Below, in pieces: positions 1 to 64,000 of a DNA stretch of 64,000 bases; the stretch's first letter is position 1; each line of letters opens with the position of its first letter. The notes below the pieces were generated by a model. That model worked only from the letters and a program-made list of their open reading frames with translations. It searched no databases and was not told the origin of the DNA. This stretch comes from a bacterium (GTDB lineage Bacteria > Myxococcota_A > Bradymonadia > UBA7976 > UBA1532), in contig JAUHYW010000007.1 of assembly GCA_030426085.1 (NCBI GenBank), positions 62,001 through 126,000 of the forward strand, written 5' to 3'. The position numbers and the translations under genes were made by a program.

Positions 1-222
1 CAGGATGATGGATTTGTGAGTTTCGGCCAATACGGATTGATACTTAACCGTAAATGGGAATCCGAAAGCGTCACAATCTGGCGCCTGAACGGCGGAGCGC
101 CGCGCCCGACTCCGCGCACGGGGTGACCAGGGGGTCGAGCCCAGGTCCCGGCCAGATCGGCGTTGCCAAAGACGGCCGGTTTCTCCCACAGTGCGGGGGC
201 GCAACCCGGTGAGGAACCCATC
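1..222. promoter_or_regulatory. Upstream region of the amino-acid dehydrogenase gene
   Basis: No gene is visible here. The first 80 bases are clearly less GC-rich than the rest of the window, as expected of a promoter region, but I cannot name a confident -35/-10 pair. The only clear signal is a ribosome binding site, GAGGAA at 211-216, six bases before the ATG at 223. Confidence 0.3.
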
Positions 223-1323
223 ATGAGCATATTCGACAGGCTCGCCCGGCGGGCCCACGAGCAGGTGATCTTCTGCCACGACGAGGTGACCGGCCTCCGG
301 GCGATCATCGCCATCCACGACACCACCCTCGGCCCGGCGCTCGGCGGCACCCGCATGTGGAGCTACGCCAGCGACGAAGACGCCCTCGAGGACGCCCTGC
401 GGCTCGCCCGGGGCATGACCTACAAGTCGGCGGCCGCCGGCCTCAACCTCGGGGGGGGCAAGGCGGTCATCATCGGCAACTCGAAGGCCGACAAGAACGA
501 GATGCTGTTCCGGTCCTACGGCCGCTTCATCCAGGGGGTCGGCGGGCGCTACATCACCGCCGAGGACGTCGGCACCTCGGTGCAGGACATGGAGTGGGTC
601 CGCATGGAGACCGACTTCGTGGTGGGCATCAGCCGGGCGCTCGGCGGATCGGGCGACCCCAGCCCGTTCACCGCGCTGGGGGTCTTCGAGGGCATGAAGT
701 CGTCCCTCAAGTGGCAGACCGGCAGCGAGTCGTTCGAGGGGCGGGTGGTCGCGGTGCAGGGCGTGGGCCACGTCGGCTACCACCTCGTCGAGCACCTGCG
801 CCACGCCGGGGCCCAGGTGCTCGTCGCCGACATCGACCGGGACAACCTCGCCCGGGTCACCCGCGACTTCGACGGGATCGAGGTGGTCGATCCGGCCCGG
901 ATCCACGCCCAGGGCTGCGACATCTTCGCCCCGTGCGCCCTCGGCGCGGTGATCAACGACCACACCCTGCCCGAGCTGAAGTGCGGCATCGTCGCCGGCT
1001 GCGCCAACAACGTGCTCGCCGAGGATCGCCACGCCGCGGCGCTCGCCGAGCGGGGCATCCTCTACGCGCCGGACTACGTGGTCAACGCGGGCGGCCTGAT
1101 CAACGTGGCCAACGAGCTCGAGGGCTACAACACCGACCGGGCGACCCAGGCGGTGCATGGCATCCATGACATCACCACCCGCATCTTCGAGATCGCCCGG
1201 GACGAGGGCATCACGACCGCCGAGGCGGCCGACACCCTCGCCGAGCGGCGCATCGCCGCGTTGCAGCGGGTGAAGGATCACTACATCGCCCGCCCCCCGG
1301 CCCGCCTGCAGCGCCGCGTCTGA
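223..1323 (+). CDS. Leucine-type (Glu/Leu/Phe/Val) amino-acid dehydrogenase
   Basis: NAD-dependent oxidative deamination of a branched-chain amino acid such as leucine to its 2-oxo acid, in the cytoplasm. The 366-residue product has the length of Bacillus leucine dehydrogenase. Conserved features are the substrate segment LGPALGGTRMW (residues 36-46), MTYKSA with Lys68, the catalytic loop GGGKAVI with Lys80, and the dinucleotide fold motif GVGHVG near residue 188, followed by an acidic residue (ADID) that favours NAD. I chose the ATG at 223 because GAGGAA lies six bases upstream and the family starts just before 'IFDRL'; the frame stays open to 163 but gives an unrelated leader. It is monocistronic and convergent with the next gene. 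Specificity among Leu, Val and Phe cannot be settled by eye. Confidence 0.9.
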   Translation: MSIFDRLARRAHEQVIFCHDEVTGLRAIIAIHDTTLGPALGGTRMWSYASDEDALEDALRLARGMTYKSAAAGLNLGGGKAVIIGNSKADKNEMLFRSYGRFIQGVGGRYITAEDVGTSVQDMEWVRMETDFVVGISRALGGSGDPSPFTALGVFEGMKSSLKWQTGSESFEGRVVAVQGVGHVGYHLVEHLRHAGAQVLVADIDRDNLARVTRDFDGIEVVDPARIHAQGCDIFAPCALGAVINDHTLPELKCGIVAGCANNVLAEDRHAAALAERGILYAPDYVVNAGGLINVANELEGYNTDRATQAVHGIHDITTRIFEIARDEGITTAEAADTLAERRIAALQRVKDHYIARPPARLQRRV

Positions 1324-1332
1324 CGTCTGACC

Positions 1333-1641
1333 TCAGCCGGCGGCCCGCAGCGGGGCCGCCTCGGCGAGCGGCACCGCCTCCAGCACCGCGTAGAGCACCT
1401 GCGGGCCGTCCCCGGCGGCGGTCAGCGCCAGCAGCTCGTCATCGGCGATGTGGGGGTCGGCCCGGCTGCGCCCGGCGTCGTCGACCGGCCACCGGCGCAG
1501 CCCGCAGGTCAACGCGAGCGGCGGCGCGGCGGACGGCAGGCCCTGCATCAGCACCTCGCCGGTCGCCGGCCAGTAGAGACCCATGACCGGCGGGTGCCCG
1601 ATGCCATCGAGCGGCAGCAATACACAGATGGGATTCGACAT
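1333..1641 (-). CDS. Small hypothetical protein
   Basis: A 102-residue protein of unknown function. It starts MSNPICVLLPLDGIGHPPVM and ends in an Ala-rich, mildly acidic tail. There is no signal peptide or membrane segment. The ATG at 1641 is preceded by a good GGAGG (1648-1652), which favours it over the longer frame to 1701. It is convergent with the dehydrogenase, with 9 bases between the stop codons. Codon usage matches the neighbours, so it is probably real, but I do not recognise a family. Confidence 0.6.
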   Translation of the reverse strand: MSNPICVLLPLDGIGHPPVMGLYWPATGEVLMQGLPSAAPPLALTCGLRRWPVDDAGRSRADPHIADDELLALTAAGDGPQVLYAVLEAVPLAEAAPLRAAG

Positions 1642-1866
1642 GACATGCCTCCAAAGTGAGGGCCCGGTCGGCGCAGCGCCCGGACTGCGGCCTGCCTCCA
1701 CATCTACCGGAACCGCCGCCGCAGGTCGGTATCACCCCCATTTCACCGGCCCGCGGGGGCGTCGCGGGGCACGGCGGCCGGCGGCACCCCTTGTCCCGGG
1801 CCGGGCCGCTCTGATACACGGCGTTGCTGCGCGCTCGCGCCCGATGGCGCGCACGATGGAGGCCCC

Positions 1867-2490
1867 GTGATCCGCAGTCGAACGCCGCTCGCGCTGCTCG
1901 CCCCCCTCGCGGTCGGCCTGTGCGCCCCCGCCCCCGCCTCGGCCGCGGCGCTGCTCGGCTTCGACACCGCCCGCCCGGTGGCCCCCCAATACGTCGAGGC
2001 CGGCGCGGGCCTCGTGGCCCTCGACGACGCCTACGGGCTCTTCGCCCAGGGGCGCATCGGCCTGCTGCCCGAGCTGGACGGCCGGCTGGCGGCGGGCGTG
2101 CTGCTGCTCAACGGCGACCTCGGCTTCGAAGTGGACCTCGGCAGCAAGTTCCGCCTCGTGCCCGCTTCCGTCGCCGGCCTGGACGTCGCCCTGAGCGGCG
2201 AGCTGGGCTTCACCAAGACCGCCGATGTCTTCCTGGCCACCCTCGATCCCATGGCCCACGCCTCGCGGCACATCGAGCTGCCCGGCGCCCGGGAGCTGTT
2301 CTTCGGGATCACGGTCGGCGCGGCGCTGACCGTCGTCGACGTGGACGGCGGGGACGACGACGCGCAGATCGGCTTCCTCGGCGGGGCCCTGGCCGGCGTC
2401 GACATCGTGCAGGATCTGGCCTTCGCCCTCGAGGCCCGCTGGCGGGACGGCGTGTGGCGGCTGGGCGGCCTGGTCACCCTGGATTTCTGA
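1867..2490 (+). CDS. Exported protein, probably small outer-membrane or periplasmic protein
   Basis: A 207-residue protein with a clear Sec signal peptide (basic MIRSRTP, hydrophobic core, Ala-rich cleavage site near residue 26). The mature part has alternating hydrophobic and polar residues and ends in phenylalanine (LVTLDF), both usual in small outer-membrane beta-barrels. The start is GTG with GGAGG four bases upstream (1858-1862). It lies 18 bases before the SEC-C gene and is probably co-transcribed with it. I cannot assign a family; the barrel idea is inference from composition and the terminal Phe. Confidence 0.65.
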   Translation: MIRSRTPLALLAPLAVGLCAPAPASAAALLGFDTARPVAPQYVEAGAGLVALDDAYGLFAQGRIGLLPELDGRLAAGVLLLNGDLGFEVDLGSKFRLVPASVAGLDVALSGELGFTKTADVFLATLDPMAHASRHIELPGARELFFGITVGAALTVVDVDGGDDDAQIGFLGGALAGVDIVQDLAFALEARWRDGVWRLGGLVTLDF

Positions 2491-2508
2491 CTCGACTGGA
2501 GACGGGCG

Positions 2509-3237
2509 ATGAAGCTCGGACGCAACGACCCCTGCCACTGCGGCAGCGGCCGCAAGTACAAGAAGTGCCATCAGGCCGACGACGAGCGCCGGGCCCGTGA
2601 GGTCAAGTCGCTCCAGACCCTCGCCGAGTGGGTCGCCCACTACGGCGGCGCCCTCGAGACGGCGAGCCTGGAGCGGGCCCGCGGCGAGGAGGCGGTGCAG
2701 GCCCAGGCCCGTCGGTGGTTCGACGGCGAGCCGCCGGCCGATCCGCTCGCCGACGCGCTCTTCCGCCGCCACGCGCTCTTCGACCTGCCCATCGCCGAGG
2801 GGCAGACCCTGGTGGCTCAGGCCGAGATCGACGCCACCGGCACCGAGCCGGAGCATGTGCAGACGCTGGTCGAGGCCCTCGGCCGGAGCTGGCTGTCGGT
2901 GCACGAGGTGACCGAGTGCAAGCGGGGCAAGGGCATCCGGCTGGTCGACCGGCTCACCGGGCGCAGCCGCTTCGTGGCCGATCCGGCGCTGGCCGAGGTG
3001 CTCGAGCCGATGGAGGTCGTGCTGGGCCGGGTCGCGATCCACGACAAGAAGCCGGTGCTGCTCGAGGGCTGGGAGAAGGTCTGGTTCCGGGGGCGCAAGG
3101 CGGCCATCCGTGAGCTGGACGCGATCATCGCCGAGGACGGCTTCGAGGCCGATGACGCCGACGGGCGCATCATATGGCTGCGCCGGGAGGCCGCCCGGGT
3201 CGCCCGCCGGGCCCGCGCGGCGCGCCCCGCCGACTGA
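2509..3237 (+). CDS. SEC-C metal-binding motif protein
   Basis: A 242-residue cytoplasmic protein that opens with a SEC-C motif: RNDPCHCGSGRKYKKCH (residues 5-21) has the CxCx8CH zinc-ligand spacing found at the C terminus of SecA and in many small proteins. The rest is mixed alpha/beta with a Lys/Arg-rich centre and a very basic C terminus (RREAARVARRARAARPAD). The SEC-C motif is usually C-terminal, so its N-terminal place here is less common. It sits between the exported-protein gene and a DUF6178-like gene with short gaps (18 and 56 bases), which suggests one operon. The role is unknown; binding of zinc and possibly ribosomes or nucleic acid is inferred from the family. Confidence 0.8.
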   Translation: MKLGRNDPCHCGSGRKYKKCHQADDERRAREVKSLQTLAEWVAHYGGALETASLERARGEEAVQAQARRWFDGEPPADPLADALFRRHALFDLPIAEGQTLVAQAEIDATGTEPEHVQTLVEALGRSWLSVHEVTECKRGKGIRLVDRLTGRSRFVADPALAEVLEPMEVVLGRVAIHDKKPVLLEGWEKVWFRGRKAAIRELDAIIAEDGFEADDADGRIIWLRREAARVARRARAARPAD

Positions 3238-3293
3238 GCCCGCCTGCGCCTCCCCCGCCCTCGCCCGCCACGTTCGACCCACCGGGAGCCATC

Positions 3294-5021
3294 ATGAGCA
3301 GCCACGACCGCCGCGATCCCTCCGAGGCCCCGACCCCCGACGACGAGGGGGTCCTCAGCTCGGCCCCCTCGCTGGCCGAGGCGACCCGGCGGGCGGGCGT
3401 GATCTCCGAGCCGAAGCCGGCCAGCCCCCTGCCCCCGCCGACCGAGTTCAACGGCTGGCGGGCGAAGCTGGCCCGGGCCCGCGGCGGGCAGCGGCTGCTC
3501 GACGCCCTGATCGAGCCCCACGACGCCGCCCGGCTGATCCCCGCGCTGCCGGTGGACGACCTGCACGCCTACATCCACCGCATCGGGCTGGCCGACGCCG
3601 ACGGGGTGCTGGCCCTGGCGAGCGGGCAGCAGATCCGGGCGCTGCTCGACACCGACGTCTGGACCCGCGATCGGGTGGCGCTCGACCGGCTCGACCCCTG
3701 GCTCAGCGCGCTGATGCAGGCCGGCCCCGAGGTGCTGGTGCAGCGGCTGCTCGATCTGGACGACAGCCTGCTCAACTGGCTCGTGCGCCGCTCGGTGCGG
3801 GTCGAGGTCATCGAGGATCCCGACAGCTTCGATCCGCCCGACGACGAGCACGTCGTCACCCCCGATCGGCGGCTGGTGGTGATCTTCCCCGAGTCGGACG
3901 CCCGCGATCTGCCGGTCAAGATCTTCCTCGATCGCATGATGCGCGACGACCCGGCGCTGTGCGTGAACCTGCTGGTGCAGTCCCAGGCGGCGCTGGACAG
4001 CAACCTCGAAGAGGACGCCTACCGCTGGCGCACCGGGCGCATGGCCGATCGGGGCTACGTGGACTACTACGAGGCGCTGGTCATCTACACCGCGCCCCGC
4101 CCCGATCAGATCAGCGACGCCCGCGAGGCGCTGCCCGGGGGCGCTCCCCCGGTCGAGCGGTGGCTGGTGCCGGTCATGGCCCCCGAGGCCCGGCTGGCGG
4201 CGGCGTTCACCGCGCTGGCCCCCGAGGCCCTCGATGTGGTGCAGGGCGCGCTGGGCTACGTGGCCAACATGGCGCTCAGCGCCGATCGCATCGAGGCGTG
4301 GGACGACGTCGCCGCCGAGCAGACCCTGGCCCGGCTGCGGGCGGGGCTGGTGCTGGGGCTCGACGCGCTGGCCGGGCCCGAGGCCGACGCCGAGCGGGAC
4401 GCCGAGGTGCTGAGCGCGACCGCGCTGGCCCTGATCTTCCGCACCGGCTACGCCCGCACGCTCGACGCGGTGAAGCCCCTGCGCCGGGCGGCGCGGGACG
4501 GCTTGCTGTCGGGGCCCGAGGGGCGGCTGGACGGGATCGATCTGGCGACGCTGGAGCCGTGGGCCGAGGCGCTGGGCGACCGCCACCCGCGCACGCCCGA
4601 CGGGCCGGCGAGCCAGGCGGCCGATCTGACGCGCATGCAGCGCCACGCGGCCCTGATCGCCGCGCTCGCCCGGGCGGCGGGCAAGGGGCGCCCCCGCGCG
4701 GTGGGCATCGGCCGCTGGCTGCTGACGTGGATGGCCCGCGATCTGGTCGGGCTCGAGGGGCCGGGTCCCCTGCCGCCCGAGCGGGTCGAGCACGCCCACC
4801 GGGCGCTCTTCACGGACGGCGCGCTGCGGGCAGACGCCCGGGAAGCCGCCCGCGGCTGGTGGACCCGGGCCGGGGGTGAGGCCGATCCGGCGGGGCGGCA
4901 GGCGCTCGGCTGCCTGCTCGACGCGCTGGAGCAGGCCGCCGCCGCCGTCGCGCCGACCGATCTGGAGCCGCGTTTCCTGCCGCTGTGGTGGATCGAGGCC
5001 GACCGGCCCGAGGCCGGCTGA
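3294..5021 (+). CDS. DUF6178-like protein
   Basis: A 575-residue, acidic, Leu- and Ala-rich helical protein without signal peptide or membrane segments. The pattern 'RLLDALIEPHDAARLIPALP', then DLHAYIHRIGL and TDVWTRDRVALDRLDPWL, resembles the deltaproteobacterial family DUF6178, whose function is unknown. The ATG at 3294 (MSSHDRRD) has a GGGAG seven bases upstream; the frame is open to 3174 but the extra 40 residues are Pro/Arg-rich and overlap the previous gene. The C-terminal third is helical and Arg/Glu-rich. It is the last gene of the plus-strand group and converges on the CheB-CheR gene. The family call is from memory of its pattern, so moderate. Confidence 0.6.
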   Translation: MSSHDRRDPSEAPTPDDEGVLSSAPSLAEATRRAGVISEPKPASPLPPPTEFNGWRAKLARARGGQRLLDALIEPHDAARLIPALPVDDLHAYIHRIGLADADGVLALASGQQIRALLDTDVWTRDRVALDRLDPWLSALMQAGPEVLVQRLLDLDDSLLNWLVRRSVRVEVIEDPDSFDPPDDEHVVTPDRRLVVIFPESDARDLPVKIFLDRMMRDDPALCVNLLVQSQAALDSNLEEDAYRWRTGRMADRGYVDYYEALVIYTAPRPDQISDAREALPGGAPPVERWLVPVMAPEARLAAAFTALAPEALDVVQGALGYVANMALSADRIEAWDDVAAEQTLARLRAGLVLGLDALAGPEADAERDAEVLSATALALIFRTGYARTLDAVKPLRRAARDGLLSGPEGRLDGIDLATLEPWAEALGDRHPRTPDGPASQAADLTRMQRHAALIAALARAAGKGRPRAVGIGRWLLTWMARDLVGLEGPGPLPPERVEHAHRALFTDGALRADAREAARGWWTRAGGEADPAGRQALGCLLDALEQAAAAVAPTDLEPRFLPLWWIEADRPEAG

Positions 5022-5051
5022 CCCGAGGCCAGCGGAGCCCGCGAGGGCGCC

Positions 5052-9374
<4,323 letters not shown>

Positions 9375-9487
9375 CCTCGCTCCGGCGTGGGGTCGGGGTG
9401 GGCGCCCGGCGGCCCGGGACCATGGCCGCGCAGTCTAGCCGATCGCGCCTCGCGATGCAGCCGTATCCGCCGACGCGGGGCTCACGA

Positions 9488-10036
9488 TCACTCGGGGGCC
9501 GGGCTGCGGGTGTAGACGATCTCGAACCCCGGCCCGAAGCGCCCGTCGGGGCCGACGTAGGACTGGGTCAGGACGTGGCGCGCGGGCGACTCGATGCGCA
9601 GCACGGCGTGGAACCGGCGCACGATGCCGCTGACCGGATCGGCCTCGTCGCCGACGAGGGTGAGGGTGGTGCCGGCGTCGTCCAGGGCGCCGCAGGCGGT
9701 GGTCACCCCGGTGCTGCCGGTGCTCATCCACACGCTCTGGTACAGGCCGCGGGCGGCGTCGAAGCCCAGGAAGCCCAGCCCCATGTACGGCCGGTCGCGG
9801 TTCGAGATGCCGGCCAGATCCTCCCGGATGAAGCGCCCCCCGAGCACCCAGTGCTTCTCGACCGAGCCGTCGACCTCGACCGGGCGGGTGCCCAGCCCGC
9901 CGAAGAGCCGGGTCGAGGTGTCCCACAGGCCCACCAGCGGATCGAGGCGGGCGTGGGCCTCGCCCCGGGCGGTCGGATCGGATGCGGCGCCCGCTTCGGG
10001 CAGGCGGGCCCCTCGGCCTGGGCGGCGCGGCTTCAT
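9488..10036 (-). CDS. DUF1579-like protein
   Basis: A 182-residue protein with the pattern of the DUF1579 family, predicted calycin-like beta-barrels: HARLDPLVGLWDTSTRLFGG near the N terminus, then VEKHWVLGGRFIREDLAG and YMGLGFLGFDAARGLYQSVW. There is no signal peptide. I start it at the ATG at 10036, which follows a GGGGGAGAG; the longer frame to 10081 adds 15 residues without support. It lies upstream of the CheB-CheR gene on the same strand (113-base gap) and is divergent from the Ser/Thr kinase gene. The molecular function of the family is unknown. Confidence 0.72.
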   Translation of the reverse strand: MKPRRPGRGARLPEAGAASDPTARGEAHARLDPLVGLWDTSTRLFGGLGTRPVEVDGSVEKHWVLGGRFIREDLAGISNRDRPYMGLGFLGFDAARGLYQSVWMSTGSTGVTTACGALDDAGTTLTLVGDEADPVSGIVRRFHAVLRIESPARHVLTQSYVGPDGRFGPGFEIVYTRSPAPE

Positions 10037-10174
10037 CGGTGCTCTCCCCCGTATTCGGATATCCCCGCGGCGGTGGCCCATTCTACCCGACCGGGGCCCG
10101 CGACCAAAGGGCTCGGGCCGCTGGTCCCGGGCCCTCGGGGCCTATATCCTGTGCCCCGCCCGACAGGAGGCCGC
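10037..10174. promoter_or_regulatory. Divergent intergenic region, DUF1579-like gene / Ser-Thr kinase gene
   Basis: These 138 bases must hold both start regions of the divergent genes. The ribosome binding site AGGAGG of the kinase gene is at 10165-10170, four bases before its ATG. A TATCC repeated at 10059 and 10144 could belong to -10 boxes, but no confident promoter can be named. Confidence 0.3.
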
Positions 10175-13100
10175 ATGCCGAAGACCCGGCGCCCGCCCAT
10201 CCCCATCGGCCCCGTCCGGCTGCACGGTCGCATCGGCACCGGCGGCATGGGCGTGGTCTGGCGCGGCACCCACGAGCGGCTGGCCCAGCCGGTGGCGGTC
10301 AAGATCCTCAAGCGCAGCGGGGCCGGCGGGCCGACCTCCCGGCGCATGTTCCGGGCCGAGGCCCGGGCCCTCGCCCGGCTGGACCACCCGGCCATCGTCT
10401 ACGTCTACGACACCGGCTTCGTGCCCGACGGGGCCAACCGGCGCAGCGGCGGGGCCATCGCCGATCGGGCGCCGTACCTGGTGATGGAGTACGCCCCCGG
10501 GGTCACCCTCGACCGGCTGTGCGGCGAGCTGGAGTGGCGGGTCGCCCGGGGGGTGCTGCTCGCGCTGCTCGACGCCCTGGCCCACGCCCACGCCCGGGGG
10601 GTGCTGCACCTCGACCTCAAGCCGGCCAACGTGCTCGTCGAGGTCGACCGCGGCGCGACCCGGCTCACCGACTTCGGGCTGGCCCGCCTGCGGGACGCCG
10701 TCGCCCGGGACACCGGCCGCTTCGAAGGCACCCCGGCCTTCATGGCCCCCGAGCAGGTCGAGTGCCGGGCCCGGCTGCTCGGCCCGTGGACCGACCTCTA
10801 CGCCCTCGGCTGCCTGGCCTACGCCCTGGTCTGCGGCGACTCCCCTTTTCGCCGGCGCAGCGCCTACGCCATGTGCGAGGCCCAGGTGCACGCCCCGCCG
10901 CCGCCGCTCGACCCCCGCTGGCCGGTGCCCGACGGCCTCGGGGGCTGGATCGAGCGGCTGCTGTCCAAGTCGCCCCGCCTGCGCTTCACCGCCGCCGCCG
11001 ACGCCGCCAGCGCGCTGCTGCGGCTCGACCCGGCCGCCGACATGCCCTGGTTCGAAGGGCCGGCCACGATCGACGAGGACCGGCCGGTCGATCGCACCCT
11101 CTCGTCCGACCCGCCGCCGATGCCGAGCGAGGGCCGGGCCACCCTGCCCGGCCGCGACTCGCGGTCGGCGTCGAGCGCGCCGGCGGGCATCCCCCCCGTC
11201 TCGGGCGGATCGGGCGACCTCAGCGAGAGCGTCGACGAGCGGGCCGACACCGACCCCCAGTGGTCCGCCGGCCGCCCCCCCGACCAGACCGTGGTCGACG
11301 AGAAGAGCCTGAGCCGGGCCCCCACCGGATCGCTCGCCGCGGGCGGCGAGAACGCGAGCCGCACGCTGCTCGTCCCGACCATCCCCGCCTGGCTCGACGC
11401 CGCCGACGACAGCCGCGGCGCGCCCCCGCCGCTGCCCGACCGCCCCCCGTTCGAAGACCGCGAGCGCCCCCCGCCCGGCCTGGGCCTCTTCGGCATGCGC
11501 ACCCCGCCCCTGCGCGGCCGGCGGCGGGCCTGCGCCGCGCTGTGGGACGCCCTGCGGGCCTGCGCCGACCAGGGGCGCCCGGCGGCGGTCGTCATCCGGG
11601 GCCCGGCGGGGGTCGGCAAGAGCCGGCTGGCGGAGTGGCTGAGCCAGACCGCGCACACCGTCGCCGGGGTCACCACCATCCGGGTCCGCCCGTCGGACAC
11701 CCCCGGCGCCCGCGACCCGCTCGCCGCCGGCTTCGCCCGGGCCCTGCGGGCCGACGGCCTGAGCGAGCGGGCGCTCGAGATGCACCTGCGCGACCGGCTC
11801 GGCGAGCGGGCCGCGGCCCACGAGGTCGAGTGGCAGGCGTGGACCGCGCTGCTCGACGACGTCGAGATGCGCCCCGCCGACCGGGCGGTGACCGCCGGCT
11901 GGCTGCTGCGGGCCGTCGCCGGCGACCGCCCGGTGATCCTGTGGATCGACGACGCCCACCACGCCCCGGCGACCCTCGACGTCGTCGAGCGCCTGCTGGC
12001 CGAGGCCCGGCTGCCGGTCCTGGTGGCGTGCACCGTCGACGACGCGGCCCTCGCCGAGCACCCCGACGCCGCCCGCCACATCGACGCCCTGTGCGCCCGC
12101 CGGCCGGCGCTGCGGGTCGACCCGCTCGACCCCGAGGTGCACGTCGAGCTGGTCAAGAGCCTCGTCACCCTCGACGACGCCCTGGCCGACGCGGTCGCCG
12201 AGCGCACCGCCGGCAACCCGCTCTTCGCGGTGCAGCTCGTGCGCGACTGGGCCGACGCCGGCCTGCTCGAAGAGACCCCCGGCGGGGTGCGCCTGCGGGC
12301 CGACGTGAGCCCCGACCGCCCGGCCGACCTCGACGCCCTGTGGCGCAAGCGGCTCGACCGGGTGCTCGACGGCCAGCCGCCCGAGGCCCGCATCGCGCTC
12401 GAGCTCGCCGCCACCCTCGGGGCCGTCGTCGACGACGTCGAGCTGGCCGCCGTGTGCCACCGGGCCGAGGTCGACCCCGCGCCGGGCCTGTTCGAGCGGC
12501 TGTTCGACGCCCGCCTCGCCTACCGGGGCACCCAGGCCACCGACTGGCACTTCGGCCACGGCGCGGTGCGCGAGCTGATCCTGGCCGACGCCGAGGCCGC
12601 CGGCCGCCTGAAGCGCCACCACCGCCAGTGCGCGCTCGTGCTGGGCACCGACCCCCGCACCGAGTGGCGGGTCGCCCGGCACCTCGTCGCCGCCGGCGAC
12701 CCGGTCGCCGCGATGGGGCTGTTCGACCGGGCCTGCGACCGGGCGCTCGACCGGGCCGACGTGCTGCTCGCCCGGCGGCTGCTCAGCGATCAGGCCGCCG
12801 CGCTCGACGCCGCCCGGGTCCCCGACGACGACCCCCGCCGGCTCGCGCTGCGCTTGCACCGGGCCCGCCTCACCCGCCACCAGGGCGAGCTCGCCGGGGC
12901 CGAGGCCGAGGCCCGTCGGGTGCAGGCGGTGGCCGACTTCCACGGCAACCGGGCGCTCTCGGCGCTGGCCGGAGAAGAGATCGCCGCCGGGGTGCTGGTG
13001 CGCGATCCGGCCGCGGCGATCGACATCCTCGAAGGCATCCGCCGGGACGACCCCCCCGGGCTGCCCCCGCCGGCCCGCTGCCGGGTGCGGGTCATGCTGG

Positions 13101-13759
13101 CCTACCAGCGGCTGTCGCTGCACCAGCCGGCGGACGCCATGGCCCTGGCGGTCGACGCCGAGCGGCTCGCCGAGCGCATCGGCCGCGACGATCTGGCCGC
13201 CATGGCCCGGCTGACCCAGGCGCTGGCCGCCCCCGACGACGACGAGGCCGCCGCCCGGCTCACCCGGGCCGAAGCGATCTTCGCCGCCGCCGGCCACCGC
13301 GCGGGGCTGGCCCACTGCCACAACCTGCGCGGCGAGCAGGCCCGCAAGGCCGGCGATCTGGTCGTCGCCGAGCGCTTCTACCGCTCGGCCGCGCGTCTGT
13401 TCGAGCAGTCGAGCCGCTCCCAGGCGCTCTACCCCCGGCTCAACCTGGGCCTCATCGAGCTGGAGCGCGGGCTGTACGACCGGGCCGAGACCACCCTGGC
13501 CGCCTGCGCCGCGCTGACCGAGGGGCTCGACCGGGTGCGGGCCCGGCTGGTGCTCCCGGTCTTCCGCGCCGCGTGCGACGCCGGCCGCGGCCGATGGGCC
13601 GACTGCGCCGCCCGGCTGGTGGAGGCCACCGACGCCCACGAAGGCGCCGGGTTCGACATCGAAGACGCCCGCCGCTGGGCCCGGTTCATCGCCGAGCGGG
13701 CCGCCGCGGCCGACAAGCCGGACATCGCCGCCGACGCCCGGGCGCTGGCCGGGGGCTGA
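10175..13759 (+). CDS. Serine/threonine protein kinase with AAA-type ATPase and TPR-like region
   Basis: A 1194-residue fusion. The kinase domain (about 12-290) has the glycine loop GTGGMGVVW, Lys43 in VAVKILK, catalytic HLDLKPAN with Asp147, the metal-binding DFG at Asp166 and the APE motif FMAPEQVE, so it should be active. A low-complexity Pro/Ser/Asp linker (about 290-440) leads to a P-loop ATPase with Walker A GPAGVGKS (476-483) and Walker B VILWIDDAHHA. The C-terminal 450 residues are Ala/Leu/Arg-rich helical repeats, probably TPRs. This kinase-ATPase-TPR layout is common in Myxococcota, where such proteins act as cytosolic signal-transduction hubs. The ATG at 10175 follows AGGAGG; upstream codons in the same open frame do not resemble protein. 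Confidence 0.92.
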   Translation: MPKTRRPPIPIGPVRLHGRIGTGGMGVVWRGTHERLAQPVAVKILKRSGAGGPTSRRMFRAEARALARLDHPAIVYVYDTGFVPDGANRRSGGAIADRAPYLVMEYAPGVTLDRLCGELEWRVARGVLLALLDALAHAHARGVLHLDLKPANVLVEVDRGATRLTDFGLARLRDAVARDTGRFEGTPAFMAPEQVECRARLLGPWTDLYALGCLAYALVCGDSPFRRRSAYAMCEAQVHAPPPPLDPRWPVPDGLGGWIERLLSKSPRLRFTAAADAASALLRLDPAADMPWFEGPATIDEDRPVDRTLSSDPPPMPSEGRATLPGRDSRSASSAPAGIPPVSGGSGDLSESVDERADTDPQWSAGRPPDQTVVDEKSLSRAPTGSLAAGGENASRTLLVPTIPAWLDAADDSRGAPPPLPDRPPFEDRERPPPGLGLFGMRTPPLRGRRRACAALWDALRACADQGRPAAVVIRGPAGVGKSRLAEWLSQTAHTVAGVTTIRVRPSDTPGARDPLAAGFARALRADGLSERALEMHLRDRLGERAAAHEVEWQAWTALLDDVEMRPADRAVTAGWLLRAVAGDRPVILWIDDAHHAPATLDVVERLLAEARLPVLVACTVDDAALAEHPDAARHIDALCARRPALRVDPLDPEVHVELVKSLVTLDDALADAVAERTAGNPLFAVQLVRDWADAGLLEETPGGVRLRADVSPDRPADLDALWRKRLDRVLDGQPPEARIALELAATLGAVVDDVELAAVCHRAEVDPAPGLFERLFDARLAYRGTQATDWHFGHGAVRELILADAEAAGRLKRHHRQCALVLGTDPRTEWRVARHLVAAGDPVAAMGLFDRACDRALDRADVLLARRLLSDQAAALDAARVPDDDPRRLALRLHRARLTRHQGELAGAEAEARRVQAVADFHGNRALSALAGEEIAAGVLVRDPAAAIDILEGIRRDDPPGLPPPARCRVRVMLAYQRLSLHQPADAMALAVDAERLAERIGRDDLAAMARLTQALAAPDDDEAAARLTRAEAIFAAAGHRAGLAHCHNLRGEQARKAGDLVVAERFYRSAARLFEQSSRSQALYPRLNLGLIELERGLYDRAETTLAACAALTEGLDRVRARLVLPVFRAACDAGRGRWADCAARLVEATDAHEGAGFDIEDARRWARFIAERAAAADKPDIAADARALAGG

Positions 13760-13828
13760 GCCGGGCGGCGACGAGCGGGTGAGCCTCCAGATCGGTCCGG
13801 CGCCGACGACCCCGCCGCCAGCGGCCGG

Positions 13829-15226
13829 TCAGGGCGCGGCGCAGTCCACCGGCTCGACGGTGTAGCCGAAGCCCTGCCGCTCGCCGTCGATGATCGCGTC
13901 GGTGATGGCGACCCGATAGCTGCGCCCGGCCTCCAGATCCCAGCCCACCGGCAGCCACGCCAGCCCCCAGCCCGCCGGCCCCGCCGACTGGAGCGAGCGC
14001 ACGTCGACCTCCAGCGGCTCGATGCCATCCCGGAACACCTGCACCTCGGCGAACGCGAGGTTGATCACGTTGCTGTGCACCGACCAGCCGGCCACGTCGG
14101 TCTGGGCCGCCTCGAGCGGGAACGGCCCCGCCGGGGGCCACGCCACCCACCGCGGCGCATCCTCCGGGCCGCGGGCGTTGGCGATGTGCACGCACGAGGC
14201 CAGCGACGTCGAACCCAGCCCGACGGGCCCGAGCTGCGGCGCGAGCAGATACAGCCGGTGCACCAGCGAGTCGAAGTTCTGCTCCCCGAAGTCGAGCATG
14301 TAGTCATCGACCGCCGACAGCGCCGGCGCCGCGTGGATCAGGCTGTCGGCGACCCCCTCGGCCGCCGCCCGGGAGAAGCACCGATCGTTCATCTCGAGCT
14401 GATGATCCTGCGTCCCGTGCCAGCGCACCGCCAGGGCGCACGCCTGGGCGATGCCATCCAGGCTCGGCTGGTGATCCACCGCGGGCAGGCCGGCGAGCGC
14501 CCGGTAGGTGTTGATGCGATCCAGCGTATCCGAGCGCCAGTCGGCTGACATCACCCCCGCGTCGCACGCCTCGTGATCACCCAGCCAGCCCTCGACCGGA
14601 TCACGCACCGCGCGGGTCGCCTGCCACCGCTGGCACAGCCGGGTCCGCCGCCCGCAGTCGCCGATGTCGGGATCCGCCTCGCACTGCGCCACCAGATCGA
14701 CGCAGCGCCAGCGCCCCTCCGCGCACTGGCAGCGCCGCTCGGCGGCGTACCGCGCCCCGCAGCAGTCGAACGCCGGCCCCTCCAGACACTCGGCGCCGGC
14801 CATGCCCGGGCAGTCCGACCCGGCGACGATCAGCCGCTCGGGGCACATCGGCCGGGGCGGCCCGGCATCGGGCATGACATCCGGCATGGCATCGGCGATG
14901 GCATCCGGGGGTGACATGTCGACCGGCGGGCGAGCCATGTCCATCGGCCCGGGGCCGACGTCGGGCGGCGCCGCGTCCCCCAGCCCCACCGCGCCCGGCA
15001 GATCCTCGCACAGCAGCCCGCCCGCGGTGCAGGTGCACCGCAGCCGCCGGGGGATGTCATCCACCGACTCCCCGACCGCGAGCACCCGATCATCGTGGGC
15101 GCAGCCGACGTCCTCGTCGCAGCCGCCGAGCGCCAGGGCCAGCAGCCCCGCGACGCACAGCCCCGCGACGCACAGCCCCGCGGGGTGCAGCCCCGTGGCG
15201 CCCCGCCCCGACGCCGGCCGGATCAC
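13829..15226 (-). CDS. CAP/SCP-domain lipoprotein
   Basis: A 465-residue lipoprotein. The signal segment ends in the lipobox LALGGC at about residue 36. A Cys-rich part follows (CTCTAGGLLCED), then a Pro/Asp/Met-rich linker (DMARPPVDMSPPD) and a second Cys-rich part with CCGARYAAERRCQC. The C-terminal half looks like a CAP (SCP/PR-1) domain: the entry helix LDRINTYRALAGLPAVDHQP, the His-containing RWHGTQDHQLEM, then HIANARGPED and a beta-rich end. Start codon is GTG at 15226, one base after the stop of the M17 aminopeptidase gene, so the two are one operon. The role is unknown; CAP proteins are secreted and bind lipids or ligands. It belongs to the group of linker-bearing lipoproteins in this window. 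Confidence 0.75.
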   Translation of the reverse strand: MIRPASGRGATGLHPAGLCVAGLCVAGLLALALGGCDEDVGCAHDDRVLAVGESVDDIPRRLRCTCTAGGLLCEDLPGAVGLGDAAPPDVGPGPMDMARPPVDMSPPDAIADAMPDVMPDAGPPRPMCPERLIVAGSDCPGMAGAECLEGPAFDCCGARYAAERRCQCAEGRWRCVDLVAQCEADPDIGDCGRRTRLCQRWQATRAVRDPVEGWLGDHEACDAGVMSADWRSDTLDRINTYRALAGLPAVDHQPSLDGIAQACALAVRWHGTQDHQLEMNDRCFSRAAAEGVADSLIHAAPALSAVDDYMLDFGEQNFDSLVHRLYLLAPQLGPVGLGSTSLASCVHIANARGPEDAPRWVAWPPAGPFPLEAAQTDVAGWSVHSNVINLAFAEVQVFRDGIEPLEVDVRSLQSAGPAGWGLAWLPVGWDLEAGRSYRVAITDAIIDGERQGFGYTVEPVDCAAP

Positions 15227-15227
15227 C

Positions 15228-16811
15228 TCAGCCCTCCCGCCGGGCCGCGAGCAGGCGGGCCATCTCGGTCAGCAGCCGGACCCCGATCGCCGTCGCGCCC
15301 TCCTTGGGGTGATACGGCGACCGGTTGTAGATCGCGGTGCGCTCCATGAAGGCCGTCGCCGCGATGTCCAGGTGCCCCCAGCGCTGCACGACGTCGAAGT
15401 CGATGAACTGCTTGAGGAAGACCGCCGCGGTGATGGCGCCCGCGCCGGTGTTGCCGTCCAGGTTGCAGTTGGCGATGTCGGCCACCCGGCTGCCGAGCTG
15501 CACCTTGTAGTCCTCGTCCACCGGCAGCCGCCAGACCCACTCCCCCGCCCGGCGCCCGGCGCCGGTGAAGAGATCGGCGAAGGCATCATCGACGTCGGGA
15601 TCATCGCTGTGGGTCATCAGCCCGCTCACGAACAGCCCCAGGGCCACCCGCACCGAGCCGGTCAGGGTCGCCGCGTCGATCAGCGTCTCGGGCGCGTAGC
15701 GCTCGCAGGCCAGGGTCAGCGAGTCGGCCAGCAGCAGCCGCCCCTCGGCGTCGGTGTTGGCCACCTCGACCGTGATGCCCTTGCGCGAGGTCAGGATGTC
15801 CCCCGGGCGGAACGCCTCGCCGTTGACCATGTTCTCCGAGCACGGCATCAGCGCCACGACCTTGATCGGCAGCCGGGTCGCCGCGATGGCCCGCATCGCC
15901 CCCAGCACCGCCCCGGCCCCCGCCATGTCGCGGTACATGCGGCGCATGCCCGACGACGACTTGATGTCGAGCCCGCCGCAGTCGAAGGTCACCCCCTTGC
16001 CCACCAGGGCCAGGGGCCACGGCCCCTCCGCCGAGGCGCCCTCGGGCACGTACTCCAGGATGCACACCGCCGGCTCGGCGTTCGAGCCTCGGGCCACCGC
16101 GAGGTGCAGGCCCATGTGCTCGGCCTCCATCTCGGCGCGGCCCAGGATCTCGCAGTTGAGCGTATCGAACTCCTTGGCGATGGAGCCCACCTGCGCGGCG
16201 AAGTCCATCGGCCGCAGATCGCTGGAGGGCATGTTCACCAGATCGCGGGCGAAGCAGACGCTCTCCCCGATGGAGCGGTGCAGATCGAGCGCGGCGGCGA
16301 CCGGCTTGCGATCACCCCGGCACAGAACCATGACCTCCTCGGTCTGCGGCTTCTGCTTCGAGAGGTACAGATCGAACTCGTAGGTCCCGAGCAGGGCCCC
16401 CTCGGCGATGATCGCGCCCGCCCGATCGGGGCGCACACCCAGCGACGACAGATCATCCACCGCGAAGCGCAGGACGCCCTTGCGCCGGAAGTGCCGGGCG
16501 GCGATCGCCACCAGCCCCCGCAGGCGATCGTTGCGCCGGTGCCGGCGGCTGTTCTGCTTGTGCGAACCCAGCCCCAGAAAGAGCACCCACCGCCCGTCCT
16601 GCTCGGCGGGCAGCAGGTTGAACTCCTTGTACGACCCCTTGATGAAGCCGGCCTCCATCATCTCGAGCACCCGCTCGGCGAAGGCCTCCCCCAGCGTCGC
16701 CACGAGGTGCCCCCGATTGCTCTGGGGCTCGTCGTAGAGGGCGATCATGCGGTGGGTCCAGGCGGCGTCGGCGGCGTCGACGGCGCGGAAGGCGATGGTG
16801 TGGCGGCTCAT
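15228..16811 (-). CDS. Leucyl aminopeptidase (peptidase family M17)
   Basis: A 527-residue metallo-aminopeptidase that removes N-terminal residues from peptides in the cytoplasm. The family signature NTDAEGRL is intact, with its metal-binding Asp and Glu. The first metal/catalytic segment reads VGKGVTFDCGGLDIK: the Lys and Asp are kept and the usual Ser after the Asp is Cys. A further metal ligand is in the segment RDMAGAGAVLGAM. The ATG at 16811 (MSRHTIAF) has GGAG five bases upstream; the 15-residue extension in the longer frame lacks support. Length agrees with the family (about 480-530). It is followed at once by the CAP lipoprotein gene. Confidence 0.9.
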   Translation of the reverse strand: MSRHTIAFRAVDAADAAWTHRMIALYDEPQSNRGHLVATLGEAFAERVLEMMEAGFIKGSYKEFNLLPAEQDGRWVLFLGLGSHKQNSRRHRRNDRLRGLVAIAARHFRRKGVLRFAVDDLSSLGVRPDRAGAIIAEGALLGTYEFDLYLSKQKPQTEEVMVLCRGDRKPVAAALDLHRSIGESVCFARDLVNMPSSDLRPMDFAAQVGSIAKEFDTLNCEILGRAEMEAEHMGLHLAVARGSNAEPAVCILEYVPEGASAEGPWPLALVGKGVTFDCGGLDIKSSSGMRRMYRDMAGAGAVLGAMRAIAATRLPIKVVALMPCSENMVNGEAFRPGDILTSRKGITVEVANTDAEGRLLLADSLTLACERYAPETLIDAATLTGSVRVALGLFVSGLMTHSDDPDVDDAFADLFTGAGRRAGEWVWRLPVDEDYKVQLGSRVADIANCNLDGNTGAGAITAAVFLKQFIDFDVVQRWGHLDIAATAFMERTAIYNRSPYHPKEGATAIGVRLLTEMARLLAARREG

Positions 16812-16964
16812 GCAGGCTCCGGGTTTTGAGGTCGCGTTCGGCGAGCGCCACATCATGGATCACCCGCTCGGCCGCCACAACCGCGCCGCGCGGGCGACGT
16901 CACCCGCCCGCGGGGCATCTCAAGCCCCCGGCCCGAGCCCCGCAGCGCCCGACAGGAGCCCGCC

Positions 16965-17753
16965 ATGTCCCTCGACCCCGCGACCCTCGCCCCCCGCCTG
17001 CTCGCCCTCGTGCGCGACGGGGGCAACGCCAACCGGCTCGTGCTCGAAGGCGGCCCCGGGTTCGTGGTCCTGCGGGGGTCCGAGGGCGGCGACCACGTCG
17101 ACGTCGAGGCCGCCGGCGGGCGCCACCTGCCCGACGGCTTCACCGTCGACGCCGAGCGCATGGGCCGCCTCGACGACCTGGGCCTGCGCCAGCGCACCGC
17201 CGCCTCGACCTTCGCCGGCCGCTGGCCGCTGGCCACCGAGGCCGACGCCCGGGCCATCGCCGAGAAGCTCGCCTTCGTCATGCGATCGGTCTACGCCCAC
17301 GACGCCCCGCCCCGCCTCCGCCACCGCCTCGAAGACCGCCCGCCGCTGAGCAACCCCCGCCTCATCGACGACATGCGCCGCCTGAGCACAGAGCGCTCGA
17401 TGCGAGCCCGCATCACCCTCTACAACCGCCTGCTCGGGGCCCACCTCGCGGTGCTGCTCGACGCCCCGCTCGACGACCCCCGCCGCCAGGACCGGGCGAC
17501 GCTGCGGGTGGTCGAGCAGCTCAGCGGCACCGACGTCGTGGCCGCGTTCACCGACGACGCGGCGCATCGGCTCTACGACCCCCGCGAGCGCCCGTTCGTG
17601 GTGTGGACCGGCCGCGAGCTCTTCCCGCTGCTGGCGGCGCGCAAGGTGGGGTCGCTGCTGATCAACCCCGGCAGCGGGGTGCGAGGCGAGCTCTACCGCA
17701 ACGAGATCATGACCATCAGCGATGGCATCCGAAGGCAGAGCGGGGTGCATTGA
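16965..17753 (+). CDS. SseB-like protein
   Basis: A 262-residue protein. The C-terminal half (about residues 145-255) resembles the SseB N-terminal domain: RITLYNRLLGAHLAVLLDAP, VAAFTDDAAHRLYDP, FVVWTGRELFPLLAA, LLINPGSGVRGELYRNEI. The N-terminal half may be a small chaperone-like alpha/beta domain. AGGAG lies six bases before the ATG. SseB-type domains occur in stand-alone proteins of unknown function and in some polymorphic-toxin and secretion contexts; nothing here shows which applies. It converges on the NACHT gene, 13 bases between the two ends, and is divergent from the aminopeptidase gene. Confidence 0.65.
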   Translation: MSLDPATLAPRLLALVRDGGNANRLVLEGGPGFVVLRGSEGGDHVDVEAAGGRHLPDGFTVDAERMGRLDDLGLRQRTAASTFAGRWPLATEADARAIAEKLAFVMRSVYAHDAPPRLRHRLEDRPPLSNPRLIDDMRRLSTERSMRARITLYNRLLGAHLAVLLDAPLDDPRRQDRATLRVVEQLSGTDVVAAFTDDAAHRLYDPRERPFVVWTGRELFPLLAARKVGSLLINPGSGVRGELYRNEIMTISDGIRRQSGVH

Positions 17754-17766
17754 GGGCGATCGAGGA

Positions 17767-19845
17767 TCACCGGAGATACCTCAGCGCCAAGAGTCTCAGG
17801 AGCCCGCGCAGCTTGCCGGGCACAGCGCCGTCCAGCGCAATCCACAGACGCTCGCGTTGATCCGAAGTGAGTGACGGATCGTCCAGCAAGATCCCCGCCA
17901 GAAGCCTCTTGTATGCCCGGCCCGGCGGCACTGCTCCACCGCCGTCCAGAGCGATCAGCGCGTCGATCAGCGCTTCGAGCCGCCAGTCATCCAGTCGCAC
18001 ATGACCGATCTCGGCGAAGGCGAGCAACAGCGTCTCCTCCCACCGCCCGTCGAACGCCAGCTTCGGCAGCCGCGCCTCCAGCGCCTCCCCTCGCACCAGC
18101 TCGCGCGCGGCGAAGTACTCGATCAGCGTCGAGTGGGCGAAGGCATAGCGCCCGGGGCTGTGCTCCACCAGCAGACCCAGCGATCGCCGGAAGACATCGA
18201 GCACCGCGTCGACACCCTCGAACCTCCGGACGTGCCCCTGCTTCAGCACCCGCCGCAGGTGGCGCCGCAGCAGCCCCTCCGAGATCGAGCCCCGCTGGTT
18301 GTCCTCCACCATCGCCAGCGCGACCGGCCCCAGCAGCCGGACGGCGTCCCCCACCCGGATCGGCTCGGCCCCCCGCTGACCGGCCAGGCTGCGCAGCCGA
18401 TTCCACCGCTCGACCAGCACCACCGTGATCTGCTGATACAGCTCGATCCGCTTCTCGGGCAGCCGGGCCCCGCTGCGATGCACCACCGCCAGCACGGTCA
18501 GCAGCAGCGGCGTCCGGGCCAGCGCGGCGATCGCGCCCCGGGCCAGCACCGCGTCGGCGAGCGCCTCGCCCTCGGCGACCCCCTCGGCCCGGGCCCCGCC
18601 GCGATCCACGGCGTATTGCCCGCACCACCCCCGCAGGAAGGCGCGGATCTCGGCGTCGTCGAAGGGCTGCACCCACGCCGCCCGCGTATCACCCAGAGCC
18701 TTCGGATCAAAGCCCTCCGGCCGGCTCGTCAGCACGACGGGGCACCCCGGCGCCGCCGCCCGCAGCTCGCCCAGGCCCTGTACGCAGCGCCCCCGCCCGA
18801 ACGCGCTCGCTGCCTCGTCCAATCCATCGAGCAGAAACACCGCCCGCCCCTCGGCCATCGCCCGGGGCAGGACATGCGCCGCGGCGGGCGCCAGATCGAG
18901 CAGGTGGTCGGTGATCCACGCCGCGAACGACTGCTGGATCATGCCACCGGCGAACGCAGCCAGCGGCAGAAGCACCGGCAGCGGCTCGTCGATCCCGAAC
19001 AGCGCCGCGCCGGCCCCTTGAATGGCGCACCACCGCAAGAAGAAGCTCTTGCCGCTGCCCGGCCCACCGAGCAACGCCGCCGGGCGATCGGTCGGCAGCG
19101 TATGCCCGAGCTGGGCGGCGAAAGGTCGGCAGTCATCCACCGACCAGCCATCCACCGACCAGCCATCCACCGACCAGCCATCGCCCGACCAGCCATCGCC
19201 CGGCCGGTCATCGCCCGACAAGCCATCGCCCGAGCAGCCATCGCCTGATGGCACCAGACCCATCGGCTCGGCTTCCGACGCCCCGCCTGCCGCCTCGAAC
19301 GCCCGCTGCAGCGCCGACCGCCCCGCCCGCAGCGGCTGGTACACCGCCTCGATCTCCCAGCCGACGTCGCTCTCGCTGCGGCGAATCAACCCACGCAGAT
19401 CGATCTGCCCGTAGCGCGCCCGATACGCCGCCCCCAGAGCCCGCCGGGCGTCCGCCACGTCAACCGTCGGATCGGCCTCGAACGCCACGTCCAGGTTCAG
19501 CGCGATGGTCGCCATGACATCACCGCACAGCGTCACGAAGCGCTTCGTCTCGTGCTGCGGCACCGGGATCAGGATCAGCGCGTCGCGCAGCACCAGCCAG
19601 TCGCGCCGCCCGTTGAGGTGGCCCAGCACGGCGTCGTCATCGCTCAGCCCGAGCAGGATCTGCTTGCCCGCGCGGTCGATGTTCTCCGGCGTCATCTCCA
19701 CCGGCGGATCCCACCCCAGCGCCGCGGCGATGGCTTCGCCGACGGCGCGCTCCTCACGGTGGGGCACGACGATGAGCCCCACCCCCTGGGGGCTCTGCAA
19801 CCGGATCTGCCTGGCGATGGCCCGCGCCGGCTCGGCGTAGCGCAT
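17767..19845 (-). CDS. NACHT-domain STAND NTPase, candidate conflict-system protein
   Basis: A 692-residue protein. Residues 1-195 are an unrecognised N-terminal domain ending in the typical pre-NACHT stretch IEAVYQPLRAG. Residues 200-239 are eight pentapeptide repeats of the type SxDGW. The NACHT domain follows: Walker A GGPGSGKS (260-267, Lys266), Walker B with NACHT acidic signature LLDGLDE (338-344), sensor segment VVLTSRPEGF, and a winged-helix part with FAHSTLIEYFAAREL and a short helical C terminus. The family (bacterial NACHT/STAND) oligomerises on a trigger and activates an effector; several members are anti-phage. The ATG at 19845 shares its A with the TGA of the upstream ATPase gene (TGATG), so the two proteins are probably made together. 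Effector identity is unknown. Confidence 0.85.
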   Translation of the reverse strand: MRYAEPARAIARQIRLQSPQGVGLIVVPHREERAVGEAIAAALGWDPPVEMTPENIDRAGKQILLGLSDDDAVLGHLNGRRDWLVLRDALILIPVPQHETKRFVTLCGDVMATIALNLDVAFEADPTVDVADARRALGAAYRARYGQIDLRGLIRRSESDVGWEIEAVYQPLRAGRSALQRAFEAAGGASEAEPMGLVPSGDGCSGDGLSGDDRPGDGWSGDGWSVDGWSVDGWSVDDCRPFAAQLGHTLPTDRPAALLGGPGSGKSFFLRWCAIQGAGAALFGIDEPLPVLLPLAAFAGGMIQQSFAAWITDHLLDLAPAAAHVLPRAMAEGRAVFLLDGLDEAASAFGRGRCVQGLGELRAAAPGCPVVLTSRPEGFDPKALGDTRAAWVQPFDDAEIRAFLRGWCGQYAVDRGGARAEGVAEGEALADAVLARGAIAALARTPLLLTVLAVVHRSGARLPEKRIELYQQITVVLVERWNRLRSLAGQRGAEPIRVGDAVRLLGPVALAMVEDNQRGSISEGLLRRHLRRVLKQGHVRRFEGVDAVLDVFRRSLGLLVEHSPGRYAFAHSTLIEYFAARELVRGEALEARLPKLAFDGRWEETLLLAFAEIGHVRLDDWRLEALIDALIALDGGGAVPPGRAYKRLLAGILLDDPSLTSDQRERLWIALDGAVPGKLRGLLRLLALRYLR
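19129..19248. repeat. Eight-copy 15-bp tandem repeat inside the NACHT gene
   Basis: Period-15 repeats read on the plus strand as variants of CCATCCACCGACCAG. They encode eight pentapeptides (SGDGC, SGDGL, SGDDR, PGDGW, SGDGW, SVDGW, SVDGW, SVDDC) between the N-terminal domain and the NACHT domain. The copies nearest the NACHT domain are almost identical, the others diverged. There are no spacers, so this is not a CRISPR array. Confidence 0.9.
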
Positions 19846-21188
19846 CACGCCTTCTCGGCGTCGAGCATCGCGACGATGGTCGGCTCCAGGATGGGATGCA
19901 CCCGATAGCGAATCAGCAGATCCGAGGGCGGCTCGGCCAGGATACGCCCGGAAGCGAACAGCGACGCCGACTGGCTCCGCTGAGGCAGCCGCCCGGTCCT
20001 CCGGACCCGCTTCAGCGTGGCGAAGTCGTCCTCGTCCAAGCCCCGCGCCAGCTCCTGGCCGAACGCCCGTATCGCCCTGCGCGCGTGCTGCTCGTCGAGC
20101 ACCCCGTCCCCGGCGCCGATGACCGACCAGAGCCCGAGCTTGAAGATCTCCATGAGGTGCCGCGGCAGACCACCGCACGCCTCGACCATCGCCGCGATGG
20201 CCTCATCGCTCATCGAACTCTCGGGCAGACCTGCTGCCCGGCGACGGGCGTGGATCATCTCGGTGAGCAGCGCTGGCTGATCGGGGAAGCCCCAGACGAT
20301 CGTCGTCCCATAGCCCATCGCGGCCGTGCCACCCGTCGCGGTGAGGGTGCTCGGCGGCGCCGCGATGACGGCCGTCCACGGGGCCTCCGCGATGAGACCC
20401 GTGTGCTCGAAGACGATCCGGAAGCGGTCGTTGGCCTCCCCGTTCATCCGCTCGAGCCCATCCACGAGCAGGCAGACGGGCCGGCGAGTCTCATCGGCGT
20501 CCCGCACGGCCGTCACGATACCCGCGCAGGCCTTCAAGAGGTCCTGACCCTCGGGCGAGCTCTCCAGGACCGCGCTCTTTCGCTCCGTCCACAGCGCGAT
20601 GCCACCCCGCAGACCATCGACCAGGACGCCACCCGCCGCCGCGCCGACGGCGGACAGCCCGCTGCCCGCCCCCGCGACCGCGCCGGCCAGCGCCCCGAAG
20701 CCGCGGAGACCGGCGAGGGTGTCGGAGAGGGCGCCGAGCTGGCCAGCGTGGCGCCCGGCATACCCCCGCTTGAGTCGCTCGAACAGCGCCTCGGCCGATC
20801 GCGGGGGGAGCCGCCGCAGAAGCGCGAGGGCGCACATGTACACCACGTCGGCCGCCGAGACCTGGGAGGCGGTCACGCCGGTCGCGTCCAGGTCGACCGT
20901 CTCGATGATGAAGGCGCCCTGCTGGTCCAGCTCGCGCTTCAGCCGCCTCAACTCGGTGCTCTTGCCCCCGCCGCGACACCCGAGCATGAGGTGCTTGTCG
21001 ACCGGGGCGCGACCGCTGGAGTGCCGACCGTGCCGGCCACGCATGGCTGCGACGCTCGCCTCGAGCTGTCTCAGGATGAGGACCGCGGGGCTCTCGTCCA
21101 GCTCGATGTAGAGGTCCAGATCGGCCAGCGGCTTGTCGGGGCGCGTCTCGGCCCAGAGCCGCTGGAACTTCTCGGTGCGCGTGGTCAT
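19845..21188 (-). CDS. P-loop ATPase coupled to the NACHT gene
   Basis: A 447-residue AAA/STAND-like ATPase. Walker A is GCRGGGKS (70-77, Lys76) after HLML, and Walker B is VCLLVDGLERM (Asp243). Between them, about residues 160-191 form a Gly/Ala-rich hydrophobic stretch (GALAGAVAGAGSGLSAVGAA) that could insert in a membrane or pack as an amphipathic hairpin. The C-terminal part (MVEACGGLPRHLMEIFKLG and a following helical domain) has the look of an AAA lid plus winged helix. The stop overlaps the NACHT start. The ATG at 21188 has no obvious Shine-Dalgarno sequence. The likely role is sensor, regulator or effector partner of the NACHT protein; this is inference from gene order. Confidence 0.75.
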   Translation of the reverse strand: MTTRTEKFQRLWAETRPDKPLADLDLYIELDESPAVLILRQLEASVAAMRGRHGRHSSGRAPVDKHLMLGCRGGGKSTELRRLKRELDQQGAFIIETVDLDATGVTASQVSAADVVYMCALALLRRLPPRSAEALFERLKRGYAGRHAGQLGALSDTLAGLRGFGALAGAVAGAGSGLSAVGAAAGGVLVDGLRGGIALWTERKSAVLESSPEGQDLLKACAGIVTAVRDADETRRPVCLLVDGLERMNGEANDRFRIVFEHTGLIAEAPWTAVIAAPPSTLTATGGTAAMGYGTTIVWGFPDQPALLTEMIHARRRAAGLPESSMSDEAIAAMVEACGGLPRHLMEIFKLGLWSVIGAGDGVLDEQHARRAIRAFGQELARGLDEDDFATLKRVRRTGRLPQRSQSASLFASGRILAEPPSDLLIRYRVHPILEPTIVAMLDAEKA

Positions 21189-21231
21189 GCCGCGGACTGT
21201 AACACCCGCTCCCCAGCCGAAGAAGCCGCCT

Positions 21232-22956
21232 TCAGCCCTCCTCGCCGGCCATCGCCGCCGCCTCGCCGCCCTCGTCCGGGCCGCCCGGCGCCTGCGACGG
21301 ATCCACCGGCCGGGCCCGCGCCGGATCACGCTCGCGGATGATGAACTCCACCCGCCGGCTGCGGGCCGCGTCGATGCGCCCCTTGCCGTCGCCGATGGGC
21401 GCGTCCTCGCCCAGCCCGACCGACTCCAGGCGGGCCCGGTCGACCCCCGCCTTCACCAGATAGTCGGCCACCGCCTTGGCCCGCATGCGGCTCAGCCACA
21501 GGTTGAAGCCCGCCGTGCCGGTGACATCGGTGTGCCCCTCGACCCTGATCTTCGTGATGTCGGGCCGGCTGCGGATGACCTCGGCGACCTGATCGAGGAT
21601 GTTGTAGCTCTCCGGCCGGATACGGGCCCGGCCCAGGTCGAAGTAGATCTTGTCCAGGTGCTGGATGCGATCCCCCCGCACCACCACCCGGGGCGCGGCG
21701 ACCACCGCCGGGGCCGGGGCCGCGCCCGGCTCGTCGGGGCAGCCGTCGGCGTCCTCGAAGCCGTTGCGGTTCTCGGCGATGCCCGGGCAGGCGTCGGCCG
21801 CGTCGGCGATGCCATCCTGATCGTTGTCGGTGTCGGGGCAGCCATCGCTGTCTTCGAAGCCATCGATGTCCTCCCCGTGCTTGGGGCAGGCGTCCTCGGC
21901 GTCGGCGATGCCGTCCTGATCGTTGTCGGTGTCGGGGCAGCCGTCGGCGTCCTCGAAGCCGTCGGCGTCCTCAGGCACCGCCGGGCAGCCGTCGGCGCTG
22001 TTCTTGACCCCGTCCCCGTCATCGTCCCCGTCGTCGAGCCGCTGCGCCCCCCCGGCGACGATGACCGGCTGCGCCCCCTCGCTCTTCGGCTGCCACGACA
22101 GCCCGCCGACCACCCGCAGCTCGGGCGCGCCGAAGTCGGCGATGATGCCCGCGCCGCCGGCCAGGGTGAAGACCAGCCCGGTGGCGTTGAACAGGCGGAC
22201 ACCGCCGATGACCTCCAGCGGGTTGGGGCCGCCCTGATCCTCGGCGACGTCGCTGTAGATCGTGCCGTTGGCCTCGACGAGCACCTCCAGACTCTCGGTG
22301 CCCAGCCGGCTGCCGATCGCCGCGCCGTAGGTGACGCCATCGCCCACGGTCAATGGCTCCAGCTCGTCGCTGTTGGTGGGCCGCCAGCGGTAGCCGCCGT
22401 TGAGCGCGATCCGGACGGGGGTCGTACGCAGCTCCAGGATCAGCTCGGGGTTGGCGATGAAGTAGCGGCTGCTGTTGCCGTTGTCCTCGCCGGTCGGGAA
22501 CAGCAGCGGGGCGCCGATGGCGATCCCGAAGCCGTTGCCCCCGCCGGGGTTGAGCGCCACGAACTTGGGCTGCAACCGCAGATCGCCCAGGCCGGCGCCG
22601 GTGTCGATCTCGAGCTCGTCCGTGCCGGTGCCATAGCCGAAGGGCACCGCGATGCCCACCTCGACCCGCTCGTGGATGCCGATGGCCAGCAGCAGCTCGA
22701 CGGTGGTCAGGTTCTCGACGACCAGATCGACCAGGCGCCCCTGCGCGTCGCGCTCGACGAGCGGGTTGCGGGCGTAGCTGAGGTACATCGACGGCACGAA
22801 GCTGCCCGGCTCGGCGGTGGCGGTGCCCTCGACGCCGAAGTAGTTCCAGGTGCCGACCGACGGCTTGAACGCCTGGATGTCCTGGGCGGATGCGGTGCCG
22901 ACCGTCAGCGCGATCAGGGCCCCGACCAGCGCGGCGGCGCGTGGCATGCTCCCCAT
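21232..22956 (-). CDS. OmpA-family outer-membrane protein with thrombospondin type-3 repeats
   Basis: A 574-residue exported protein. A signal peptide (MGSMPRAAALVGALIALTVG, cleaved near ASAQD) precedes a predicted beta-barrel-like region (about 25-300). Then come TSP type-3 calcium-binding repeats of the form DxDxDGxxDxxDxCP (about 305-405, for instance DTDNDQDGIADAEDACP twice). The C-terminal OmpA domain (about 430-550) contains IRVEGHTDVTG and the Arg of SRRVEFII, expected to bind peptidoglycan. It should anchor the outer membrane to the wall. The ATG at 22956 has GGGAGG upstream. Such OmpA-TSP3 proteins are typical of Myxococcota. It is transcribed alone. Confidence 0.92.
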   Translation of the reverse strand: MGSMPRAAALVGALIALTVGTASAQDIQAFKPSVGTWNYFGVEGTATAEPGSFVPSMYLSYARNPLVERDAQGRLVDLVVENLTTVELLLAIGIHERVEVGIAVPFGYGTGTDELEIDTGAGLGDLRLQPKFVALNPGGGNGFGIAIGAPLLFPTGEDNGNSSRYFIANPELILELRTTPVRIALNGGYRWRPTNSDELEPLTVGDGVTYGAAIGSRLGTESLEVLVEANGTIYSDVAEDQGGPNPLEVIGGVRLFNATGLVFTLAGGAGIIADFGAPELRVVGGLSWQPKSEGAQPVIVAGGAQRLDDGDDDGDGVKNSADGCPAVPEDADGFEDADGCPDTDNDQDGIADAEDACPKHGEDIDGFEDSDGCPDTDNDQDGIADAADACPGIAENRNGFEDADGCPDEPGAAPAPAVVAAPRVVVRGDRIQHLDKIYFDLGRARIRPESYNILDQVAEVIRSRPDITKIRVEGHTDVTGTAGFNLWLSRMRAKAVADYLVKAGVDRARLESVGLGEDAPIGDGKGRIDAARSRRVEFIIRERDPARARPVDPSQAPGGPDEGGEAAAMAGEEG

Positions 22957-23104
22957 GGTGTCCTCCCGGAATCCGCGCCCCCACCGAGCGCGCGACTGCA
23001 ATGGGCAGGATCCCCGAATCGGGCGTCCGTGTCGAGATTCCGCTTCGGTTCCGAGGGATTACGCGACGTTATACGGCCGCCGCGCCGGCCCCTTTGACCG
23101 CCGC

Positions 23105-24028
<924 letters not shown>

Positions 24029-24047
24029 GGGCGCTCCTCCGGGCGGG

Positions 24048-24467
24048 TCAGTCCAGCGGGCCGGCGCGGTCGGCCGCCCGCTCGCGGATCCAGTCGACGA
24101 TGCCCTCCAGGCGGCTGCCGGGGGTGAAGATCTCGGCCACCCCCTTCGCCTTGAGCGCCGCCGCGTCGTCCTCGGGGATGATGCCCCCGCCGAACAGCAC
24201 GATGTCGTCGGCCCCGGCCTTCGCCAGCCCCTCCATCACCGCCGGGAAGAGCGTATTGTGGGCCCCGCTCAGCACGCTGAGCCCCACGAAGTCGACGTCC
24301 TCCTGCACCGCGGCGTCGACGATCATCGCCGGGGTCTGGTGCAGGCCGGTGTAGATCACCTCCATGCCCGCGTCGCGCAGGGCGCGGGCGATGACCTTGG
24401 CCCCTCGATCGTGGCCGTCGAGGCCGGGCTTGGCCACCAGCACCCGGATCCGCCGCTCGCCTATCAT
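24048..24467 (-). CDS. Stand-alone cobalamin-binding subunit of an acyl-CoA mutase
   Basis: A 139-residue B12-binding protein. [20 protein letters not shown] holds the DxHxxG motif whose His replaces the lower axial ligand of cobalamin; [12 protein letters not shown] and [11 protein letters not shown] complete the Rossmann-like fold. Size and sequence match IcmB, the small subunit of isobutyryl-CoA mutase, and the C-terminal domain of methylmalonyl-CoA mutase. The large catalytic subunit is not in this window, so the partner must be encoded elsewhere. GAGGAGG precedes the ATG. It lies 10 bases after the acyl-CoA dehydrogenase gene. Whether the complete enzyme is a methylmalonyl-, isobutyryl- or related mutase cannot be told from this subunit. 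Confidence 0.88.
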
Positions 24468-24477
24468 CGCGCCCTCC

Positions 24478-25629
24478 TCACGCCTGCCGGGCCATCGCCC
24501 GCAGCACCTCGCGGGCGATGACGATACGCTGCACCTCGTTGGTGCCCTCGTAGATCCGGGTCACCCGCACGTCGCGCAGATGGCGCTCGACCGGGTGGGC
24601 CCCGCTGATGCCGTCGGGCCCCAGAATCCGCAGCGCGCGCTCGCAGACCCGGTGGGCCATGTCGGTGCAGAACAGCTTCGACATCGCCGCCTCGCGGATC
24701 AGCGGCTTGCCGGCGTCCTTCAGCGCCGCCGCCCGCAGGCACAGCAGCCAGCCGGCGTCGATCTCGATCGCGCAGTCGGCCAGCTCCCGCTGACGATCGG
24801 CGTTGTCGGCCTCGATGTGCTGCATCTGATCGGCGAGGTGGCGGGCGGCGCAGGCCGCGGCCGCGGTCGCGATGCCGATGGCCTGGGCGCTGACCCCCAC
24901 CCGGCCCCCGTCGAGGCTGCTCATCGCGATCTTGAAGCCGACGCCCTCGGGCCCCAGCCGGCTCGCCGCCGGCACCCGGCAGCCGTCGAAGACGAGCTGA
25001 CAGGTCGGCGAGGCGTGCTGGCCCAGCTTCTCCTCGGGCCGGGCCACCTCGAAGCCGGGCGTACCCGGCTCGACGAGGAAGGCGCTGATGCCCCGCGACC
25101 GCTGCTCGGGATCGGTGCGGGCGGTGACCAGATACACCCCGGCGAAGCCGCCGCTGGTGACCCACGCCTTGGTGCCGTCGAGCACGTAGTGATCGCCGTC
25201 GCGGGTCGCCGTCGTGCGCAGGCTCGCCGCGTCGCTGCCGCTGCCCGGCTCGCTCAGGCTGAAGGCGGCCGCCGGCCACTCACCGGCGGTGATCGGGCGC
25301 AGGTAGCGATCCCGCTGCGCATCATCGCCGAAGCGCTGGATGGCCTCGGCCACCATGTTGGTGACCATCATGCCGACCGTCGTGCCGGCGCAGGCCGCGG
25401 CCAGCTCGCGCACCGCGGCGACGTAGGCCACCACCCCGGCGCCGCGCCCGCCCCACCGCGGATCGACGTTGATGCCCAGCAGCCCCCGGGCGCCGAGCGC
25501 CTTCAGGTGATCGGTGGGCGCGCCCCCATCCCGGTCGAAGCGGGCGGCGGCCGGCGCGAGCAGATCGGCGGCCAGCTCGGCCGCGATGGCGCGGGTCTCT
25601 TCCTGGCGGGCGTCGAGGCCGAGGTCCAT
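24478..25629 (-). CDS. Acyl-CoA dehydrogenase
   Basis: FAD-dependent alpha,beta-dehydrogenation of an acyl-CoA. The 383-residue protein has the standard length, the first family signature [32 protein letters not shown], and the C-terminal active-site stretch [19 protein letters not shown] whose Glu is the usual catalytic base of short/medium-chain enzymes. It is the fourth gene of the operon, after enoyl-CoA hydratase (16-base gap). Chain-length specificity is not readable; the neighbours (HMG-CoA lyase, B12 mutase subunit) suggest short-chain or branched-chain acyl-CoAs. Confidence 0.93.
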
Positions 25630-25645
25630 GCGGGCTCCGTCGGGA

Positions 25646-26434
25646 TCAGCGGTTCTCGAACGCCGCCGCCCGCTTCTCGACGAAGGCGGCCATGCCCTCG
25701 GCGGCGTCGGCGGTGGCGAAGAGGTTGGCGAAGGCCGCCCGCTCGTAGGCGTGGGCCGTGGCCAGCGGGGCCTCGATGCCCCGGGCCATCACCTGCTTGG
25801 CGGCGCGCACGGCGACCGGGGCCATCGCGGCGATGGTGCGGGCGACGGCCAGCGCGTGATCGAGCACCGCGCCCTTGGGGGTCACGTCGAGGCACAGCCC
25901 CACCGCCCGGGCCTCGTCGGCCTTGAGCATGCGCCCGCTGAGCACCATCTCGGCGGCCCGCATCGGCCCGACGCGCCGGCTCAGCCGCTGGGTGCCGCCG
26001 AAGCCCGGGATGAGCCCCAGCTTGACCTCGGGCTGCCCGAAGCGGGCGTTCTCGGCGGCGTAGACCAGATCGCAGGCCAGGGCCAGCTCGCAGCCGCCGC
26101 CCAGGCAGTAGCCCCCGACCGCGGCGATGGTCGGCACCGGCAGCGCCTCGATGGCGTCGAGCACCCGGTGGCCGGTCTCGGCGAAGGCCAGCGCCGCCCG
26201 GGGATCCATGCCCGCCATCAGGCCGATGTCGGCCCCGGCGACGAAGGCCTTCTCCCCCGCCCCGGTGACGATGACGCAGCGCAGATCGGCGTCGGCGGCC
26301 AGCGCGGCCACCGCCGCCTCGAGCGCGTCGAGGACCGCCGCGTTCAGCGCGTTGAGGGCCGCGGGGCGGTCGATGGTCAGCACGGCCACCCCCGGCTCGG
26401 GGCGGTCGACGGTCACCGGGCGGGCGTCGCTCAC
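25646..26434 (-). CDS. Enoyl-CoA hydratase
   Basis: Hydrates trans-2-enoyl-CoA to 3-hydroxyacyl-CoA. The 262-residue crotonase-fold protein has the oxyanion-hole segment [28 protein letters not shown] with the first catalytic Glu, and [20 protein letters not shown] with the second. I start it at the GTG at 26434, which has GAGG upstream and follows the 3-hydroxyacyl-CoA dehydrogenase stop by 10 bases; the longer frame would overlap that gene. The length is then the usual one for the family. Confidence 0.92.
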
Positions 26435-26444
26435 GGGGCAGACC

Positions 26445-27302
26445 TCACTTGCCGTAGTCGTAGAAGCCGCGCCCGGACTTGCGCCCGAGCCAGCCGGCCT
26501 CCACATACTGCCGCAGCAGCGGGCACGGGCGATACTTGCTGTCGCCGGTGCCCCCGTGCAGCACCTCCATGATCGCCAGGCAGGTGTCGAGCCCGATGAA
26601 GTCGGCCAGGGTCAGCGGACCCATCGGCTGGTTGGTGCCCAGCTTCATCGCAATGTCGATGTCCTGCACCGAGCCGATGCCCTCGTACAGCGCGACGACC
26701 GCCTCGTTGATCATCGGCATGAGGACCCGGTTGACCACGAAGCCGGGCATGTCGCGGGCGAGCACCGTCGTCTTGCCCATCTGCTCGGCCAGCGCCTTCA
26801 CCGCGGCGTAGGTCGCATCGTCGGTGGCCAGCCCCCGGATGATCTCGACCAGCTTCATGACCGGCACCGGGTTCATGAAGTGCATGCCGATGAAGCGCTC
26901 GGGGCGCGACGTCCACGCCGCCATGCGGGTGATCGGGATCGACGACGTGTTCGAGGCGAAGATCGCCGCCGGACCGCAGACCGCGTCCAGGCGGGTGAAG
27001 ATGCTCTTCTTGAGATCCTCGCGCTCGCTGACCGCCTCGATGACCAGATCGGCCCCGGCGAAGTCGTCCAGCCCGTCGACCGGCCGGATGCGCCCGGCGG
27101 CCGCCGCGGCGTCCTCGGCCGACAGCCGCCCCTTCTCGACGCTGCGGCCCAGCCGCTTCTCGATGCCGGCCTTGCCCTGCTCGGCCCGGGCCCGATCGGC
27201 GTCGGCCAGCAGCACGGTGTAGCCGGTGACGGCGGCGACGTGGGCGATGCCGGCGCCCATCTGCCCGGCGCCGACGACGCCGATGGTGGTGATCTCGCTC
27301 AT
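26445..27302 (-). CDS. 3-hydroxybutyryl-CoA dehydrogenase
   Basis: NAD(P)-dependent interconversion of 3-hydroxybutyryl-CoA and acetoacetyl-CoA. The 285-residue product has the dinucleotide-binding GVVGAGQMGAGIAHVAA at the N terminus, SNTSSIPIT, the catalytic-His stretch RFIGMHFMNPVPVMKLVEII, and the C-terminal dimer domain with PMGPLTLADFIGLDTCL. This is the compact, single-domain type of about 280 residues rather than the large multifunctional alpha subunit. It is the second gene in the operon, 28 bases after the thiolase. Confidence 0.94.
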   Translation of the reverse strand: MSEITTIGVVGAGQMGAGIAHVAAVTGYTVLLADADRARAEQGKAGIEKRLGRSVEKGRLSAEDAAAAAGRIRPVDGLDDFAGADLVIEAVSEREDLKKSIFTRLDAVCGPAAIFASNTSSIPITRMAAWTSRPERFIGMHFMNPVPVMKLVEIIRGLATDDATYAAVKALAEQMGKTTVLARDMPGFVVNRVLMPMINEAVVALYEGIGSVQDIDIAMKLGTNQPMGPLTLADFIGLDTCLAIMEVLHGGTGDSKYRPCPLLRQYVEAGWLGRKSGRGFYDYGK

Positions 27303-27330
27303 CGGGACTCCCTCGTGATGTGGGGTGGGC

Positions 27331-28506
27331 TCAGCGCTCGACGACCACGGCGACGGCCTCGCCGCCGCCGATGCACAGGCTGGCGAGGCCCCGCTTCGCG
27401 TCGCGCTGCTTCATCGCGTGCAGCAGCGTCACCAGGATGCGGGCGCCGCTGCCCCCGATGGGGTGCCCCAGAGCCACCGCGCCGCCGTTCACGTTGACCC
27501 GCTCGGCGGGCACCTTCGCGATGTCGTTGACCGCCAGCGAGACCACCGAGAACGCCTCGTTGATCTCGTAGACGTCGACATCCTCCGGGGTCAGCTCGAG
27601 CCGCTCGAGCACCTTCTGGATGGCGTAGGCCGGCGCGGTCGTGAACCACTCGGGGGCCTGGGCGTGCTGGCTGGTGCCGGTGATGCGGGCCAGGACCGGC
27701 AGCCCGTGCGCCTCGGCGAACGCCGCGCTGGTCACCACCAGGGCCGCCGCGCCGTCGTTGATGCTGCTGGCGTTGGCCGCGGTCACCGTGCCGTCCTTCT
27801 GGAAGGCCGGCCGCAGGCGGGGCATCTTCTCCGGCCGGCCGCGCCCCGGCTCCTCGTCGACGTCGACCACGATCGGATCACCCCGCCGCTGGGGCACCTC
27901 GACCGGCACGATCTCATCGACGAACAGCCCCGCCGCCTGAGCCGCCAGCGCCCGCTCGTAGCTCTGCTTCGCGAAGGCGTCCTGCGCCTCGCGGGGCACG
28001 TTGCAGTCCCGGGCGCAGATCTCGGCGGCGCTGCCCATGTGGAAGTCGTTGTAGACGTCCCACAGCCCGTCCTTGACCATGCTGTCGACCACCGTCTTGT
28101 GGCCCATGCGCATGCCGTTGCGCCCCTCGGGCAGCAGGTACGGCGCCTGGGACATGTTCTCCATGCCCCCGGCGACCACCACCTGGGCGTCGCCGCAGCG
28201 GATGGCCTGCGCCGCCAGCATCACCGCCTTGAGCCCCGACCCGCACACCTTGTTGATCGTCATGCACGGGGTCGACTGGGGCAGCCCGGCGAAGATGGCC
28301 GCCTGCCGGGCCGGGGCCTGACCCAGACCGGCGGGCAGCACGCAGCCCATGATGACCTCATCCACCGCGTCGGCCGGGATCTGCGCCCGCTCGACGGCGG
28401 CCCGGATGGCGGTGGCCCCCAGGCGGGGGGCGGGCACGCTGGCGAGCGCGCCGTTGAAGCTGCCGATGGGGGTGCGGGCCGCAGCGACGATGACGGCGTC
28501 GGGCAT
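27331..28506 (-). CDS. Acetyl-CoA C-acetyl/acyltransferase (thiolase)
   Basis: Thiolytic cleavage of 3-ketoacyl-CoA, or Claisen condensation of two acetyl-CoA. The 391-residue protein has the active-site Cys in NKVCGSGLKAVMLAAQAI, the VNVNGGAVALGHPIGGSGAR signature with the catalytic His, and the C-terminal GLASLCIGGGEAVAVVVE with the second Cys. The ATG at 28506 is preceded by AAGGAGT. It is the first gene of the minus-strand acyl-CoA operon and is divergent from the kelch lipoprotein gene across about 40 bases. Confidence 0.94.
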   Translation of the reverse strand: MPDAVIVAAARTPIGSFNGALASVPAPRLGATAIRAAVERAQIPADAVDEVIMGCVLPAGLGQAPARQAAIFAGLPQSTPCMTINKVCGSGLKAVMLAAQAIRCGDAQVVVAGGMENMSQAPYLLPEGRNGMRMGHKTVVDSMVKDGLWDVYNDFHMGSAAEICARDCNVPREAQDAFAKQSYERALAAQAAGLFVDEIVPVEVPQRRGDPIVVDVDEEPGRGRPEKMPRLRPAFQKDGTVTAANASSINDGAAALVVTSAAFAEAHGLPVLARITGTSQHAQAPEWFTTAPAYAIQKVLERLELTPEDVDVYEINEAFSVVSLAVNDIAKVPAERVNVNGGAVALGHPIGGSGARILVTLLHAMKQRDAKRGLASLCIGGGEAVAVVVER

Positions 28507-28547
28507 GGGTCGGACTCCTTTGATCCAGGTCGGACGGGTGCTATCAA

Positions 28548-30383
28548 GTGGGGGTGCGCCTGTCAACGCCGAGACCCGCCCGAAGCCGCCGCCCGATCGG
28601 GGCGTGGGGCCTGCTGTGCTGCGGGCTGGCGGCGTGCGCCCCGCCGGAACGCGACTTCGATGCCCCGGCCCCGGTCCAGGTCTCGCGGGCCCCGCTGGCC
28701 AACGACGATTGCGTCGGCGCGCGCCCGCTGGCCCTGCCCGGCGCGGTGGACAGCATCGTCGTCGAGCGCAGCTCCGAAGAGGGCTGGACCGCCATCCAGC
28801 GCATCGCCCCCGCCGGGGGCCAGCTCCTCGCCGGAGTCGCCGAGGGCGAGGCCGTCCTGCGGTTCATCGCCTGCGTCGACCGCACCCCGCAATACGCCAC
28901 CGGAGCGATGACCCTCGACGTCGCCGAGGCGAGCAAGGCCGGGCTGAACCTGCACTTCAAGCCGCTCGACCGGCTGGCGTGCACCGGCACCACCCAGGGC
29001 CCGGCCTACAACCGCTACGCCGGCCTCGGCCGGGGGCGGGCCTTCGCCGCCGGGGCCCGCCTCGAAGACGGCCGGGTGCTGGTGGCCGGCGGGGCCGACG
29101 CGGTGGCCGACGGGCGCATGACCGGCCGCAAGGACGGCGCCGACTGGGACCTCTACGTGCCCGGCGAGTCCCTCTTCCTGCCCGGCGTCGACCGGGCGCA
29201 GCCCCTCGACCCCCGCCCGATGCAAGCCCCGCGGATCGCCGCCCGGGCCGTGCCCTGGCAGGCCCCGGGGGCCGCGGTCGGCGGGGCGCTGATCATCGGC
29301 GGCGCGCCCAGCGTACAGCTCGGCGTCGAGTACGCCACCGGCCCGCTCGTGCCCGGCGAGGCCCAGCTCAGCCGCCCCGCCGCGGAGTACTTCGACCCGA
29401 CCAGCGGCACCTTCACCCCGCTGGTCACCGTCGACGGCGCCGCGCTGACCGCCCGCTTCATGCCGGGGGTCGCCGCCGACGACGCCGGGCGGGTGATCAT
29501 CGCCGGCGGCCTGGAGTGGCCCGGAGACGACGCCCACCCCGACGGCATCCCCAGCGACGTCATCGAGATCATCGACGGCGACCGCCTGCGCACCCTCGCC
29601 CTGCCCCGAGCCGCCGAGCGGGCCGGCGGCGACGACCGCAACGGCCTCGTCGGCCCCAGCGTGACCCCCATCGGCGGGGGCCGGGCCTTCATCTGGGGCG
29701 GCGACCTCAACGGCTGCGGCCAGCGCCCCGGCTGGCTCTTGAACCTCGACCCCACCCCGACCGTCACCGAGCTGGCCATCGTCGACGACGAGGCCCCGCC
29801 CACCTGCGACGCCCCGGGCGAGATCTGCCGGGCGTGGTACCCGACCGCCTTCCACAGCGCCACCCTGCTCGGCGTCACCGGCGACACCGCCCGGGTGCTG
29901 ATCGTCGGCGGGGTCGCCATGCGCCAGAGCGGCCCCAGCAACAACCCCGACCCCGGCGTGGCCTGCGAGCCGAACGTCTTCGTCGCCGAGATCGACGCCG
30001 CCGCGGCGACGGTCGGCATCCGCCCGGTCGGCGTCGACTTCGAGGCCTCGGGCCGGCTCAAGCGGGCCTTCCACACCGCGACCCCCGCCGGCGGCGGCCG
30101 GATCCTCATCGCCGGCGGCTGGGCCTTCGAGAACAACGCCAACCTCTTCCGCAGCGCCGCCGACGTCCTCTTCTACCGCGACGCCCGCCCGGCCGGCGCC
30201 ATCGCCCCGGCCCCCGACACCCTCACCGCCCCCCGCCTGGGCGCCCTCGGGGTGTCGCTGCGCGGCGGCGGCGTCCTGCTCGCCGGGGGGCTGGTCCGGG
30301 ACGACGCCGGGTTCGCGATCTCCGAGGCGGCCGAGGTCTACACCGCGCCGATCGCCAGCCCGAGCTGCGACGAAGGCGGCTGA
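28548..30383 (+). CDS. Kelch-repeat lipoprotein
   Basis: A 611-residue surface lipoprotein with a basic N terminus, hydrophobic core and lipobox LAAC (Cys about residue 30). A Cys-containing N-terminal part is followed by kelch-like blades recognised by repeats such as LEDGRVLVAGGA, GRVIIAGGLEW, ARVLIVGGVAM, GRILIAGGWAF and GGVLLAGGLV, which should fold as a beta-propeller. Myxococcota encode many such proteins; ligands are unknown. The start is uncertain: the GTG at 28548 is the longest, another GTG lies at 28554, and neither has a clear Shine-Dalgarno sequence. It diverges from the thiolase gene across only about 40 bases. Confidence 0.75.
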   Translation: MGVRLSTPRPARSRRPIGAWGLLCCGLAACAPPERDFDAPAPVQVSRAPLANDDCVGARPLALPGAVDSIVVERSSEEGWTAIQRIAPAGGQLLAGVAEGEAVLRFIACVDRTPQYATGAMTLDVAEASKAGLNLHFKPLDRLACTGTTQGPAYNRYAGLGRGRAFAAGARLEDGRVLVAGGADAVADGRMTGRKDGADWDLYVPGESLFLPGVDRAQPLDPRPMQAPRIAARAVPWQAPGAAVGGALIIGGAPSVQLGVEYATGPLVPGEAQLSRPAAEYFDPTSGTFTPLVTVDGAALTARFMPGVAADDAGRVIIAGGLEWPGDDAHPDGIPSDVIEIIDGDRLRTLALPRAAERAGGDDRNGLVGPSVTPIGGGRAFIWGGDLNGCGQRPGWLLNLDPTPTVTELAIVDDEAPPTCDAPGEICRAWYPTAFHSATLLGVTGDTARVLIVGGVAMRQSGPSNNPDPGVACEPNVFVAEIDAAAATVGIRPVGVDFEASGRLKRAFHTATPAGGGRILIAGGWAFENNANLFRSAADVLFYRDARPAGAIAPAPDTLTAPRLGALGVSLRGGGVLLAGGLVRDDAGFAISEAAEVYTAPIASPSCDEGG

Positions 30384-30652
30384 GGCCGCCGGCTCCGCGC
30401 AGCCATCGACCCCGAGATCGAAGCCTGCGGGCGGCCCAACACCTCGATTCGTTCGATCGGATGATGCGCGGACCGATCGGGCCAGTGGCCCGGGCGGGCT
30501 GCCTCACGGTGGTATGGGCCGCTCCGAAGTGGCCCGCGCCCTCCGCTCTGCTTCGCGCTGCACGCTGGTGGACACCCGCCCGAGACCTCGATAGTCTGAT
30601 GCGAGGCATCGAGATGAGGCAGATCCGATGCGAGCCGAATGGAAGGCGGGCG
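30384..30652. other. Intergenic region upstream of the M15-like peptidase gene
   Basis: I see no gene here. The composition is visibly less GC-rich than the flanks, and the lower GC continues into the peptidase gene, which suggests that the segment came in together with it. In-frame ATGs at 30599 and 30614 would give an N-terminal extension of the peptidase, but only the ATG at 30653 has a good ribosome binding site. Confidence 0.4.
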
Positions 30653-32281
30653 ATGCAGGACTATGATACCCGGCGAGAGACCTCGGACGCAGACACCCAC
30701 CCTGCGCAGCGCGGCGCTGCGTTCGATCCGGTGCAACACGCCCGACAAAGCGCGTTGGCTCGCCAGGCGCAAGCGGCCCATGTCCAGACCGCCGTGGCCA
30801 GCGGTCGCGCCCGACGGTCGCCGCCAACCCCCGTCCAACTGAAGCGGGGCGACCCGACGCCCCACGAGATCGGCGACGATGGGGTGCCCGCCGGGGTCCC
30901 GGACGACCCGGCCCCCGCCCGGACCACGGACGCGGGGGTCGACAGCGAGCCGGCTCCGGCTCTCAGCGAGCCCGAGCCCGCCGCGGCGCCCACCAAGAAG
31001 AAGCTCATCGTACGCTGGCGGGGCAAGTTCGGCGGTGACCTGTCGGCCGAGGTCGGGGTGAAGCCGGAGAAGGGCCAGGGCGACAGCGCCAGCGCGACCG
31101 TCGAGGACGACGACGCCGAGAAGGGCGCGGCCACCCAGACGCTCGAGAAAGTATTCACGCTGAACCCGGCGCCCGAGGTGAGGATCACCGTCACGCCCAC
31201 CGCCGAGAAGCCTGAAGACAGGTATATGAAGACGGTCAAGAAGGCCAAGGTGCCCGACACTGAAGCCAAGGAGAGCCGCCACACGATCGTCTTGAAGGTC
31301 AACCGCGAGAACGAGAAGAACGTGGTCGATGTCTGGAAGAAGAAGGGCATCGACCCCGCCAAAGCCGGGAAGGTCACCAGTCAGACCTTGCTGGGCCGGA
31401 AGGTGCAACTCAACGTGGCGTGCGAGTCGACGGTCGAGAAGACCAATACGGCGTTCGAGAAGCTGGACGACGCGAAGAAGACGGAAGTGAAGGACTCGAT
31501 CGTGCGTCTGGGCGGCTACAACAAGCGCACCACGGCCAAGGGCGGCTTCTCGAATCACTCCGTCGGCTGCGCGATCGACATCAACTACAACATGCCCACC
31601 AAGCAGAATCATCACTTCTTCAAGAAGAAGAGCCGGGATGCACGGCTGCTCGCCTTCGTGCAGAAGGTCGTCCGGACGGATCCCACGCTGGCCGACTTCG
31701 ACATCTGGAAGAGCAAGGGCCAGACACAGCTCGACGCGTCGAAGGCGTTCGGCAGGCTCTTCCCGGGGTACTTGCAGAGTCTGCTCGACCCCGACGCCGC
31801 GGCATCCGCCGATGACAAGAACAAGGCCTCCCCCGGGGCGGGGGCGCCATCGACCACGAGCGACGCCCCCGAGAAGGGCGCCGAGACGGATGGCGCGGCG
31901 ACGCCGGTCGATGACGAGGCGCCCGCCGAGCCGGGTCTTGATCTCTCCGCAGTCACCGCGGCCAGCCTCAAACGAGCGCGCAAGAAGGAGAAGGACAAGG
32001 CCCGCAAGGCCGAACTCCAGCTCGTCAAGGACAACCTGCGCGTCCTCAAGGCATGGGTGCTCGGGACCACCGTGAAGAAGAAGGAGCTGGTCGGGATGGT
32101 GCCGCTGCACGAGAAGCTGCTGGAGGTGATGACGACCGGCGGCTGGTCGTGGGGCGGCGATTGGTCGTCCGCCAAGGACTACATGCACTTCGAAGACAAG
32201 GCCGCGATGAAGAGCCTGAAGAAGACCGCCAGCAAGAAGGCCGCCAGCAAGAAGAGCGCCGATGCGAAGACCACCGAGTAG
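30653..32281 (+). CDS. M15-like peptidoglycan peptidase with effector-like N terminus
   Basis: A 542-residue protein. The catalytic part carries the M15 (D-Ala-D-Ala carboxypeptidase/VanY-like) zinc motif: GGFSNHSVGCAIDIN with His302 and Asp309, then WSWGGDW and YMHFED with His512. N-terminal residues 1-110 are soluble, Gln/Arg/Ala-rich and disordered-looking, with HARQSALARQAQAAHVQT and a PVQLKR stretch like those of DUF4157 and contractile-injection-system cargo proteins. There is no signal peptide. A charged linker (about 370-430) splits the catalytic motifs, and the C terminus is a Lys-rich tail. GGAAGG lies six bases before the ATG at 30653. Lys-rich composition and lower GC than the neighbours suggest horizontal transfer. 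It overlaps the following lipoprotein gene by 20 bases. The export route is not visible here. Confidence 0.72.
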   Translation: MQDYDTRRETSDADTHPAQRGAAFDPVQHARQSALARQAQAAHVQTAVASGRARRSPPTPVQLKRGDPTPHEIGDDGVPAGVPDDPAPARTTDAGVDSEPAPALSEPEPAAAPTKKKLIVRWRGKFGGDLSAEVGVKPEKGQGDSASATVEDDDAEKGAATQTLEKVFTLNPAPEVRITVTPTAEKPEDRYMKTVKKAKVPDTEAKESRHTIVLKVNRENEKNVVDVWKKKGIDPAKAGKVTSQTLLGRKVQLNVACESTVEKTNTAFEKLDDAKKTEVKDSIVRLGGYNKRTTAKGGFSNHSVGCAIDINYNMPTKQNHHFFKKKSRDARLLAFVQKVVRTDPTLADFDIWKSKGQTQLDASKAFGRLFPGYLQSLLDPDAAASADDKNKASPGAGAPSTTSDAPEKGAETDGAATPVDDEAPAEPGLDLSAVTAASLKRARKKEKDKARKAELQLVKDNLRVLKAWVLGTTVKKKELVGMVPLHEKLLEVMTTGGWSWGGDWSSAKDYMHFEDKAAMKSLKKTASKKAASKKSADAKTTE

Positions 32282-33005
32282 ACGCGCCCTCTCGCTCGGG
32301 GCCGCCCTCCTGCTGGGCTGCGGGGCCGGCCCACGCGCGGAGGCTCCGTCGAAGCCGGGCCCGGCCGGGCACGGCTCACCGGGCGGGTGCGGCGCGCCCC
32401 CGCCCGGCGTCTCGATCGACGCCGCGCCGCTCGCCGACGGCATGCCGCTCCACCGCGCCCGGCGGGCGGGCGAGCAGGTGATCGCCGCCTGCGAGGACGC
32501 CGGGTGGCGCCTCGTGCCGCTCGAAGCGCGACAGCTCACCGATGGAGACGGGTTCGAGGCGGGCATCGTGCGCGCCGAAGCCGTCGACCGCACCGGCGAC
32601 GGGGCGCCCGAGCTGGAGATCGTCTACCGCTTCACCGAGTCGCTCACCGCCCTGCCCCCCACCGGCCCGCACCGGCGGGGCGAGGCCGTCCTGCTGCTGG
32701 CGCCGGCGCCCCCGGCCCGGGTCCTGCTGCGGTTCTACGTCAGCGGCGAGACCGACACGGCGGTCGCGTTCGGGGCGGCGACGATGGTCGGCGCCGGGCA
32801 GTGGGTCGAAGCGTCGCCGGGCCCGATGGCGAGCGTCGTGCAGAGCGTGGCGATCACCGAGGAGGCGCCGGGCGACGACGACGAGGGCCACGGCCCGCCC
32901 GAGACCCGGGTCGAGGTGTTCTCGGCGACCCTGCGCTGGGACGAGGCGCGGATGGCCTTCGAGCAGGATGGCGCGCTCTGGCGCCCGCTCATCCCCGGCC
33001 TTTGA
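32262..33005 (+). CDS. Lipoprotein overlapping the M15-like peptidase gene
   Basis: A 247-residue lipoprotein of unknown family. The N terminus is MRRPPSRRALSLGAALLLGC, with a lipobox Cys at residue 20. The mature part starts with a Pro/Gly-rich stretch and has an alpha/beta body with VDRTGDGAPELEIVYRF and RVEVFSATLRWDEARMAFEQDG. The ATG lies 20 bases before the stop of the M15-like peptidase gene, so the two are translationally coupled. A periplasm-facing lipoprotein next to a peptidoglycan-cutting enzyme would fit an immunity protein or a cognate regulator; this is inference only. Its last 26 bases are repeated at 33324-33349. Confidence 0.7.
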   Translation: MRRPPSRRALSLGAALLLGCGAGPRAEAPSKPGPAGHGSPGGCGAPPPGVSIDAAPLADGMPLHRARRAGEQVIAACEDAGWRLVPLEARQLTDGDGFEAGIVRAEAVDRTGDGAPELEIVYRFTESLTALPPTGPHRRGEAVLLLAPAPPARVLLRFYVSGETDTAVAFGAATMVGAGQWVEASPGPMASVVQSVAITEEAPGDDDEGHGPPETRVEVFSATLRWDEARMAFEQDGALWRPLIPGL

Positions 33006-33006
33006 G
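32981..33006. repeat. 26-bp direct repeat, copy 1 (end of lipoprotein gene)
   Basis: GCGCCCGCTCATCCCCGGCC followed by TTTGAG is the end of the lipoprotein gene, including its stop codon. An identical 26-bp copy is at 33324-33349, where it again closes an open frame with the same residues RPLIPGL. Confidence 0.95.
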
Positions 33007-33027
33007 CCACCTCTGTTCCGACACGCC

Positions 33028-33044
33028 GGGGGCTGGACGCCCCC
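33028..33044. repeat. Hairpin repeat, copy 1
   Basis: GGGGGC-TGGAC-GCCCCC is a perfect 6-bp stem with a 5-base loop, 22 bases after the lipoprotein stop codon. Stem core, loop and about 25 following bases (CCAT, TCGGAG, CCAT blocks) recur at 37171-37212. There is no T-run, so it is not a classical intrinsic terminator. Confidence 0.85.
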
Positions 33045-33323
33045 ATGTCTTCGGAGATAGCCATCCCGTTCTGAACCATGTGCCTGCCTGAACCACATGC
33101 CCGGCACCTCGCTCGGGCCGAGGTCGATCCCGCCGCCGGTTGGGGTCGGTGCCGCTGCTCCGGCGAGTTCGCCCTGCTGGTCTCGACGGGTCAGCCCGAG
33201 CCAGTGGTCGTCACCGGAGCCCGACGCCTCGCCCCCGCCCGACGAGGACGGCGCCGTCTACATCTGGGCCGGCGTCGCCATCACCTCGGCTGAACCACAT
33301 GCCTGGCACCTCGATCCGCCTGG

Positions 33324-33349
33324 GCGCCCGCTCATCCCCGGCCTTTGAG
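33324..33349. repeat. 26-bp direct repeat, copy 2
   Basis: Exact copy of 32981-33006, located 343 bases downstream, just before the 3' end of the convergent MopE lipoprotein gene. Confidence 0.95.
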
Positions 33350-33369
33350 ATCCTCCGGGGCCGGCGCGA

Positions 33370-34974
33370 TCACTGCTCGATCGCGCGGGTCGTCACCACC
33401 GTGCGGTAGCGGCCGATCGCCTCCCCCGGGGCGCGGGTCGACATGATGAGCAGCCGCTCCTGATCCACGTCGAGCTCGATCCCGGTCAGGCGGCTGCCGC
33501 GCAGGCCCATGTAATCGTCGTTGGCGAGCACGCAGTCTTCGGGGCGGGCCGGGTCGAAGGGGATGTCGAAGAGGAAGAGGTAGCCGTCGCCCTGCCACGA
33601 GACGACGACGTCGACCTGCTGCGGGCGGCCGGTGCGGTTGACGATGCGGTTGAGCTCGAAGTGGTAGTCGCCGCCGGGGCCCGGCTGGCAGCCGAAGCCG
33701 GGGCGGGACCAGACCGGATCCCAGGCGTTGATGCCGCTGTTGAAGACCGCGTCTTCGCCGGGGGGCGCGATGTCGACGTCGGGGCGGCAGCCGCGGGTCT
33801 GGGCGCAGGCGACGTCGTCGCACTCGGCGTCGCCGTCGCCGTCCTCGTCGCCGTAGCGCTGGCAGTCCTCCGGCGGGCGGCAGGCCAGCAGCGCGAAGCA
33901 CGCCGGGTCGTCGCAGTCGGCGCGCCCGTCGCCGTCCTCGTCCCCGTCCACCGCGCAGTCTTCGGCGCCCGGCTCACAGACGCCGCCTTCGTCCAGCAGC
34001 CCGTCGCAGTCGTCGTCGACGTCGTTGCACGCTTCGGGCAGGCCGGGCCACGGGGCGACGTCGCACGCGATCCCCCCGTCGTCGGCGCAGCCGAGCTGGC
34101 CTTCGACCGCGCAGGCCCCGACGCCGGCGACGCAGCGTTCGAAGGGCACCTCGTCGAGCGCGCCGTCGCAGTCGTCGTCGACGCCGTTGCAGATGTCGGG
34201 GGACCCCGGCAGCGCCTGCGCGCCGCAGGTCCAGCGGCCGTCGAGGCAGACCTCGACGCCGTCGACCGCGCACGGGCCCCGGCCGGCGGTGCACGGCGCG
34301 CCGGGGTCGAGGTCTTCGTCGACCCGCCGGTCGCAGTCGTCGTCCCGGGCGTTGCAGCGCTCGGCGATGGGCTCGCAGGCGGGGTCGAGGTCGGGCGCCA
34401 TGTCCGGCGGCGCGGCGTCGGGCTCGGGCGCCAGATCGGGGAGCGCCAGATCGGGGAGCGCCAGATCGGGGAGCGCCAGATCGGGGGGCGCCAGGTCGAA
34501 GGCGGCCATGTCGAGGGCGGCCATGTCGAGGGCGGCCATGTCGAGGGCGGCCATGTCGAGGGCGGCCATGTCGAGGGCGGCCATGTCGGGGCGCGCCCCG
34601 TCCGGGAGCGCCCCGTCCGGCGGCCCGCGGTCGGGCGCCATGTCCATCGGGGCCCCGTCGGGATCCACCGCGCCATCGGCGGCCATGTCCCCCGCGGCGT
34701 CCTCCCCGGGCTCCGGTCCGCGATCGGGCGTGGCGTCGGGCGCGGTCTCGGGCGGGTTCGACGGCCCGTCGAGCGCCCCGTCCCCCGCGCCGCCCGCCCC
34801 GTCGCCGTCACCCACGCAGCCCGCCAGCGCCAGCACGCCGCACAGCAGCCACCCGAGCAGACACCGGGGAGAGTCGAGAAGGAGCAGCGCAGCCGGACGC
34901 GGCCTCTCGTTCGGCGCAGCCGGTGTACTCTCCCCGGGATCGGCTGGCCCGACTCTCACCGCGCTCCTCGACAC
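33370..34974 (-). CDS. MopE-type metal-binding-motif lipoprotein
   Basis: A 534-residue surface lipoprotein. The signal region ends in the lipobox LALAGC (Cys near residue 53). Next come a Pro/Asp/Met/Ala-rich linker of pentapeptide repeats (six DMAAL/DMAAF units, then several DLALP units) and three MopE-type segments (CNARDDDCDRRVDE, CNGVDDDCDGALDE, CNDVDDDCDGLLDE), plus DGDEDGDGRADCDDPAC-like calcium-binding loops. The C-terminal 150 residues look like a beta-sandwich (NRIVNRTGRPQQVDVVVSW). MopE of Methylococcus binds copper, but in most homologues the ligand is unknown. I chose the GTG at 34974 for its GGAGGAG; the open frame continues to 35559 through the repeat array without protein-like sequence. 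Confidence 0.75.
   Translation of the reverse strand: MSRSAVRVGPADPGESTPAAPNERPRPAALLLLDSPRCLLGWLLCGVLALAGCVGDGDGAGGAGDGALDGPSNPPETAPDATPDRGPEPGEDAAGDMAADGAVDPDGAPMDMAPDRGPPDGALPDGARPDMAALDMAALDMAALDMAALDMAALDMAAFDLAPPDLALPDLALPDLALPDLAPEPDAAPPDMAPDLDPACEPIAERCNARDDDCDRRVDEDLDPGAPCTAGRGPCAVDGVEVCLDGRWTCGAQALPGSPDICNGVDDDCDGALDEVPFERCVAGVGACAVEGQLGCADDGGIACDVAPWPGLPEACNDVDDDCDGLLDEGGVCEPGAEDCAVDGDEDGDGRADCDDPACFALLACRPPEDCQRYGDEDGDGDAECDDVACAQTRGCRPDVDIAPPGEDAVFNSGINAWDPVWSRPGFGCQPGPGGDYHFELNRIVNRTGRPQQVDVVVSWQGDGYLFLFDIPFDPARPEDCVLANDDYMGLRGSRLTGIELDVDQERLLIMSTRAPGEAIGRYRTVVTTRAIEQ
34432..34590. repeat. 15-bp tandem repeats in the MopE lipoprotein gene
   Basis: Six near-identical copies of GGCGGCCATGTCGAG (34501-34590) adjoin about four copies of a different 15-mer, GGGAGCGCCAGATCG. 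They encode (DMAAL)n and (DLALP)n. The 15-base unit preserves the reading frame, so copy-number change would only alter linker length. Confidence 0.92.
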
Positions 34975-35146
34975 GTCGACTCCTCCCGCGCGCCGGGTCA
35001 CCGCGACCCGGCCAACACCCGCACAGTCCGCGCCATGGCGCGGCGAAGGCCATGTTCTATCAGCCGCGGCCGGGGTATGCGACCGCGAGGCGCGAGGCGC
35101 GCCGACCCCGCTCTCCATCCGGGAACGCCGGGCGGGGGCGGATCGG

Positions 35147-35626
35147 GATGGTGAGCGCCCGCGGGATCGACGGCGAGGGGCGCTCGGGCATGGGGTGACA
35201 CCATCGCCGACCGCCGGGCGGGGGTCCTCGACGCCGGTCCGAGACCATCTCCGACCACCCCTCGACGGCGATCGGCGATGGTCTCGGCGTCCTCGATCGG
35301 CCCTCGATGGCGATCGGGGATGGTCCGAGACCATCCCCGACCCCCGGGCGAGGCCACCCCGGGGGGGTCGAGACCATTCCGAGACACCGGCCAGGGGCCC
35401 CGGGAGATGGTCGGCGCGCATCGGGCGGACCGCGCGGGGGTGATCGGAGATGGTGAGCGGGCCCGGGATCGGCCCTCGGTGGCGTTCGCCGATGGTCTCG
35501 GACCATCCCCGATCGCCGCCGAGGGGCGCGCGGAGATGCCGCCGACCATCGCAGATCACCCCCGGGCGGCCATCCGCGATGGTCGGCCCGGGCCGGGATC
35601 GACGGCGCGCGGTGTTCGCCGATGGT
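35147..35626. repeat. Array of GATGGT/ACCATC motifs in non-coding DNA
   Basis: In about 480 bases I count nine GATGGT (35147, 35277, 35319, 35406, 35449, 35491, 35578, 35621 and the overlap at 35319-35335 region) and ACCATC at 35200, 35244, 35330, 35502 and 35545, often inside longer GAGACCATC or GATGGTCTCGG words. Adjacent opposed copies form hairpins, such as GATGGTCCGAGACCATC (35319-35335) and GATGGTCTCGGACCATC (35491-35507). Spacing is irregular at about 15-60 bases. The plus and minus frames here are open only because of high GC; nothing protein-like is seen. Confidence 0.8.
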
Positions 35627-35839
35627 CGCAGGGCAGCGCGATCGCCGGGGCCGGCCGGTCAGCGGGGCGGCCGCCATCGGGGGATCGACGTCGAGGGCGG
35701 GCCGAAAATGGTCGCGGGGGGGTCGGGGGGGCCACGGGGTGCGGGTCCACGCCGGTGGACGCGGTCCGATCGGGCCTCACGGGGTCACTTCGGAGGCGCG
35801 GAGGCGAGCCGTGATCGGCGCCCGCCGGTGCCTCGGGGC

Positions 35840-36163
35840 GTCTGGGGTCCACATGGTAATATCTTCGCACTTGATGACCGCTTTGACGCGTAACCCGGCC
35901 CGCGCCGCGGGCTGGCGGATGACGCCGCCCGATCTTTTTTTCGGGACGGGCCGCGCCCGTAGATGCCCGTGATTACGGGACATATCGGTCGCGCCGCGCC
36001 TTCGCTCCGCTCACCTCTCCGATATTCGATTTGCGCTCTGACATGGATGTCGCTACCTCTTGGAGACCGACCGCAGCGGGCCTGTCCCGTATCGGACGCC
36101 GCGGTCATGGTACCCGAGGCAATCACCGGGCGCTCGCCGCCCACCCGACACGGAGGCATCCCC
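35840..36163. promoter_or_regulatory. Lower-GC intergenic region upstream of hypothetical gene
   Basis: This stretch has much more A and T than the window average. It holds a hairpin with a T-rich loop (CCCGA-TCTTTTTT-TCGGG, near 35929-35946), which may end transcription from the left, a perfect small hairpin CCCGT-GATT-ACGGG at 35966-35979, and several TTGA-containing words. It is the best promoter-like region for the following gene, whose GGAGG is at 36152-36156. No confident -35/-10 pair could be chosen. Confidence 0.4.
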
Positions 36164-37120
36164 ATGCTCGCCAATCTCACCGAAGGTGTGATGTACATGC
36201 TGCTCGTCTACTGGCTCGGTCCCCTGAGACCGCTCCTGGACGACGAGCCCTCGATGCGCTGGTTCGTCCCGGTCTTCGAGGACCTGCACCACCAGTTCCG
36301 CACGCTGCGGCGCAACCCCCAGGCCGCCGTCGACGCCGCACGGCAGGCGGCCGGGGTGCTCGATCTCATCCACGACAACCGGCTGCGCGCGCTGTGGTAC
36401 GTGCTCGTCGCGCTGGAGCTGGCGACCGACGACGACGAGGAGAAGGCCCGGATCAAGGACGCCCGCGAGCGCATCCTGCACAAGGGCCTCAAGATGGTCA
36501 ACGCGAGCTACGTCGACGAGGCGGCCGAGGCCGATCTGGTGCTGACCCGCATCGACGACGACGTGCTCGCGCTGCTGCGCGCGAAGGGCTTCGATCAGGG
36601 CACGGTCTACGACCTGTTCGAGGCGTGGCGCGAGGCGGGCCGGGCCCTGGGCGAGAGCGACCGCGAGCGCACCCGCATCGAGGCCGAGATCGCCAGCACC
36701 GACCGCGGGGCCTACGCCCGGCTGCGGGCCGACTGGATGAAGACGGTCAAGGTCTTCCGGGCGAACCTGTCGATGATCGACCCCCAGCGGGCGGCGCTGC
36801 TCACCGAGAAGCTCGACGAGATGGAGGGCCGGGCCGACGCCCGGGTCGCCGCCCGCCGGGATGGCCAGAGCGAGGCGCCCGAGGCGCCGGCCGAGGGGGA
36901 CGGGGCGGTCTTCCCGGCCGACGGCACCGACGGCCGCGCGGGCGAGGACGATCCCGACGCCGCCGAGCTGGCCGAGGGGGTCGACGACCCGGGCGCGGTG
37001 GGCGACGGCGGCGAGTCCAACGGGCCGCCGGCCGGCGGCGAGTCCGACGCGGTCGGCGATTCGGCGCCGGTGGTGGAGCGCCGTCCGCTCCAGCCGGTGG
37101 TGCCGCCGAGCCGGGCGTAG
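36164..37120 (+). CDS. Hypothetical protein with acidic C-terminal tail
   Basis: A 318-residue protein I do not recognise. The first 20 residues contain a hydrophobic stretch (LTEGVMYMLLVYWLGPLRPL) that is too short and broken for a clear signal peptide. Residues 25-230 are helical and charged (DLHHQFRTLRRNPQAAVDAA, LRADWMKTVKVFRANLSMID). The last 85 residues are Glu/Asp/Gly/Pro-rich and probably disordered. The ATG at 36164 is supported by GGAGG seven bases upstream. It stands alone after a long non-coding region, so no function follows from context. Confidence 0.7.
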   Translation: MLANLTEGVMYMLLVYWLGPLRPLLDDEPSMRWFVPVFEDLHHQFRTLRRNPQAAVDAARQAAGVLDLIHDNRLRALWYVLVALELATDDDEEKARIKDARERILHKGLKMVNASYVDEAAEADLVLTRIDDDVLALLRAKGFDQGTVYDLFEAWREAGRALGESDRERTRIEAEIASTDRGAYARLRADWMKTVKVFRANLSMIDPQRAALLTEKLDEMEGRADARVAARRDGQSEAPEAPAEGDGAVFPADGTDGRAGEDDPDAAELAEGVDDPGAVGDGGESNGPPAGGESDAVGDSAPVVERRPLQPVVPPSRA

Positions 37121-37170
37121 CGGGGCGGACGCATCGGGGCGCGTGATCGACCCCCAGCGGCGGGGACATG

Positions 37171-37195
37171 CGATGGGGGCTGGACGCCCCCATCG
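37171..37195. repeat. Hairpin repeat, copy 2
   Basis: CGATGGGGGC-TGGAC-GCCCCCATCG is a perfect 10-bp stem with a 5-base loop, 51 bases after the preceding stop codon and 15 bases before the start of the next gene. It shares stem core, loop and downstream sequence with the hairpin at 33028-33044. Here it would sit in the 5' leader of the lipoprotein mRNA and could affect its translation. Confidence 0.85.
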
Positions 37196-37209
37196 CCTCG
37201 GAGCTGCCC

Positions 37210-38937
37210 ATGTCATCCGCGACCCGCCTCCCTTCCCCGATCTGCGCGCGCCGCGGCGCGGCGGTGCTGCTCGCGGCGCTGCTCGGCGGCTGCGTCGCCG
37301 ACCGCCCGTCCACGTCGGATCCGGTCGACCGCGGCCCGGACGGCCAGCCGCCGCCGGCCGACGCGGGCCCGGAGGCGCCCGACAGCCCCCCGCTCGATGG
37401 GGCCCCGCCCGACGCCGACCTCCCCGACGCCGACCTCCCCGACGCCACCCTCCCCGACGCCACTCTCCCCGACGCCACCCTCCCCGACGCCGGCCCCTGC
37501 CCCCGAGCGACGCCGAGCACGCTGGTGTTCGACAGCCTCGTGCGCCGGCCCGACGATCGGCTGGTCGGGCTCGTGCCCTGCCCCGGCGAGTGGGTCGAGC
37601 TGCGCGACGCCCGGCTCTCGGTCGCCAGCGATCCGGCGTTCTCGCTGTCGCCGCCGATCCTCACCGCCGATCAGGACGAGGTGGCGCCGGTGCGCTTCGA
37701 GCTGTTCAACCCGGGGCGGGTCACCGGGCGGCTCGAGATCGACACCGATCAGGGGCTGATCGAGGTGCCGCTGATCGGCGAGGCCCGGGAGAACGCCTGC
37801 CCCGACGCGGCCGGGCGGGTGCCGGCGCTGGTGCGCGTCCGGGAGTTGGACGTCGTCCCGCTCGACGGCGCCGCGGCGGTCGACGTCGACGGCCGCGGGC
37901 TGCGCCCGGTCGCCTACCAGTGGGTCGTCACCCGCCGCCCGGAGGGATCGGTGAGCCAGCCGCATGAGTTCTTCTTCGACCCGGCGCAGCCGGCCAACGG
38001 CGGCCTGGACGACGACCCCGCGAGCCCCACGGCGGTCTTCTTCGCCGATCTGCCGGGGGTCTTCACCCTCGAGCTGCGGGTGGGCGACGCGCTGGGGCTG
38101 GACGCGGTCGCGTGCGGCTCGGCCGGGCGGATGACCCTGGTCGTGGGCGACGCGCCGCCCGAGTGCGACGGGGCCCGGCCCTGTGATCGGGGGGTCTGCC
38201 GCGAGGGGTTCTGCGCCGCCGCGCCGTGCTTCGAGGGGGCCCGGCGGCGGTGCCACGCGCCGTGCGGCGAGGGGTGGCAGGTGTGCCTCGACGCGGCGTG
38301 GGGCGGCTGCGAGGCCGAGCCGGTCGCCGAGCGGTGCCACGACGACCTCGACGATGACTGCGACGGGGCGGTGGACGAGGGCTGTGAGCCGGCGGCGTGC
38401 AGCGACGGCGAGGACGATGACGTCGACGGCGCGGTGAGCTTCCCCGCCGATCGGGGCTGCGCGTCGCCGGGCGACGTCGACGAGTCGGGCGAGGGGGTCT
38501 TGCTGCCGGGGTGCGGCAACGGCTACGACGACGACCGGGACGGGCGGGTCGATCTGGCCGATCCCGGCTGCGTCAGCCCCGCTGATCCCCGGGAGCTGGA
38601 TCCGATCGAGCCGGCGGCGTGCAGCGACGGGCTCGACGGCGACGGGGACGGGCTCGCCGACTTCCCCGATGATCCGGGGTGCGCGTCGGCCGGCGACGAC
38701 GACGAGGGCGACCGCCCGGCGCCGCCCGCGTGCGACAACGGGCTGGATGACGACGGGGACGGCCGGGTCGACTACCCGGACGACCCCGGCTGCGCGGGCC
38801 GCGGCGTGCTCGATGAGGGCGATCCGCCGGGGCCGCCGGTCTGCGCCGATGGCCGGGACAACGACCGCGACGGCCTGATCGACTACCCCGACGACCCCGG
38901 CTGCGCGAGCGCGGCGGGGGCCTCGGAGCTGGGCTGA
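37210..38937 (+). CDS. Repeat lipoprotein with Cys/Asp-rich calcium-binding-like repeats
   Basis: A 575-residue surface lipoprotein: lipobox LLGGC near residue 27, an Asp/Pro/Ala-rich linker with tandem DADLP/DATLP pentapeptides, and a central beta-rich region (about 95-310). The C-terminal part starts with a MopE-like segment (CHDDLDDDCDGAVDEGC) followed by repeats of the pattern CxDGxDxDGDGLxDxPxDPGC (five, about 410-570), probably metal-binding and disulfide-bonded. The ATG at 37210 has GGAG upstream; the longer frame would run through the hairpin repeat. The ligand is unknown. Confidence 0.75.
   Translation: MSSATRLPSPICARRGAAVLLAALLGGCVADRPSTSDPVDRGPDGQPPPADAGPEAPDSPPLDGAPPDADLPDADLPDATLPDATLPDATLPDAGPCPRATPSTLVFDSLVRRPDDRLVGLVPCPGEWVELRDARLSVASDPAFSLSPPILTADQDEVAPVRFELFNPGRVTGRLEIDTDQGLIEVPLIGEARENACPDAAGRVPALVRVRELDVVPLDGAAAVDVDGRGLRPVAYQWVVTRRPEGSVSQPHEFFFDPAQPANGGLDDDPASPTAVFFADLPGVFTLELRVGDALGLDAVACGSAGRMTLVVGDAPPECDGARPCDRGVCREGFCAAAPCFEGARRRCHAPCGEGWQVCLDAAWGGCEAEPVAERCHDDLDDDCDGAVDEGCEPAACSDGEDDDVDGAVSFPADRGCASPGDVDESGEGVLLPGCGNGYDDDRDGRVDLADPGCVSPADPRELDPIEPAACSDGLDGDGDGLADFPDDPGCASAGDDDEGDRPAPPACDNGLDDDGDGRVDYPDDPGCAGRGVLDEGDPPGPPVCADGRDNDRDGLIDYPDDPGCASAAGASELG
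37411..37493. repeat. 15-bp tandem repeats in the repeat-lipoprotein gene
   Basis: About five copies of GACGCCGACCTCCCC and close variants (GACGCCACCCTCCCC, GACGCCACTCTCCCC), encoding the DADLP/DATLP linker. The unit length equals that of the repeats in the MopE, FG-GAP and NACHT genes. Confidence 0.88.
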
Positions 38938-39164
38938 AGGCGCGCAATCCGCCGGCACATGGCACTCGACGCCGCACACCTGCCACGCGCAGCTTTTGGT
39001 CCGGTGGCCGCACTTCTCGACGTCGGCCTCGTACTCCCGCCGCACATAGACGGAGCGCTCGCCTCGCCGCTCGCCGCGGACGATGTGCTCGAAGCCCACC
39101 AGCGCGCCCGCCCGCCGCCGCTTCCGCGCCGGCAGCATGCCGCGGGCGGGGTCCGGGCCGGTCG
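38938..39164. other. Intergenic region between convergent lipoprotein genes
   Basis: Both flanking genes end here. The minus strand stays open and reads a Cys- and Arg-rich fragment (VEKCGHRTKSCAWQVCGVEC) with no start or signal, which could be a gene remnant or chance. No terminator-like hairpin with a T-run is evident. Confidence 0.35.
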
Positions 39165-41897
<2,733 letters not shown>

Positions 41898-42032
41898 CAC
41901 AGCTCCTCGTTGCGTCGCCCCGCGGAGCGCCCGCGGGTCCACCGCCGTCAGAGCAAACGCCGTGCCGTTCACCCGGGGTCCCTGAGAGGCGGCGGGCGCG
42001 GGTGCCGGCGCAGGTGCGCGCCCGGGCGCGGC

Positions 42033-44903
42033 TCACCCGCCGGTGAAGGCCTCGACGACGGCGGTCAGCGGCAGCGAGACGAGGGGCGCCCCGGCCCGCT
42101 CGATCGTGACCCGGTCGCCGCCGACCGCGCCGATGTCGGCCCACGGGACGCCATCGAGGTGCTCCGCGATGGCGTCCATGGCGTCCGGCGCGGCCTCGAT
42201 CAGATAGCGGGCGCCGCTCTCGGCGAAGAGCCGGGCGGTGGGGTCGGCGGTGTCGGCGGGCAGCTTCGCGAGGTCGACGGTGGCCCCGATCCGGCCGCCG
42301 AGGCACATCTCGGCCAGCGCGACGGCCAGCCCGCCCTCGCTGAGGTCGTGGCACGCGCGCACGTGGCCCCCGGCGATGCACCGGTGCACCGCGCGGGCCC
42401 GCGCCAGGGCGTCGGTCACCGGCGCCGGGGCGTACCCCCCGGGCGCGCCGAGCGCCTTGGCCAGCGCCGATCCGCCCAGCTCGGCCCGGGTGTCGCCGAC
42501 GACGATCAGGCGGTCGCCCGCGGCTTTCAGGTCGCTGGTGGTGGCGTGGGCCACGTCGGGCACGATGGCCATCGCCGTGATGAGGATGGTGCCCGGGATG
42601 GCGTGCCGCACCCCGTCGGCGTCGGCGTACTCGTTGTTGAGGCTGTCCTTGCCCGAGATGTACGGCGCCTCGAACGCCAGCCCCGCGTCGCGGCAGCCCT
42701 CGGCGCAGCGGGCCAGCCCCCCGAGGCGGTCGGGCAGCCGGGGGTTGCCCCAGCAGAAGTTGTCGATGAGCGACAGGCGGTCGGGGTCCCCGCCCACCGC
42801 GACGACGTTGCGCACCGCCTCGTCCACCGCAGCCCAGGCCATACGATAGGGGTCGAGCGGGCCGTAGTCGGGGTTGATGCCGCAGCCCAGCGCGACGCCC
42901 CGCTCGAGGCGGCCCCTCTGGCGGGCGGCGAGCGGCACGAGCACCGCGGCGTCGCCCGGCCCGTCGCCGGCCACGCCGACGAGCGGCTTGACCACCGTGC
43001 CGCCCTGCACCTCGTGGTCGTAGCGCCGGATGACGTCGGCCTTGCTGGCCACGTCGGGGCTGGCGAGCAGCCCGAGCAGCGCGGCGCCGGGGTCGGCGAC
43101 GGTCAGCGGCGCGGCGTCCACCGGCGGCGGCTGCCAGACCGCCTTCAGCGCGCGCCGGGGGATGCCGTCGTGCAGGAAGGCCCCCCGCAGCTCGCCGACG
43201 ACCGCGCCCCGGTGGCACACCCGCAGGATGCCATCGTCCCGGAAGTGTCCGATGACCGTGGCTTCGGCGGCGTGGGTCGCGCAGAGGGCATGCAGCGCCG
43301 GCAGGTTCTCGGGCGGCACGGCGAGCACCATGCGCTCCTGGGCCTCGCTGAGCCAGATCTCCCATGGCTGCAAGCCGGGGTACTTGAGCGGCACCGTCGA
43401 CAGCTCGACGTCGGCGCCGAGCGTCGCGGCCATCTCGCCCACCGCCGACGAGAGGCCGCCGGCGCCGCAGTCGGTGATCGCGGTGTACAGCCCGGCGTCG
43501 CGGGCGGCGATGACGACCTCCTGGGCCTGCTTCTCGTGGATCGGGTGGCCGATCTGCACCGCGCTGCCGGCGATGCGGCTCGTCTCGTGGGTCATCTCCA
43601 TCGACGAGAAGGTCGCCCCCCGCAGGCCGTCGCGGCCGGTGCGCCCGCCGAGCGCGACGATGGCGTCCCCCGGTCGGGGGTCGGTGCGGTGGCTGCCCCG
43701 GGGCAGGATGCCGACGCAGCCGCAGAAGACCAGCGGGTTCTGGGTGTAGCCCCGGGCGTAGCGCACCGCGCCGGCGACGGTGGGGATGCCCATCTTGTTG
43801 CCATAGTCTTCGATGCCATGCACCACGCCGGCGGCGATGCGCCGGGGGTGCAGCACGCCCTCGGGCAGCGCGTCGAGGTCCTGGGGCCCGAAGCAGAGCA
43901 CGTCGGTGTTGGCGATGGGCCGGGCGCTGACCCCGAGGATGTCCCGCACCACGCCGCCGACGCCGGTGTTGGCCCCGCCGAAGGGCTCCAGCGCCGAGGG
44001 GTGGTTGTGGGTCTCGACCTTGAGCGCGAGGTCGAGGTCGTCGTCGAAGGCCACGATGCCGGCGTTGTCGACGAAGGCCGAGCGGACCCACGGCTTGGCG
44101 ACGGCGTCGGTGACGACCCGCAGGCAGGACTTCAGCATGCCGTCGATGATCCGGCGCTCGATCAGCGATCCGTCGGCGGCCCGCTCTTCGAGGTCGATCG
44201 TCGCCCTGAACGTCTTGTGCACGCAGTGCTCGGACCACGTCTGAGCCAGCATCTCGAGCTCGAGGTCGGTGGGGTCGCGCTCGAGCCGGCGGTACTCGGC
44301 GCGGATGGCCCGCATCTCGACGACGTCCAGCGACAGCCGGCGCTCGGCGCTGATGGCCTCCAGGGCGGCGTCGTCGGCGGCGCGCAGGGGCACGATCGCG
44401 ACCCGGCCGTCGGCCTCGGCGGTGGGCGCGAACGGCGGGGGCAGGCGGCCGTCCACCGCCCACTGCTGCACGACGTCGTTGACCAGCGCGGCGGCGGCGG
44501 CGGCGACGGCGGAGGCCGGGTGGGCGCCGTAGACGGTGTAGCGGGTGCCGGTCGCGATCCGGGCGACGCCGTCGATACCCAGCGCCCGGGCGGCGCCCAG
44601 CAGGGTCTCGGCGACGCTGTCGGTCACGCCCGGCTTGGGGCTCACCTCGATGACGTGGCCCCCGGCGGGCGGGGCGCAGGGGGTGTCGGCGTCGGTCCAG
44701 GCGGCGGCCTCGATGACGTCGTCGACCAGGATGGCCCGCAGGTGCCGGCGGTCGGGGTCGCTCAGCGCGCCCTGCACCCAGAAGAGCCGGGTGATCACGA
44801 CCCGCTCGCAGGCCAGCCCCAGGCCGGCCAGCCGCGCGCGCACGTCGGCGGCGGCTTCGGTCGCGAAGCCGGGGCGGGCGGTGACTTCGATGCGATGTGC
44901 CAT
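42033..44903 (-). CDS. purL: Phosphoribosylformylglycinamidine synthase, PurS-PurL fusion
   Basis: ATP-dependent conversion of FGAR to FGAM, using ammonia from PurQ. The 956-residue protein has two PurS-like units at the N terminus (about 1-75, then 80-155 with VIEVSPKPGVTDS), followed by the PurL core: QTWSEHCVHKTF near residue 225, KVETHNHPSALEPFGGANTG, and the AIR-synthase-type ATP-binding halves with DLSEGGLAVALAEM near the end. There is no glutaminase domain; the partner PurQ is encoded at 53290. The layout lies between the small three-subunit PurS/L/Q type and the long single-chain enzyme. It is the last gene of the minus-strand purine operon, 40 bases after purH. Confidence 0.95.
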   Translation of the reverse strand: MAHRIEVTARPGFATEAAADVRARLAGLGLACERVVITRLFWVQGALSDPDRRHLRAILVDDVIEAAAWTDADTPCAPPAGGHVIEVSPKPGVTDSVAETLLGAARALGIDGVARIATGTRYTVYGAHPASAVAAAAAALVNDVVQQWAVDGRLPPPFAPTAEADGRVAIVPLRAADDAALEAISAERRLSLDVVEMRAIRAEYRRLERDPTDLELEMLAQTWSEHCVHKTFRATIDLEERAADGSLIERRIIDGMLKSCLRVVTDAVAKPWVRSAFVDNAGIVAFDDDLDLALKVETHNHPSALEPFGGANTGVGGVVRDILGVSARPIANTDVLCFGPQDLDALPEGVLHPRRIAAGVVHGIEDYGNKMGIPTVAGAVRYARGYTQNPLVFCGCVGILPRGSHRTDPRPGDAIVALGGRTGRDGLRGATFSSMEMTHETSRIAGSAVQIGHPIHEKQAQEVVIAARDAGLYTAITDCGAGGLSSAVGEMAATLGADVELSTVPLKYPGLQPWEIWLSEAQERMVLAVPPENLPALHALCATHAAEATVIGHFRDDGILRVCHRGAVVGELRGAFLHDGIPRRALKAVWQPPPVDAAPLTVADPGAALLGLLASPDVASKADVIRRYDHEVQGGTVVKPLVGVAGDGPGDAAVLVPLAARQRGRLERGVALGCGINPDYGPLDPYRMAWAAVDEAVRNVVAVGGDPDRLSLIDNFCWGNPRLPDRLGGLARCAEGCRDAGLAFEAPYISGKDSLNNEYADADGVRHAIPGTILITAMAIVPDVAHATTSDLKAAGDRLIVVGDTRAELGGSALAKALGAPGGYAPAPVTDALARARAVHRCIAGGHVRACHDLSEGGLAVALAEMCLGGRIGATVDLAKLPADTADPTARLFAESGARYLIEAAPDAMDAIAEHLDGVPWADIGAVGGDRVTIERAGAPLVSLPLTAVVEAFTGG

Positions 44904-44943
44904 GGTGGGTCTCCGATCGCCGGTGGCTCGGTGGCTCGGTGGC

Positions 44944-46446
44944 TCAGTGACGGAAGTGGCGCACGCCGGTGAAGACCATGGCCACGCCCAGCCGCTCGGC
45001 GGCGGCGATGACCTCGGCGTCGCGGATGGATCCCCCGGGCTGCACGACGGCCCGCACCCCGGACGCGGCGGCGGCTTCGAGGCCGTCGGCGAACGGGAAG
45101 AAGGCGTCCGAGGCGAGCGCGGCGCCCTTCGCCTTCTCGCCGGCCTGCGCCGCGGCGATGCGCACCGACTCCAGCCGGTTCATCTGCCCCGCGCCGACCC
45201 CGACGGTGGCCCGGTCGGCGGTGATGACGATGGCGTTGGACTTGACCGCCTTGACCGCCCGCCAGGCGAACACCAGCTCGGCCCGGGTCGCCTCGTCGAT
45301 CTCGCCGGCGACGGTCTGCCATGCGTCGGGCGTCGCGTCGCGGGTGTCGGGGCTCTGCATCAAGAGGCCGCCGCGCACGGTGCGCACCTGCGGCCCGTGG
45401 GGCGCGGCGAGGTCGAGCTGCACCGCCCGGCAGCTCTTCTTGCGCTTCGCCAGCCACGCCAGCGCGTCGGGCGAGAAGGCGGGCGCGGCGAGCACCTCGA
45501 CGTACAGCTTGCCGATGGCGTCGAGCAGCGGCACGTCGACCGGGCGGTTGACGGCGATGATCGATCCGAAGGCGCTGATCGGGTCGCTGGCCAATGCCTT
45601 GCGGAAGGCCTCGACGGGGTCGGCCCCGACCGCCAGCCCGCAGGGGTTGCTGTGCTTGATGATGGCCACCGCCGGCGCGTCGAACGGGTCGATGGCCGTC
45701 CAGGCGCCGTCGAGGTCGATCAGGTTGTTGTACGACAGCGCCTTGCCCCGCAGGCAGGTGAACGGCAGCGGGGCGCCGTCGACGCGGTACAGCGCGGCCT
45801 GCTGGTGGGGGTTTTCGCCATAGCGCAGCGACTGCGCCTGCTCGGCGGTCAGGGTGGTCCGGCGGGGCAGCCCGGCGGGGGCCTCGTCGAGCTGGTCGGC
45901 GAACCAGCGGGCGATCGCCGCGTCGTAGGCGTGGGTGTGGGCGAACGCCTTGGCCGCCAGCCGCCGCTTCTCGGCGGCGGTGGCCAGCCCGGCGAGCGGG
46001 TAGTCCTTCGGGTCGCACAGCACGGTGACGTGGGCGCAGTTCTTGGCCGCCGCCCGCAGCAGGGTCACCCCGCCGATGTCGATCTGCTCGATGGCGTCGC
46101 CGAAGGTCACCCCGGGCCGGGCGACGGTCTCGGCGAAGGGGTAGAGGTTGCAGACGACGACGTCGATGGGGCCGATGCCCTGCCCCTCCAGCTCGGCGAG
46201 GTGGGCCGGGCTGCGCTCGGCGAGGATGCCCCCGTGCACCGCGGGGTGCAGCGTCTTGACCCGCCCGCCGAGCAGCTCGGGGTAGCCGGTGAGGTCGCTG
46301 ACGGCGGTGACGGGCAGCCGGGCGTCGGTGAGGGCCCGGGCGGTGCCGCCGGAGGCGACGAGGTCGAAGCCGAGGTCGACGAGGCGGCGCCCGAGGTCGA
46401 CGAGGCCGGTCTTGTCGGAGACGCTGAGCAGCGCGCGGCGGTTCAT
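44944..46446 (-). CDS. purH: Bifunctional AICAR formyltransferase / IMP cyclohydrolase
   Basis: Last two steps to IMP. The 500-residue protein has the cyclohydrolase (MGS-like) domain at the N terminus (ALLSVSDKTGLVDLGRRLV, LASGGTARAL, GGRVKTLHPAVHGGIL) and the AICAR transformylase domain after about residue 190 (RYGENPHQQAALY, IIKHSNPCGLAVG with the catalytic Lys-His, SDAFFPFADGLE near the end). The start at 46446 (MNRRALLSV) has GGGAG upstream. It lies between purM (23-base gap) and purL. Length is slightly below the usual 510-530. Confidence 0.95.
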   Translation of the reverse strand: MNRRALLSVSDKTGLVDLGRRLVDLGFDLVASGGTARALTDARLPVTAVSDLTGYPELLGGRVKTLHPAVHGGILAERSPAHLAELEGQGIGPIDVVVCNLYPFAETVARPGVTFGDAIEQIDIGGVTLLRAAAKNCAHVTVLCDPKDYPLAGLATAAEKRRLAAKAFAHTHAYDAAIARWFADQLDEAPAGLPRRTTLTAEQAQSLRYGENPHQQAALYRVDGAPLPFTCLRGKALSYNNLIDLDGAWTAIDPFDAPAVAIIKHSNPCGLAVGADPVEAFRKALASDPISAFGSIIAVNRPVDVPLLDAIGKLYVEVLAAPAFSPDALAWLAKRKKSCRAVQLDLAAPHGPQVRTVRGGLLMQSPDTRDATPDAWQTVAGEIDEATRAELVFAWRAVKAVKSNAIVITADRATVGVGAGQMNRLESVRIAAAQAGEKAKGAALASDAFFPFADGLEAAAASGVRAVVQPGGSIRDAEVIAAAERLGVAMVFTGVRHFRH

Positions 46447-46469
46447 GGCAGGGCTCCCATGGGTCGGTG

Positions 46470-47531
46470 TCATCGGAGGTCGAGGGGCGGGTGGAAGACG
46501 ACCGGGTCGATGCCGCGGCGCTCGATACGGCCGACGATCCAGTGGTCGGTGCCGGCGGCCATCAGGGCCCCCCGCGCCAGCGGGATGTGTTCGGCGGGCA
46601 GCGCGACGAGCAGGCCCAGGCCGCAGTTGAAGACCCGCAGCATCTCGGCGGGCTCGATCTTGCCCAGGTCGCGCAGCCAGCGGAACAGCGGGGGCGTCGG
46701 CCACGCCTCGCGGTCGAGGGCGAGGGCGAGCCCGTCGGGCAGGATGCGGGGCGGGTTGTCGATCAGGCCGCCGCCGGTGACGTGCACCAGCCCCCGGATG
46801 TCGACCCCGGCGGCGCGCAGGCTGCGCACGTCGCCCAGGTAGCTGCGGTGGGGTTCGAGCAGCAGGTCGATCGGGGCGGCGCCGTCGAGGGCCTCCTCGG
46901 GGGCTTCGAGGTCGAGGTCGAAGGGCTCGAGCACATGCCGGATCAGCGAGTAGCCGTTGGTGTGCGGGCCCGACGAGGCCAGCCCGATCACCGCGTCGCC
47001 GGGCGCGAGGCGCGATCCGTCGATGATGGCGTCCCGCTCGACCGCGCCGACGATGGTGCCCACGACGTCCAGCTCGCCGTCCCGGTAGACCCCGGGCATC
47101 TCGGCCGTCTCGCCCCCCAGCAGCGCGCAGCCGGCGGCTTTGCACGCGTCGGCCATGCCCCCGACGACGGCGGCGACGTCGGCCGGGGCGAGCTTCGCCG
47201 AGGCGACGTAGTCCAGGAAGAACAGCGGCTCGGCCCCCTGCACGAGGATGTCGTTGACGCAGTGGTTGACCAGATCGACCCCGACGCCGGCCAGCCGGCC
47301 GTAGCGGGCGGCGAGGCGGACCTTGGTGCCGACGCCGTCGGTGGAGGCGGCCAGCACCGGGCGGGCCATGTGGGCCAGGGCGCCGAGGTCGAAGAGCCCG
47401 CCGAAGGCCCCCACCCCGGCCAGCACCGCCGGGCCGTGGGTCGCGGTGACCGCCGACTTCAGCAGCTCGACGGCCCGGGCTCCGGCGTCGATGTCGACCC
47501 CGGCGTCTGTGTAGCGCGCTGACTGCGACAT
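46470..47531 (-). CDS. purM: Phosphoribosylformylglycinamidine cyclo-ligase (AIR synthetase)
   Basis: ATP-dependent ring closure of FGAM to AIR. The 353-residue product shows YTDAGVDIDAGARAVELLK at the start, LAASTDGVGTKVRLA, NDILVQGAEPLFFLDY, CALLGGETAEMPGVY and HVTGGGLIDNPPRIL, all classic PurM segments. The ATG at 47531 (MSQSARY) agrees with the usual N terminus and is 7 bases after the purF stop; the longer frame would overlap purF. Confidence 0.96.
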   Translation of the reverse strand: MSQSARYTDAGVDIDAGARAVELLKSAVTATHGPAVLAGVGAFGGLFDLGALAHMARPVLAASTDGVGTKVRLAARYGRLAGVGVDLVNHCVNDILVQGAEPLFFLDYVASAKLAPADVAAVVGGMADACKAAGCALLGGETAEMPGVYRDGELDVVGTIVGAVERDAIIDGSRLAPGDAVIGLASSGPHTNGYSLIRHVLEPFDLDLEAPEEALDGAAPIDLLLEPHRSYLGDVRSLRAAGVDIRGLVHVTGGGLIDNPPRILPDGLALALDREAWPTPPLFRWLRDLGKIEPAEMLRVFNCGLGLLVALPAEHIPLARGALMAAGTDHWIVGRIERRGIDPVVFHPPLDLR

Positions 47532-47538
47532 GGCTGGC

Positions 47539-48993
47539 TCAGGCTCCGTGGATGTCTTCGAATTGCAGCTTGGTGGTGCCATCTTCGAGCGAGATGGGGT
47601 AGTCCCCGTCGAAGCACGCCGAGCAATAGCCCCGCTCGGCGCTCTCGGCCCGCACCACCTCGAGCATGCCCGCCCGCGAGAGGTAGGCCAGGCTGTCGGC
47701 GCCGATGTGGGCCCGGATCTCTTCGACCGACTTCTGGTGGGCGATGATCTCGTCGTGGGTGCCGAGGTCGACGCCCATGAAGCACGGGTGGCGCACCGGC
47801 GGCGAGCTGATGCGCACGTGCACCTCGGCCGCGCCGCCGTCCCGCAGGAGCTGCACCAGCGGCCCGGCGGTGCTGCCCCGCACGATGGAGTCGTCGACGA
47901 GCACCACCCGCTTGCCTTCGAGGTTGGCCCGCAGCGGGGTGTACTTGAGGCGCACCTTGTCCTTGCGCAGCTTCGCGTCGGGCTGGATGAAGGTGCGGCC
48001 GATGTAGCGGTTCTTGATCAGCCCCTCGATGTACTCCAGCCCCGCGCCCCGGGCGAAGCCGATGCCGGCGGGCAGCGCCGAGTCGGGCACGCCGACGACG
48101 ATGTCGGCCTCGACCGGGGACTCCTGCGCCAGCCGCTCGCCGAAGCGCTGCCGCAGCAGGTGCACAGAGCGGCCCTCGAGGTCGCTGTCGGGGCGGGCGA
48201 AGTAGACGTACTCGAAGACGCACATCGCCGGCGTCGGCAGCGCGGCGGGGTCGCGCCACGACTCGACGCCCCGGGGGCCGACCCGCACGATCTCGCCCGG
48301 CTCGACGTCGCGCACGTAGCGGGCGCCGATGGGCGGCAGGGTGCACGACTCGCTGGCGACGATGTACCCGGTGCGGCCGTCGTCGAGCGGCAGCTCGCCG
48401 ATGCACAGCGGGCGGAAGCCATGGGGGTCGCGCACGGCGAAGATGCCGTCCCGGGTGAGGACGGTGAGGCTGTAGGCCCCCTCGGCGACCCGCAGGAGCC
48501 GCTGGAGGCGCGGGACCCAGATGGGGTGCGCGGGCGTCGGCTCGGGGGCGCCGGCCACCGGCACCGCGAGGGCTTGCAGGGCGAGCTCGCTGTCGCTGGC
48601 GGTCGACAGGCCGACGCCTTTCTCCAAGAGCAGCCGGCGCAGGGTGCGGGCGTTGGTGATGTTGCCGTTGTGGGCCAGCCCCAGCGGGCCGTGCAGCGTC
48701 TGGAGCACGAACGGCTGGGCGTTGCGCAGGGTCGTCGCGCCGCGGGTCGAGTAGCGGTTGTGGCCGATGGCGGCCCCCCCGACGAGCGGGCGCAGGTCGT
48801 CCTCGGTGAACGCCTGGGTGACGAGCCCCAGGCCCCGGTGGGTGAACACCCGCTCGCCGTCGGTGGTGGCGATGCCGGCCGACTCCTGGCCCCGGTGCTG
48901 GAGGGCGTAGAGCGCGAAGAAGGTCAGCCGGGCGACGTCGGCGCCCGGGGCCCAGATGCCGAAGACGCCGCACTCGTGCTTCGGGCCGCTCAT
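47539..48993 (-). CDS. purF: Amidophosphoribosyltransferase, iron-sulfur type
   Basis: First committed step: PRPP and glutamine to phosphoribosylamine. The 484-residue protein has a short propeptide before the N-terminal nucleophile (MSGPKHE then Cys8-GVFGIW), LQHRGQESAGI, and the PRPP-binding motif VVLVDDSIVRGST. The four iron-sulfur Cys positions known from Bacillus PurF are present in CVFEYVYFARPDS, HPCFMGVD and YCSACF (two), so it is the [4Fe-4S], oxygen-sensitive class with a cleaved propeptide. It is 25 bases after the purCE stop. Confidence 0.96.
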   Translation of the reverse strand: MSGPKHECGVFGIWAPGADVARLTFFALYALQHRGQESAGIATTDGERVFTHRGLGLVTQAFTEDDLRPLVGGAAIGHNRYSTRGATTLRNAQPFVLQTLHGPLGLAHNGNITNARTLRRLLLEKGVGLSTASDSELALQALAVPVAGAPEPTPAHPIWVPRLQRLLRVAEGAYSLTVLTRDGIFAVRDPHGFRPLCIGELPLDDGRTGYIVASESCTLPPIGARYVRDVEPGEIVRVGPRGVESWRDPAALPTPAMCVFEYVYFARPDSDLEGRSVHLLRQRFGERLAQESPVEADIVVGVPDSALPAGIGFARGAGLEYIEGLIKNRYIGRTFIQPDAKLRKDKVRLKYTPLRANLEGKRVVLVDDSIVRGSTAGPLVQLLRDGGAAEVHVRISSPPVRHPCFMGVDLGTHDEIIAHQKSVEEIRAHIGADSLAYLSRAGMLEVVRAESAERGYCSACFDGDYPISLEDGTTKLQFEDIHGA

Positions 48994-49018
48994 GACTGCC
49001 TGGCTCCCGGCGCGCGCT

Positions 49019-50488
49019 TCACTGGCCGGCCCGCTCGGCGGCGAGCTGCGCGTCGGCGGCGTAGAGGGTCTCCTGCCGCCGCCGCTGGCTGGCCCGGACC
49101 CGGTCGGCGGTGCGCCGGTCCCCCACCCCGAGGATCTTGGCCGCGAGCAGCGCCGCGTTGCCCGGGTCGAGCACGACCCCCGGGGCGACGCCCGACGGCA
49201 TGCGCAGCGAGCTGAAGATGTCGGCCCCGCCGAAGCTGCTCGACGTGGGCGGGCAGGCGATGACCGGCGCGGCGACGTGCCCGTCGACGAGCCCCGACAG
49301 CGCGTTGGAGCGGCCGGCGATCGTCACGTAGACCTTGGGCCGGGGGTCGCGCTCGTATTCGCCGAGGATCTCGAGGCAGCGCGCGGCGACCTTGTGGGCC
49401 GAGGCGACCCGGATCTCGCTGTCGATGCCCAGCTCGGCCAGGGCCCCGGCGATGGCTTCGCCGTGCGGCCGGTCGCTGGCCGATCCCATGATGATCGGCA
49501 CCAGCGGGCGGTCGGCGTCGAGCATGCCGTCGATGCCGTCGGCCAGGGCGTGCTCGACCCGGGCCCGCGCCGGCTGGGCCCCGTAGGCGAACCGCTGGCC
49601 GGTCAGCTTCTCGAACAGCGTGATGTAGCGCTGGGCGACCTCGGCCCGGATGGCGTCGGTCAGCGCCGGGGGCGGGCCGTCGCCGCCGTAGCCCCGGGCC
49701 TTGAGCCACAGCCGCAGGTGCTCTTTGTCGAACTGCTGCGGGGCCCGGCCCTCGGCCAGCGCGGCGGCGTAGCTCTCGGCGACCCAGTAGCGGCTGGAGT
49801 CGGGGGTGTGCACCTCGTCGATGAGGCACAGCCGGCCGTCGATGAGGCCGAACTCGTACTTGGTGTCGACCAGGATCAGGCCCGCCCGCTCGGCGATGCG
49901 CTGGCCCCGCTCGAAGATGGCGATCGCCGCCGCGCACACCTCGCGCCACAGCGCCGGCTCGACCAGCCCCCGCTCGACGACCTCGTCGGCGGTGAGCCGC
50001 TCGTCGTGCTGCCCCTTGGCGGCCTTGGTGGTCGGGGTGATCACCGGCGCCGGCAGGCGGTCGTTCTTGCGCAGGCCCGCGGGCAGGTCGAGGCCGTACG
50101 GGCGCTCGACGCCCTGCTCGTAGAGGGTCCACAGCGAGGTCGACGTCGAGCCGGTGATGTAGCCCCGCACGATGACCTCGACCGGCAGCGGCGCGGCCTC
50201 GCGGGTGATCATCACGTTGGGATCGACGACGTCGACCATGTGGTGGCCGACCACGTCGGCGAGGTGCTCGAACCACCACGCGCTGAGCTGGGTGAGCACC
50301 TGCCCCTTGAACGGGATGGTGCCCAGCACCCGGTCGAAGGCGCTCACCCGGTCGGTGGTGACGAGCACCCGGTGATCGCCGACGACGTACATGTCGCGCA
50401 CCTTGCCTTCGTGGCGCGCGCCGAGGCCGGGCACGTCGACCCGGTCGAGGGCGTGGGGCAGCGCGTTCGAGATGATGGCATCAGTCAT
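49019..50488 (-). CDS. purCE: Fused SAICAR synthetase and class II AIR carboxylase (PAICS-like)
   Basis: A 489-residue fusion in the order of vertebrate PAICS. Residues 1-300 are SAICAR synthetase: GKVRDMYVVGDHRVLVTTDR, SAFDRVLGTIPFKG, VEVIVRGYITGS, LILVDTKYEFG. Residues 325-489 are PurE: VPIIMGSASD, RVASAHK, then TIAGRSNALSGLVDG and PVIACPP. The GRSN motif in place of the bacterial class I GAAHLPG is the mark of class II PurE, which carboxylates AIR with CO2 directly and needs no PurK; none is present here. The PurC part is of the bacterial/yeast rather than animal type. The start at 50488 overlaps the purB stop by 8 bases. Confidence 0.93.
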   Translation of the reverse strand: MTDAIISNALPHALDRVDVPGLGARHEGKVRDMYVVGDHRVLVTTDRVSAFDRVLGTIPFKGQVLTQLSAWWFEHLADVVGHHMVDVVDPNVMITREAAPLPVEVIVRGYITGSTSTSLWTLYEQGVERPYGLDLPAGLRKNDRLPAPVITPTTKAAKGQHDERLTADEVVERGLVEPALWREVCAAAIAIFERGQRIAERAGLILVDTKYEFGLIDGRLCLIDEVHTPDSSRYWVAESYAAALAEGRAPQQFDKEHLRLWLKARGYGGDGPPPALTDAIRAEVAQRYITLFEKLTGQRFAYGAQPARARVEHALADGIDGMLDADRPLVPIIMGSASDRPHGEAIAGALAELGIDSEIRVASAHKVAARCLEILGEYERDPRPKVYVTIAGRSNALSGLVDGHVAAPVIACPPTSSSFGGADIFSSLRMPSGVAPGVVLDPGNAALLAAKILGVGDRRTADRVRASQRRRQETLYAADAQLAAERAGQ

Positions 50489-51899
50489 CGGATGGCTCCT
50501 GGAGGGTGGCGGTCATGAGAGCGGCCATGCGGCGGGCCCGGTTCGGGGCGTCGCCCACGTAGTCCCGGGCGTCGAGGCAGCGGCGGATGGCGTCGGGTGG
50601 CATGAGGGCTTCGAAGGCCGGCTCGCCGACGAGGCGCGCGACGAGCGGGTTGGCCGCGCCGGCCTTCAGCGCGGCCCAGGCGGCCAGGGCGTGCCCCCGG
50701 ATGACTTCGTGCAGCGCCTGGCGGTCGCCGCCGCGCTTGACGGCCTCCATCAGCAGCCGCTCGGTGGCGGCGAACGGCCCGTAGGTCGCCATGAGCCGGG
50801 CCGAGGCGTCGGCGTCGATCCGCAGGCCGTCGATCAGGGTGTGGCCCCGGCGCAGCAGTTCGTCGGTGATCAGGCACGCCTCGGCGAGCACCGTGCGCCG
50901 GTTGGCCGAGTCGTCCAAGGTGCGCTCGAGCAGCGTATGGGACGCGTTGTCCCACGCGACCCGGGGCAGCGCGGCGAGGTGGCGGGCGAGGCTGTCGATG
51001 TTCTCGGCGTCGATGGGGTTGCGCTTGAAGGGCATCGCGCTCGACCCGACCTGCCTGGCGCCGAAGGGCTCGGCCCACTCGCCGATGGTCGGGGCTTGCA
51101 GCAGGCGCAGGTCGAAGGCGAACTTGTACAGCGTCTGGCCCAGGCCGGCGAGGGCCGAGAGCAGCGCGTACTCCTGCTTGCGGGGCGCCACCTGCGTCGC
51201 GACGACGTGCGCGTCGAGGCCCAGGGCGGCCATGACGTGGGCTTCGAGGTCGGCCGGGGCCCGGTCGGTGCCTTCGAGGAGCTGGGCATAGCTGGCCGAG
51301 GTGCCGGTGGCGCCCTTGAGGCCCTTGCCCTTCAGCTCGGCCCGGCAGCGGCGCAGGGCCCGGCGGTCGTCGAGCAGATCCTGCCCGGTCTGGGCCAGGC
51401 GGTAGCCGGTGGTGGTGGGCTCGGCCGGCTGGAGGTGGGTGAAGCCCATCGTGGGGGCGTCGGCCCAGGTCGTGATCTGCGCGGCGAGGCGGCCGATGGT
51501 GGCGTCGAGCCGGGTCAGCAGCAGGTCGAGCGCGTCCCGCAGGCGCAGCACGTCGGCGTTGTCCTGCACGTCCATCGACGTCGCGCCGAGGTGGATGATG
51601 CCGCCGCCGACCGGGCACTGCTCGGCGAAGGTCTTCACCTCGGCCATGAGATCGTGGCGGATGTCACGCTCGATGGCCTGCGCCCGCTCGATGTCGATGT
51701 CATCCACATGGGATCGCAGGTCTTCGACCTGAGCCTGCGTGACGAGGCCCGCGTCGCGCTGAGCGTCGGCCAGGGCGACCCAGATGCGGCGCCACAGGCG
51801 GCGCTGGTGGGCGAGGCTCCAGACGCGGCGCATCTCGGGGGAGCCATAGCGCCAGGTGAACGGCGACAGGAAGGTCTCGTGGGTGAAGGCTTCGCTCAT
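50481..51899 (-). CDS. purB: Adenylosuccinate lyase
   Basis: Cleaves SAICAR to AICAR and adenylosuccinate to AMP. The 472-residue fumarase/aspartase-superfamily protein has [39 protein letters not shown] with the catalytic His, and the signature [17 protein letters not shown] with the catalytic Ser loop. The ATG at 51899 overlaps the TGA of purA (ATGA), and its own stop overlaps the purCE start, so translation is coupled on both sides. Length and motifs match the bacterial/animal PurB branch of about 470 residues. Confidence 0.95.
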
Positions 51900-53206
51900 C
51901 GCTCGACCCCCGGGGTCAGGCCCTCGACGCCGTAGGTGTCGAGCACGACCAGCTCGCCGCGGCCGGGGCCCACCGAGACGTAGCGGATGGGCGCCCCGGC
52001 CAGCTCGGCGATGCGGTGCAGGTAGGCCCGGGCGGCCTTGGGCAGCTCGCGCCACGTCCGCACGTCGCGGGTGGGGGTCATCCAGCCGGGCCAGGTCTCG
52101 TAGATCGGCTCGACCCGCTCCAGGTCGGGGGTGTCGGGCAGGTGGTCGATGGTCTGGCCGTCGAGCCGGTAGCCGGTGCAGAGCCGGATCTCTTCGAAGC
52201 CGTCGAGCACGTCGAGCTTGGTCACCGCCAGCGCGGTGAAGCCGTTGAGCCACGAGGCGTAGCCGATCGAGACCCCGTCGAACCAGCCGCAGCGCCGGGG
52301 GCGGCCGGTGGTCGCGCCGTACTCCTTGCCCACGTCGCGCAGCCGCGCGCCGTCGGTATCGGTCAGCTCGCAGGGGAACGGGCCCCCGCCGACGGCCGTG
52401 CTGTACGCCTTGACCACGCCCAGCACGGTGTCGATGGCGTTCGGCGGCAGGCCGGCGCCGCTGTAGGCCCCGCCCGCGGCCGGGTTGGACGAGGTCACGA
52501 ACGGGTAGATGCCCCAGTCCAGGTCGCGCATGACGCCGAGCTGGCCCTCGAGCAGCACCCGCCGGCCGCCCTGCACCGCGTCGCGGATGAGCGGCACGGT
52601 GTCGACGATGCGCCCGCCGAGCGCGTCGCCCCAGGCCAGGCAGCGCTCGATGAGGGCGTCGCCGTCGATGGGCGGCGCGCCGAGCTCGGCCAGCGCCCGG
52701 TTGCGGGCGGGCAGGGTCTGCCGCAGCCGCCGCTCGAGCCACTCGGGGCGGGTCAGATCACCCAGCCGCAGGCCGATGCGGGCCGCCTTGTCGGCGTAGG
52801 TCGGGCCGATGCCCCGCTTGGTGGTCCCGATCTTGTCGGCCCCGCTGCGGGCGGCCTCGGCCAGCGCGTCGAGCTGGGGGTGCTGGGGCAGCACGACGTG
52901 CGCCCGGCGGGCGAGGCGGAGGTTGTCCAGCGCCAGCCCGGCGTCGCGCAGGGTCTTCATCTCGGCCAGCAGGTTGGCCGGGTTGACCACGGCGCCGGCG
53001 CCGACGATGCAGACCGTGTCCGGGTTGAACACGCCCGACGGGATCATGTGCAGGGCGAACTCGCCGAAGTCGTTGACCACGGTGTGGCCCGCGTTGTCTC
53101 CGCCCTGGAACCGCACGACCATGTCCGCCCGCTGGGCGAGGTAGTCGACGACCCGTCCTTTGCCTTCGTCGCCCCACTGGGCGCCGACGACCGCGGTGAC
53201 CGGCAT
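51896..53206 (-). CDS. purA: Adenylosuccinate synthetase
   Basis: GTP-dependent condensation of IMP and aspartate to adenylosuccinate, the first step to AMP. The 436-residue protein has the P-loop-like [62 protein letters not shown] and [20 protein letters not shown] (53214-53218) lies 7 bases before the ATG. The usual EGAQGTxLDxDxGTYP is altered to [16 protein letters not shown], a mild divergence. It is unusual that purA is inside the IMP operon, next to purQ. Confidence 0.94.
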
Positions 53207-53289
53207 TGTCCATCTCCTGTGCGCCGGCGCGGGCCGGCTGTTCGGGCGGCCGCCCGGCCCGCGGCCGGAGGGCGGCCGCGGTTCGTGGT

Positions 53290-54075
53290 TCAGGTCTGCG
53301 CCGCGTGGCGCACCCCCGCCGCGAAGAGCGGCGTGCCGAGGCCGCCCCGCGCCACGCGCGGGCGCTGGGCCGGTCGCAGGTGGTCTTCGGGGTGGGGCAT
53401 GAGGCCCATCACCGTGCCCGACGGGCTGCACATCGCGGCGATGGCCCCCTGCGATCCGTTGGGGTTGTCGGGGTAGCCCGGCGCGCCCGCCCGGCCGACG
53501 TAGCGCAGCGGCGCCTGCCCCGCCGCCTCGATGGCGGCCAGCGCCCCGGCGTCCCGGGCGACGAAGCGGCCTTCCCCGTGGGCCACCGGGCAGGCGATGG
53601 GCCCGGTCAGCTCGCGGGTGAAGACGCAGCGGCTCTTGGGATCGGGCGCGAGGGTGACCCAGCGGCACTCGAAGCGGCCCGAGGCGTTGTGGGTCAGGGT
53701 CGCCGCCGGCCGCTCGCTCCAGATCGCGCCGGGGGCGTCGCCCGGGCCGGGCAGCAGGCCGGCCTTGAGCAGCACCTGGAAGCCGTTGCAGATGCCGAGG
53801 ACCGGGCGCCCGGCCTCGACGAAGCGCTCGATGGGGCCCCGCAGGCGGTGGCGCAGGGCCATGGCCCACGCCCGCCCGGCGCCGAGGTCGTCCCCGTAGG
53901 AGAAGCCGCCGGGCAGGATGAGCATGCGGTAGTCGGCGAGATCGCGCTCCCCGGCGAGCAGCGCGGCGACGGGCACGATCTCGGGGGCGCCGCCGGCGGC
54001 CGTGACGGCCTCGGCCGCTTCGTGATCGCGGTTGGTGCCGGGGGCGTGCAGGATGAGGATCGGTGGCCGGGACAC
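53290..54075 (-). CDS. purQ: Phosphoribosylformylglycinamidine synthase, glutaminase subunit
   Basis: Class I glutamine amidotransferase that supplies ammonia to PurL. The 261-residue product has the N-terminal [35 protein letters not shown], the nucleophile elbow [19 protein letters not shown] with its Cys, [10 protein letters not shown], and the C-terminal His-Glu pair in GLMPHPEDH. It is the first gene of the minus-strand purine operon and is divergent from purD. Confidence 0.96.
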
Positions 54076-54243
54076 GGACTTTGCTCCTCGATGCTCGCGG
54101 CCCGGATCGGGCAGCGAGAGAGCGGCGATCTAAACGGGTCCGGTGGCGGAGCGGCGCCCCGACGGTGACAATCTGATGGCGCGATTCGGGGTGGACAGCG
54201 CGGGGAATGGTCGGTATCGAGCAGCCGACGAGCAGGAGACCCC
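54076..54243. promoter_or_regulatory. Divergent purine regulatory region (purQ operon / purD-purN)
   Basis: These 168 bases separate the two divergent purine operons and must hold both promoters, so one regulator here could control the whole pathway. The centre (GATCTAAAC at about 54127 and GACAATCTGATGG at about 54167) is less GC-rich than the flanks. I see no purine riboswitch aptamer and no PurR-type palindrome. AGGAGAC at 54234-54240 is the purD ribosome binding site. Confidence 0.45.
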
Positions 54244-55539
54244 ATGCAGAACCTCGAGATCCTCTTGATCGGCGGCGGCGGGCGGGAGCACGCGCTGGCC
54301 CGGGCCCTGTGCCGCTCGCCGAAGGTCCGCCGGGTGCACGTCGCCCCGGGCAACGGGGGCACCGACGGCGACCTCGAAGGGCGGGTCGTCAACGCGCCGC
54401 TGGCTGCCGACGACCTCGACGGCCTGTTGGCCTTCGCCCGGGCCCGGGCGATCGATCTGACCGTCGTCGGCCCCGAGGCCCCGCTGGTGGCGGGCGTCGT
54501 CGACCGCTGGACCGAGGTCGGCCTGCGCTGCTTCGGCCCCACCGCCGCCGCCGCCCGCCTCGAGGGCTCGAAGGCGTTCGCCAAGGACTTCATGCGGCGC
54601 CACGGCATCCCCACCGCCGAGAGCGGCACCTTCACCACCGTCGGGCCGGCCGAGGCGTGGATCGACGCGGCCCCGTTCCCGGTCGTCGTCAAGGCGTCGG
54701 GGCTGGCGGCGGGCAAGGGCGTGCTGCTGCCCGAGACGAAGGACGCGGCGAAGGTCGCGGTGCGGGCGATGCTCGAAGGCGGGGCGTTCGGCGGGGCCGG
54801 GGCCGAGGTGGTCGTCGAGGAGCGGCTGGTCGGCGAGGAGGTCTCGCTGCTGGCGCTGTGCGACGGCGAGACCGCGGTCTGCCTGCCGCCGGCCCGGGAT
54901 CACAAGCGCATCGGCGACGGCGACACCGGCCCCAACACCGGGGGCATGGGCGCGTTCGCCCCGACGCCCGCCCTGGACCCCGAGACGCGGGCCCGGGTCG
55001 AGCGGGACGTCATCCAGCGCACGGTCGACGGCATGCGGGCCGACGGATCGCCCTTCAGCGGCGTGCTCTACGCCGGGCTGATGCTCACCGCCGATGGGCC
55101 CAAGGTGCTGGAGTACAACTGCCGCTTCGGCGACCCCGAGGCCCAGGTGCTGCTGCCGCTGCTGGAGAGCGACCCGCTCGAGGCGTTGCAGGCGTGCGTC
55201 GACGGCCGCCTGAGCGCCACGCGGCTGACGATCTCGACCGACTGCGCGGCCACGGTGGTGCTGGCGTCGGCCGGCTACCCGGGCAAGTACGCCAAGGGGG
55301 TGACGATCGAGGGCATCCCCCAGGCCGAGGCGGCGGCGCACACCACGGTGTTCCACGCCGGCACCCGGCGCACGACGAGCGGCTGGCAGACCCACGGCGG
55401 GCGGGTGCTGGCGGTGACCGGGCGCGGCCCCGATCTCGACGCGGCGCTGAAGCGGGCCTACGCCGGGGTCGAGCAGATCCGGTTCGAGGGCGCGCAGTAT
55501 CGGCGGGACATCGGCCGGGCCACGGGCGGTGGGCGATGA
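54244..55539 (+). CDS. purD: Phosphoribosylamine-glycine ligase (GAR synthetase)
   Basis: Joins phosphoribosylamine and glycine with ATP. The 431-residue ATP-grasp protein has the N-terminal [38 protein letters not shown], the ATP-grasp stretch [36 protein letters not shown] and [14 protein letters not shown] good AGGAGAC precedes the ATG. Its TGA overlaps the ATG of the next gene (ATGA). It is the first gene of the plus-strand purine operon. Confidence 0.97.
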
Positions 55540-56729
55540 GCGCGCCCCGCACCCGCCCCGAGGGGCTGCCCCGCGTCGCCGTGCTCGTCTCGGGCAACGG
55601 CAGCAACCTGCAAGCCCTGATCGACGCCGCCGCCGATGGCCGGATCGCCGGTCGGATCGTCGTGGTCGTCAGCAATACGCGCGCGGCGTTCGGCCTGCGG
55701 CGGGCCCGCTCGGCGGGCATCCCGACCCGCGTCCTGAGCCACCGCCGCTTCGCCGAGCGCGCCGACTACGACGCGGCCCTCGGGGCGACGGTCGCCGAGC
55801 ACGCCCCCGATCTGGTGGTGCTCGCCGGCTTCATGCGGGTGCTGGGGCCGGCCTTCCTGCGGCGCTTCGGCGATCGGGTGCTCAACCTGCACCCGGCCCT
55901 GCCCGGCGCCTTCCCCGGCACCCGGGCCATCGAGCGCGCGTGGCGGGCGGCGCGGGCCGGCGAGATCACGCACACCGGGGTCATGGTGCACCGGGTCATC
56001 GAAGAGGTCGACGCCGGACCGGTGCTGGGTACGGCTCGGGTCGCGATCGACGCCGACGCCCCGCTGGACGCGCTCGAGTCTTCGATGCACGCCGCCGAGC
56101 ACGCCTTGCTGGTGCAGGTCGTCGCCGCGGAGTGCGCCCGCCTCGGCCCGGAGCGGGCCGCGGACGCCGGGCTGGTCTGGCCCATCACCCGGGCGGTCGA
56201 CACGGCTGACGGCTTCCGGGTCTTCACCGTCGACCGCCACGTCGCCCAGCACCCGCAGACCGCCGCCGAGCGCACGTTCTCGGTCATCCGCTCGACCGAC
56301 TGGGTCAACGTGATCGCGCTGACCGACGACGGGCGGGTCGTGCTCGTGCGCCAGTTCCGCCACGGGGTGGGTGCGGTCACGGTCGAGATCCCGGGGGGCA
56401 TGGTCGATCCGGGCGAGCGCTTCGTCGAGGCCGGGGCCCGCGAGCTGCGCGAAGAGACGGGCTTCGAGGCCGACCGCTGGATGGACATCGGCTGCGTCGA
56501 GCCCAACCCGGCGATCCAGGACAACCGCTGCGGCACGGTGCTCGCCCTCGGCGCCCGGCGGGTGGCCGATCCGTCGTTCGACGCGGGCGAGTTCATCGCG
56601 GTGCAGACCGCCGAGCTGAGCGCGGTGCGGGGCATGATCGCCCGGGGCGAGATCCAGCACGCGCTGGTCGTGGCGGCGTTCTTCCACTTCGTGGAGCACG
56701 CCGGGGGCTGGCGGATGCCCCGGGCGTAG
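55536..56729 (+). CDS. purN: GAR formyltransferase (PurN) fused to a Nudix hydrolase
   Basis: A 397-residue two-domain protein. Residues 10-205 are folate-dependent GAR formyltransferase: VAVLVSGNGSNLQALI, the catalytic Asn-His of VLNLHPALPGAFPG, and the Asp of EEVDAGPVL. After a short linker, residues 225-397 are a Nudix hydrolase of the ADP-ribose pyrophosphatase type: VVLVRQFRHG, a complete Nudix box at 288-310 (GMVDPGE, then RELREETGF) and EPNPAIQDN. The frame is continuous with no internal stop, so it is one polypeptide. The ATG overlaps the purD stop. Normally PurN is a single-domain protein of about 200-220 residues; the Nudix partner may clean up a damaged or side-product nucleotide of the pathway (inference). 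Confidence 0.93.
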   Translation: MSAPRTRPEGLPRVAVLVSGNGSNLQALIDAAADGRIAGRIVVVVSNTRAAFGLRRARSAGIPTRVLSHRRFAERADYDAALGATVAEHAPDLVVLAGFMRVLGPAFLRRFGDRVLNLHPALPGAFPGTRAIERAWRAARAGEITHTGVMVHRVIEEVDAGPVLGTARVAIDADAPLDALESSMHAAEHALLVQVVAAECARLGPERAADAGLVWPITRAVDTADGFRVFTVDRHVAQHPQTAAERTFSVIRSTDWVNVIALTDDGRVVLVRQFRHGVGAVTVEIPGGMVDPGERFVEAGARELREETGFEADRWMDIGCVEPNPAIQDNRCGTVLALGARRVADPSFDAGEFIAVQTAELSAVRGMIARGEIQHALVVAAFFHFVEHAGGWRMPRA

Positions 56730-56831
56730 GGCGCGGCGTCGGTCCGTCGCCCCCACGTAACCCCACCGCTCTCCGCGCATCGGAATGGCAGGCCGCGGAC
56801 GGTGCCGCGGCTCATCACTCCCGGAGCCGGT

Positions 56832-57863
56832 GTGCAACCCATCTTTCATCACCCCGACGGCCTGTACTGCCCGCAAGCCGGCGCTTTCATCGACCCCCTC
56901 GTGCCGGTGAAGCGGGCGCTGCTGACCCATGCCCACGCCGACCACCTGCGACCCGGCAGCGACGCATACTGGTGCGCCGCGCCGGCCGAGGCGCTGGTGC
57001 GGCGGCGGGCGGGCCCCGACGCGACCATCCACCCGGTGCCATACGGCAAGGCGATCCCCATCGGACGCCTGACCGTCTCGTGGCATCCGGCGGGGCACAT
57101 GCTGGGATCGGCCCAGATCCGCGTCGAGCACCGGGACGCGGTGTGGGTGGTCTCGGGGGACTACAAGCGGGCGGCCGATCCCACCTGCGCCCCGTTCGAG
57201 ACGGTGCCATGCGATGTCTTCGTCAGCGAAGCCACGTTCGGCCTGCCCATCTTCCGCTGGCCCGACCCCGAGGCCGTGGTGGACGAGATCATCGCGTGGT
57301 GGCGGGCCGGCGCCGCCGAGGGGCGCCCGTCGGCGCTCTTCGCCTATGCCTATGGCAAGAGTCAGCGCATCCTGGGTCACCTCGCCCGGCGGGCGTTGCC
57401 GGGTCCCATCTGGCTGCACGGCGCGGTGCAGGGCGGGGTCGACGCCTACCGGGCGGCGGGGGTCGCGCTGGCCGACACCGCCGGGCTCGTGGTCGACGCC
57501 GAGCCGGCCGATCTGAAACGCGCGCTGGTCCTGGCGCCGGTCTCGGCCGGGGGATCGCCGTGGATGAAGCGGCTGAAGCGGGCGCAGACCGGGTTCGCCT
57601 CGGGCTGGATGCGCATCCGGGGCAACCGACGGCGCAAGGGCTACGATCGGGGCTTCCTGCTGAGCGACCACGCCGACTGGCCGGCGCTCCTGCGCACGAT
57701 CGAGGAGAGCGGGGCCCGCCGGATCCGCTTCTGGCCGGGGCACGGCGAGGCGTTGGGCGATCTGCTGCGCGAGCGGGGGCGCGACGCCGGCCCGCTCGAG
57801 CGATGGCCGGGGCGCGATCCGCTCACCCCCTCCCCGCCGGACCGGCCCTCGGAGGTCGCGTGA
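56832..57863 (+). CDS. Ligase-associated DNA exonuclease (metallo-beta-lactamase fold)
   Basis: A 343-residue metallo-beta-lactamase/beta-CASP protein found beside ATP-dependent DNA ligases. The N terminus HHPDGLYCPQAGAFIDPLVP is typical, followed by zinc motif I LLTHAHADHLRPG, motif II HPAGHMLGSAQI, motif III VSGDYK, and the SEATFGLPIFRWP and FAYAYGKSQRIL segments of the family. The GTG at 56832 has a CGGAG six bases upstream, whereas the longer frame to 56802 has none, so I use 56832 with some doubt. Its TGA overlaps the GTG of the ligase gene. It probably processes 3' ends for the ligase in a repair pathway. Confidence 0.88.
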   Translation: MQPIFHHPDGLYCPQAGAFIDPLVPVKRALLTHAHADHLRPGSDAYWCAAPAEALVRRRAGPDATIHPVPYGKAIPIGRLTVSWHPAGHMLGSAQIRVEHRDAVWVVSGDYKRAADPTCAPFETVPCDVFVSEATFGLPIFRWPDPEAVVDEIIAWWRAGAAEGRPSALFAYAYGKSQRILGHLARRALPGPIWLHGAVQGGVDAYRAAGVALADTAGLVVDAEPADLKRALVLAPVSAGGSPWMKRLKRAQTGFASGWMRIRGNRRRKGYDRGFLLSDHADWPALLRTIEESGARRIRFWPGHGEALGDLLRERGRDAGPLERWPGRDPLTPSPPDRPSEVA

Positions 57864-59488
57864 AGCGCTTCGCCCGCCTGTACGCCCGCCTCGACGCCAC
57901 CCGCTCGACGCGGGCCAAGGTCGCCGCGATGGCCGACTGGTTCGCCAAAGCCCCGCCGGCCGACGCCGCGTGGGCGGTGTATCTGCTCGCCGGCCGCCGG
58001 CTGAAGCGCACCGTGGCCCCGAGCGCCTACGCCCGGTGGGCGGCCGCGTCGGTCGGGGTGCCCGAGTGGCTCCTGAGCACCAGCCACGCGACGGTCGGCG
58101 ACACCGCCGAGACGGTCGCGCTGATGATCGACACCGCCCGACCCACGCCGACCGACGCCGACGGCGTCGCCGATCGCCCGCTGGCGGCCTGGATCACCGA
58201 GCACCTGCGCCCGCTGGCCAAGGCCGACGACGAGCAGAAGCGGGCAGCCCTGAGCGGATGGTGGGCGGCCCTGCCCGCCGACCAGCTCTTCCTGCTGGGC
58301 AAGGTGCTCACCGGCGCGCTGCGGGTGGGCGTCTCGCGCAAGCTCGTCGTCCGGGCGCTGGCCCGGTGCGCCGAGGCGCGCGACGCGCCGGTGGACGAGG
58401 CGGTGATCCTGCACCGGCTCACCGGCGACTGGTCGCCGTCGGCCGCGTTCTTCGAAAGCCTGCTCGCTCCGCCCGAGGACGGCACCCGCCCGCCGTCTCA
58501 GCCCTACCCCTACTTCCTGGCGACGCCGGTGGACGACGCCGGCCCCGAGGGGCTGGGCCCGCGCGCCGAATGGCAGGCCGAGTGGAAGTGGGATGGCATC
58601 CGGGGTCAGCTCATCCGCCGGGGGGGCGAGGCGTGGCTGTGGTCCCGAGGCGAAGAGCTGGTGACCCCCCGCTTCCCCGCGGTGGTCGAGGCCGCCGCCG
58701 GGCTGCCCGACGGCACGGTCCTCGACGGCGAGCTGCTGGCCTGGCGGGACGGCGCGCCCCTGCCCTTCGCCGAGCTTCAGCGGCGGCTGAACCGCAAGCG
58801 CGTCGGCAAGACGTTGCTGGCCGAGGTCCCGGTGGCGTTCATGGCCTACGATGTCATGGAGCGCGGCGGAGAAGACATCCGGGCGCGGCCGCTGGAGGAG
58901 CGGCGGGCCGCGCTCGATGCCATAGTCGAGTCACTGGGCCATCCCCGGCTGATGGCATCTCCCATCCTCGACGGCGACACCTGGCAGGCGCTGGCCGAGG
59001 CCCGCGAGTCCGCGCGGGATCGGCGGGTCGAGGGGCTGATGCTCAAGCGGCGGGGCAGCCCCTATCGCGCCGGCCGGCCGCGGGGCGACTGGTGGAAGTG
59101 GAAGCTCGATCCGCTCACCGTCGACGCGGTGCTGATCTACGCTCAGCCGGGCAGCGGGCGCCGGGCGACGCTGCTGACCGACTACACCTTCGGCGTGTGG
59201 CGGGGCGATACGCTGGTCCCGTTCGCCAAGGCCTACTCCGGGCTGTCGGACGCCGAGATCACCGAGCTGGATCGCTGGCTGCGATCCCACACCCGGGAGA
59301 AGTTCGGGCCCGTCCGGGCGGTGGATCCGGAGCAGGTCTTCGAGATCGCTTTCGAAGGCATCCGCCGCAGCACCCGCCACAAGTCGGGGGTCGCGGTGCG
59401 CTTCCCCCGTATGGTCCGCTGGCGGCGGGACAAGCCGGCGGCCGAGGCCGACACGCTCGCGGCGGTCGAGGCGCTCATCGAGGGCTGA
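57860..59488 (+). CDS. ATP-dependent DNA ligase
   Basis: A 542-residue ATP-dependent DNA ligase. Residues 1-200 are the helical DNA-binding domain; the nucleotidyltransferase motif I is EWKWDGIRGQ with the adenylated Lys, then motif III VLDGELLAW, motif IV VEGLMLKRRGSPY and motif V WWKWKLDP. A C-terminal OB-fold completes the enzyme (FGVWRGDTLVPFAKAYSGL, VAVRFPRMVRWR). The start is a GTG with GGAGG four bases upstream; the GTGA overlap couples it to the exonuclease. It is the standard length for this bacterial ligase group. The helicase (Lhr) and phosphoesterase (PdeM) often found next to this pair are not present here. Confidence 0.94.
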   Translation: MKRFARLYARLDATRSTRAKVAAMADWFAKAPPADAAWAVYLLAGRRLKRTVAPSAYARWAAASVGVPEWLLSTSHATVGDTAETVALMIDTARPTPTDADGVADRPLAAWITEHLRPLAKADDEQKRAALSGWWAALPADQLFLLGKVLTGALRVGVSRKLVVRALARCAEARDAPVDEAVILHRLTGDWSPSAAFFESLLAPPEDGTRPPSQPYPYFLATPVDDAGPEGLGPRAEWQAEWKWDGIRGQLIRRGGEAWLWSRGEELVTPRFPAVVEAAAGLPDGTVLDGELLAWRDGAPLPFAELQRRLNRKRVGKTLLAEVPVAFMAYDVMERGGEDIRARPLEERRAALDAIVESLGHPRLMASPILDGDTWQALAEARESARDRRVEGLMLKRRGSPYRAGRPRGDWWKWKLDPLTVDAVLIYAQPGSGRRATLLTDYTFGVWRGDTLVPFAKAYSGLSDAEITELDRWLRSHTREKFGPVRAVDPEQVFEIAFEGIRRSTRHKSGVAVRFPRMVRWRRDKPAAEADTLAAVEALIEG

Positions 59489-59500
59489 CCGCGGGGCGCG

Positions 59501-61285
59501 TCAGAACCACTCGGGCGGCATGCCGGCGTAGCTGTCTTCGGCCTCGGCGCACAGGTCGAGCAGCGGGCCGACCCGGGGCACCTCGACCGCGAACCAGTAC
59601 TGCGCGGCCCGCATCCGCGCCCGGTGGAACGGCGCGTCGTGCCCCGAGGCCGCCGCGGCGATCGCCAGCCACTGCCAGCCGATGACGTGGATCGACAGCG
59701 CAGTGAGGTAGTGATGGCTGTGGCTCAGCATGCCATCGACGTCGCCCTTCATGCCCCGCAGCCCCAGGCCCATCGTCACCTCGCCGAAGCGCGCGTCGAG
59801 GGCCCGCGCCGCGTCACACCACGCGGGGGGCACGCCGGCCGCGTGGGCCCTCGCGATGGTGCCTTCGATGGCCCCGAACAGCGCCTTCAGGCCCGCCCCG
59901 TTCTTCTGCATCACCTTGCGCCCGAGCAGATCGAGCCCCTGGATGCCGGTGGTGCCTTCGTGGATGGTGTTGAGCTTCTGATCGCGTAGCCACGCCTCGG
60001 GCAGATACTCCGTCGTGTAGCCATAGCCCCCGTGGATCTGGAGCGCGAGCGCGCATGACTCGAAGCCATACTCCGCGGGGAAGGTCTTGACGATGGGGGT
60101 GAGCACGTCGAGCAGCGCCCGGTGGGTCGGGCGGCGGCCCTCGGCGTCGTGGCGGGCGAGGTCGGCGCAGCGGGCAGCGAAGAGCGTCAGCGCCAGCGAC
60201 CCCTCGACGATGGCCCGCTGACGCAGCAGCATGCGCCGCACGTCGGCGTGCTCGATGATGGGCACCTGCGCCGCGCCGGGATCGCGGCCGGCGGGCGGGC
60301 GCCCCTGGGTGCGCTCCCGGGCGTAGGCCACGGCCTCGTGGTAGGCCACCGACGCGGTCGCCGTCGCCTGGGCCCCGACCCCGATGCGGGCCTCGTTCAT
60401 CATCTGGAACATCGCCCGCAGCCCCTGCCCCGGCTCGCCGACCAGCCAGCCCCGGCAGTCGCCCCGCTCGCCGAACGCGATGCCCAGGCTGGGCAGGCCC
60501 CGCCAGCCGACCTTGTGCAGCATCTGGGTGACGGTGACGTCGTTGTCTTCGAGGGTGTCCTCGAGCCCGCCCTCGACCGGTCGCCGAGCGGGGATGGCGA
60601 ACAGCGAGATGCCCTTGGTGCCCGGCGGCGCGCCGGCGATGCGGGCCAGGGTCAGGTGCACCACGTTCTCGGTGATCTGGTGGTCGCCGCCCGAGATGAA
60701 GATCTTGTTTCCGACGATGGCATGGGTCCCATCGCCCCGAGGCGTCGCGGTGGTGCTCAGGTCGCCCAGGCTGCTGCCGGCGTGGGGCTCGGTCAACGCC
60801 ATGGTGCCGGTCCAGCGGCCGCTGTACATCGCGTCGAGGAAGAGCCCCCGCGCGGTCTCGTCGCCGAACACTTCGATGAGATGGGCCGCCGCCGTCGTCA
60901 GGCCGACGAGCCCCATCGCCGAGCCATTGGCCGCCATGAGATACACCTGGCTGGCCAGCGCGACCATGCCCGGCAGCGCGAAGCCCCCGACGTCCGGCGA
61001 GCGGGCGGCGGTGAGCACGCCGAGTTCGAGCAGCCGGGGCCACAGCGCCTCCATGCGGGGGTGCATGCGCACCCGGCCGCCCTCGAAGACCGGCTGCTCG
61101 GCGTCCATCGGGTGATAGCTGTCGAACAGCACCTCGCGGGCGAAGCGGCGGCTGGTCTCGAGGTACATCCGGCAGGTGTCGCGGTCGTGCTCGGCGAAGG
61201 CGTCGAGCGCCAGGATCGGATCCAGCGGGTGCACCGCGTCGAGCAGGAAGTCCACGAAGCGATCGTCGACGAGCGGGTTGGGCAT
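59501..61285 (-). CDS. Long acyl-CoA dehydrogenase (about 600-residue type)
   Basis: A 594-residue FAD-dependent acyl-CoA dehydrogenase with an extended C-terminal domain. Marks are the N-terminal AEHDRDTCRMYLETSRRFAR, TMALTEPHAGSSLGDLSTTA, IFISGGDHQITENVVHL, IHGGYGYTTEYLPEAW and LNTIHEGTTGIQGLDLLGRKV, whose Glu is the likely catalytic base. The last 130 residues form the extra helical domain of this family, which acts on medium/long acyl-CoA or related substrates. The ATG at 61285 has GGAG upstream. It stands alone, convergent with the DNA ligase gene. Confidence 0.92.
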   Translation of the reverse strand: MPNPLVDDRFVDFLLDAVHPLDPILALDAFAEHDRDTCRMYLETSRRFAREVLFDSYHPMDAEQPVFEGGRVRMHPRMEALWPRLLELGVLTAARSPDVGGFALPGMVALASQVYLMAANGSAMGLVGLTTAAAHLIEVFGDETARGLFLDAMYSGRWTGTMALTEPHAGSSLGDLSTTATPRGDGTHAIVGNKIFISGGDHQITENVVHLTLARIAGAPPGTKGISLFAIPARRPVEGGLEDTLEDNDVTVTQMLHKVGWRGLPSLGIAFGERGDCRGWLVGEPGQGLRAMFQMMNEARIGVGAQATATASVAYHEAVAYARERTQGRPPAGRDPGAAQVPIIEHADVRRMLLRQRAIVEGSLALTLFAARCADLARHDAEGRRPTHRALLDVLTPIVKTFPAEYGFESCALALQIHGGYGYTTEYLPEAWLRDQKLNTIHEGTTGIQGLDLLGRKVMQKNGAGLKALFGAIEGTIARAHAAGVPPAWCDAARALDARFGEVTMGLGLRGMKGDVDGMLSHSHHYLTALSIHVIGWQWLAIAAAASGHDAPFHRARMRAAQYWFAVEVPRVGPLLDLCAEAEDSYAGMPPEWF

Positions 61286-61398
61286 GGCGCGCTCCAGAGG
61301 CCGGGGCCTTCGAGCTTGCCCCGGCGCGGGGCGCATCTCAAGCGCGGCCGCGCGATCACAGGGTCGATCGCGTATGCTGGTCGCGGAGAGGAGGCCCT

Positions 61399-61473
61399 AT
61401 GCCCGACGCGACGCTCTACGCCGCCATCGTCACCCTCGTCCCGTTCGGCCTCGTCGCGCTCGGCGGCGGCTGA
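61399..61473 (+). CDS. Possible 24-residue membrane peptide
   Basis: A short reading frame encodes MPDATLYAAIVTLVPFGLVA followed by LGGG, a single hydrophobic helix. It is preceded by a very strong ribosome binding site, AGAGGAGG at 61387-61394, four to five bases before the ATG, which is better than that of most genes here. It lies between the divergent long acyl-CoA dehydrogenase and the VWA protein, where nothing else uses that site. No homologue is known to me. A chance Shine-Dalgarno is the alternative. Confidence 0.45.
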   Translation: MPDATLYAAIVTLVPFGLVALGGG

Positions 61474-61577
61474 AGCGCGTCGAATCCACGGCCGATCAGA
61501 TCGCGATCGACCGGGCCCCGTACAGAGCGCCACCTCGATGACGTAGACCCCTCGGACCCCAGACCCACGGAGCCCTC

Positions 61578-63656
61578 ATGCAGCGCGCATCACTCGGCAG
61601 AGCCCTCCCCCTCGCACTCGTCCTCGCCTCCCTCGGCCTCGCCGCCCTCGCCCTCGCCGCCGGCGGGCTCCTCGTCGTCGGCGTCACCGGCGCCGGCAAG
61701 CCCCTGCCCGGGGCCATCGTCAAGATCAAAGGCTCCCCCTTCTTCGGCGCCGCCGGCGCCGACGGCACCGTCCGCTTCGAAGGTCTCACCGCCGGCACCT
61801 ACACGGTGCGCTGCGAGGCGAAGGGCTTCGCGGCGGCCGAGGTCGGGGTGACCATCGCCGACGGGCTGGGCGTGAAGCTGACGTGCGCGCTGAAGGCGGC
61901 CGGGGCCGAGAAGCGCGAGGCCGAGGAGCAGCGGGCCCGGGAGGCCGCCCGCAAAGCCGCCGAGGCCGAGCGCCGTCACATGGCCGCCGAGGAGCGGAGC
62001 CGGGCCCCCGCCGCGGCGCCGGCAGCCGACTCGGCCCCGCCCCCGACGGCGACCCGACGCTCTTCGCGGCGCCCGCCCCGCCGACCCGCCGCCGGCAAGC
62101 GCAGCGTGCGCGCCCTGGGCAGCGGCCGGGCGGCCCCCCGCCCGCGCAAGCTCAAGGCGCAGATCGCCCGCCCGGTCATGCCCCCGCCGCCCCCGCCGGG
62201 CATCGTGGGCGACGTCGCGCCCCCGCCCGAGATGAACACCGAAGAGTACAAGGCCACCGCCGAGGCCGACTTCAAGTCGGCGCTTCAGACCCCACTGTCG
62301 ACCTTCAGCATCGACGTCGACACCGCCAGCTACGCCAACGCCCGCCGCTTCATCGAGCAGCAGAACCGGCTGCCGCCGAAGGATGCGGTCCGGGTCGAGG
62401 AGTTCATCAACTACTTCTCCTACGCCTACCCGAACCCGAAAGGCCCCCACCCCTTCTCCATCCACACCGAGGTCTCGACCGCGCCGTGGAATACGAAGCA
62501 CCGGCTGGTGCACATCGGCATCCAGGGCCAGAAGGTCGACACCGCCGCCCTGCCCCCCCAGAACCTCGTCTTCCTGCTCGATGTGTCGGGCTCGATGAAC
62601 CGGGCCAACAAGCTGCCGCTGCTCAAGCAGGCCTTCCGCATGCTGGTCGACAACCTGCGGCCCCAGGACAGGGTGGCGATCGTGGTCTACGCCGGCGCGG
62701 CGGGGCTGGTGCTGCCCTCGACCCCGGGCAAGCAGCGGGAGAAGATCCTCGACGCGCTCGACCGCCTGCGGGCCGGCGGCTCGACGGCCGGGGCGGCGGG
62801 CATCCAGCTCGCCTACGAGGTCGCCCGGGAGAACTTCGTCGACGGGGGCAACAACCGGATCATCCTGGCCACCGACGGCGACTTCAACGTGGGCACGTCC
62901 TCCGAGGGCGACCTGGTGAAGCTCATCGAGGAGAAGCGCGAGTCGGGGGTCTTCCTGACCATCCTCGGCTTCGGGCGGGGCAACTACAAAGACAACAAGA
63001 TGGAGATGCTGTCGAACAAGGGCAACGGCAACGCGGCCTACATCGACAGCGTGCTCGAGGCGAAGAAGGTGCTGGTCACCGAGATGGGCGGCACCCTCCA
63101 GACCATCGCCAAGGATGTGAAGATCCAAGTGGAGTTCAACCCGGCGAAGGTCAAGGGCTACCGCCTCATCGGCTACGAGAACCGGGCCCTGGCCGACCGG
63201 GACTTCGCCGACGACACCAAGGATGCCGGCGAGCTGGGCGCGGGGCATACGGTGACGGTGCTCTACGAGATCATCCCCGCCGGCAGCGACGAGCCCCTGC
63301 CCGGGGTGGCCGAGCTCAAGTACCAGAAGCGCGCGATCAGCGACGAGGCGAAGCGCTCGCCCGAGATGATGACGGTCAAGCTGCGCTACAAGCAGCCCGA
63401 CGGCGACACCAGCACCCTGGTGACCCAGCCGCTCGTCGACCAGGACGTGGCGTTCTCGAAGACGACCGACGACTTCCGCTTCTCGGCGGCGGTGGCGACC
63501 TTCGCCCAGGTGCTGCGCGGCTCGAAGTACACCGCCGACGTGAAGCTGACCGATGTCATCGAGATGGCTCGGGGCGCCGAGGGCGACGACGGAGAGGGCT
63601 ACCGGGGCGGCTTCGTACAGCTCGTGCGCAAGGCCGAGGCGATGAGCGGCCGCTGA
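61578..63656 (+). CDS. YfbK-like von Willebrand factor type A protein
   Basis: A 692-residue exported protein. A signal peptide (MQRASLGRALPLALVLASLG) precedes a carboxypeptidase-regulatory-like beta-sandwich (about 35-110: PGAIVKIKGSPFFGAAGADG, GLTAGTYTVRCEAKGF), a charged Ala/Arg/Glu-rich then Pro-rich linker (about 110-220), the YfbK-type region (LSTFSIDVDTASYANARRFI, VRVEEFINYFSY), a VWA domain with the MIDAS motif DVSGS at 335-339 and ATDGDFNVG, and the C-terminal YfbK domain. VWA domains bind metal-dependent ligands; YfbK-like proteins are of unknown role in the envelope. GGAG lies upstream of the ATG. Confidence 0.92.
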   Translation: MQRASLGRALPLALVLASLGLAALALAAGGLLVVGVTGAGKPLPGAIVKIKGSPFFGAAGADGTVRFEGLTAGTYTVRCEAKGFAAAEVGVTIADGLGVKLTCALKAAGAEKREAEEQRAREAARKAAEAERRHMAAEERSRAPAAAPAADSAPPPTATRRSSRRPPRRPAAGKRSVRALGSGRAAPRPRKLKAQIARPVMPPPPPPGIVGDVAPPPEMNTEEYKATAEADFKSALQTPLSTFSIDVDTASYANARRFIEQQNRLPPKDAVRVEEFINYFSYAYPNPKGPHPFSIHTEVSTAPWNTKHRLVHIGIQGQKVDTAALPPQNLVFLLDVSGSMNRANKLPLLKQAFRMLVDNLRPQDRVAIVVYAGAAGLVLPSTPGKQREKILDALDRLRAGGSTAGAAGIQLAYEVARENFVDGGNNRIILATDGDFNVGTSSEGDLVKLIEEKRESGVFLTILGFGRGNYKDNKMEMLSNKGNGNAAYIDSVLEAKKVLVTEMGGTLQTIAKDVKIQVEFNPAKVKGYRLIGYENRALADRDFADDTKDAGELGAGHTVTVLYEIIPAGSDEPLPGVAELKYQKRAISDEAKRSPEMMTVKLRYKQPDGDTSTLVTQPLVDQDVAFSKTTDDFRFSAAVATFAQVLRGSKYTADVKLTDVIEMARGAEGDDGEGYRGGFVQLVRKAEAMSGR

Positions 63657-63736
63657 GCCGACGTCGGCGGGGTGAGACGGCCAATGTGTCGGTCCGTACC
63701 ATGGCCCCGCCACGACCCGGATGCTACCGTCCCTCC

Positions 63737-64000
63737 ATGCGCACCCTGCCCCCGAGCACCCCGCCCGCCCTGCACGAGCCCGGCCCGCTGCTCATGGTCG
63801 ACGACGACCCGCTCGACCTGCGCATCGCCCGCCGGTGTCACGCCCGCAGCGGCATCGACCGCCCGCTGCGCACCTTCGACGAGCCGACCGCGCTGCTGAC
63901 ACACCTCGAGGCCGTCGGCCGGGGCGAGGCCCCCCGGCCCGCGCTTCTGCTGGTGGACGTACGCATGCCGGGCGTGGACGGCTTCGAGGTCGTGCGCCGG
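63737..64000 (+). CDS. Response regulator receiver protein, cut by the window end
   Basis: The first 88 codons are visible. They encode LLMVDDDPLDLRIARR with the paired acidic residues and LLLVDVRMPGVDGFEVVRR with the phospho-acceptor Asp of a receiver domain. The rest lies beyond base 64000. The ATG at 63737 is the best start; the Shine-Dalgarno sequence is weak. Whether it is a stand-alone receiver or has an output domain cannot be seen. Confidence 0.85.
   Translation, partial: MRTLPPSTPPALHEPGPLLMVDDDPLDLRIARRCHARSGIDRPLRTFDEPTALLTHLEAVGRGEAPRPALLLVDVRMPGVDGFEVVRR

Follow-up and report, generated by a model that had tools for sequence, protein, structure and literature searches.

A rare in-frame fusion of PurN to a Nudix hydrolase at the edge of a bacterial purine gene cluster

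The gene described in this report joins a GAR formyltransferase (PurN) to a Nudix hydrolase in a single reading frame, and the fusion is both real and rare. It lies at positions 55536 to 56729 on the plus strand of a 64,000-nucleotide stretch of bacterial DNA (contig JAUHYW010000007.1, positions 62,001 to 126,000; here called the window) and encodes 397 aa from ATG to TAG. Both families are known, and what is new is their combination. The analysis shows the fusion itself, its presence in a second species, and the fold and catalytic motif of each half. The explanation we favor is that the protein is probably bifunctional, having arisen by in-frame fusion of purN to a formerly separate Nudix gene, with activities that are largely independent of each other.

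The frame from 55536 to 56729 has zero internal stops in the ORF translation, and third-position GC is 0.90 to 1.00 in all 40-codon blocks of the gene, junction included, which indicates one coding frame throughout. The ATG of the fusion overlaps the stop codon of purD in an ATGA (55536 to 55539, plus strand); purD lies upstream in the same presumed operon (54244 to 55539, plus strand; TIGR00877, 517.6 bits), and the order is the same in the one other genome of the genus (the congener, G006). The junction, placed by the structural model and a start-codon scan, occupies residues 206 to 216 (56151 to 56183, plus strand), where the end of the PurN C-terminal helix is followed by a linker of about 7 to 10 residues. 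Over residues 181 to 260 the scan found in-frame start codons at 184, 191, 193, and 259 only, leaving none at residues 194 to 258. It is unlikely that the Nudix half is also translated on its own, since each of these starts sits in either the Nudix core or the PurN helix and has no obvious Shine-Dalgarno sequence. An earlier note on this DNA had described a single uninterrupted frame, and its coordinates are exact; the stop or frameshift near codon 210 that it considered is contradicted by the congener, whose fusion has neither.

The PurN domain, delimited by TIGR00639 and by its match to the solved structure 3av3, covers residues 12 to 205 (55569 to 56150, plus strand). This enzyme, GAR transformylase, converts GAR and 10-formyl-THF to FGAR and THF. 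The PurN equivalog TIGR00639 scores 206.7 bits over residues 13 to 198, against a cut-off of 150.1. Catalytic Asn117 and His119 of the NxH motif (55884 to 55892, plus strand) were assigned by alignment with the E. coli and Coxiella enzymes, and Asp159 (56010 to 56012, plus strand) aligns as the equivalent of E. coli Asp144; the GAR formyltransferase motifs are thus complete, as had been claimed. In the AlphaFold model, the PurN half matches 3av3 with a Z score of 29.4 and an rmsd of 1.1 A over 188 residues (fusion residues 10 to 201). Besides the fused PurN, no PurN scores above cut-off in the window genome or the congener, and a profile search found no PurT above its cut-off in either.

The second half, residues ~212 to 396 (56169 to 56723, plus strand), is a complete Nudix protein that includes the ADPRase-group N-terminal subdomain, as indicated by the match to Ndx2 and by alignment with standalone orthologues. 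Pfam NUDIX (PF00293) gives 50.3 bits against a cut-off of 21.1 over fusion residues 257 to 322, and the Nudix box GMVDPGERFVEAGARELREETGF (GX5EX7REUXEEXGU) sits at residues 288 to 310 (56397 to 56465, plus strand), exactly where it had been placed before. The closest structural match is Thermus thermophilus Ndx2 (2yvm; Z score 22.9, rmsd 2.5, 181 of 182 residues, model residues 212 to 395), followed by the NDPSase of B. bacteriovorus and then the ADPRase of Mycobacterium tuberculosis. The beta-phosphate residue Arg275, the post-box Pro325, and Glu352 (56589 to 56591, plus strand), which aligns with Glu142, the catalytic glutamate of loop L9 in the M. tuberculosis ADPRase, all have counterparts in that enzyme and, partly, in the T. 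thermophilus ADPRase.

The determinants of substrate choice are less typical. Base recognition in ADPRases depends on an Arg-Glu dipeptide of strand beta3 (PMC4629899); at these positions the fusion has Phe-Ser in the alignment to the M. tuberculosis ADPRase, and the standalone orthologues likewise align without the dipeptide. The Asp-X-Lys on helix alpha3 that marks NDP-sugar hydrolases (PMC4629899) is absent from the Nudix half, which has His-Ala-Leu at residues 375 to 377 in the alignment made through Ndx2, and the NudE equivalog (NF008736) reaches 56.9 bits, under its cut-off of 169. Since the Nudix half is of the ADPRase type by fold and by sequence and has no NDP-sugar motif, cleavage of ADP-ribose to AMP and ribose-5-phosphate would be a fair guess; ADP-ribose is the best single candidate substrate, at roughly even chances, and it is unproven because the base-binding dipeptide differs. 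The label "ADP-ribose pyrophosphatase type" given in the earlier note therefore stands as regards fold, sequence relatives, and the lack of the NDP-sugar motif, and goes too far if read as naming the substrate.

The AlphaFold model, built from a 40-sequence alignment, has a mean pLDDT of 94.4 and a pTM of 0.73, which makes the fold of each domain reliable but not the relative orientation of the halves. Residues 177 to 209 form the PurN C-terminal helix, and the Nudix half has its first strand from residue 217; a linker, for which structure prediction had been suggested, is thus present and short. In alignments, standalone PurNs of the same (short-form) type stop near residue 200, whereas the equivalent of residues 209 to 213 is where standalone Nudix orthologues start, so two complete proteins have been joined nearly end to end.

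The fusion protein of the congener is 75% identical along its entire length, and its gene has the same context, with purD and purN-Nudix divergent from purQ-purA-purB-purC-purF. Downstream of the fusion the two genomes differ, which makes the fused gene the shared edge of the purine cluster. The catalytic residues named above are identical in the two species. In a crude Nei-Gojobori comparison, dN/dS was 0.37 in the PurN part and 0.31 in the Nudix core, which suggests purifying selection on both halves; the N-terminal part of the Nudix half, where base recognition would lie, gave 0.76.

Among the matches listed for the order (16 genomes), the class (57), and the phylum (379), those spanning both halves came only from the window genome and the congener, the phylum being represented by best matches down to about E 1e-36, so that a much-diverged fusion could escape. 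Phyla beyond this one were sampled through a species collection and plasmid records: the best 80 loci of the 84,980-species collection include no PurN-Nudix fusion, all being PurN alone, and 0 of 158 matching plasmid records cover 80% of the fusion protein. One match on a Subdoligranulum plasmid (OY725879.1, L198:1492-2844), spanning residues 14 to 277, was rejected, as this PurN of 450 aa has no Nudix box in its C-terminal extension, which looks like an archaeal-type IMP cyclohydrolase (PurO). No paper describing a PurN-Nudix fusion was found among the 5.39 million open papers searched. The searches gave no second lineage for the combination, and the earlier remark that no standard PurN is known to have this form agrees with its confinement to a single genus among the matches listed.

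The surroundings of the gene are themselves of interest. Almost the whole purine pathway is gathered in one cluster at window positions 42033 to 56729, with PurL, PurH, PurM, PurF, PurC-PurE, PurB, PurA, and PurQ encoded on the minus strand, divergent from purD-purN-Nudix. The window PurL bears an N-terminal, PurS-like extension. PurC-PurE is a fusion of 489 aa (49019 to 50488, minus strand; PurC 11 to 316, PurE 330 to 482), the PurE part of which matches nearly the full profile at 122.6 bits, below the cut-off of 149.6. Directly downstream of the purN-Nudix gene, positions 56832 to 59488 hold two overlapping genes, one for a ligase-associated DNA damage response exonuclease (404.7 bits with TIGR04122) and one for a probable ATP-dependent DNA ligase; this pair is not downstream of the fusion in the congener. 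Relatives have further fusions: a PurN-PurH protein of 731 aa (L184:2506-4701, genome G198) that places both 10-formyl-THF-dependent purine steps on one chain, fusions of PurN to a PurL-type FGAM synthase in two different families (L185:3563-6937, G230, 1124 aa; L149:2086-5736, G056, 1216 aa), and frequent PurD-PurM fusions (L179:2774-5185, L183, L184, L185, L186, and L189). The last recall eukaryotic GART, in which the order is PurD-PurM-PurN. Taken together, PurC-PurE, PurN-PurH, PurN-PurL, and PurD-PurM indicate that the joining of neighbors is common in these purine clusters; the distinguishing trait of PurN-Nudix is a partner from outside the pathway.

The histories of the two halves seem to differ, as indicated by their placements in trees. 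In the PurN tree, a 100/100 branch divides the fused PurN from the family PurNs sampled (G001, G002, G004, G007, and G008), and the fused PurN groups with purine-cluster PurNs of other families, Chloroflexi, and some actinobacterial sequences; in the Nudix tree, the fused Nudix groups, with weak support, with the Nudix proteins of its own family. Sister genera of the family have both as separate genes, PurN at 43 to 46% identity, alone or in a purM-purN pair, and the Nudix at 52 to 58% identity in the best cases, adjoining rlmN-like or other non-purine genes. From these phylogenies, the resident Nudix gene of the family appears to have been joined to a purN of the cluster type, which may have been acquired, or kept, together with the purine cluster as a whole. 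Another family of the class has purD-purN or purQ<- ->purD-purN orders with no Nudix fused, which is likely the pre-fusion state. The window genome has 11 Nudix loci, of which the fused one alone was found by a protein query at E <= 0.001; the query thus detected no standalone copy of the fused Nudix there, and none of either half was found in the window genome or the congener. A neighborhood survey of ~30 standalone Nudix genes of relatives, with gene calls from a simple codon-usage script and unlabelled neighbors identified in part, found no purine genes beside them.

We therefore favor a simple account. In the ancestor of the genus, purN, lying second in a purD-purN pair, would have become joined at its end to a resident housekeeping Nudix gene. 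The N-terminal half would be the GAR transformylase of the cell, and the C-terminal half would keep the job of the standalone orthologues, presumably the metal-dependent hydrolysis of an ADP-ribose-type nucleoside-diphosphate compound to AMP and a phosphorylated sugar. The two activities, probably without strong coupling, would now be co-expressed with purine synthesis, and the protein may dimerize through its Nudix part. The non-purine neighbors of the standalone orthologues count mildly against an old functional link between this Nudix and purine synthesis. Against the favored account stand the Phe-Ser in place of the base-recognizing Arg-Glu and the weak tree support for placing the fused Nudix with those of its own family. 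In addition, the persistence of the fusion while the protein diverged by 25% could reflect selection for coupling rather than chance.

Such coupling might be metabolic, the Nudix half cleaving either ADP-ribose or some phosphoribosyl compound that is toxic or damaged, with ribose-5-phosphate or AMP returned or an inhibitor of PurN removed. The ADPRase-type fold, the catalytic residues, the lack of an NDP-sugar motif, and the presumed co-expression with purD-purN are all compatible with this, and there is a precedent for Nudix ADPRases that relieve an enzyme of inhibition by ADP-ribose: ACT of B. methanolicus destroys ADP-ribose in the service of methanol dehydrogenase (PMC12926040). We nonetheless consider it unlikely, because the Nudix orthologues of relatives are unlinked to purine genes, ribose-5-phosphate feeds PRPP several steps before PurN, and the base-binding dipeptide is changed. 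The earlier suggestion that the domain recycles ribose-5-phosphate or removes damaged nucleotides for the pathway gains no support, given the neighborhoods of the orthologous Nudix genes and the altered adenine-recognition dipeptide.

Coupling through regulation, with the Nudix half sensing a purine nucleotide and modulating PurN or recruiting it to other purine enzymes, seems less probable still. A sequence relative of the Nudix half, human NUDT5, binds and represses the purine enzyme PPAT independently of catalysis, with purine nucleotides such as AMP as glue (PMC12853130, PMC13421311), by means of a PPAT-binding loop and an AMP-contacting C-terminal tail (PMC13421311). The conservation of the catalytic residues indicates, however, that catalysis is probably still selected here; the partner is PurN, not PurF, and among the genomes searched a single genus has the fusion. 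The more specific analogy, in which the Nudix would serve as a covalent sensor of purines or ADP-ribose, controlling GAR transformylase or organizing a purine-enzyme assembly as a bacterial counterpart of NUDT5-PPAT, must be regarded as a long shot.

Local house-cleaning for 10-formyl-THF enzymes, by hydrolysis of a folate-stress nucleotide (e.g., ZTP) or of a formylated or oxidized by-product, might be imagined from the position of the Nudix on such an enzyme and from the altered dipeptide, which permits other substrates; the two-subdomain form is ADPRase-like rather than that of a MutT-like NTPase, and relatives show no genomic link, so we judge it very improbable. Finally, although the contigs are from draft assemblies, an assembly or sequencing artefact fusing two genes is ruled out by the separate genome of the congener, with its own in-frame fusion in the same operon context.

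The fusion can be compared with several known systems. It has in common with standalone PurN (TIGR00639; 3av3, 1cde) the whole fold, the NxH...D residues, and an operon with purD, but standalone PurN is ~195 to 215 aa long, whereas here the C-terminal helix continues into a second enzyme. The standalone Nudix orthologues (L083, L084, L085, and L086) are 52 to 58% identical end to end and have the same motifs; unlike the fusion, they are separate genes away from purine genes. The ADPRases Ndx2 (2yvm/2yvp) and Rv1700 (1mqw) share the fold with its N-terminal subdomain (Z scores of 22.9 and 19.6), the Nudix box, and the equivalents of Arg275, Glu352, and the SPG-type proline Pro325, but the fusion has Phe-Ser for Arg-Glu and PurN on the same chain. 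GART, PurN-PurH (L184), and PurN-PurL (L185 and L149) also place PurN on one chain with another protein; their partners are enzymes of the purine pathway, whereas Nudix is not a known member. If the halves are independent, the protein offers a clear case of recent fusion between the end of an operon and an unrelated housekeeping gene; if they cooperate, ADP-ribose-type metabolism would be tied to bacterial purine synthesis, alongside the recent work on human NUDT5-PPAT. The latter is the closest precedent for an ADP-ribose-type Nudix attached to an enzyme of de novo purine synthesis, but its link is non-covalent, made to the first enzyme of the pathway with AMP as glue, whereas that of the fusion is covalent and made to PurN.
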